A stretch of 34,940 nucleotides of DNA from an uncultured Candidatus Actinomarina sp. (lineage in GTDB: Bacteria > Actinomycetota > Acidimicrobiia > Actinomarinales > Actinomarinaceae). How positions within the stretch are numbered: position 1 is the stretch's first letter; every line of letters begins with the position of its first letter. The notes under the pieces are model-generated. The model saw only the letters and a program-made list of their open reading frames with translations. It was not told the origin of the DNA and did no database searches. Location: positions 1-34,940 of the forward strand of contig CACOKA010000008.1 of assembly GCA_902627635.1 (NCBI GenBank). Direction: 5' to 3'. Shown piece after piece: positions 1-34,940 of the stretch. A program made the translations under genes and the position numbers.

Positions 1-1563
1 TGGATTAAATAAAAAATTCTTGTCATTATTTACAAAGCTTAATGTTTGGACTTCTTGAAAATTATTGGAAGTAAAAACACTTGATAAGTAACTCTTAAGA
101 TCCCAATAACTTCCTTTATTATTTTTGTGAACTCCCTGAGGTAGAGTTGATTCAAAATTATTAAAACCATAATGTTTTGCAAATTCTTCTATAAGGTCCA
201 CTGGTCTATCTAGATCATATCGCCATGAGGGTGGTGTGAATTGCACACTCTCTTTGTTAACTTCAGAATCGATCATTAAAAATTTTAGAACTTTCTTAAT
301 AAATGAATCTTTTAAATCAATACCAAGCAGTTTTTTTATTTCAGAATATTTAAGAATTACCTTCTTGTTTTTCAAGTTGCCTTTATCATCTACATTTATT
401 TCTGAATAATTAATATTTTGATTATCTTTTAATTCCATTAAAAAACGTTCTAAGCCATATTTTTGAATTTTATAATCAATACCTCTTTCAAAGCGTATGG
501 ATGCATCAGATATCAAGTTTAATTTCCTTGAAGTTTTCATAATGGATACTTTGTCAAAATACGCACTTTCAATAAGAAGATTTGTGGTGGCCTCTGATAC
601 TTCAGTTTCTAATCCCCCCATTACTCCAGCTAAAGCAATCGGCTTATCATTGTCAGTAATAACAAGATCATTTGAATCTAATTTTCTCACTTGAGAGTCA
701 AGTGTTGTAATTTTCTCGTTGTCTTTAGCTTTTCTTACAGATATTGTTCCAAATAATTTATCTCTATCAAAAGCATGTAATGGTTGACCGATATCATATA
801 AAATGTAATTGGTTATGTCGACCACATTATTTATAATCCTTGTTCCAACCTGTGTGAGCCTGTACCTCATTTCAAAAGAAGAGTTAGTAACATTAAAGTT
901 TTCTATTTCTACTGAACCATAAGAGTTACATTCTTTAATTTTTCCACTTTCTGCATTCAAAATATTTGCAATCGTTGGTTTAAGATTTGATTTTTTGTTC
1001 TTTAGTTTTTTATTGAAATATCCCGATAGTTCCCTTGCAATTCCTAAATAAGACATACAGTCTCCTCTATTTGGTGTAACACCAACTTCCCATATGAAAT
1101 CATTACTTGAATAGATTGTAGAAAAATCAGTACCTGGAAGTAGCTTTTCATCTAATAGAAGTATTCCATCATGATCATCCCAAAGATCAAGTTCTGCAGC
1201 TGAACAAATCATCCCATTTGATTGAATTCCTCTAATGTCACGTTTATCGATTTTAAAATTATCTTTAATCTCTGAATTTGGTAAGGCAACGGGAACGACT
1301 GCTCCTACGTCAAAATTCCAAGCTCCACAAACAATTTCATAAATATTATTACCAACATCAGTTTTAGTAATTCGAACTTTGTCAGCATTAGGATGTTCAT
1401 ATACGTCAAGTACTTTACCTACAACGATGTTTTCATAATTAGGGTTTAGTTCTTTTTTGTTTTCAATTTCGAAACCTAAACTTTCTAAAGCCTCAGAAAT
1501 TTCAGAATTAGATATGTTTTCAATATCTATCCAATCGTTAAGCCAAGATTTCAATATCTTCAT
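1..1563 (-). CDS. pheT: Phenylalanyl-tRNA synthetase beta subunit, 3'-truncated by the window edge
   Basis: Beta chain of the (alpha-beta)2 enzyme that charges tRNA-Phe; this chain carries the editing and tRNA-contacting domains. The frame is open for 521 codons from the ATG at 1561-1563 to the window edge, so the C-terminal core and anticodon-binding domain are missing only because the window ends. Visible parts in order: an N-terminal start typical of PheT (MKILKSWLNDW), an EMAP-like tRNA-binding domain with VGKVLDVYEHPNADKV, the B3/B4 editing region including GQPLHAFDRD and IALAGVMGGLETE, then SDASIRFERGID leading toward the B5 domain. The pheS stop and pheT start share one base (TAATG), so the two chains are probably translationally coupled in stoichiometric amounts. 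It is last in the infC-rpmI-rplT-pheS-pheT group. Confidence 0.95.
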   Translation of the reverse strand, partial: MKILKSWLNDWIDIENISNSEISEALESLGFEIENKKELNPNYENIVVGKVLDVYEHPNADKVRITKTDVGNNIYEIVCGAWNFDVGAVVPVALPNSEIKDNFKIDKRDIRGIQSNGMICSAAELDLWDDHDGILLLDEKLLPGTDFSTIYSSNDFIWEVGVTPNRGDCMSYLGIARELSGYFNKKLKNKKSNLKPTIANILNAESGKIKECNSYGSVEIENFNVTNSSFEMRYRLTQVGTRIINNVVDITNYILYDIGQPLHAFDRDKLFGTISVRKAKDNEKITTLDSQVRKLDSNDLVITDNDKPIALAGVMGGLETEVSEATTNLLIESAYFDKVSIMKTSRKLNLISDASIRFERGIDYKIQKYGLERFLMELKDNQNINYSEINVDDKGNLKNKKVILKYSEIKKLLGIDLKDSFIKKVLKFLMIDSEVNKESVQFTPPSWRYDLDRPVDLIEEFAKHYGFNNFESTLPQGVHKNNKGSYWDLKSYLSSVFTSNNFQEVQTLSFVNNDKNFLFNP

Positions 1564-2555
1564 TAAAACTGCCTTAAAAACCTTAAGTCATTTTCATAAA
1601 AGTTTTTTATATGATCAATACCATATCTAATCATTGCTAATCTCTCAACTCCTACACCAAACGCGAATCCCTGGGAATCTGTGTTATACCCAACATGTTT
1701 GAAAACGTTAGGATCTACCATTCCACATCCTAGGATTTCAAGCCATTCACCATCTTTCCAACTCACTAAAACTTCAGCTGATGGTTCAGTGAATGGAAAA
1801 AAATGAGGAATAAACTTTGTCTTTAAGTCTTTTCCAAAAAATTCTTTAACAAAATACTCCAATGTTCCTTTTAAATCAGAAAACGTTAGGTTTTCATCTA
1901 CTGCTAAACCTTCAATCTGATGAAAAACCGGTGAGTGAGTAGCATCAAGTTGGTCTGATCTGTAAACTCTTCCTGGAGCAACAATATAAACAGGTGGTGT
2001 ATTGTTTTGCATATGTCTTACTTGAACAGTACTTGTTTGTGTCCTTAGTAATTTTTCAAGTTTGTCGTCTAAATATAATGTGTCTGATTCATATCTTGCA
2101 GGATGCCAGTCTGGTGTATTTAATGCATCAAAATTATGCCAGGATGTTTCTGCTTCAGGTCCAGTTGCAACTGTATAACCAATAGCTGCAAAAATATCAA
2201 CTACTTCATTCATTACATTTGTTAAAACATGATTTTTGCTACCTAAGTTTTTGTACCAATCTATGGAAATATCTTTATTATCATTTAGTTCTTTTTGAAT
2301 AAAAAATTTAGATTTGAAATTAGTTTTCTCTTCATCTAATTTTGAGGTGATATTATTTGAAAGATCTTGAAGCAATTTTCCATACTTTTTTCTAGATACT
2401 TCATTTAGTGAAGATAATGATTTTCTTTCTTCTGACAATAAGGAATTTTTACCAAGAAATTCTTTCTCAATGTCATCGAAATCTTCGATTTGAGCAACTT
2501 CTTCAAGTCTTAGTAAAAAAGCGGCAAATATTTTATCGGTATTAACCTCAGGCAT
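1563..2555 (-). CDS. pheS: Phenylalanyl-tRNA synthetase alpha subunit
   Basis: Catalytic chain of phenylalanyl-tRNA synthetase (Phe + ATP + tRNA-Phe), 330 aa, slightly shorter than the usual ~340. The first ~95 residues are charged and helical, fitting the N-terminal coiled-coil arm that binds tRNA. The class II core follows: GPEAETSWHNFDALNTPDWHP, the SDTLYL motif, GRVYRSDQLDATHSPVFHQ (motif 2 region), FPFTEPSAEV, and the C-terminal FGVGVERLAMIRYGI (motif 3). The first 8 bases overlap the end of rplT (ATGCCTGA), and its stop overlaps the pheT start by one base. Placement directly after rplT and before pheT matches the classic infC-rpmI-rplT-pheST arrangement. Confidence 0.96.
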   Translation of the reverse strand: MPEVNTDKIFAAFLLRLEEVAQIEDFDDIEKEFLGKNSLLSEERKSLSSLNEVSRKKYGKLLQDLSNNITSKLDEEKTNFKSKFFIQKELNDNKDISIDWYKNLGSKNHVLTNVMNEVVDIFAAIGYTVATGPEAETSWHNFDALNTPDWHPARYESDTLYLDDKLEKLLRTQTSTVQVRHMQNNTPPVYIVAPGRVYRSDQLDATHSPVFHQIEGLAVDENLTFSDLKGTLEYFVKEFFGKDLKTKFIPHFFPFTEPSAEVLVSWKDGEWLEILGCGMVDPNVFKHVGYNTDSQGFAFGVGVERLAMIRYGIDHIKNFYENDLRFLRQF

Positions 2556-2907
2556 TTATATTTTTTTTAGCTAAATCTACAAGTTTTTTAAATCCATCAG
2601 GATCATTGATAGCTAAATCAGCCAATATTTTTCTATCAACTTTGACTTGAGCGTTTGTTAGACCGTTAATAAATTTTGAATATGACAAACCATGTTGTCT
2701 TGATGCTGCATTAATTCTTGATATCCATATTTTTCGATATGTTGCTTTCTTGTCTTTACGATGAGCGAAGGCGTCATTACCTGCATGCATCACTTGTTCT
2801 TTAGCGGTCCTTAAACGCTTGCTTCTAGCTCCTGTATAACCTTTAGCTTGTTTAAGAATCTTTTTTCTTGATTTTCTACTACTTACTGATCTTCTTACTC
2901 TTACCAT
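2548..2907 (-). CDS. rplT: 50S ribosomal protein L20
   Basis: Large-subunit protein L20, an early assembly protein binding 23S rRNA; in several bacteria it also represses its own infC-rpmI-rplT transcript. At 119 aa it is full length. The basic N-terminal extension (MVRVRRSVSSRKSRKKILKQ) and AKGYTGARSKRLRTAKEQV are typical, followed by the globular domain with RKIWISRINAASRQHGLSYS. The ATG directly follows the rpmI stop with no intervening base, and its last 8 bases overlap pheS. Because L20 is the known autoregulator of this operon in Bacillus subtilis, it is a candidate effector for the hairpin leader upstream of infC, but no L20 binding site is demonstrated here. Confidence 0.97.
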   Translation of the reverse strand: MVRVRRSVSSRKSRKKILKQAKGYTGARSKRLRTAKEQVMHAGNDAFAHRKDKKATYRKIWISRINAASRQHGLSYSKFINGLTNAQVKVDRKILADLAINDPDGFKKLVDLAKKNINA

Positions 2908-3096
2908 TTAACTCAACAACTTTCTTATTTTTTTTGAATCACCCTTAGAAGATTCAACATCTCTTTTTAGTCTTGACCATGAGTTACTACCTTTAGCCAA
3001 TTTATAATGTGATCTGTGAGCACGCCTTCGCATAAATTTTCCAGTACCACTAACTCTTATTCTTTTTTTCATTCCTTTGTGAGTTTTATGCTTCAT
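2908..3096 (-). CDS. rpmI: 50S ribosomal protein L35
   Basis: Small basic large-subunit protein L35, 62 aa, within the usual 60-66. MKHKTHKGMKKRIRVSGTGK is the characteristic N-terminus, followed by RRRAHRSHYKLAKGS. The ATG overlaps the infC TGA as ATGA, and the stop abuts the rplT start, so the three ribosomal/initiation genes are read as a tightly coupled unit. Confidence 0.97.
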   Translation of the reverse strand: MKHKTHKGMKKRIRVSGTGKFMRRRAHRSHYKLAKGSNSWSRLKRDVESSKGDSKKIRKLLS

Positions 3097-3623
3097 TTTT
3101 TACCTCCGTTAGGCGCTAGTACCATTGTTAATGATCTACCATCTGGTCTAGAAGTAGATTCAACCATTGCTAAATCAACAAGTTCATCTCTAAAATTATC
3201 TAAGATTTTTTGACCCAATTCAGGATATTCTGCTTCCCTACCTCTAAATCTCATAGTAAATTTCACTTTATCTCCATCTTCTAAAAACTTTTTTGATTGA
3301 TTTAATTTAATTTTGTAATCGTGTGTATCAATCTTTGGTTTCAGTTGTATTTCCTTTACATTAATTTTTACTTGTTTTTTCCTTGACTCTCTTGCTTTTT
3401 GATTAAGCTCATATTTATATTTGCCATAATCCATTAATCTAGCAACAGGTGGCTTACTTTCCGGAGAGACTTCAACAAGATCAAGTTCAAGTTCTTCCGC
3501 CAATATAAGGGCTTTTTTAAGTTCCAATTCTCCAACTTGAACGCCATCTGGTGCAATTACCAATAGCTTCTTCGATTTTATCTCTTCGTTAACATTTAAT
3601 TCTGCTATTTGTTTCCCTTTCAT
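3093..3623 (-). CDS. infC: Translation initiation factor IF-3
   Basis: IF3 binds the 30S subunit, prevents premature 50S joining and checks the start codon and initiator tRNA. The 176 aa protein has the N-domain (NEEIKSKKLLVIAPDGVQVG), the linker with ARLMDYGKYKYE, and the C-domain with KVKFTMRFRGREAEYPELG. The start is a plain ATG, not the rare AUU found in enterobacterial infC. No base is left for a Shine-Dalgarno: the ATG is preceded directly by eight T residues of a terminator-like hairpin. Another start is unlikely because the family alignment begins about ten residues upstream of NEEIK, as here. It opens the infC-rpmI-rplT-pheST group and has its own candidate promoter. Confidence 0.96.
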   Translation of the reverse strand: MKGKQIAELNVNEEIKSKKLLVIAPDGVQVGELELKKALILAEELELDLVEVSPESKPPVARLMDYGKYKYELNQKARESRKKQVKINVKEIQLKPKIDTHDYKIKLNQSKKFLEDGDKVKFTMRFRGREAEYPELGQKILDNFRDELVDLAMVESTSRPDGRSLTMVLAPNGGKK

Positions 3624-3648
3624 AAAAAAAACAGCACGAAGCTGTTTT
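3624..3648 (-). terminator. Terminator-type hairpin in the infC leader (candidate attenuator)
   Basis: Read on the minus strand, AAAACAGC, the loop TTCGT and GCTGTTTT form a perfect 8-bp stem. Eight consecutive T (3631-3624) run through the end of the stem straight into the infC ATG. Stem plus U-tract is an intrinsic-terminator layout, although four of the eight pairs are A-T, so it would be moderate in strength. The best promoter lies upstream of it, so infC transcripts must cross it, which is the order expected of an attenuator. In B. subtilis the infC-rpmI-rplT operon is controlled by L20-dependent attenuation, a possible parallel. The alternative is a simple terminator for the upstream ribH transcript. 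Confidence 0.6.
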
Positions 3649-3699
3649 ACTTACCATACTATTTTTCACAGTAGGTGGAACATCGTTCGCTTAGATTTA

Positions 3700-3728
3700 A
3701 TTATATAACTTAATTTTTATTATGTAAT
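3700..3728 (-). promoter_or_regulatory. Candidate housekeeping promoter for infC-rpmI-rplT-pheST
   Basis: On the minus strand a perfect TATAAT (3705-3700) is preceded at exactly 17 bases by ATTACA (3728-3723), which matches 4 of 6 bases of TTGACA. The -35 box lies over the last codons of ribH. A transcript would start near 3693 and give a leader of about 70 nt before infC. It is the only convincing promoter in a spacer between genes of this window. AT-rich sequence produces chance -10 boxes, so the call rests on the hexamer quality, the optimal spacing and the position in the one sizeable spacer. Confidence 0.55.
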
Positions 3729-4118
3729 GAAAAGATTATTTAAAGCTTGTGCAGATTCGGAACCCTTATTATTTTCAGATCCAGCTCTTTGAGCTGCTTG
3801 TTCAATATTAAGTACGTTTAAGACACAGTTTGAAATATATACATTTTTTAGTGTTGTTATATTTAATAATTGATTAGCGATACTCGAAGATAAAAATTCA
3901 TAATGATCTGTCTCACCTTTAACAATAACTCCAATAGCTATAAACTTATCGTATTCGTCTAAAAGTGAATTAATTTTATATATAATTTCCCAGCTACCAC
4001 TTACCTTAAACTCATCACATACAAAACTTGCATCAATTGAATTATTGAATCCATCTAATAAACCATTAGTGACATCTTTGTAATAATCTGAATAAACAAT
4101 AGCTACTTTATTCTTCAT
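3720..4118 (-). CDS. ribH: 6,7-dimethyl-8-ribityllumazine synthase
   Basis: Penultimate riboflavin step: condenses the ribitylamino-uracil with 3,4-dihydroxy-2-butanone 4-phosphate. From the chosen ATG the protein is 132 aa, short against the usual ~155. MKNKVAIVYSDYY matches the first strand, VSGSWEI (39-45) is the substrate-binding loop (family VPGAFEI), GETDH places the conserved catalytic His at 72, and NIEQAAQRAG is the C-terminal signature. A TTG at 4152-4154 would add 12 residues lying inside ribBA, but the family begins at the chosen Met, so I reject it. The start overlaps ribBA by 11 bases. It is the last gene of the riboflavin block; a 96-base spacer follows. Confidence 0.92.
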   Translation of the reverse strand: MKNKVAIVYSDYYKDVTNGLLDGFNNSIDASFVCDEFKVSGSWEIIYKINSLLDEYDKFIAIGVIVKGETDHYEFLSSSIANQLLNITTLKNVYISNCVLNVLNIEQAAQRAGSENNKGSESAQALNNLFIT

Positions 4119-5310
4119 TAAAATTATGACCCATTTTGTTTTCTTTTGTCTCAAGATATGAAGAATTTTCAGGTGTTGTTTTTCCCTTAATTGGTGTCCT
4201 TTTTACAATATTTAAACCAAAACCTTCTAAACCTGCTCTTTTGCTTGGATTATTTGTAAGTAGATTCATATTTGTAATTCCTAAATCTCTAAGTATTAGG
4301 GCACCAGTTCCATAATCTCTTTGGTCCATTTCAAAACCAAGTTGAATGTTTGCTTCAACCGTATCTGCACCTTCATCTTGTAATGAGTATGCTCTAATCT
4401 TATTTCCTAAACCTATTCCTCTTCCTTCATGTCCTCTCATGTACAGTAAAACACCGGAACCATTCTTCACAATAGTTTCTAATGCACTATTTAACTGGTA
4501 ACCACAATCACATTTATTTGAACTAAATACATCACCTGTCAAACACTCTGAGTGTACTCTTACCATCGAAGACTCACCCTCTAAGTAATTCTCATATGTC
4601 AGTGCAATATGTTCAGTACTATCATTATTGTCCTTATAAACATGTGCAGTAAATTCACCAAATTCTGTAGGTACTTTAGCTTTAGATACAAAAGACACAG
4701 GATTTGTTAATTTCAACTTGTACTCGATTAAGTCTTTAATTGTTCCAATAGCTACGTCGTGTTTGTTTGAAAAACTTACTAGATCGTCAATACGTGCCAT
4801 TGAACCATCATCATTTATTATTTCACAAATAACAGCAACCGGATAATGATCTGCTAATAAACATAGGTCTACAGCCGCTTCAGTATGACCAGCACGTCTT
4901 AATACTCCTCCATCCATCGCCTGTAAAGGGAAGACGTGACCTGGAACTTTAAAATCTTGTCTGGTAGCATTTGGATCACTAAGACCTTTTATTGTTTTAA
5001 ATCTATCATCTGCTGAAATTCCTGTTGAAACCCCATCTCCCATTAGATCAACTGAAGTTGTAAATTGTGTATCTTCTTCATTATCAATACCCTGCATTAA
5101 TGAAAGTTTTAACTTTGTTGCAACTTCTTTTGCGATTGGTGCGCAAACAAGACCTTTTGCATAAGTTATCATAAAGTTAATATGTTCAGGTGTTAAGTAC
5201 TGTGAAGATACAATTAAATCGCCCTCATTCTCTCTGTCTTCATCGTCAACGAGAATGACCATCTCACCTTTTTTAAATTTTTCGATAATAACTTCTATGT
5301 CACTTATCAT
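4108..5310 (-). CDS. ribBA: Bifunctional 3,4-dihydroxy-2-butanone 4-phosphate synthase / GTP cyclohydrolase II
   Basis: Feeds both branches of riboflavin synthesis: ribulose 5-phosphate to dihydroxybutanone phosphate (residues ~1-200) and GTP to the diaminopyrimidine (~205-400). The first domain has the acidic DDEDRENEGD motif (22-31) and GHTEAAVDLC (141-150). The second has the zinc cysteines C256, C267 and C269 in HSECLTGDVFSSNKCDCGYQ, RGHEGRGIGL (292-301) and RDYGTGALIL (331-340). All key residues of both activities are present, so this is a true bifunctional enzyme, not one of the half-dead RibBA paralogues. It overlaps ribE and ribH by 11 bases each. Confidence 0.96.
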   Translation of the reverse strand: MISDIEVIIEKFKKGEMVILVDDEDRENEGDLIVSSQYLTPEHINFMITYAKGLVCAPIAKEVATKLKLSLMQGIDNEEDTQFTTSVDLMGDGVSTGISADDRFKTIKGLSDPNATRQDFKVPGHVFPLQAMDGGVLRRAGHTEAAVDLCLLADHYPVAVICEIINDDGSMARIDDLVSFSNKHDVAIGTIKDLIEYKLKLTNPVSFVSKAKVPTEFGEFTAHVYKDNNDSTEHIALTYENYLEGESSMVRVHSECLTGDVFSSNKCDCGYQLNSALETIVKNGSGVLLYMRGHEGRGIGLGNKIRAYSLQDEGADTVEANIQLGFEMDQRDYGTGALILRDLGITNMNLLTNNPSKRAGLEGFGLNIVKRTPIKGKTTPENSSYLETKENKMGHNFNEE

Positions 5311-5878
5311 TTATCATTCTTTCGATATATTTAGCAAGTATGTCATATTCAATGTTAACTATTGATCCAGTTTTAAGGTACTTTAAATTTGTCCTTTGAT
5401 ATGTCTCGTTTATTACTGCGACACTAAATTCGTCTTTATTGGGATTAACAACAGTCAAAGATATACCGTTTATAGTCACAGAACCTTTGTCAACTATATA
5501 TCTTGTATCCGTGTTTTTAAAATGATATGTCCAAAGATTATTATCGTTTTCAATAATGTTTGTTACAACAGATGTATTATCAACATGACCTTGTACTATA
5601 TGTCCACTTAAGAAAGTACTCAAAGTAGCGGGAAGTTCTAAATTTGTTTTAATATCCTTTTTATATTCTTTAGCCACAGTTCTATTGAATGTTTCTTCAG
5701 ATACTTGGAAATTTAAGAAATCATCCTTGTAATCTCTTAATGTAAGACACGTGCCATCTATGGAAATACTAGTACCTGATTCCAATCCATGATATAAATC
5801 ATTATCTGTACTTATTTGTATTTCATCAATATTTCTTGACTCAATATTTCCAATCGAATTAATAATTCCTGTAAACAT
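5300..5878 (-). CDS. ribE: Riboflavin synthase, alpha subunit
   Basis: Last riboflavin step: dismutation of two ribityllumazine molecules to riboflavin, acting with the RibH product. The 192 aa chain starts with the diagnostic MFTGII and consists of two homologous lumazine-binding barrels. The first carries SISIDGTCLTL, VSEETFNRT and LSGHIVQGHVD; the second carries KGSVTINGISLTVV and AVINETYQRTNL. The start shares one base with the ribD stop and the end overlaps ribBA by 11 bases. The symbol follows the ribE convention for this enzyme; it is called ribC in some species. Confidence 0.94.
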   Translation of the reverse strand: MFTGIINSIGNIESRNIDEIQISTDNDLYHGLESGTSISIDGTCLTLRDYKDDFLNFQVSEETFNRTVAKEYKKDIKTNLELPATLSTFLSGHIVQGHVDNTSVVTNIIENDNNLWTYHFKNTDTRYIVDKGSVTINGISLTVVNPNKDEFSVAVINETYQRTNLKYLKTGSIVNIEYDILAKYIERMINDK

Positions 5879-6861
5879 TACTTATTAGTATAAGTAGTTA
5901 ATAGATTATCAATAATGGGATATTCTTGAATAGAATTAAAGTTATTACTGATATATTCCTCAATTTTTTTATCAATTTTTAATCCACTTTCGAGGTTATC
6001 TGATGACTTGAAATAATAAAATTCGTTAATCATATCTTCATTTAAAAAATAAGACAAAACAGAATTACCACCTTCAACTAATCCACTATTTATAGAATGT
6101 CTCTCTAAAAAGCTACTAAATGAATCTTCATCATTCTCAACATAAAATATAAAATTATTATATAAACTTGAATATTTTTTTAGCTCTTTAGTATCATTTC
6201 CCCACAAAATAACTGGTTGAGGATTTTTATATTCATAATCTAGACGAACACTCAACTTTGGGTTGTCAATTTTTAATGTATTTTTTCCAATAATGACGGA
6301 ATCAACGGTTGCTCTTAAATAATGGGTAATTTCTAATGAATTTGTATTGGTAATATACTTCTTTTTTTCATTGTAAATTATATGATCTGCTGAAGTCGCT
6401 ATCTTACCTATAAGATATGGTTTATCATTTTTGATTTTGTAGCCAGGATTTAAAAATTCATTTACACCATTTTCAATAGATACGTTTAAATTTTCGTTCT
6501 TTAAAAGTTCGATACCTTTACCATTAGTTCTTTCATCACGATCAATATCCCCAACAACAATATTTTGTATTTGTGTTTCCAAGACAGCATTTGCGCAAGA
6601 TGGTGAAGTATCATCATGAAAACAAGGTTCTAATGTAACATACAAAGTATCATTCTTTGAAATATCTGAATTTTTAAATAGATTATATTCAGCATGATCT
6701 TGATCTTTTTCTTTATGAGCAGTTATATTTTTTATTTTATTATTTTTATCAACCAGCACAGCACCGACTCTTGGATTAGGAGATGGGTCATATCTAAGTG
6801 CAAATTTAATTGCTTCAATCATATGCTCAGAAAAATTGAGATATTGAAGACTATTTAGCAA
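5878..6861 (-). CDS. ribD: Bifunctional riboflavin deaminase-reductase
   Basis: Deaminates the pyrimidine product of GTP cyclohydrolase II and reduces its ribosyl side chain. The N-terminal deaminase domain (~1-140) has PNPRVGAVLV, the zinc set H56-A-E58 and C80/C89 in LEPCFHDDTSPSC (family PCCHxGxTPPC; the second Cys of the PCC pair is Phe, the ligand Cys are kept). The C-terminal ~180 residues are the divergent reductase domain, with GLVEGGNSVLSYFL near its end. The start is TTG, chosen because GGGAGGAG lies 6 bases upstream inside rpe, and because the next ATG would cut into the first conserved helix. It overlaps rpe by 11 bases. 327 aa is a little short for the family. Confidence 0.88.
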   Translation of the reverse strand: MLNSLQYLNFSEHMIEAIKFALRYDPSPNPRVGAVLVDKNNKIKNITAHKEKDQDHAEYNLFKNSDISKNDTLYVTLEPCFHDDTSPSCANAVLETQIQNIVVGDIDRDERTNGKGIELLKNENLNVSIENGVNEFLNPGYKIKNDKPYLIGKIATSADHIIYNEKKKYITNTNSLEITHYLRATVDSVIIGKNTLKIDNPKLSVRLDYEYKNPQPVILWGNDTKELKKYSSLYNNFIFYVENDEDSFSSFLERHSINSGLVEGGNSVLSYFLNEDMINEFYYFKSSDNLESGLKIDKKIEEYISNNFNSIQEYPIIDNLLTTYTNK

Positions 6862-7441
6862 ATATAGCTCCTCCCTGAACAGCTATATCAACTTTTAAAT
6901 CCCTCAAGGTTTGTAATTCTTCATTTTTAACACCTCCATCAACAATTAATAAATTAGAGTAATTTGAATAGGTGTTTTTAAATTCAGTTATTCTATCTAA
7001 TAAATTTACAGCTTTACTTTGATTTGAAAACCCGGGATTTACTGTAAGCAGCAGTACACTATGTGCTTTGTCAATGTAATCAGATAACACACTTATATTC
7101 GTACTCGGTAATATGCCTATTCCAACCTTATTATATTTATTAACTAGTGAACTAAATAATTCAGGTGATGTGGTTTCACAATGTACCGTTACTATATCTG
7201 AACCAAATTCAAACGCTTTGCTAGTAAATAACTCGTTGTTATTTAACATCAAATGTGTATCAACAACATATTCTGTGTTGGTTTTGATGTACTCGATAAT
7301 TGCCACTGGTAATGAAATATTATCTGTGAAATTGCCGTCTGTAATATCTACATGTAATTGATCAAAACTATCTTTGTAATTATCCAATTCATCAAGGAGA
7401 TTATATATATTTGATGCCTGAATACTTGCTGATATTTTCAT
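6851..7441 (-). CDS. rpe: Ribulose-phosphate 3-epimerase
   Basis: Interconverts ribulose 5-phosphate and xylulose 5-phosphate in the pentose phosphate pathway. Ribulose 5-phosphate is also the RibBA substrate, which fits its place at the head of the riboflavin genes. The TIM-barrel signatures are all visible in 196 aa: QLHVDITDGNF with metal ligands H30 and D32, DTHLML with H63, VTVHCE, LLLTVNPGFSNQ, and IVDGGV with D168 as the second catalytic acid. It is about 20 residues shorter than typical Rpe, mainly at the C-terminus after GGAIF. The ATG overlaps the fmt stop by four bases, and its tail contains the ribD ribosome-binding site. Confidence 0.94.
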   Translation of the reverse strand: MKISASIQASNIYNLLDELDNYKDSFDQLHVDITDGNFTDNISLPVAIIEYIKTNTEYVVDTHLMLNNNELFTSKAFEFGSDIVTVHCETTSPELFSSLVNKYNKVGIGILPSTNISVLSDYIDKAHSVLLLTVNPGFSNQSKAVNLLDRITEFKNTYSNYSNLLIVDGGVKNEELQTLRDLKVDIAVQGGAIFAK

Positions 7442-8250
7442 TGAAGCCCACGCATATAATCATTTGCTTTCATTCTTTTTTTCCCTTCAGGCGTTATTTC
7501 ATCTAAATTTAAGATTCCATCTTTTAATTCATATTTAAAATCTGAGTTACCTTCAGTATATTTATGAATTTTAATTATTTTTGATTCGTACTTTATAAAA
7601 GCAGGACCTAAAACATCAAAAGCTTTTATTTTATTTTTTGCCTTGAGTAGTGAATCTTGTTTAGTTATTAAATAATCATTTTTGGTGAATTTATAACTTC
7701 TTGTTACTTCACCGACTTGATCTTTCAATGATGAATTAAAGTCGATGTTACCAAAATTTATTTTAAAATCTTCAGCTAATTCTTTATATACATTTGACGA
7801 ATAATTGTTAACAATATCAATTTGATTTTTAAAAAGAACTGGGCCTTTATCAACCTCATTAATGATTTTAAAAATCGTATATCCAAATACTGTATCCCCA
7901 TTTAATATTGTTGTTTCAACCGGGGATGGACCCAATAGGTTTGGCAATATGCTTAAATGTATATTGAATATTGGAGGATGTCTATTTATAAAATCGTTTG
8001 AAAAAATAGATCCAAAACTTACGCAGATACCAAAATCCATATCCTCATAATATTTTAAATTTGAAAAGTAGGTACATTCAATATTATTACTATTGCAATA
8101 ATCCTCTACCGGATTATTTAAAATCTTCCTACCACGGCCTGTATTCCGTGGCTCTGTTGTGACGACTTTTATCGTATCGTAATTTTCTAATAAGATACTT
8201 AAGTATGGGATACTTCTAATGTCACTTCCAAAAAAATATTTATAAGTCAT
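7438..8250 (-). CDS. fmt: Methionyl-tRNA formyltransferase
   Basis: Transfers a formyl group from 10-formyl-tetrahydrofolate to the initiator Met-tRNA. The fold and catalytic set are present: N and H in FNIHLSILP and the Asp of EVDKGP, with TGRGRKILNNPVEDYC near the N-terminus. The C-terminal OB-like domain is shortened but ends with the usual LNLDEITPEGKKRMKANDY. From the chosen ATG it is 270 aa against ~310. An ATG 15 bases upstream (8263-8265) is also in frame; I prefer the inner one because MTYKYFFGSD aligns with the family start, but neither has a clear Shine-Dalgarno. It overlaps def by 11 bases, and def removes the formyl group that fmt adds. Confidence 0.9.
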   Translation of the reverse strand: MTYKYFFGSDIRSIPYLSILLENYDTIKVVTTEPRNTGRGRKILNNPVEDYCNSNNIECTYFSNLKYYEDMDFGICVSFGSIFSNDFINRHPPIFNIHLSILPNLLGPSPVETTILNGDTVFGYTIFKIINEVDKGPVLFKNQIDIVNNYSSNVYKELAEDFKINFGNIDFNSSLKDQVGEVTRSYKFTKNDYLITKQDSLLKAKNKIKAFDVLGPAFIKYESKIIKIHKYTEGNSDFKYELKDGILNLDEITPEGKKRMKANDYMRGLQ

Positions 8251-8734
8251 TTCCTGGAAACCCATTCAGAGCAATTTTTTTAATTGCTTCTTTTCTCTCT
8301 TTTCTAGATAGAGATGATAGTAAAAGCTTGCCCTTTAAATGGTCATATTCATGTTGAAGAACTCTACCCATAAGCTCCTCCCCTTCATATGTAATATCTT
8401 CACCATTTATATTTTGGCAGAAGATTTTTGAATATTCCGGTCTTTCAATTTCCCAATAATAACCAGGTAATGAAAGACACCCCTCTAAAAATACTGCAGA
8501 CCCCTCAACTTGAATTTTCTTTGGATTTATCGCTACTTTTGGACCTTCACCAGCATCAAATACAAAAATGTTTTTATTTATACCTATTTGGGGAGCTGCT
8601 AAACCCACCCCAGGTGCTTCATACATGATTTTTATCATTCTCTCTGATAATTTTTTTAATGCTTCATCAAATTCAGTAATATTTACTGATTTAGATTTAA
8701 GGGAAGGATGACCAAAAGTTACAATTTCATTCAT
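8240..8734 (-). CDS. def: Peptide deformylase
   Basis: Metalloenzyme that removes the N-formyl group from nascent proteins. All three family motifs are intact in 164 aa: GVGLAAPQ (42-49), EGCLS (84-88, metal ligand C86) and HEYDH (128-132, ligands H128 and H132, catalytic E129). The start shares one base with the priA stop (TAATG), and the 3' end overlaps fmt. The def-fmt pair is a very common linkage. Confidence 0.96.
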   Translation of the reverse strand: MNEIVTFGHPSLKSKSVNITEFDEALKKLSERMIKIMYEAPGVGLAAPQIGINKNIFVFDAGEGPKVAINPKKIQVEGSAVFLEGCLSLPGYYWEIERPEYSKIFCQNINGEDITYEGEELMGRVLQHEYDHLKGKLLLSSLSRKERKEAIKKIALNGFPGNDL

Positions 8735-10089
8735 TATATAGAAGTCACTTTTCTTGGTTCATACTGTAATAGTTTTGAATACATATTTGTAATTTCATTG
8801 TAATTAGTATCTTTTGATAAATTTATATTGATTTCGTATTCATATAGATTATCAACCTTTTTAGGTCCTAAAATATATTCATTTTCATATTGAATTATTG
8901 AATCGGTAGAAAATCTAAAAACCTTATGATTAAGATTTGGTCCCCATTTATTCCTAGAAACTAGCTCTTCTTTGCTCCATTTTGTTATGTTTGAATTCTT
9001 TAAGGACTCTTTCAAATTTATATCTTTTGTTGTAAGTATGATAGTAAGACTATTATTTTGCTTTGATCTTTCTATTTGTCGTAACAGATAAATTAAACGT
9101 TCAGAATTTAATTTACCTTTGAAAGATATTGTTGGGTTTACTAATATATTTAAATCGTATGAATCATTTTCACTTTTTACAGTTACATATTCATTAAGTG
9201 ATTCATTTAAAATTTCGTCTTGAAAAAATAATTTTAAATTTTTATCAGTATGCTTTGTTTTAAACAATTCAATACAATCTTGTAAAGAGTTGCCATGATA
9301 AATTTGTACATTACTTAGTTCAGGAGTTTTATAATGTTCAATCTTATTAAAGAAATTAAGAGATGGATATTCATTGTAATAATGATAATTACCTCCAAAG
9401 TATTTATTTTTAAGGACTGACAATTCAATGATATTTAAAGAATTAAATTTTGGTAAGTTGTAAGAATAATCATTGGTATCAAAAAAATGATAATTAGTCG
9501 TTGGATGTGGCTTTATTTTTAAAAAATTGTTTGCAAGAAGTATGCAATTGTCAAATTTATTAACTGTACTTAATGCGTTTTGAATTTCATCTTTGCCTCC
9601 AGTTTTTTGATAAAAATTTATTTTTATCCCTTTTTTTGTGAGATATGATTGTAAATTTTTAGTTGATTTTAATGAAGGAGTAAAGATTACATTTTTAGAA
9701 TTTGTGGATATTACTTTGTCGATCTCTGTATTGTGTTGAATACTTAACGAATTATGTTTAATCTTTCTATCTAATTTAAAATTCACATCCTTATATAAAT
9801 TGAATATTAAAAAACCAATATTTAAGTAATAAGAAACTGCAACGTGTTTTAAAAAAAGTAACTGATCTTGATCTAACTTACTAATAATTCTTTCAACAGG
9901 TTTTAAAGTTTTAATTTTTAAATTTTTATTATGTATATTCACAACAACAGCAGTTTTTTTTCTATTTCTAAAATTCACAGAAACTAATGAGCCTATATCA
10001 ATTTTATTAGATAGATTTTTAGGTATTGAATAAGTAAAAAGTTGAAACTTATATGTGTTATTTGATATTATTTCTACATCAGCAAACAA
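8734..10089 (-). CDS. priA: Degenerate PriA-like primosomal protein
   Basis: Identified by its N-terminal DNA-binding domain and its place between coaBC and def/fmt. Residues 1-60 (FADVEIIS, TYSIPKNL, GSLVSVNFRNRKKTAVVV) match the PriA 3'-end-binding domain. It has 451 aa against ~650-730 for active PriA. I find no Walker A GxGKT, no DEAH-type box and only two Cys, so neither the helicase motor nor the zinc-binding insertion can be functional. Actinobacterial PriA is known to have damaged helicase motifs; this copy is further reduced. The start is TTG, one base after the coaBC stop, with no other start near the conserved N-terminus. The function may be structural, recruiting replication-restart factors, but that is inference. 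Confidence 0.72.
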   Translation of the reverse strand: MFADVEIISNNTYKFQLFTYSIPKNLSNKIDIGSLVSVNFRNRKKTAVVVNIHNKNLKIKTLKPVERIISKLDQDQLLFLKHVAVSYYLNIGFLIFNLYKDVNFKLDRKIKHNSLSIQHNTEIDKVISTNSKNVIFTPSLKSTKNLQSYLTKKGIKINFYQKTGGKDEIQNALSTVNKFDNCILLANNFLKIKPHPTTNYHFFDTNDYSYNLPKFNSLNIIELSVLKNKYFGGNYHYYNEYPSLNFFNKIEHYKTPELSNVQIYHGNSLQDCIELFKTKHTDKNLKLFFQDEILNESLNEYVTVKSENDSYDLNILVNPTISFKGKLNSERLIYLLRQIERSKQNNSLTIILTTKDINLKESLKNSNITKWSKEELVSRNKWGPNLNHKVFRFSTDSIIQYENEYILGPKKVDNLYEYEININLSKDTNYNEITNMYSKLLQYEPRKVTSI

Positions 10090-10090
10090 T

Positions 10091-11203
10091 TTAAATCAAC
10101 GTATTTTTGATGATATCTTGAGCAATGATATGTTTATTTTTTTCTTCTGATTCAAACACTTTGTCCTTTTTATTAATGATGGTTACTTTGTTGGTGTCTG
10201 AACCAAATGAAATATCATTTATATTATTAATAACTAAAAAATCTGAATTTTTTTCATTAATCTTTTCAAAATTAAGGTCATCATTAGTTTGAGCTGAAAA
10301 ACTTATTACATTTATCATTTTATATTTTTCTTTATACTCTTTTACTATATCAACGTTTGGTGACAGATTAAATGTCATATTGCCTTCGCTTCTTTTCATT
10401 TTTCCTTCTATTTTTTCTGGAATAAAATCAGATACAGCAGCAACCATGTATAAATGTTTTGCATTATTTGATTCAGTATTCATTGATTCCTGCAATTGTT
10501 TTGAAGTATCAAATGATATATTTTTTGCACCTGCAACAGGAGATATTGCTTTCGAATGAATATAAACAACGTCATATCCTTGACTCATCAATTCAATAGC
10601 AATTGCCCTGCCTTGCTTTCCAGACGATTTGTTTGTTATTGTTCTAACATCATCAAGATATTCAGAAGTTGGACCTGATGTTACAATAACCTTTTCTTTT
10701 TTATTAAATAAAATATCAAACATTTCTATTGGTTCGATAAGCCTACCCAAACCTTTATCTCCTATATCAAGGTTTCCATATCGGGGACCACAGAATATTA
10801 CATTGTCGTTTAAATCAATAATGTTTGACTGAATTTTATCGTCCATGAACATTTCTTCATGCATTGCTGGAGCAACATAAATTTCTTTATCAAACATCAA
10901 TAATGTAGAAAGTAATAAATTATCAGCTAAACCATTTGCATATTTACTAATAAAATTTGCTGTTGCAGGATAGATTACGATACTATCAGCCCATCTTGCA
11001 TATTCTATATGAGGTGACCCATCTAATTGATCCCAACTGTGGAAGATTTCATTTTTGGTTTGAAATTCTTCTGAAATATACTTCAACCCTTCGTCGGTTG
11101 AAAAGACAACAGTTTCGTATTTTTCTGTAAGTAACTTATGTAACTTTTCTGACTTTGAAGCAGCAATACTACCAGTGATACCAAGTAGTATTTTTTTGCT
11201 CAT
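10091..11203 (-). CDS. coaBC: Bifunctional phosphopantothenoylcysteine decarboxylase / phosphopantothenate-cysteine ligase
   Basis: Two central steps of coenzyme A synthesis. The flavin-binding CoaC domain (~1-165) has ITGSIAASKS, catalytic H65 in SPHIEYARWAD, PATANFISKYANGLADNLLL, PAMHEEM (112-118) and GDKGLGRL (148-155). The CoaB domain (~170-370) has SGPTSEYLDDVR (176-187), NKSSGKQGRAIA, AAVSDF and FGSDTNKV. PAMH in place of the E. coli PxMN is, as I recall, the actinobacterial form. The Cys of the E. coli CGDxGxGRM segment is replaced by Ile (LDIGDKG). The gene is 370 aa, a little short. It follows gmk-rpoZ as in mycobacteria, but the metK gene usually found after it is absent. Confidence 0.93.
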   Translation of the reverse strand: MSKKILLGITGSIAASKSEKLHKLLTEKYETVVFSTDEGLKYISEEFQTKNEIFHSWDQLDGSPHIEYARWADSIVIYPATANFISKYANGLADNLLLSTLLMFDKEIYVAPAMHEEMFMDDKIQSNIIDLNDNVIFCGPRYGNLDIGDKGLGRLIEPIEMFDILFNKKEKVIVTSGPTSEYLDDVRTITNKSSGKQGRAIAIELMSQGYDVVYIHSKAISPVAGAKNISFDTSKQLQESMNTESNNAKHLYMVAAVSDFIPEKIEGKMKRSEGNMTFNLSPNVDIVKEYKEKYKMINVISFSAQTNDDLNFEKINEKNSDFLVINNINDISFGSDTNKVTIINKKDKVFESEEKNKHIIAQDIIKNTLI

Positions 11204-11207
11204 GGAG

Positions 11208-11435
11208 TTATTCTTTTTCGCTAACCTCTACTTTTCCAGATGCAATTTCCTCAAATGCAACGGTAAGTGGTTTTCTACTAAGACTTTGTACCTGAGGTGG
11301 TGTATATGCTCCAATACCTTCGCCTAATTGGTTAAAGTATGAGTTAATATCTTTTGCTCTTCTTGCTGATGTTATAACAAGAGCAAATCTACCAGGTGAG
11401 TTTTCTAAAAGTTCTTCAATAGGTGGTTTGATCAT
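11208..11435 (-). CDS. rpoZ: RNA polymerase omega subunit
   Basis: Small subunit that helps fold and hold beta' in RNA polymerase. The 75 aa chain shows the family pattern: PPIEELLENSPGRFALVITS, the RRAKDINSYFNQLGEG segment, YTPPQVQSLSRKPLTVAFEE and IASGKV. The ATG overlaps the gmk stop by four bases, and GGAG sits upstream at suitable spacing inside the gmk tail. The gmk-rpoZ-coaBC order is widely conserved in bacteria. Confidence 0.95.
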   Translation of the reverse strand: MIKPPIEELLENSPGRFALVITSARRAKDINSYFNQLGEGIGAYTPPQVQSLSRKPLTVAFEEIASGKVEVSEKE

Positions 11436-11962
11436 TTTTTCTCCAGGTCATATAATATATCTAATATTTCTTTAATAGTAGCCTTTAAATCTATATTTTT
11501 AATTATATAGTCAAAGTTATCCTTAGATTGACGTTGTTCTTTAGCTAAATTCATTCTTTCTTGTATAAACTTGTCATCATGACCTCGCTCATTTAATCTT
11601 TCAATCAAAACATTGTCATCAATATCTATAAAAATTCCTGTATATGAATCATTTGATTTTAATAATTTTGTAGCCCCGTTTACTTCGAGATCAAGAATAA
11701 TAACATCATCTCGTTCTAGCTCTTTCTTTGAAGTTCCGTAATAATAGGTGCCGTATCTTTCATATTCTAAAAATTCATCATTATCTATCATGAAATTAAA
11801 TTTGTCATCAGATATAAAATAGTAATCCTTACCTTCTATTTCTGAATCCCTTCTTGGTCTAGTTGTATGTGATGTAGAAAAATAAAAATTAAAATCATTT
11901 GATAAATTGTTAATAATTGTTGATTTACCAACACCTGAAGGACCACTAAAAATAATTATCAT
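11432..11962 (-). CDS. gmk: Guanylate kinase
   Basis: Phosphorylates GMP to GDP. The 176 aa protein begins with strand and P-loop FSGPSGVGKST (P-loop 7-15), followed by the GMP-binding region TSHTTRPRRDSEIEGKDYYF and the lid/core EYERYGTYYYGTSKKEL. The distal segment NLAKEQRQSKDNFDYII matches the C-terminal helix and strand. It is on the short side (E. coli 207), mostly from trimmed ends. The ATG overlaps the mihF stop by four bases. The mihF-gmk-rpoZ-coaBC order is that of mycobacteria. Confidence 0.96.
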   Translation of the reverse strand: MIIIFSGPSGVGKSTIINNLSNDFNFYFSTSHTTRPRRDSEIEGKDYYFISDDKFNFMIDNDEFLEYERYGTYYYGTSKKELERDDVIILDLEVNGATKLLKSNDSYTGIFIDIDDNVLIERLNERGHDDKFIQERMNLAKEQRQSKDNFDYIIKNIDLKATIKEILDILYDLEKK

Positions 11963-12240
11963 GAGTTTTTCACATAGATAGTGATTGATTCAATATAATC
12001 ATCGTTTAGGTCAGAAAATTTTGACTTTTCATTAAGTCCTATTTCATCTAAAAAGCGAGCAGTCTTAACTTTTCCAAGTACACCAGTTTCTGTAAGATAT
12101 TTATGTATTCTTATTGAATTTAATTGATTATCGTTTCTTGCTCTTATAAGTTCATTATCTATGTTCTCAATATTTTTTTCAAATGAGTTAATAAATTCTT
12201 TTCTTTTATTTTTAATCTCTAATATAAATGAGTCACTCAT
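11959..12240 (-). CDS. mihF: Actinobacterial integration host factor (mIHF-like DNA-binding protein)
   Basis: Nucleoid-associated protein specific to actinobacteria, known to bind and bend DNA and to be essential in Mycobacterium. The 93 aa chain has a long charged N-terminal helix, then TGVLGKVKTARFLDEIGLNE, which matches the helix-turn-helix-like DNA-binding core of mIHF (VGKVKAQEIMTELEI in M. tuberculosis, from memory), and a C-terminal helix beginning SDLNDDYIESI. Identity is low, and the position directly upstream of gmk supports the call. The start shares one base with the nusB stop. Its presence is a good lineage marker for Actinobacteria. Confidence 0.8.
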   Translation of the reverse strand: MSDSFILEIKNKRKEFINSFEKNIENIDNELIRARNDNQLNSIRIHKYLTETGVLGKVKTARFLDEIGLNEKSKFSDLNDDYIESITIYVKNS

Positions 12241-12614
12241 TAAATCTCCTGTGATAATTTATCAAGAATTCCGTTAACAAATTTTGCTGACTGTGAAGAG
12301 GAGTGTTTATCTGCAAGCTTTACCCATTCTGAGATAATAACTTTTGTTGGAGATAGATCCATAATTAATTCTGAAATGCCTAATGTTAAAATGATTAATT
12401 CTACTTTACCTATTCTTTCGTAACTCCAATTATCAGAATAAGTGCGGATTGAATTTTCAATTCTCTCACTGTTAAGTTTTGTATTATTAAACAATTGGTT
12501 AGCTCTTAGATTTTGATTTTCACTTAATGAAGATATATTGAAATCTTTTTCTTTTAAACTCGTGAGACCTTCTTCAAATAATGTTTCAAATGTTACTTGT
12601 CTAAAATCTTTCAT
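12240..12614 (-). CDS. nusB: Transcription antitermination factor NusB
   Basis: All-helical partner of NusE (S10) that binds boxA RNA in rRNA antitermination. The 124 aa protein matches the C-terminal half of the family best: ERIGKVELIILTLGISELI, then PTKVIISEWVKLADKHSSSQ and AKFVNGILDKL. The N-terminal helix with RQVTFETLFE is also typical. It lies between efp and mihF with one-base overlaps (TAATG) on both sides; efp-nusB adjacency is common in many phyla. Confidence 0.94.
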   Translation of the reverse strand: MKDFRQVTFETLFEEGLTSLKEKDFNISSLSENQNLRANQLFNNTKLNSERIENSIRTYSDNWSYERIGKVELIILTLGISELIMDLSPTKVIISEWVKLADKHSSSQSAKFVNGILDKLSQEI

Positions 12615-13171
12615 TAAACCCTTGTCATGTAGGAATTATCTTTTGTGTCAATTTTAATTACCTCACCTTCTTCGATGAACATAGGTACAACAACCTCTAA
12701 ACCAGTTTCACAAGTAACTGTTTTGGTTGATGATGTTACAGTATCGCCTTTTACTGCTGGTTCTGCTTTTGTCACTTTTAACTCGACACTTGAAGGTAAG
12801 AGTACATTTAATGGCTTATTCTCATACATTTGTATAGTTACCTCGCTATTTGGTATTAATAAAAGTTCGATTTCAGCAATAAGTCTTGCATCTAATGATA
12901 TTTGTTCATAATTTTCAGTGTTCATAAATATGAAATTTCCTGATTCATTATATAAATACTGAAAATCTTGTTTCTCTATAAATGCTTGATCAACATTTTC
13001 ATCAGCTCTAAATGTTTTTTCTATAATTCCACCATCAATAAGATTTTTAAGCTTTGTTTTAACAAAAGCCTTTCCTTTTCCGGGTTTAACATGTGCATAA
13101 TCTATTATCTGATATATAGTTCCATCAACTAATATAGACTGTCCTGGTCTCATATCGTTTGTAGATACCAT
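12614..13171 (-). CDS. efp: Translation elongation factor P
   Basis: Rescues ribosomes stalled at polyproline. The 185 aa protein has the three-domain layout: KOW-like domain with MRPGQSILVDG and the tip loop HVKPGKGKAF (Lys32 at the tip), OB domain with TFRADENVDQAFIEKQDFQYLY, and C-terminal OB domain ending SSTKTVTCETGLEVVVPMFI and DNSYMTRV. The tip lysine is kept; no modification gene (epmA, epmB, earP or ymfI) is in this window. The start overlaps the mltG stop by one base. Confidence 0.96.
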   Translation of the reverse strand: MVSTNDMRPGQSILVDGTIYQIIDYAHVKPGKGKAFVKTKLKNLIDGGIIEKTFRADENVDQAFIEKQDFQYLYNESGNFIFMNTENYEQISLDARLIAEIELLLIPNSEVTIQMYENKPLNVLLPSSVELKVTKAEPAVKGDTVTSSTKTVTCETGLEVVVPMFIEEGEVIKIDTKDNSYMTRV

Positions 13172-14244
13172 TAGGGAATTACACCTTCCTCTTTTGCTTT
13201 ATTTTTCATGTTAATAAAGTCTGTGTAGTCATTTGTAAATGACATTTTTCCATTTTTATCCGTCAGTAAGTAGTATATAAAATCTGTCTCTGGTGTTTCA
13301 AATACAGCAATTAATGATCGCTCACCAAATCCAGAAATAGGTGTAGGCGGTAAACCTGTATATTTATATGAGTTATACGGTGATTCTACTTGTAAATCGA
13401 TCAGTAATACTTGAGACTTTCGCTCTTGAAGAGCATACAGTATCATCGCATCAATTTGAAGTAACATATCATCATACAATCGGTTTTTTATAACAGATGA
13501 AACAAGTGGTCTGTCTTCTTGTAGTTTCGATTCGGCCTCAACAAGACTAGCTACTGCAAAAAGTTCATTAGTAGAATTTATCCAATTTGGTATTGAGTAG
13601 GTGACTAATAATCTATCAATTACAGTTTCGAGTTCATTTATTAAAATTTGTAAGATTTCTTCACCAGATGCATCTAAAGCTATTTGATATGTGTTTGGAT
13701 ATAGAAGACCTTCCCAATTTTGCAACTTTGATACATCACCTAAATAAACATATTTACTTTCGACATTTCCAGATAACAGTGAATTCGTTAGTAAATCTAC
13801 ATCGTAACCAGTTTGAGAAGAGATAGATTCAATTGTTTCATTTATCCAAAGTCCTTCCGGAATAGTGATTGTGTAAGTTTTTAATGGGGGGCCTTTTAAT
13901 AAAATATTACTTATCTCTTCGAACTCTAATTTGTTTGAAATTTCATATTCTCCAGCTCGTAATTTATCGCCAAGATTCTCATTCCTTAGATAAATTTCAA
14001 AAGCAAGTGAAGACGATATAATTCCTTCCTGGGCAAGTATTGAAGAAATCTGTGCCGCCGAGGAACCTTGAGGAATATCTATTAAAATAATTGATTCTTC
14101 CGTATCGTTATTATTTGAAACGATATTCGCTGTTTGGTCAATTGATAAGGCTATATTAGAGGCAAAACTTATTGCAATAAATATTGCAAATATTGTAAAT
14201 ACAACAGAAATAACAAGCCGATTTTTAAAGTAATAATTAATCAT
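13171..14244 (-). CDS. mltG: Endolytic murein transglycosylase MltG
   Basis: Membrane-anchored enzyme that cleaves nascent glycan strands and is thought to end peptidoglycan polymerisation. A single N-terminal membrane helix (~9-31) is followed by a LysM-like domain (~50-117, with IPQGSSAAQISSILAQEGII) and the YceG catalytic domain. The catalytic Glu is E236 in ASLVEAESK; the conserved VIKNRL, LLQIDAMILYAL and TGLPPTPISGFG segments follow. 357 aa is normal. It overlaps ruvX by four bases; the alaS-ruvX-mltG order is common in actinobacteria and firmicutes. The aroE/aroK/aroB genes that usually separate mltG from efp are missing here. Confidence 0.94.
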   Translation of the reverse strand: MINYYFKNRLVISVVFTIFAIFIAISFASNIALSIDQTANIVSNNNDTEESIILIDIPQGSSAAQISSILAQEGIISSSLAFEIYLRNENLGDKLRAGEYEISNKLEFEEISNILLKGPPLKTYTITIPEGLWINETIESISSQTGYDVDLLTNSLLSGNVESKYVYLGDVSKLQNWEGLLYPNTYQIALDASGEEILQILINELETVIDRLLVTYSIPNWINSTNELFAVASLVEAESKLQEDRPLVSSVIKNRLYDDMLLQIDAMILYALQERKSQVLLIDLQVESPYNSYKYTGLPPTPISGFGERSLIAVFETPETDFIYYLLTDKNGKMSFTNDYTDFINMKNKAKEEGVIP

Positions 14245-14615
14245 ATTTTTAGATATGAATTTAGTATTTCTAATGCCGCTAAGTCATCATTTCTTACTGA
14301 ATTATCATTTGTTAATTTTGAAGTCATTCTTTCATCAATTTTATGTATTGGAATATTTGCTATAGATTTTAAATCATTCTCAATAAATTCATCTACAACA
14401 TTACTCATGCGTGTTTTATGAGCATTTAATCCTATTGGATAACCAATTACAATTTCATCTATTTTGTGTTCTAATAGCGATTGTTTAATTTCTTCTACAA
14501 CATCTATAGACTTGCTATCTAATACTTTATAAGCATAAGGAGAAGTTATTGAATTCTTTTTTAATGCGAGACCAATGTAACGTTCACCGTAATCAATAGC
14601 AATTATATTTTTCAC
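14241..14615 (-). CDS. ruvX: RuvX/YqgF-type RNase H-fold nuclease
   Basis: YqgF-family protein, implicated in 16S rRNA 5'-end processing and proposed as a Holliday junction resolvase. The 124 aa protein keeps the RNase H-fold acids: D8 in IIAIDYGERYIGLA, the IDERMTS motif and the Asp of NDDLAALEIL, with EIVIGYPIG in the middle. It starts with GTG, overlapping the alaS stop as GTGA, as in many alaS-yqgF pairs. Because ruvC is not at its usual place in this window, this gene is one of two possible junction resolvases here, but its resolvase activity is not established. Confidence 0.92.
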   Translation of the reverse strand: MKNIIAIDYGERYIGLALKKNSITSPYAYKVLDSKSIDVVEEIKQSLLEHKIDEIVIGYPIGLNAHKTRMSNVVDEFIENDLKSIANIPIHKIDERMTSKLTNDNSVRNDDLAALEILNSYLKI

Positions 14616-17146
14616 TTGAGATTGTTAAGGATAGATTCTTTTATATATTTAAGAGTATCATCTATTGAATAATCTTTGGGACCCCCACCTACTGATAAAA
14701 CCTCATCTTTTGAAGCTCCCCCACCAAAATTTTTAGAAGTTTCAATAACAAGTTCAGATACATTCATATCTTTAATAACTTTCTCGTTTTTCATGGCAAC
14801 TATGACAAATTTCGAATCTATTTGTGATATTAAATAGATGTAATCAACAACGCCATTATTGATCGAATTAATAGCTACATTTCTCATATCATCAACAGTA
14901 TCCATTGACACTTGATTAATATATACTTTATAGTCACCAACAGTTTCAAATTTATTTGATATCTCATCAACCATTTCATTGTTTCGAATTTGTTTGAATT
15001 GATGAACTTGTGATTTAAGTTCCTCATAAGAATTAAAAAATGATTCAAGTTTTGTTGGTACATTTTCTATATTTGTATTTAAAAGATTACTGACATTTTT
15101 ATATGAATTGTAAGCATTAGTCATAAAGTCATAAGCTTCAAATCCTGAAAGCATCTCAACTCTTCTTAGATTTGAGCCAATAGATGACTCATTTAATAAA
15201 ACAATTAATCCTATTTCGTTTGAATTAGATACATGTGTGCCTCCACAAAGTTCTTTAGAGAAACTTCCAATATTTACTACTCTTACATCGTCATCATATT
15301 TATCTCCAAAAAATGCCAATGCACCTTCTTTTTTAGCCTCATCAATATTCATTATTTTTGTATATACTTTCAAATCAGAAAAAACATTTTTATTACTTAA
15401 TGTGAAGATCTCATCAAGTTCCTCCTGTGTGACTTTTTCTGAATGACTAAAGTCAAATCTAAATCTTCCTGGAGCAACATATGATCCTGCCTGAGCTACA
15501 TGATCACCTAGTATATTTCTTAAAGATGAGTGAACTATATGTGCAGATGTATGACTTTTAGATACTGATCTCCTAAATTTTTCGTTTACTTTTGATTCAA
15601 CCATATCTCCTGATTGAATTATGATATCTTCATTTATTACTAAGCCGGTTGCACCAGAACTAGATTGAACAACATCAGCTACCGTATACTCTTTATTCTC
15701 AAATACTATTGAGCCCTGGTCAGATATCTGACCTCCAGCTTCAAAATAAAATGGTGTAGATTCTGTAAATATCGTTGTTGAACCATTTTCATTCTGCACA
15801 AGTGTTACTTCACTTGTAGTATTTGTATTCTCGTAACCTGTAAATACGTTACAATCAACATCAAATTTATCAACATCTGACATCTCCTTTTTAAAAGCAC
15901 TAGATTTAGCCTGATGTTCTTGAAATTTTTTCATATATTTATCATCATTTAATTTTATATTATTTTCATATGCAATCTCTTTTGTAAGTTCATATGGAAA
16001 ACCAAAAGTCTCAAAAAGATAAAATGCTTTTTCTTCGTTAAATGCATCTTTATCTTCAATAAGCCTATTTATTTCTACTGTGCCTTTTTCCAATGTCTTA
16101 TGAAAGAGATTTTCTTCAGTTGTGTAAAGTTTCTTAATTTTTTCAATATTTTCATTAAGGTCTGGGTAGTGATCTTTATAAATATCAACAATTGGAGATA
16201 TTAAAAACTCAATAGTATCTATTTCATTAGTTAAACCATAATATGCCCTGATTGCTCTTCTTATCAACCTTCTTAAAATATATCCTCTACCCTCGTTTGT
16301 TGGAACAACACCGTCTGAAATCATAAACGTTGATGCTTTCATATGATCCAATATGATTCTTTCGTACTTCTTATTTGGATTTTTAATTTTTGGCTTTAAT
16401 TGTTCATAAATAGAATCAAAAGTATCTATTTCAAAAGGTGATTCTTTATCTTGAAGCACCATAGCAATACGTTCAAGTCCCATACCTGTATCAATATTTT
16501 TAGCAGGCAATTCGCCCACGACATTGTAAGGCTCATCTTGTATTGATTCCATGAAAACTAAATTCCAAATTTCTATGAATCTATCTTCACCGCCACCAAT
16601 TGGACCTCCTTCCTTTCCAAAGTCTGGTCCTCTGTCTATAAATATTTCAGAACAGGGACCACAAGGTCCAGGGATATTCATTTGCCAGAAATTATCTTTA
16701 TCACCTCTTTGTATTCTTTCTTCCGGAACACCTATAACATCTTTCCAAATATTGAATGACTCGTCGTCATCTTTATAGACCGTAAACCATAAATCGTCTT
16801 TATTAATTCCTAGATTTATAGTTATAAATTCATACGCATGTTTTATAGCTTGTTCTTTAAAATATTCTCCAATACTAAAATTTCCAAGCATTTCAAAAAA
16901 TGTAAGATGGCGATCTGTGTCTCCAATAATATCAATATCAACTGTTCTTATACATTTTTGTGATGAGACAAGATTTGTATGTGGTGGTTTACTGTTGCCC
17001 ATAAAATAATCTTTAAATGGGACCATACCAGCGGCCGTAAATAGTAAAGTTTCATCTATTGGTATCAATGAAGCTGAAGGCATTATCTTGTGATTATTTT
17101 TTTCAAAGAATTTTAAAAACTCTTCTCTTATCTCATTACTATTCAT
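14612..17146 (-). CDS. alaS: Alanyl-tRNA synthetase
   Basis: Charges tRNA-Ala and clears mischarged Ser/Gly. From the chosen ATG it is 844 aa, a little under the usual ~875. The class II core has SASLIPIDETLLFTAAGMVP, TFFEMLGNFSIGEYF and NIDTGMGLERIAMVLQ. The editing domain has zinc ligands in HTSAH (531-535) and CGGTH (634-638). The C-terminal DHHA1/C-Ala region ends with FGGGASKDEVLSVGGGP. A TTG one codon upstream is in frame, but the ATG has GAGG six bases before it and fits the family start (SNEIREEFLKFF). It overlaps aspS by 8 bases. Confidence 0.96.
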   Translation of the reverse strand: MNSNEIREEFLKFFEKNNHKIMPSASLIPIDETLLFTAAGMVPFKDYFMGNSKPPHTNLVSSQKCIRTVDIDIIGDTDRHLTFFEMLGNFSIGEYFKEQAIKHAYEFITINLGINKDDLWFTVYKDDDESFNIWKDVIGVPEERIQRGDKDNFWQMNIPGPCGPCSEIFIDRGPDFGKEGGPIGGGEDRFIEIWNLVFMESIQDEPYNVVGELPAKNIDTGMGLERIAMVLQDKESPFEIDTFDSIYEQLKPKIKNPNKKYERIILDHMKASTFMISDGVVPTNEGRGYILRRLIRRAIRAYYGLTNEIDTIEFLISPIVDIYKDHYPDLNENIEKIKKLYTTEENLFHKTLEKGTVEINRLIEDKDAFNEEKAFYLFETFGFPYELTKEIAYENNIKLNDDKYMKKFQEHQAKSSAFKKEMSDVDKFDVDCNVFTGYENTNTTSEVTLVQNENGSTTIFTESTPFYFEAGGQISDQGSIVFENKEYTVADVVQSSSGATGLVINEDIIIQSGDMVESKVNEKFRRSVSKSHTSAHIVHSSLRNILGDHVAQAGSYVAPGRFRFDFSHSEKVTQEELDEIFTLSNKNVFSDLKVYTKIMNIDEAKKEGALAFFGDKYDDDVRVVNIGSFSKELCGGTHVSNSNEIGLIVLLNESSIGSNLRRVEMLSGFEAYDFMTNAYNSYKNVSNLLNTNIENVPTKLESFFNSYEELKSQVHQFKQIRNNEMVDEISNKFETVGDYKVYINQVSMDTVDDMRNVAINSINNGVVDYIYLISQIDSKFVIVAMKNEKVIKDMNVSELVIETSKNFGGGASKDEVLSVGGGPKDYSIDDTLKYIKESILNNLK

Positions 17147-18836
17147 CAACTACCTCAATATATTTAAGGTTATAGTCCTCTAATTCATTTTCATCAATAA
17201 TAGTTGGTGCGTTTGTTAATGGGTCAAGTCCAGATTGTGTTTTAGGAAAAGGTATAACATCTCTTATTGAATCAACATTAAGCATTACAGCAATTATTCT
17301 ATCTATACCTAAAGCTATACCTGCATGTTGTGGTGTACCGTATGACAAAGCTTCAATAAACCATCCAAAACGATTTTCAATATCATCGTCTGAAAGACCC
17401 CACATTTCTAATACTTTTCTTTGAACTTCTGGAGAGTTAATTCGTTGTGATCCGGAACCCAGTTCTGATCCATTAAGAACTAAATCATAATGTAGAGCTG
17501 TTGCATTATTAGGATCTTCCATAAAATTCTCAGTATCTTTTGGTGAAGTGAAGGGATGGTGGGAAGGTTGTATTTCTCCATTTTCAATTTCAAAATATGG
17601 AAAATCATAAATCCAAGTAAAACTATAGGTATCCTCTGGAGTAAAGATTTCTCGACGAATAATATCTAGTATTGGATATATCTCGGTATTTCCTGTCTGA
17701 AATAAGAGCATACCATCACCTAGATTTGATATTTCTTCATTCTCTTTATCATTTGTAATTTTGGATAATGGGCCTGATATAGTGGAATTCTCAATCTTAA
17801 ACCATCCAAGACCATTACTTCCATTATCTTTAACCAAACTATCTAGTGCATCTATCTCTGATCTTGTCATAATTTTTGAAGTATGAAAACCTTTAACAAA
17901 TCCGGAGTTTTCTAATGCTGATTTGATAAAATTTATTTCGGTGTTTATAAAAATTTCAGTTAGATCTTTAATCGTTTCTTTAATTCGTAAATCTGGTTTA
18001 TCAGTACCATAATCTTCTATTGCTTCTTTATAGGTCATATCTTGAAAAGGTACATCAACTTTAATAGAAAATACATTATCTAATAATTCTTTAACTATTG
18101 TTTCAGTAGTGTTTCTAACTTCATCAGGTGTGCCATTTAAGATTTCTAAATCTAGTTGAGTAAATTCAGGTTGCCTGTCTTTTCTAGAATCCTCATCTCG
18201 ATAACATTTAGCTATCTGATAATATTTGTTGAAACCTGAAATCATAAATAACTGTTTATACATTTGAGGTGATTGCGGCAATGCATAAAATGAACCACTT
18301 TGTTTTCTTGATGGAACTAAAAAGTCTTTCGCACCTTCAGGTGTAGACTTTGTCAGTGTTGGGGTGTCTAATTCTAAAAAAGATAAGCTGTCCATTGAAT
18401 TCCTTATAGATTTAAATGTATTTGAACGAGCGAGTATATTTCTTTTCATATCATCACGTCTCAAATCCAAGTATCTATATTTAAGTCTTATATTTTCATC
18501 AGTATCGATAGAGTTTTCAATTTGAAACGGTAGTGCTTTACTTTTTGAGATTAATGAATAACTATCAACGGTAATCTCGTATTCACCAAATTGTTGGGTT
18601 TTATTAATCATTGATTTATCTCTTTTTATATATGTTCCATTAACACTTATGTAATATTCAGATTTAAAAGTATCTATATCAACATTTTCAGAATCTAGAA
18701 CGATTTGTATTTTTGAATTTGCATCTCTTAGTTCAATAAAAACAAGGCCACCGTGGTCTCGAACACTACTTACCCATCCTCTTAAGTCAGTTACTGGACT
18801 ATTTACTTTTGATTTTATTAAATCTTCTATTTTCAT
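17139..18836 (-). CDS. aspS: Aspartyl-tRNA synthetase (probably non-discriminating)
   Basis: Class II synthetase for tRNA-Asp, bacterial type with the inserted GAD domain; 565 aa. The OB anticodon-binding domain starts with DLRGWVSSVRDHGGLVFIEL, motif 2 is CYRDEDSRKDRQPEFTQLD, the GAD insertion spans roughly 280-410, and motif 3 is HAGIALGIDRIIAVML. The RDHGG loop (26-30) is the form seen in non-discriminating enzymes such as those of Pseudomonas and Mycobacterium, which also aspartylate tRNA-Asn. If so, the cell needs GatCAB to make Asn-tRNA; no gat gene is in this window. The ATG overlaps the hisS stop by four bases. Confidence 0.95.
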   Translation of the reverse strand: MKIEDLIKSKVNSPVTDLRGWVSSVRDHGGLVFIELRDANSKIQIVLDSENVDIDTFKSEYYISVNGTYIKRDKSMINKTQQFGEYEITVDSYSLISKSKALPFQIENSIDTDENIRLKYRYLDLRRDDMKRNILARSNTFKSIRNSMDSLSFLELDTPTLTKSTPEGAKDFLVPSRKQSGSFYALPQSPQMYKQLFMISGFNKYYQIAKCYRDEDSRKDRQPEFTQLDLEILNGTPDEVRNTTETIVKELLDNVFSIKVDVPFQDMTYKEAIEDYGTDKPDLRIKETIKDLTEIFINTEINFIKSALENSGFVKGFHTSKIMTRSEIDALDSLVKDNGSNGLGWFKIENSTISGPLSKITNDKENEEISNLGDGMLLFQTGNTEIYPILDIIRREIFTPEDTYSFTWIYDFPYFEIENGEIQPSHHPFTSPKDTENFMEDPNNATALHYDLVLNGSELGSGSQRINSPEVQRKVLEMWGLSDDDIENRFGWFIEALSYGTPQHAGIALGIDRIIAVMLNVDSIRDVIPFPKTQSGLDPLTNAPTIIDENELEDYNLKYIEVVDE

Positions 18837-20005
18837 ATTAATTTCTTTAAGTTTCGTATATTAAATTCAAATGACTCACTATTAATTGGATTCTTAATAG
18901 TTTTTTCAGTACAGTTTATAACATAGTCAACATTGTTCTTTATAGCTTCTTTATATTGTGTGTTTTCTTTACTATTTCTTACAGGTAAAAAATATTTTAT
19001 TCGACTTTTATCTAATTTTTTAGATACTGATTTTATATCATTTAAGTTTTGACCTATCAACATGATCTTTTTTGTAGATGGGACATACTTAATACAATTA
19101 ATTATCCTATCAACGCCGAAAGCAACACCAACCCCTGCGGAATTACCTAGCTTTAATGAATCAGCGAGTTTATCATACCTACCTCCACCACCAAGAACAG
19201 TAGCTTTATATGCGAACTCAAATGTCAAGTCATTGTAGTAATCAAGCCCTCTCACTAATTTTGAATTCTCTACAAAATCTATATCTTCTTTGTTTAAGCT
19301 ATCTTTTAAATATTCATATCTTTTCAACGTATCGTCTTCTAAATATTGATAAATTACTGGAGCTAGATCAATTATTTCTGAATCTAATGGATCATTAGAA
19401 TCTAAAATACGTAAAGTGTTTTTACCGATCTTATCATTACTCTCCTTTGACAAATTATTTTTGTTTTTTTTAAAGTAATTATCAAGTTCTTTAATATATA
19501 ATTTTCTTTCTTCAATAGAACCAATTGTATTTATATTAAGCTTTGCTTTTATATTTAGTTTTTCTAAAAATTTTATTGATGATTTAAGAATCTGTAGCTC
19601 TGAAAAGTCATCTATCGTTCCTATTATTTCTGCTCCTGCTTGAATAAACTCCCTATATCGATTTTTCTGAGGATTTTCATATCGATACATTTTTCCAAAA
19701 TATGCATACTTTTTTGATTCATTTTTAAAAAATTCGTTATGAAACCTTACTACACTAGCAGTTGCTTCTGGCCTCAAAACAAGTGATCTACCGCCTTTGT
19801 CTTTAAATTCATACATTTGTTTTGTAACAATCTCTGAATTTTCACCTATTGATTTTATAAACAATTCTTTATGTTCAAGAATGGGTAATTCAACTAACTC
19901 ATAACCATAATCAATAAAAGCTTCACAAAAAGTATTAAATATATGTACATATTTTGCAGAGTCAGCACCAAATAAATTTCTAGTGCCTTTAACTTGTTCA
20001 ATCAT
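18833..20005 (-). CDS. hisS: Histidyl-tRNA synthetase
   Basis: Class II synthetase for tRNA-His, 390 aa (usual 410-430). Visible: VKGTRNLFG at the start, motif 1 region with YGYELVELPILEHKELF, LVLRPEATASVVR (76-87), motif 2 RYENPQKNRYREFIQAGAE, the histidine-specific RGLDYYNDLTFEF and LGGGGRYDKL, and motif 3 GVGVAFGVDRII. The C-terminal ~80 residues are a reduced anticodon-binding domain. An active enzyme rather than a HisZ-type paralogue is supported by the complete motifs and the neighbouring aspS. The ATG overlaps the upstream hydrolase by 8 bases. Confidence 0.96.
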   Translation of the reverse strand: MIEQVKGTRNLFGADSAKYVHIFNTFCEAFIDYGYELVELPILEHKELFIKSIGENSEIVTKQMYEFKDKGGRSLVLRPEATASVVRFHNEFFKNESKKYAYFGKMYRYENPQKNRYREFIQAGAEIIGTIDDFSELQILKSSIKFLEKLNIKAKLNINTIGSIEERKLYIKELDNYFKKNKNNLSKESNDKIGKNTLRILDSNDPLDSEIIDLAPVIYQYLEDDTLKRYEYLKDSLNKEDIDFVENSKLVRGLDYYNDLTFEFAYKATVLGGGGRYDKLADSLKLGNSAGVGVAFGVDRIINCIKYVPSTKKIMLIGQNLNDIKSVSKKLDKSRIKYFLPVRNSKENTQYKEAIKNNVDYVINCTEKTIKNPINSESFEFNIRNLKKLI

Positions 20006-20624
20006 GCAAATATTCCTTTACTAGAATATTGTTGTTTTTTATTGATTTTACTGTGTCTTTATCCCCATGTCCCGGATAGAGAATATAATCATCATTAAAT
20101 TCTGTAAACACACTATTTATTGATTCAATCATTTCATTTGTGTCACCAGTTAATAAATCAGTTCTACCAATTCCATCTTTGAATATAAAATCACCTGTAA
20201 ACACAATTCCTAAACTTGGGAATTCAAATGAACTGCTCCCCTTTGTGTGACCAGGATTACTATGTACAACTAATTCATCACTGTGTATATCCTTGACTTC
20301 ATTTAATTCACCTTGAAATGTAACCGAATCAAGATTTAATCCAATAAATGATTTAAGTTGTTCTTCTGGATTTCTTGCTAATTGTTCGTCATTAAGATCT
20401 ATATAGATGGATCCATCAAAGCTACTCATACCTAAGGAATGATCAAAATGTCCGTGTGTTAATAGTGCGCCTCCAACACTAAGATTTTCCTGTTTTATAT
20501 AATCGAGTACAGGATCAAGATCAGGTGGCAAATCAATTACATAAGATATTCCATCGGAAATATCCGGAGTAACTATGTAGCAATTAGAAGTAGTAAAACT
20601 TGTAAAAAGAAATATATCATCCAC
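19998..20624 (-). CDS. Metallo-beta-lactamase-fold hydrolase, glyoxalase II-like
   Basis: A 208 aa binuclear-zinc hydrolase. The metal set is complete: THGHFDH (H57, H59, D61, H62), H126 in NPGHTKGS, D145 in FTGDFIF and H186 in YPGHGD. The spacing and GRTDLLTG are like small GloB-type hydrolases that cleave thioesters, but the substrate cannot be told; persulfide dioxygenase or another thioesterase activity is possible. The substrate-binding C-terminal domain of true glyoxalase II is lacking. The start is GTG with AGGA about 8 bases upstream, two bases after the rel stop. A homologue lies between relA and hisS in mycobacteria, so the linkage is conserved. Confidence 0.85.
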   Translation of the reverse strand: MDDIFLFTSFTTSNCYIVTPDISDGISYVIDLPPDLDPVLDYIKQENLSVGGALLTHGHFDHSLGMSSFDGSIYIDLNDEQLARNPEEQLKSFIGLNLDSVTFQGELNEVKDIHSDELVVHSNPGHTKGSSSFEFPSLGIVFTGDFIFKDGIGRTDLLTGDTNEMIESINSVFTEFNDDYILYPGHGDKDTVKSIKNNNILVKEYLHD

Positions 20625-20626
20625 AA

Positions 20627-22786
20627 TTAGTTTCCTGGGTTAGCACGTTGAACATCAAAAACATTTTCTATATTTTTTGCATCTCTAATTATTGAGTCAA
20701 GTTGTTCATTTCCACTTACCTCAACTTGAAAAAGTAAAGTTACTATCCTCTTACTGTTAGTAAGTGATTTTGCAACGAGGATATTGCCTCCATTGTCTGA
20801 TATTGCTATTGTTGCATCTCTTAATAAGTAAGGTCTATCAATAGCCTCTATTTCTAACCAAACAATTGAACCAGTTTGAGCATTGAATCCCCATGAGACA
20901 TCAATTATTCTTTCACCCTTAGAACTATCAATTTTTATATTCAAACAATCAGATCTATGTATAGATATTCCATTTGATATCGTGATAAAACCTAAAATAT
21001 CATCACCTGGAACAGGAACGCAACATCTCGCCATCCTTACTTTGATATCATCATATCCTTCTACAATTACAAGTTGATCATCGTTTGATTGATATTTTTC
21101 TGGTGATAAAATATCGTCTTCTTCTGTTATCTCTTCAGGAAATACGAATTTCCTTATTTTGTTCCCAACATTGTTTATTTTTATGTTTCCATTACCTAAA
21201 TTTTGATAGATTGATTCTTTATTTGGATATTTAAGAATGTTTAAAAGCTCATTTAATATAGTATCTTTACTTGAGTAATTAAAAATCTCATCATTTTCTT
21301 CCAGCCATGAATTTAATATCTGTTTACCTTTTTGTATATCTTCATCCTTAAGTTGTTTTTGATACCATTGTTTAATTTTAGAACGGGCTCTTGAAGTCTT
21401 TACAAATGTTAGCCAATCACGACTTGGTCCTTTATTTTTTTCATTTGTTGTAAGCACTTCGACTGTATCACCAGTAGTTAGTTTTGTACTTAAATTGACT
21501 AATTTTCCATTGATCTTTGCACCAATTAATTTCTCTCCTACTTGTGTATGAACTGAAAAAGCAAAGTCAACGGGTGTTGCACCTTGAGGTAATGTAATCA
21601 CATCTCCTTTTGGAGTTAAACAGAATACTTCATCTTCATAAAGATCTAATTTCATATGACTTAGAAATTCATTCGGATCAGGATATTCATCCGATAATTC
21701 AGATAATGCATTTGTCCATTGTTGTGTATCATTTTGTGGCTTCTCTTTATATTTCCAGTGAGCAGCTACTCCATATTCAGCTCTATAGTGCATATCGTGA
21801 GTTCTTATCTGTATTTCCATTTTTTGACCTGTTTCCGTTAAAACTGTTGTATGCAAGCTTTGATAAAGATTAAATTTTGGCATAGAAATAAAGTCTTTAA
21901 ATCTACCTTGTACTGGTTGAAAGTTTGCGTGAATTAAACCAAGTATTGTATAACAGTTTTTTACTTCATCAGTTAAAATTCTAAGACCTATGAGATCATT
22001 TATCTCATTAAACGTTAAACCATTATTGACAATTTTTTTATATATCGAATAATTATGTTTTGGTCTTCCAACGACTTCTGCAGATAAAGAATTCGCAGAC
22101 AAAAGATCTTCAATCACCTTTAATGACTTATTTATATTTTTGTCTCTATTGGGAGCAGTTTTCTCAATCAAATTTTCTATTTCAGAATTTTGATTTTTAA
22201 ATATCAAACTAAATGATATATCTTCAAGTATGTGTTTTATATTTTGAAGCCCCAACCTATGTGCCAGTGGAGCATAAACATATAATGTCTCATTAGCTAT
22301 TTTCTCTTGTTTGTAATCTGCTAAATACTGAATAGTTTCTATGTTATGAAGTCTATCTGCAAGTTTTAAAATTAAGACTCTTATATCTTTAGACATAGCA
22401 ATAACCATCTTTCTTATTGCGTCTGCCTGTGCTTCCTCATTAGAGTTATATTGGATTTTATCTAATTTCGTTACACCATCAACTATATTTGCTATTTCAC
22501 TTCCAAACTCTTTTTTTATATCTTTGTAAGTAATATCTGTATCTTCAATTAAATCATGCAAAATAGCTGATACAACTGTTTCAATATCCATACTTAAATC
22601 AGCTAAATAAGTAGCAACCTGTAATGGATGAGTGATATATGGTTCTCCAGATGCCCTTTTTTGATTTAAATGTCCTTTGGACGCGTATAAATATGCTTTT
22701 TTTAGTATTTCTTCATCATTTTTAAATTTAGAATACAGGTTATTAATAAGTTCGTCTGCATTAAGTAAATCAAGATTTTTAACCAT
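20627..22786 (-). CDS. relA: Bifunctional (p)ppGpp synthetase/hydrolase Rel
   Basis: Makes and degrades the stringent-response alarmone. Domain order over 719 aa: HD hydrolase with H53, HD 77-78 and ED 81-82 intact; synthetase domain (~235-345) with GRFKDFISMPKFNLYQSLHT and EIQIRTHDMHYRAEYGVAAHW; TGS (~386-447); a Cys-containing zinc-finger region with ARCCVPVPGD and HRSDC; and a C-terminal ACT domain. The RFKD at 295-298 is the RxKD form typical of bifunctional Rel, not the ExDD of synthetase-only RelA. It has the second longest spacer between genes in the window (21 bases after secF), without a convincing promoter. Its place between secF and hisS is actinobacterial; the usual apt gene is missing. 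Confidence 0.96.
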   Translation of the reverse strand: MVKNLDLLNADELINNLYSKFKNDEEILKKAYLYASKGHLNQKRASGEPYITHPLQVATYLADLSMDIETVVSAILHDLIEDTDITYKDIKKEFGSEIANIVDGVTKLDKIQYNSNEEAQADAIRKMVIAMSKDIRVLILKLADRLHNIETIQYLADYKQEKIANETLYVYAPLAHRLGLQNIKHILEDISFSLIFKNQNSEIENLIEKTAPNRDKNINKSLKVIEDLLSANSLSAEVVGRPKHNYSIYKKIVNNGLTFNEINDLIGLRILTDEVKNCYTILGLIHANFQPVQGRFKDFISMPKFNLYQSLHTTVLTETGQKMEIQIRTHDMHYRAEYGVAAHWKYKEKPQNDTQQWTNALSELSDEYPDPNEFLSHMKLDLYEDEVFCLTPKGDVITLPQGATPVDFAFSVHTQVGEKLIGAKINGKLVNLSTKLTTGDTVEVLTTNEKNKGPSRDWLTFVKTSRARSKIKQWYQKQLKDEDIQKGKQILNSWLEENDEIFNYSSKDTILNELLNILKYPNKESIYQNLGNGNIKINNVGNKIRKFVFPEEITEEDDILSPEKYQSNDDQLVIVEGYDDIKVRMARCCVPVPGDDILGFITISNGISIHRSDCLNIKIDSSKGERIIDVSWGFNAQTGSIVWLEIEAIDRPYLLRDATIAISDNGGNILVAKSLTNSKRIVTLLFQVEVSGNEQLDSIIRDAKNIENVFDVQRANPGN

Positions 22787-22807
22787 AAATTAATGGTACT
22801 AGTTTTT

Positions 22808-23713
22808 TTATTTATTAATTATCCTTGATAAAAATGGAATCGTTACAAATATTGAGCTGTAAGTTCCCGATATAATTCCAATAAACAAAGGTAAAGCAAA
22901 ATCTGTTAGAGTCCCAGATAACCCAATTATGTTACCTAAAAATAATATTGAAGCTATTGGTACAGCTGAAGTGATTGATGTATTGATACTCCTCATTAAG
23001 ATCTCATTAAAAGTTTTATTTAAAGTCTTTATGGATAAATTACTTTCTTTGTTCATTCTTTGACTATCTCTTAATTTATCAAAAAGTATGACTGTATCAT
23101 ATAGTGAATAGCCAAGAATAGTTAAAAGTGCAATCACTGTTGATGGCGTTATCTCAAAATTCAATAATAAATAAATCGATGTACAAATTAAAAGATCATG
23201 AATCAATGCTATTAAAGCAACAATAGAATATCTAAACTGGAATCTAATTGATATAAGTAAAACTATAAATGATAAAAATATTACAAGTGCTCTAATCCCC
23301 TTAGTTGTGATTTCTTGTCCAAATGTGGGACCTACACGTTGGAATTCAATATCATTACTATCGACATTGAATTTATTTGCAAGATAATTTAGGAATTCAG
23401 TTTCTTGTGATTGAGAACCTTCATCAGCTCTAAAAAGTACTGTATCTGAGTTTTCATATGTTTGATATCTTGAGACTTCTAAAATGTTATTCCTTAAAAC
23501 TTCTTCAATATCAGGTTTTGAATAATCACTTGTCAGCTGATATGTGGTTCCACCTGTAAAATCAATAGAGAAATTTAAGTTTAATATACCAATTGCAGCA
23601 CAGATCAATACAGTTAAGAAAATAATTATCTCAAAAATAAACACCCTCTGAAGAAATCTACGTTTACCGTAAAAATCAAAATTTGTGTTACCTAAAAATA
23701 ATTGTTTAAACAT
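22808..23713 (-). CDS. secF: Protein translocase subunit SecF
   Basis: Inner-membrane partner of SecD that uses the proton gradient to help SecYEG export. The 301 aa protein has an N-terminal membrane helix, SIDFTGGTTYQLTSDYSKP at the start of the periplasm-side domain, QRVGPTFGQEITTKGI before helix 2, and a bundle of five further helices with IALIHDLLICTSIYLL and the conserved GYSLYDTVILFDKLRD. The C-terminal RSINTSITS and LPLFIGIISGTYSSIFV segments complete the family. The start overlaps the secD stop by 8 bases. Confidence 0.96.
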   Translation of the reverse strand: MFKQLFLGNTNFDFYGKRRFLQRVFIFEIIIFLTVLICAAIGILNLNFSIDFTGGTTYQLTSDYSKPDIEEVLRNNILEVSRYQTYENSDTVLFRADEGSQSQETEFLNYLANKFNVDSNDIEFQRVGPTFGQEITTKGIRALVIFLSFIVLLISIRFQFRYSIVALIALIHDLLICTSIYLLLNFEITPSTVIALLTILGYSLYDTVILFDKLRDSQRMNKESNLSIKTLNKTFNEILMRSINTSITSAVPIASILFLGNIIGLSGTLTDFALPLFIGIISGTYSSIFVTIPFLSRIINK

Positions 23714-25151
23714 TAGTTATATCCTTATTTTTTATTGGAAACAAAAATCTAGTGTTATTAATATTTGATACAACAACAGGAACTACATTCCTTGTGTAAA
23801 GTCGTGTAAATAATAAATCAAATATTGTTGCAATACCAAGTGCCAATGCAAAACCGCGTATTGGACCTACCGCTAATATATAAAGAAGGAAAGCAGCAGA
23901 TAATGAAACGAAATCAGCTGTTAAAATTGTCTTCCATGATTCATCTACAGCTTTATTTGCAGCAAATTCAAATGATCTTCCAACCTTTATTTCATCTTTT
24001 AGTTTTTCAAAAGTAACAATATATGAGTCAGCAGAAAGTCCAATTGAAACAATAATTCCAGCGATACCTGCAAGTGTCAATGTAAAGCCTTGTAAATCAC
24101 CAAGTATTGAAATTACTGAGTAAAACAAAAGACCAAACATTGACAATCCAAAAACCGAAATGAATCCAAGAAATCTGTAGTAAAGAATAATTATGATAGA
24201 GATTATTACTAAACCAATTAAACCAGCTTGTAATCCAAGATTTAAAGTATCTTCTCCTAAGCTAGCAGAAACCTTCTGAATGGATGATCTTTCAAATGAC
24301 ACTGGTAATGCACCATATCTCAAAATTACAGCAAGATTATTAGCAGATTCACCGGTATCCGTATTTCCCATTGATATCGCAGCGGTCCCTCCTGTAATTC
24401 CGACATCTGGACTAACATTTAAAGCAATCCCAGGTGCTGAGACTATTTCACCATCTAAGACAATGGCTAATCTTCTTTTGTCACCAGTCTCTCTTGCTAA
24501 TTGTTTTGTTAAATCTGTAAATTTAATAGCTGAGGAGTCTTTAAATTCTAAAGAAACTATCCATTCATTCTCAGGGTATGCTGCAATTGCATCTTCAATA
24601 TCATTACCGGTTAAGACCGCAGGACCTAATTTATAGATTACTGGATAACTAGGTGTGATCGATAAAAGATAAGATTCAGTGTTCGGATCATCTTCTATTG
24701 TTAATCCAAATTCTTCATCAACTCCTGGGGCTGAAACTTTAATAGGATTCTCAGGATCATCAGGATTTGGAAGATACTCAAATGCAGGTGAAATACCAGT
24801 ATCAAATGATGACGCTAATACAGGTCTAAAAGTCAATAAACCAGTAGCTCCTAATGCTTCAATTGCACGTTCTTGATCCGTAACACCTGGAAGCTGTACT
24901 AATACAGCATTATTTCCACTGATGGAAATTTCTGGTTCTTGTACATCACCAAATGCTTCGATTCTTGTTCTCATAATTTCAACAGATTTTTCTAAAACTT
25001 CTGGATCTGTGTTTTCATCAGCAGTAAGAATTACTGATATCCCTCCTTGTAAATCTAATCCAAGTTTTGGTGATAGAGAGGATTGATAAACGTATATAAA
25101 TAAACCAATTGCGAGGATAGGTAGAAAAAGAAATTTAAGGATTCGTTTCAT
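23706..25151 (-). CDS. secD: Protein translocase subunit SecD
   Basis: Larger subunit of the SecDF export motor. Order over 481 aa: N-terminal membrane helix (~4-24), SPKLGLDLQGGISVIL, the P1 base with ENTDPEVLEKSVEIMRTRIE, a P1 head with PVIYKLGPAVLTGNDIEDA, LAIVLDGEIVSAPGI, and a five-helix membrane domain with LTLAGIAGIIVSIGLSADSYI and GFALALGIATIFDLLFTR. The SADSYIV segment replaces the common AVDANVL but keeps the functional Asp. It overlaps yajC by four and secF by eight bases. Confidence 0.96.
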   Translation of the reverse strand: MKRILKFLFLPILAIGLFIYVYQSSLSPKLGLDLQGGISVILTADENTDPEVLEKSVEIMRTRIEAFGDVQEPEISISGNNAVLVQLPGVTDQERAIEALGATGLLTFRPVLASSFDTGISPAFEYLPNPDDPENPIKVSAPGVDEEFGLTIEDDPNTESYLLSITPSYPVIYKLGPAVLTGNDIEDAIAAYPENEWIVSLEFKDSSAIKFTDLTKQLARETGDKRRLAIVLDGEIVSAPGIALNVSPDVGITGGTAAISMGNTDTGESANNLAVILRYGALPVSFERSSIQKVSASLGEDTLNLGLQAGLIGLVIISIIIILYYRFLGFISVFGLSMFGLLFYSVISILGDLQGFTLTLAGIAGIIVSIGLSADSYIVTFEKLKDEIKVGRSFEFAANKAVDESWKTILTADFVSLSAAFLLYILAVGPIRGFALALGIATIFDLLFTRLYTRNVVPVVVSNINNTRFLFPIKNKDITNV

Positions 25152-25399
25152 GAAATACTATTAATAAATGATGTCTTAATTTTTATTTCACCATTTTTGA
25201 GAACTAATGTAACCGTATCATCACTTATAGATGTAACTCTTCCATAGATACCAGAATCTGTTATTACATCTTCGCCGATTTTGAGGTTTTCTACGAATTC
25301 TTGGTGTTTTTTATTTCGTCTTCGTTGAGGTAAGTATAAAACTGCATAAAATACTATAAATACAAAAACTAAGGGCAATAAAGATACTACGTCACTCAT
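25148..25399 (-). CDS. yajC: Preprotein translocase accessory subunit YajC
   Basis: Small single-pass membrane protein that associates with SecDF. The 83 aa chain has one N-terminal helix (~6-24), the basic stop-transfer YLPQRRRNKKHQEFVENL and the family motif IGEDVITDSGIYGRVTSISDD. The ATG overlaps the tgt stop by 8 bases and the stop overlaps secD by four, giving the standard yajC-secD-secF unit. Confidence 0.95.
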   Translation of the reverse strand: MSDVVSLLPLVFVFIVFYAVLYLPQRRRNKKHQEFVENLKIGEDVITDSGIYGRVTSISDDTVTLVLKNGEIKIKTSFINSIS

Positions 25400-26468
25400 T
25401 TATAAATTCCTTTTTAAAACTTTCAAAACTTGAGTTTAATATACTTTCTCTAGCTTCTTCAATAATTTGTTCAGTTTGAATTATATTATGAACAGTTAAA
25501 TATAACCAAGAAGTTGTATTTTCATTTATAAAAAGATGTCTTAAGTAAGCTTTTGAATAATTTAAACAGGCAAAGCATGTGCAGTTGGTATCTATAGGAT
25601 TTTCATCATATTTGAATTTTTGATTTTTTATATTGATATATGAATTACGAGTAATTAATTTACCGTGCCTTGCGAGTCGTGCAGGCCAAACGCAATCAAA
25701 CATGTCAATACCAGAATCAATCAAATCAATTAAACCTACGGTGTCACCTAAGCCCATAACATATCTTGGCTTATCTATTGGAAGTATTGAATGTAGATGT
25801 TCTACGACCTTTTTTCTTTCAGTACTTGTTTCGCCGATTGCTAATCCACCAATAGCATATCCATCAAATTCTAATTCGATCATTGATTTTGCTGAAGTTT
25901 CTCTTAAATCAAGATTTAAACCTCCTTGAACTATGCCAAACAAATCTTGTTTATTGTTTTTATGTACACTTTTTGCTTTTTCAGCCCACTGACTTGTTAT
26001 TTCTATAGCTTTCATTTGATCATCATATGATCTGTCATAATCAATTAAATAATCAAATATCATTGCAATATCACTGCCTAAAAGATTTTGTGTGTTGATT
26101 GATTCTTCTGGAGTCATTTTAAAAAAGGATCCATCATATACATTTTTAAATTCAATACCATCATTTAATAATTTAGTTGGCAGTGACCAAGCTTGAAATC
26201 CTCCAGAGTCAGTAAGTATTAATTTATCCCAGTTCATAAATTTATGTAAACCACCTAAATCATTTATTAACTGCGCTCCTGGTCGTAGATGTAGATGGTA
26301 TGCATTTGCTAGAAGAATTGAGGTCTTATCTAGGTATTGATGAGGAGTAGATTTAATTGCACCTCTTGTAGCAACAGGCATAAATGTAGGAGTCTGAACT
26401 TCAATATTATTTACAGACAATATCCCAGCCCGAGCATTTTTATCATTTGAAATTAATTTATAGGACAT
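25392..26468 (-). CDS. tgt: tRNA-guanine transglycosylase (queuine/preQ1)
   Basis: Exchanges guanine-34 of GUN-anticodon tRNAs for preQ1 in queuosine synthesis. Key residues over 358 aa: D87 in LTDSGGFQ, GIVQGGLNLDLRE, GYAIGGLAIGE, catalytic nucleophile D258 in FDCVWPARLARHG, and zinc ligands C296, C298, C301 and H327. In the base pocket, D139 (Z. mobilis D156) is kept, but the position of Z. mobilis Cys158 is Leu (IFDYL against AFDEC), while the residue equal to Val233 is Ile, which leaves no space for queuine. It overlaps queA by 11 bases and yajC by 8. Pairing with queA argues for preQ1, not queuine salvage. Confidence 0.94.
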   Translation of the reverse strand: MSYKLISNDKNARAGILSVNNIEVQTPTFMPVATRGAIKSTPHQYLDKTSILLANAYHLHLRPGAQLINDLGGLHKFMNWDKLILTDSGGFQAWSLPTKLLNDGIEFKNVYDGSFFKMTPEESINTQNLLGSDIAMIFDYLIDYDRSYDDQMKAIEITSQWAEKAKSVHKNNKQDLFGIVQGGLNLDLRETSAKSMIELEFDGYAIGGLAIGETSTERKKVVEHLHSILPIDKPRYVMGLGDTVGLIDLIDSGIDMFDCVWPARLARHGKLITRNSYINIKNQKFKYDENPIDTNCTCFACLNYSKAYLRHLFINENTTSWLYLTVHNIIQTEQIIEEARESILNSSFESFKKEFINE

Positions 26469-27468
26469 TGTGTTTTATTTTAAACATTACTGCATCACCA
26501 AAACTGAGGAACTTCATGTTATTTTCTAAAGCAAAAGTATAAAGTTTTTTCCATGAATCTCCATAGATAGCATGAACAATCGATAATAAAGAACTCTTTG
26601 GAGCATGAAAATTTGTAATCAGATAATCAGCAACATTAAATTTGAATCCATTTGTAATGAACAAATTTGTTTTTCCTTTAAACATAGAGGTTTTGAATAC
26701 ATGCTCTAATGTTCTTAATGTTGTCGTTCCAACACAGACAATATTATAACCGTCTTCTTTTTTGCTAATTATTTCATTGTAGGTATCCTCATTAATTTCA
26801 TAATCTTCAGAATGTATATCATAATCTTCTATGTATTCAGTATTGATAGGTTTGAATGTACCAAGGCCAATATCTAGATTTAGAAATCTCAGATTAATAT
26901 CATTTTTTTCAAGCTTTTGAAATAAATTTGGAGTGAAATGAAGTGCAGCTGTAGATGCAGCGACGGAAAAACCATTCTTACTGAAAAAAGTTTTATAGTG
27001 TTCATATTTATAATCCTTATCCTCAATGTAAGGTGGCAAAGGAGTTGAACCATAAATTTTGATTATTTCATCTAAAGGTAAAGAAAATTCTAATCTGAAT
27101 CCATCGTTTACATTTTTGATAATATTTATAGAGAATTTTTCAAGCTCAATATGTTCTCCAACTTTCTTTGCACCATTAAATTTAAGTAAACAATCTGCTG
27201 AATATTCGTCAACTTTCCTCAGTATGAATATTTCAACGTTTCCGTTAGTATGTTTTTTATTTGTTTTCACTCTTACATCTATAACTTGAGAATTATTAAA
27301 GACTAGTAACGAACGTTTTGGAATTACATTATGTATACTTTCAAATTTATAAATTTTCATACTTTCTGCATCAAGAATTTGAGAATCTTCTGGGTTTATG
27401 TATGGATCTTGAGCTATCGAGGATTTAGGAAGGTGATAATTTAAATTCGAAATATGGGTTTTGTTCAA
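26458..27468 (-). CDS. queA: S-adenosylmethionine:tRNA ribosyltransferase-isomerase
   Basis: Adds the ribosyl moiety of AdoMet to preQ1-tRNA to form epoxyqueuosine. At 336 aa it is close to the usual 340-350. Family segments: LNYHLPKSSIAQDP at the start, PLPPYIED, VAASTAALHFTP, LDIGLGTFKPI, NFHAPKSSLLSIVHAIYG and KFLSFGDAVMF near the end. The start is TTG directly after the stop of the upstream nuclease; no ATG lies close enough to keep the conserved N-terminus. The genes for preQ0/preQ1 synthesis and for epoxyqueuosine reduction (queG or queH) are not in this window. queA-tgt-yajC-secDF is an old, widespread order. Confidence 0.94.
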   Translation of the reverse strand: MNKTHISNLNYHLPKSSIAQDPYINPEDSQILDAESMKIYKFESIHNVIPKRSLLVFNNSQVIDVRVKTNKKHTNGNVEIFILRKVDEYSADCLLKFNGAKKVGEHIELEKFSINIIKNVNDGFRLEFSLPLDEIIKIYGSTPLPPYIEDKDYKYEHYKTFFSKNGFSVAASTAALHFTPNLFQKLEKNDINLRFLNLDIGLGTFKPINTEYIEDYDIHSEDYEINEDTYNEIISKKEDGYNIVCVGTTTLRTLEHVFKTSMFKGKTNLFITNGFKFNVADYLITNFHAPKSSLLSIVHAIYGDSWKKLYTFALENNMKFLSFGDAVMFKIKHNVL

Positions 27469-27822
27469 TTACTTATTTAAAAGTTTAATAAAAAGTTCAT
27501 ATGACATTGACACTACTTCTGGCATTCCATCATTAGTCCGCCTCTTATTGTCACCCTGTCTCTTAAGTTTTTTCCAAAATAATACAGTGTTTTCATCGTT
27601 TGACTTTTCAATTGCTTTACCTAGTGACTGATGTAAATTTAGATTTTGTCTCGATTTCGCTTCAATAAAATACTCTTCACCGTCAACAAACAATTGTATG
27701 TCACCCAAATCATTAGAACCACCTTCAGCAAAACGTTGAGCTTTCATATTTGAATTATCGTTCAATCTTTTTACGATATTAGATTCGTAAGTAGTTCCCT
27801 GTTTTTTAGCTTTATTAACCAC
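27469..27822 (-). CDS. PD-(D/E)XK nuclease, phage-type Holliday junction resolvase-like
   Basis: A 117 aa protein with the nuclease pattern E13 (GTTYESNIVKRL), R30, GGSNDLGDI with D41, and IEAK with E54 and K56, then a conserved-looking NLHQSL helix. This E-D-ExK arrangement, with the later LFWKKLKR strand and MSYELFIKLL end, resembles the small Holliday junction resolvases of actinophages and the archaeal Hjc group. The identification is from motif reading, so another restriction-like nuclease activity remains possible. It sits between yebC and queA, where ruvC-ruvA-ruvB would normally be. The GTG start has no clear Shine-Dalgarno, and the stop abuts queA. Base composition is like its neighbours. 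Confidence 0.7.
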   Translation of the reverse strand: MVNKAKKQGTTYESNIVKRLNDNSNMKAQRFAEGGSNDLGDIQLFVDGEEYFIEAKSRQNLNLHQSLGKAIEKSNDENTVLFWKKLKRQGDNKRRTNDGMPEVVSMSYELFIKLLNK

Positions 27823-27841
27823 ATAACAATTGTAGCTAAAA

Positions 27842-28585
27842 TTATTCTGTTATTGCTTTTTCTAATAGTTTGTTATCAATATCAAAATTTGCATATACAT
27901 TTTGAACGTCATCTAAATCTTCTAATGCTTCTATCAACTTTGACAACATATTAAATTTTTCAATATCTAAATTTACAGAACTGGATGGTAAATAAGCAAC
28001 TTCGGAATTTACTAAGTTAAAACCTGAATTTCTAAATAATTGATCTATTTTCTGGAATTCAGTAGGCTGAAATTCAAAAGTAACACCAGTTTCATTTTCC
28101 TGAATGTCTATACAATTATTGTCTATTGCAAGATCTATTATCTCTTCTTTATACTCATCAAATTGAAATATTGCTTTTCTTGAAAATAAGTAATTAACAC
28201 TTCCAGGAGAGCCGGTATTCCCATCATATTTATTAAAAGTTGCTTTTACATCTGATGAAGTTCTATTTCTATTGTCAGTAACACATTCAACTAATATTGC
28301 AACACCATTAGGTCCATAACCTTCATAAGTAATCTCATCAAATGATTCAGTTGATGAGTCACCAGACATTCTTTTTAAAGCATTATCTATATTTGAATTG
28401 GGTACTGAATTTGATTTGGCTTTACTAATAGCTTGATAGAGTGCGGCATTGTTATTTGGATCAGCACCGCCATTCTTTGCTGCAACTTCGATACCTCTTA
28501 TTAATTTGGCAAATAATTTTCCTCTTTTAGCATCATTTGCACCTTTTTTTCTTTTTATCGTTGACCACTTAGAGTGACCTGACAT
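27842..28585 (-). CDS. yebC: YebC/TACO1-family protein
   Basis: Member of the YebC family, long annotated as a transcriptional regulator and more recently linked to relief of ribosome stalling. The 247 aa protein opens with the diagnostic MSGHSKWSTIKRKKGANDAK, followed by RGKLFAKLIRGIEVAAKNGG, DNALKRM, YEGYGPNGVAILVECVTDN and GSVNYLFSRKA. It overlaps pdxT by 17 bases, the longest overlap in the window, with AAGGA placed before its ATG inside pdxT. The pdxS-pdxT-yebC order is actinobacterial; ruvC normally follows. Confidence 0.95.
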   Translation of the reverse strand: MSGHSKWSTIKRKKGANDAKRGKLFAKLIRGIEVAAKNGGADPNNNAALYQAISKAKSNSVPNSNIDNALKRMSGDSSTESFDEITYEGYGPNGVAILVECVTDNRNRTSSDVKATFNKYDGNTGSPGSVNYLFSRKAIFQFDEYKEEIIDLAIDNNCIDIQENETGVTFEFQPTEFQKIDQLFRNSGFNLVNSEVAYLPSSSVNLDIEKFNMLSKLIEALEDLDDVQNVYANFDIDNKLLEKAITE

Positions 28586-29147
28586 TTACACCGTCCTTAA
28601 GGAAACTACTTAACCAATTTAAATAAACATTATCATTTGTTAATTCTGGATGAAAAGAAAGACCAACAATATTATTTTCTATAACACCAACTACTTCATT
28701 TTCAATTGTTGCTATTGGTGATACTGAATCTTCATAAGACAGAATTTTGGGAGCTCTTATGAAACAATACATTTCTTTATTACCCAGTAAGTCAACGAGT
28801 CCTTCAAATGATTGATTTTGGCGACCGTATGCATTTCTTTCAACTACTGTATTTAATACTCCCAATGACGTTTCACCATCTATTATGTCTTTTGCTAATA
28901 GGATTAAACCAGCACAAGTTCCCAATGTTGGAATACCGCTTTCAATTAATTTTTTTAACCCAGAAAATAAATCATTGTTTTCTTGAATTTTTATCATGGC
29001 TGTAGATTCTCCACCGGGAAGAATTAAAGAATTGACACCAGATAGGTCTGAAGTATCTTTAATTAAAACATAGTCTTGTTCTATTAATTTTAAAGATTGA
29101 ACGTGATCGTAAAAGGAACCTTGAAGTGCTAATACACCAGTTTTCAT
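28569..29147 (-). CDS. pdxT: Pyridoxal 5'-phosphate synthase glutaminase subunit
   Basis: Class I glutaminase that hands ammonia to PdxS. From the chosen ATG it is 192 aa, with [26 protein letters not shown], nucleophile C78 in GTCAG, RNAYGRQ and the H166/E168 pair in SFHPEL; the triad is complete. A TTG two codons upstream is in frame, but the ATG forms a TAATG junction with the pdxS stop and fits the family N-terminus. Its 3' end overlaps yebC by 17 bases. Confidence 0.95.
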   Translation of the reverse strand: MKTGVLALQGSFYDHVQSLKLIEQDYVLIKDTSDLSGVNSLILPGGESTAMIKIQENNDLFSGLKKLIESGIPTLGTCAGLILLAKDIIDGETSLGVLNTVVERNAYGRQNQSFEGLVDLLGNKEMYCFIRAPKILSYEDSVSPIATIENEVVGVIENNIVGLSFHPELTNDNVYLNWLSSFLKDGVNVRSL

Positions 29148-30031
29148 TACCAACCTCTTTTAGCTAATTTCTCCGCTTCATCTAAATCATCTATATTTAT
29201 TCCTACCATTGGTTCACCAAGGTTTTTAGAAACTTCTATGAGTTTTTCTGGATCGTTGTAGTTTGTAGTTGCAATTACAATTGCTTCTGCTCTTTCTTTT
29301 GGATCACCGCTTTTAAATATTCCTGATCCAACAAATACACCATCACAACCAAGTTGCATCATCAAAGCTGCGTCTGCAGGTGTTGCTATGCCTCCAGCAG
29401 CAAAATTTACAACTGGTAGTTTTCCAAGCTCATGAATTTCCTTAACAACATCAAATGGAGCTCTTATTTCTTTTGCTAATGACATCAATTCATTCTGATC
29501 AGATGTTTTGATTTTATTTATGCCATCAGTCATGCTTCTCATATGCTTTACTGCTTCTATAACGTTTCCAGTGCCAGCTTCTCCTTTAGTTCGAATCATA
29601 GCTGCACCCTCACCAATTCTTCTGCATGCTTCACCTATGTCAGTTGCACCATTAACAAATGGAGTTTTTACATCATGTTTATAGATGTGGTTTTTATCAT
29701 CAGCTGGTGTTAAAACTTCACTTTCATCAATAAAATCAATGCCTAGGGATTCTAACATTTGCGCTTCAACAAAATGTCCAATTCGAGCTTTAGCCATAAC
29801 TGGTATTGATACTGAATCTATTACTTCTTGAATTGTTTCAACTGAAGACATTCTTGCTACACCACCTTCTGCACGAATATCAGCAGGAATTCTCTCTAAT
29901 GCCATAACAGCTACTGCACCAGATTTTTCGGCTATAACTGCTTGTTCTGCATTAACGACGTCCATTATTACGCCACCTTTTAGCATTTCAGCTAAACCTT
30001 TTTTTATTTTAAAAGTAGATTCGATTTTCAT
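29147..30031 (-). CDS. pdxS: Pyridoxal 5'-phosphate synthase lyase subunit
   Basis: Builds pyridoxal phosphate from ribose 5-phosphate, glyceraldehyde 3-phosphate and ammonia (the DXP-independent route). The 294 aa TIM-barrel is highly conserved: [20 protein letters not shown] with D24, [13 protein letters not shown] with K81, [10 protein letters not shown] with K149, and [21 protein letters not shown]81 and K149 fall at the same numbers as in Bacillus subtilis PdxS. The ATG lies 14 bases after the pimA stop in an AT-only spacer with no visible Shine-Dalgarno. Its base composition is less AT-rich than its neighbours because of strong amino acid conservation. Confidence 0.97.
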
Positions 30032-30045
30032 ATATTTAATATTAA

Positions 30046-31032
30046 CTACAAATTGTTATAGACATAAATCCAATCATCTAATACTTTTTGTGAATTATAA
30101 TTTTTATCTATATGCTCGTATTGTTTATTCCATATTTTGTCTAAATCTGAATTATTTAATTTATTTAAAACCTTAAGTAATGATTTGAGATTATCATTTT
30201 TAAAATAGATACCACTATCTCCCAAAAGATCGATAAATGCTGTTAAATTTGAACAAATTGCAATATTTCCAGCATTTATGGCCTCTAATATTGTTATTCC
30301 AAAGCTTTCAGAATGTGTTTGAGGTGCGATAAAGAAACCAACATTTTTAATAATTGAATTTTTTTCATCATCTGAAATATCAATTAGGTATTTTATTAAA
30401 TCGTCCTTTGAGCTTTTATTAGTTATAGCAATAAATTCTTTTGTCTCATCTATGGACTTTGATAAATTAATGAACAATTTTAAATTTTTTCTTCTTTCAT
30501 TTCTTCCTATGAATAGAAAATTATTATTTGGTATAAAAGAAATATTTTCATTAATATCAATGAAATTCGGAATTATTCTTGTTTTCTTTGATAGCGTTAA
30601 TGCGTTAGCTTTCGCCTCGTCACTCACAGCAGTAGAGTAAAAATTTTTATTTCTTAAAGTTAAGTACAAAAATTTAAGACCCAAATATATAAACTTACTT
30701 ATTTTTGCATGATGAGTAACGACAATCTTTTTTGAAGTTTTTAATCTCCAAAAAAATAATGGAATAAATGGCTCATGAATATGAATTATATCTGCCCAAG
30801 CAATGGCTTCATTTAAAATTCTCTTATCAGGTATAAGTGATATTGGATTGTTTGAACCGTTGAAAGGAATTTTCATTGATTTTCCAATGTCATAATCAGA
30901 TGAATCAGGTGCTAACAAACGAACATTAAAATTAGATCTATTTAAGCCATTCTTAAAAAGATTGACTTGATTTTGTACACCACCATAAAAATTAACGTTG
31001 TATGGTGAAACTAATAATAGATTAGTACTCAC
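30046..31032 (-). CDS. pimA: PimA-like phosphatidylinositol alpha-mannosyltransferase (GT4)
   Basis: GT-B glycosyltransferase predicted to add the first mannose from GDP-mannose to phosphatidyl-myo-inositol at the inner membrane face. The 328 aa protein aligns with mycobacterial Pim[17 protein letters not shown] (family PYSFDVPGGVQ), [39 protein letters not shown], and the EX7E motif E242...E250 in [16 protein letters not shown]. It is shorter than PimA (~378). The start is GTG overlapping the patA stop by 11 bases; no ATG is available nearby. The place after pgsA and patA is the mycobacterial PIM cassette, which supports the assignment over other GT4 enzymes. Confidence 0.85.
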
Positions 31033-31888
31033 TTGTCCACACTGGTTGAATTGAATGCCAATCGTTAATATCTAAGGCCAATAATTCTTCAAAACTTTTA
31101 GATAGGGTTTTTAAACCGTGTTGTATACTTGTTGCTTCATTTTCAAAATATGGTACATAAAAGGGTTTGTTAAATCTTAACTTGTATCCACGTTTTGTTT
31201 TTATCATCGCAGTTGGGATAATTGGTACCTCTGTTTTTAAAGAAAGTGCAACGGGACCTTTCGGAAAAGCAGCAAGTTGACCAAAAAATTCAGTTGCAAC
31301 ACCGGATTTTTTGATACTTCTCTCGGATAGAAGACAGATATCTTTTCCAGATTTTAATTTATTAACTAGTAAATTGAATGTATTTTGACCTTTACCACCG
31401 ATGATTATTTCTATCCCAAGAGATTCTCGTAAAGATTTAAACCAATTTAAGACATAACTGTTATTTAATGGTTCTGCAACTGCCAGAAGATTTAATTTTA
31501 TTGAGTTACCTATTGGGATTGCAAATTCCCAATTACCAAGATGAGGAAGGGCAAAGATTAAACCTGGATATTGTTTTTTTAACTTTTCAACATATTCTAG
31601 ATTTTCAATTTCAACATGTGGACTGATATATTTTGAAAAATTCTTATTTGTAAGCCACAAAGTCTCCAACCAATATCTTGTGTAATTAATTTTTACAATT
31701 AGTGGTTTGTAGTTTATTTTCAATTCATTGAATATTTCTTTACGTTTAAATAACTTTATAGACGATCTAAATGTTAAAAGAAAATAAAGAGTACCGATTG
31801 GAACTGAAAATATTCTTATCGATTTATAGGGTAAAAGTTTTAATATCTTATGGCTCAAACTTATAAAAAAATATTGTAAAATTTTCAT
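31022..31888 (-). CDS. PatA-like acyltransferase (LPLAT/LpxL family)
   Basis: Predicted membrane-associated acyltransferase that acylates the mannose of phosphatidylinositol mannosides. The 288 aa protein shows the HX4E motif (H116, E121) in ALPHLGNWEFAIP, the downstream LLSERSIKKSGV and FFGQLAAFPKGPVALSL segments, and PIIPTAMI, as in LpxL/PatA proteins. A hydrophobic N-terminal stretch (~22-40) should hold it at the membrane. With PI synthase upstream (4-base overlap) and PimA downstream (11-base overlap), a PatA role is more likely than lipid A acylation, since nothing else here indicates lipid A. Confidence 0.85.
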   Translation of the reverse strand: MKILQYFFISLSHKILKLLPYKSIRIFSVPIGTLYFLLTFRSSIKLFKRKEIFNELKINYKPLIVKINYTRYWLETLWLTNKNFSKYISPHVEIENLEYVEKLKKQYPGLIFALPHLGNWEFAIPIGNSIKLNLLAVAEPLNNSYVLNWFKSLRESLGIEIIIGGKGQNTFNLLVNKLKSGKDICLLSERSIKKSGVATEFFGQLAAFPKGPVALSLKTEVPIIPTAMIKTKRGYKLRFNKPFYVPYFENEATSIQHGLKTLSKSFEELLALDINDWHSIQPVWTSEY

Positions 31889-32454
31889 TTGAAATTGTTA
31901 TATAAGATAATGAATCTTTGATACACAGTAAACCACAATATGAATGTAAATATATAAATACTATAAAAAGGTAATTCAAAAAGCATATATACAACTGCAA
32001 AAATAACTCTTTCTGGACGAGCAGCTATACCAACTTTGTTATCTATGCCCAACGTCTCACCACGAGCTCGTAAATATGGAATTAAATTTGATGCAGTAAC
32101 GACTGATAATATAACAAACAATTCTAAATCTGTTGTAGTAAACCTTATAGCAACAACACTCCATATAAAAAGTTCACCAATTCTATCAATAAATGAATCA
32201 AGCAAAGCCCCTTTTTTTGACATCATATTTGTTTTTCTTGCTAAAGGACCGTCTAAACCGTCGATCGCACTACCAATAAAAATTATTAGTGCACCTAGTG
32301 TCTTAATATTATTTAAAAACAAGTAACAACCAACAATTACAATCAATAATCCAATAAAAGATAGTACATTTGGCTTAATACCAATTCTTATACATATGCC
32401 TATAAAAGGAACAGCAAATTTTTCAGAAGCAGATTTAAAATACTTTTCAAGCAT
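31885..32454 (-). CDS. pgsA: CDP-alcohol phosphatidyltransferase, probable phosphatidylinositol(-phosphate) synthase
   Basis: Joins CDP-diacylglycerol to an inositol headgroup; actinobacterial enzymes use inositol 1-phosphate to give PI-phosphate. From the chosen ATG it is 189 aa with about six membrane helices. The full family motif D-x2-DG-x2-AR-x8-G-x3-D-x3-D is present at 65-90 (AIDGLDGPLARKT through GALLDSFID). A TTG one codon upstream is in frame, but the ATG is the better start; it overlaps the upstream gene by 8 bases. The headgroup is inferred from context (PatA and PimA follow); phosphatidylglycerophosphate synthase is the main alternative. Confidence 0.86.
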   Translation of the reverse strand: MLEKYFKSASEKFAVPFIGICIRIGIKPNVLSFIGLLIVIVGCYLFLNNIKTLGALIIFIGSAIDGLDGPLARKTNMMSKKGALLDSFIDRIGELFIWSVVAIRFTTTDLELFVILSVVTASNLIPYLRARGETLGIDNKVGIAARPERVIFAVVYMLFELPFYSIYIFTFILWFTVYQRFIILYNNFK

Positions 32455-32938
32455 CAATTATTTCTTCAGTATAGATATCACCTATAAGAACGAGATTAAA
32501 AGCATCAATTTCTAGGATAGTTTTAAGAGATGGTGGATTTTTATGATCATATACTATGACTGTCCAAACTGGATTTAAGAGTCTGAATTTAAATTTGAAT
32601 TGAAAAGTTAATGCAATGGAATAATACCCTATTGAGTGATTGATATTTTCTGTTAAAAATTCAAGAATCTCATGTTGATTCAAAGTAATTTTATTATCAA
32701 TAGCATATATAAAAATACTTGTTATTCCTAAGATTATTGATGACGGAACTAAATTTCCTAATTCTAAAAAAAAATTTAACGCTAAAGCAATTAAGGAAGA
32801 CAATAAAACTAGATGGGCAAATCTTCTTCTTCTAAGAGGATTTGGAATAACATAGCTTCCTACAGCTAAAGAGTTTAAATCATCTGGTACGTTTTCTTTC
32901 TGTACGTCCTCTTCATTGATGTTTATGCCTTCAGCCAT
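32447..32938 (-). CDS. Uncharacterised two-helix membrane protein
   Basis: I do not recognise this 163 aa protein. It has an acidic N-terminus (~8-20), a YVIPNPLRRRRFAH stretch, two adjacent membrane helices (~41-60 and ~64-81) with a very short turn, and a soluble C-terminal half of ~80 residues rich in aromatic strands (FQFKFKFRLLNPVWTVIVY). The RRRR before helix 1 suggests both ends are cytoplasmic. No catalytic motif is visible. It occupies the place between thrS and PI synthase where mycobacteria carry a HIT-family hydrolase, and overlaps both neighbours (1 and 8 bases), so it is firmly within the operon. A role near inositol-lipid synthesis is only guilt by association. Confidence 0.8.
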   Translation of the reverse strand: MAEGININEEDVQKENVPDDLNSLAVGSYVIPNPLRRRRFAHLVLLSSLIALALNFFLELGNLVPSSIILGITSIFIYAIDNKITLNQHEILEFLTENINHSIGYYSIALTFQFKFKFRLLNPVWTVIVYDHKNPPSLKTILEIDAFNLVLIGDIYTEEIIDA

Positions 32939-34866
32939 TATATTTTAAAAATAGGTGTCTTAAGATTAGCTTTTATTTGTTTAATAGCGTCTTCGTATTT
33001 CACATTTTGCTGATTGTCTTGTGAACGTATATTTATAGCTAAGGTGTTTGATAATTCATCTTTTTCTCCAACAATTAGTGTGATAGGGATTTTATCTTTT
33101 GATGCATCATGTAATTTTTCACCAAGTCGTAAGTTTCGATCATCAACTTCATATCTAAATCCTTTTAATGATTTAGTAATTTTATTTAAATAATTACTTA
33201 CATCACCAATGGTAAGAACTTTTACTTGTACTGGTGATAACCATCCTGGAAATTCTCCTGCATAATTTTCAATAAGAATTCCAGTAAATCTCTCAATAGA
33301 TCCAAGCAATGCTCGATGGATCATAACTGGCTTGACTCTTTTATTATTACTATCAACGAATTGCAGATCGAAATTGTCAGGTTGTGCAAAATCAACCTGT
33401 ATTGTTGATAATTGCCATCGTCTACCAATTGCATCTTTTACATGTAAATCTATTTTCGGACCGTAAAATGCACCTTCTCCATGAGCTGTTACAAAAGAAA
33501 TATTTTGATTCTCGAGTGCAGATTTAAGACTATTTGTTGCTTTCTCCCAATCATCATTATTTCCAATTGATTTTTCAGGTCTTGTAGAAAGATCTGCTTC
33601 AATTGAGTCAAAACCAAATGATTTTAATAATTTTATTGAAAATGTTAATAGGTTCAGTATCTCATCTTCAATTTGGTCGGTTGTACAAAAAATATGAGCA
33701 TCGTCTTGTGTGAAACCTCTAGCTCTTAATAGGCCATGTAAAACACCAGATTTTTCGTATCTGTATACAGAACCTAACTCAAAATATCTTAGAGGCAACT
33801 CTTTATACGAACGAATGTCACTTTTATATATAAGAATATGAAAAGGACAGTTCATTGGTTTGAGATAATACTCTTCCTCATTCTCTTCATTCTTTAATGG
33901 AGGAAACATACCTTCTTTGTAGTAATCTAAATGGCCGGATGTTTCCCATAAGACTGATCTACCAATATGAGGTGTGTAAGCATAATCATAACCATTTTCA
34001 GAATGTGCTTTTTTTGAATAGTCTTCTATTATTTGTCTTAATACAGCACCTTTTGGTTTCCACAAAAATTGACCAGGACCAGTTTCATCAGTACTAATAA
34101 ATAAATCTAATTCGTTGCCTAATTTTCTATGATCTCGTTTCTCTGCTTCTTCTTGTCTTTTTAAATAATTATCTAAATCATTTTTGTTGAACCAGGCAGT
34201 ACCATATATTCTTTGTAATTGTGGATTTGTCTCTATACCTCTCCAATAAGCTCCAGCAAGCTTGGTTAATTTGAAATGATTTATCAAACTAGTATTTTGA
34301 ACATGTGGACCTCTACATAGATCACTAAATTTATCATTTTTATAAATAGATATATTTTCTTCGGATACACCTTCACTTTTGTCAGCTGTATTAATAAGTT
34401 CCTGTTTGAATGTTTGTTTGCTAAACATTTTATATGCTTCATCCTTAGAAATTTCTTCCCTAACAAAATCTTGTTGAGATTTACTGATTTTTCTCATTTC
34501 ATTTTCAATTTTGATTAAGTCAGACTCTTTAATATTTTCTTTAAATAAGAAATCATAGTAAAAACCATCGTCTATGGAAGGTCCAACGGCAAATTCTGTC
34601 CCTGGATAAAGATTTAATACAGCTTGGGCTAGTACATGAGCAGTTGAATGTCTTAAAGTGTCTAATGAATATTGATCATCTTTAGTAAATATCTTACAAA
34701 CCGAGTCTTCTTCAATCAAATATGAAAGATCTTTCAATTCTCCGTTGATTTCTATGCATACAGCAGATTTGGCTAAACTGTTGCTTATTGATTTTGCCAA
34801 TTCAAGTCCATTAATACTTGATTCATATTTTTTTACTGATTTATCTGGAAAAGTTATATTTATCAT
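32938..34866 (-). CDS. thrS: Threonyl-tRNA synthetase
   Basis: Class II synthetase for tRNA-Thr, 642 aa, full length. Domain order: TGS (~1-62), the editing N2 domain with RHSTAHVLAQAV (H73, H77) and GPSIDDGFYYDF, the catalytic core with FLWKPKGAVLRQIIEDY (motif 1), the zinc Cys in LKPMNCPFHI, motif 2 RYEKSGVLHGLLRARGFTQDD, GEGAFYGPKIDLHVKD, motif 3 IHRALLGSIERFTGIL, and the anticodon-binding domain from ~540. It is the first gene of the long minus-strand run in this window; only 74 bases upstream are visible. Confidence 0.97.
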   Translation of the reverse strand: MINITFPDKSVKKYESSINGLELAKSISNSLAKSAVCIEINGELKDLSYLIEEDSVCKIFTKDDQYSLDTLRHSTAHVLAQAVLNLYPGTEFAVGPSIDDGFYYDFLFKENIKESDLIKIENEMRKISKSQQDFVREEISKDEAYKMFSKQTFKQELINTADKSEGVSEENISIYKNDKFSDLCRGPHVQNTSLINHFKLTKLAGAYWRGIETNPQLQRIYGTAWFNKNDLDNYLKRQEEAEKRDHRKLGNELDLFISTDETGPGQFLWKPKGAVLRQIIEDYSKKAHSENGYDYAYTPHIGRSVLWETSGHLDYYKEGMFPPLKNEENEEEYYLKPMNCPFHILIYKSDIRSYKELPLRYFELGSVYRYEKSGVLHGLLRARGFTQDDAHIFCTTDQIEDEILNLLTFSIKLLKSFGFDSIEADLSTRPEKSIGNNDDWEKATNSLKSALENQNISFVTAHGEGAFYGPKIDLHVKDAIGRRWQLSTIQVDFAQPDNFDLQFVDSNNKRVKPVMIHRALLGSIERFTGILIENYAGEFPGWLSPVQVKVLTIGDVSNYLNKITKSLKGFRYEVDDRNLRLGEKLHDASKDKIPITLIVGEKDELSNTLAINIRSQDNQQNVKYEDAIKQIKANLKTPIFKI

Positions 34867-34940
34867 TACTTTTGTATATTAATTATTAATTAATTCTACA
34901 TAAGAAACTATAAATTAATTAAACATCTGTTTTAATAAAT
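34867..34940 (-). promoter_or_regulatory. AT-rich thrS leader with weak promoter candidates
   Basis: The 74 bases before thrS to the window edge contain no gene. On the minus strand, TAGAAT (34898-34893) and TATAGT (34912-34907) each match five of six bases of a -10 box, but neither has a good -35 at 16-18 bases. The stretch is made mostly of TTAATTAAT-type repeats, where such boxes arise by chance. No hairpin with a U-tract and no T-box sequence is visible. A promoter here is plausible because thrS heads the gene run, but the next upstream gene lies outside the window. Confidence 0.3.

Follow-up and report, generated by a model that had tools for sequence, protein, structure and literature searches.

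Organization of the yebC-queA region

The stretch of DNA analysed here, referred to below as the window, is a 34,940-nucleotide contig (G000:C8) from a Candidatus Actinomarina genome that totals 812,883 bases over 41 contigs and is 77% complete. Its minus strand carries genes in the order thrS ... pdxS-pdxT-yebC-X-queA-tgt-yajC-secD-secF-relA, where X (27469..27822) is an open reading frame of 117 amino acids that, by its profile match and predicted fold, encodes a putative Holliday junction resolvase of the PD-(D/E)XK superfamily and of phage type (phrog_244). The upstream flank of X is yebC (27842..28585), itself preceded by the conserved neighbours pdxT-pdxS (28569..30031), and downstream follow queA (26458..27468), tgt (25392..26468), yajC (25148..25399), secD (23706..25151) and secF (22808..23713), all on the minus strand. 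The gap between yebC and X is 19 nt and that between X and queA is 0 nt, the two genes abutting. The neighbouring genes are named from their reading frames in the window and from their positions in relatives, and E. coli YebC matches the counterpart of yebC in the related genome G011. An earlier note on this DNA had described the 117-residue frame, its gene order from yebC to secF and the putative active-site residues E13, D41, E54 and K56, and all of these are confirmed.

Three outgroup loci from the same class were compared with this region. In G001 and G006, the stretch from yebC to queA holds ruvC-ruvA-ruvB; pdxS-pdxT are found upstream of yebC, as in the window, and tgt follows queA. In G013, ruvCAB come before queA-tgt, and there is no yebC within the stretch examined. 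The interval between yebC and queA is about 2.4 kb in G001 versus 373 bases in the window. X sits between the two genes in all 35 named Actinomarina loci, and a closed yebC-queA junction lacking X was seen in no genome of the order. The claim that X stands in place of ruvC-ruvA-ruvB is therefore borne out by the comparison of the locus across related genomes, and the exchange of the three ruv genes for X is common to the order rather than peculiar to the genome from which the window derives. We note that yebC and ruvC are described as sharing an operon in about half of the bacteria that carry RuvC (PMC3403352).

Sequence conservation and distribution of X

X begins with a GTG codon; in its relatives the corresponding start codon is either ATG or GTG. 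The motif of the PD-(D/E)XK superfamily, E...D...(D/E)xK, is conserved in all 36 sequences (the window plus 35 loci), in which residues E13, D41, Q43, E54 and K56 are identical. These include the glutamate of the first helix predicted to form part of the metal site (E13, codon at 27784..27786, minus strand), the predicted catalytic aspartate (D41, 27700..27702, minus strand), and the E-x-K of the motif, which is E54-A55-K56 (27655..27663, minus strand). Of the 630 sequence pairs, 301 had a dS that could be used, and their dN/dS has a median of 0.11 and a maximum of 0.30; a further 12 pairs were too similar, and 317 were set aside as saturated or above 1.5. The GC content of X (0.32) is inside the range of the neighbouring genes, and its GC3 (0.25) is slightly above the 0.16-0.21 of the neighbours compared. 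The invariant residues, the low dN/dS and the neighbour-like GC content therefore indicate that X has long been resident in the genome.

X is present in 37 of the 42 genomes of the order, including all eight of those that are at least 90% complete, although one of the 37 copies (G104) is a fragment at a contig end. Among the five genomes in which it is missing, queA gives no match in three and is truncated by the end of a contig in a fourth. The fifth has a rearranged contig end (L104, G140:C28) with tgt and a queA fragment on opposite strands, which is probably the product of amplification or an assembly chimera. We read all five absences as assembly gaps.

Elsewhere in the class, a search with alignment A1, built from the X of the window together with those of 17 of the 35 loci, matched G016 only (E 1.3e-6). 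This distant relative of X (L070, G016:C107:1256-1447) is in another family of the class, and the genome that carries it also has RuvC. A search of the phylum with alignment A2, which includes ten phage relatives of X, scored up to 11 candidates per genome and found matches in at least two of 396 genomes, namely the window's own genome and G489, where the X-like gene adjoins a reading frame taken for a phage primase/helicase; G016 is not among these matches, though it was found with A1.

Relationship of X to a phage family

The only clear family match of X is to phrog_244, an actinobacteriophage resolvase family whose PHROGs profile matches residues 1-116 with an E-value of 7.3e-12, and which is also matched by all 18 of the A1 members scanned. 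The resolvase name of phrog_244 is an annotation, and PHROGs labels the family 'RusA-like Holliday junction resolvase' although its motifs are those of PD-(D/E)XK enzymes. With Pfam, PDDEXK_15 (PF24608) alone was reported for X at E-values up to 10, at 23.4 bits and thus below its cut-off of 27; it is matched by 18 of 18 A1 members at E-values up to 1, the best being 3.3e-5. The Hjc, RusA and RecU Pfam families were not reported within the same limit, and no NCBIfam model matches X. Because no NCBIfam model matches and the sole Pfam match is below the cut-off, X could easily be left unnamed by automatic annotation.

A direct tblastn search with X matched four Microbacterium phages over 43 residues, and one of these phage proteins used in turn as a query matched 207 phage records, mainly of phages of Microbacterium, Arthrobacter, Curtobacterium and Streptomyces; among the matches listed, 59 of 60 are annotated as Holliday junction resolvases. 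Members of the phage family, such as gp47 of Microbacterium phage Caron, have in common with X both the full-length profile match and a set of invariant residues, which in the alignment of X with ten phage proteins (A2) are M1, G9, E13, D38, G40, D41, K56 and K84. The two differ in setting, in that the phage gene, in the records examined, usually has a primase/helicase gene directly after it, whereas X is a fixed chromosomal gene within an operon-like cluster of housekeeping genes. The glutamate of the E-x-K motif is often a glutamine in the phage family (L060-L069, L074-L084), an active-site variation: Q replaces E54 in eight of the ten aligned phage relatives, the E being kept in two Streptomyces phages, and among ten relatives from IMG/VR six have E at this position and four have Q.

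In a tree of 34 sequences, the 13 Actinomarina X proteins group together as a single clade (100/97), and the other 21 sequences, which are viral or prophage-like, fall outside it; branches are long, and no phage donor can be named from this tree. Searches of IMG/VR with A1 or the window protein as query found no close viral donor, and phage-based queries recovered 11 distant loci. Nonetheless, 207 phage records carry the family versus at least two of 396 genomes of the phylum, one of these beside the phage-like primase/helicase frame, a distribution from which we infer that transfer probably proceeded from phage to host.

Predicted structure of X

An AlphaFold2 model of X made with 26 sequences (pLDDT 84.6, pTM 0.78) has secondary structure elements H4-21, E26-30, E42-46, E49-58, H63-74 and E79-87, the alpha-beta-beta-beta-alpha-beta core of the superfamily. 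The best Foldseek match in the PDB is an archaeal Hjc (1gef), at an E-value of 8.2e-4 the only match below 0.001, with a TM score of about 0.5 and a large rmsd. In a second structural alignment archaeal Holliday junction enzymes take all of the top seven places, with 1gef at Z 8.7 and rmsd 3.0 over 88 aligned residues; archaeal Hjc and related enzymes (1gef, 2wcw and 1ob9) are thus the best fold matches of X. A weak sequence similarity also lines up E13, D41, E54 and K56 of X with the E, D, E and K of Hjc, but X has no Hjc Pfam match and its similarity to archaeal Hjc sequences in the PDB is not significant (E 0.058-0.18, phmmer/hmmsearch). The archaeal link of X consists, then, of the fold together with weak sequence similarity. 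A solved Hjc-type fold is also available from a phage, the Hjc-like resolvase of Thermus thermophilus phage 15-6 (7bgs, 7bnx), which aligns with X at Z 7.0 and rmsd 2.9 over 88 residues, but for which phmmer/hmmsearch gives no sequence match to X up to an E-value of 10.

The earlier note had likened the motif layout of X to that of small resolvases known mainly from phages and archaea and had proposed profile and structure searches. The phage part of that comparison is upheld by phrog_244 and the archaeal part by the Hjc-like fold, while the archaeal connection in sequence is weak, no Hjc Pfam family was found, and restriction enzymes are close behind Hjc in the fold search (R.SwaI, E 1.5e-3). 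Other nucleases appear in the second structural alignment from Z 7.4 downward, and the tool itself warns that Z values below 8 may reflect a common arrangement; the fold alone is therefore no proof of function.

PD-(D/E)XK nucleases serve a variety of purposes, and with restriction enzymes so near in the fold search X could be a structure- or end-specific nuclease with some other task, such as flap or fork processing or that of a domesticated anti-phage nuclease, which merely fills the ruvCAB space while RecG and topoisomerases handle the junctions. However, X occupies the very slot of ruvCAB, it matches over its full length a family annotated as resolvases, it is kept as a single copy through the order under purifying selection, and its top fold matches are all archaeal Holliday junction enzymes. 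We consider such a different task unlikely, and prefer to read X as a resolvase.

Recombination genes in the Actinomarina genomes

We compared 148 genomes of the class, comprising 35 of Actinomarina and 113 others. Matches to the RuvC Pfam family are found in 111 of the 113 other genomes but in none of the 35 Actinomarina genomes, that of the window among them; RuvA is likewise in 110 of 113 versus none of 35, and strong RuvB matches (E 2.7e-36 or better) in 109 of 113 versus none of 35. Eight of the 35 genomes without RuvA and RuvC are at least 90% complete. No ruvC accompanied by intact ruvAB is thus found elsewhere in these genomes, and the displacement of the cellular resolvase that had been suggested for this DNA, perhaps from a phage, is supported by the missing matches and by the match to the phage family.

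Weak RuvB_N matches are present in 34 of the 35 Actinomarina genomes, the best with an E-value of 9.4e-11 and many above the low Pfam cut-off. We traced them in four genomes and reject them as RuvB: the one in G011:C3 is DnaX, as confirmed by tblastn, and others were read by eye as ClpX and DnaA, with frames of 622-624 amino acids taken for FtsH. Outside Actinomarina, RuvC is without a match in G050 and G119, RuvA in G016, G050 and G119, and strong RuvB in G016, G050, G119 and G131. These four assemblies are in 320-370 contigs each, and G050 is nevertheless rated 99% complete; this genome (320 contigs) lacks RuvA, RuvC and strong RuvB, and has no match to X either.

RecA is above the cut-off in 38 of 41 genomes of the order, with no match in the other three. 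RecG is strong (E <1e-160) in 33 of the 35 Actinomarina genomes, the copy in the window's genome lying at G000:C3:21960-23864; in G093 and G116 no match of this strength was obtained. RadA is above the cut-off in none of the 41 genomes of the order, the best score being 31 bits versus a cut-off of 403, and the matches below the cut-off lie either in frames that are RecA, at the RecA match positions, or in frames of 454-467 amino acids. The expectation that branch migration would rely on RecG alone if ruvAB were absent accords with the retention of RecG and the missing RadA.

One genome, G011 (1,100,974 bases, 93% complete), was searched singly with queries from E. coli, from class relatives and from the window proteins. 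The E. coli queries matched RecG and UvrD, as well as the controls YebC and DnaX, and the window proteins matched YqgF, a PriA-like protein and X. Neither RuvA nor RuvC was found (E 1e-3), whether the query came from E. coli or from either of two class relatives; the RuvB queries matched the dnaX locus only, RarA matched the dnaX locus and an FtsH-like frame, and RecN gave a weak partial match. In this one genome the E. coli RadA, RecR, RecQ, YifB and RusA queries were without a match at an E-value of 1e-3. The recombination set of the order is thus unusually small, with no RadA over the cut-off in 41 genomes and no RecR, RecQ or YifB match in G011. The PriA-like protein (window 8734-10089, minus strand) has 451 amino acids and no Walker A motif, and has its counterpart in G011; a smaller and very divergent PriA is mentioned for actinobacteria (PMC1193525). 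A stretch resembling the RecA C-terminus lies inside a 552-residue frame at G000:C2:50579-50737 and is shared by several Actinomarina genomes.

The sole other resolvase candidate in the window is yqgF (14241..14615, minus strand), named by reading. YqgF, present both here and in G011, has in the past been suggested to act as a back-up resolvase (PMC1193525), and might be the junction resolvase of these cells with X as an accessory. This is less likely because YqgF of Deinococcus is described as an RNase that does not act on Holliday junctions (PMC9601230), and we regard a resolving role for YqgF in Actinomarina as very improbable. That ruvABC is present but was missed through incompleteness, as the 77% complete source genome and many partial relatives might suggest, is hardly credible given that none of 35 genomes, eight of them at least 90% complete, has a match to RuvA or RuvC, that the slot is itself sequenced with X inside in 35 of 35 loci, and that the 93% complete G011 yielded neither of these proteins and, with RuvB queries, the dnaX locus only.

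A putative RecA-RecG-resolvase pathway

It appears that the order no longer has the standard RuvABC machinery: there is no match to RuvA, RuvC or RadA and none of strength to RuvB, while RecA and RecG are retained. For X itself there is support from homology, from the conserved catalytic residues, from the predicted fold, from purifying selection and from the exchange at the locus, and on such sequence-based grounds X probably cuts recombination junctions in the stead of RuvC. We favor the explanation that X is a structure-selective endonuclease of the phrog_244 family, captured by an ancestor of Ca. Actinomarinales, most likely from a phage, fixed between yebC and queA in the ruvCAB slot, and doing the job of RuvC with RecG, and we give this a probability of about three in four. 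With somewhat less assurance, we think it likely that a free-living order without RuvABC and RadA resolves its junctions by means of a single phage-derived Hjc-type nuclease of 117 residues in the old ruvCAB slot, acting with RecG in a minimal RecA-RecG-resolvase pathway. In such a pathway RecA would make the joint molecules, and RecG, the sole motor dedicated to branch migration that the searches found, would move or regress the junction; we infer that X, as an Hjc-like dimer and in partnership with RecG, would then cleave it in a metal-dependent manner by nicking opposite strands at the crossover, and ligase would seal the nicked products.

Partial parallels are known. RecU has a PD-(D/E)XK-type fold. 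It takes the place of RuvC's function in Firmicutes and Mollicutes, as X is proposed to do here, but RecU systems keep RuvAB, which Actinomarina also lacks (PMC1193525, PMC3403352); moreover, RecU is rarely beside ruvAB (PMC1193525), whereas X is in the ruvCAB slot. RusA, a resolvase carried by the E. coli prophage DLP12, may depend on RecG (PMC3403352), but X has no RusA Pfam match, the E. coli RusA query found nothing in G011, and in E. coli RusA is an addition to an intact ruvABC, unlike X in Actinomarina. RuvAB with either RuvC or RecU is described as near-ubiquitous in bacteria (PMC1193525), 27 organisms are reported to have RuvAB without RuvC or RecU (PMC3403352), and it has been suggested that prophage proteins might supply resolvase function (PMC1193525). 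The present case is one of non-orthologous displacement of the resolvase in which all three ruv genes are replaced in place by a phage-type gene that is fixed through the order, and we have not met such a replacement in the open-access literature searched.

Strong homologous recombination has been reported in an order-wide survey (PMC7771536), the main text of which, in the portion available, does not mention ruv, resolvase, recA, recG or DNA repair. If our reading is correct, a single phage-type nuclease would be able to stand in for the whole of the standard resolvasome, and this in a strongly recombining marine order; X of Actinomarina makes directly testable whether RecG and a simple resolvase suffice.
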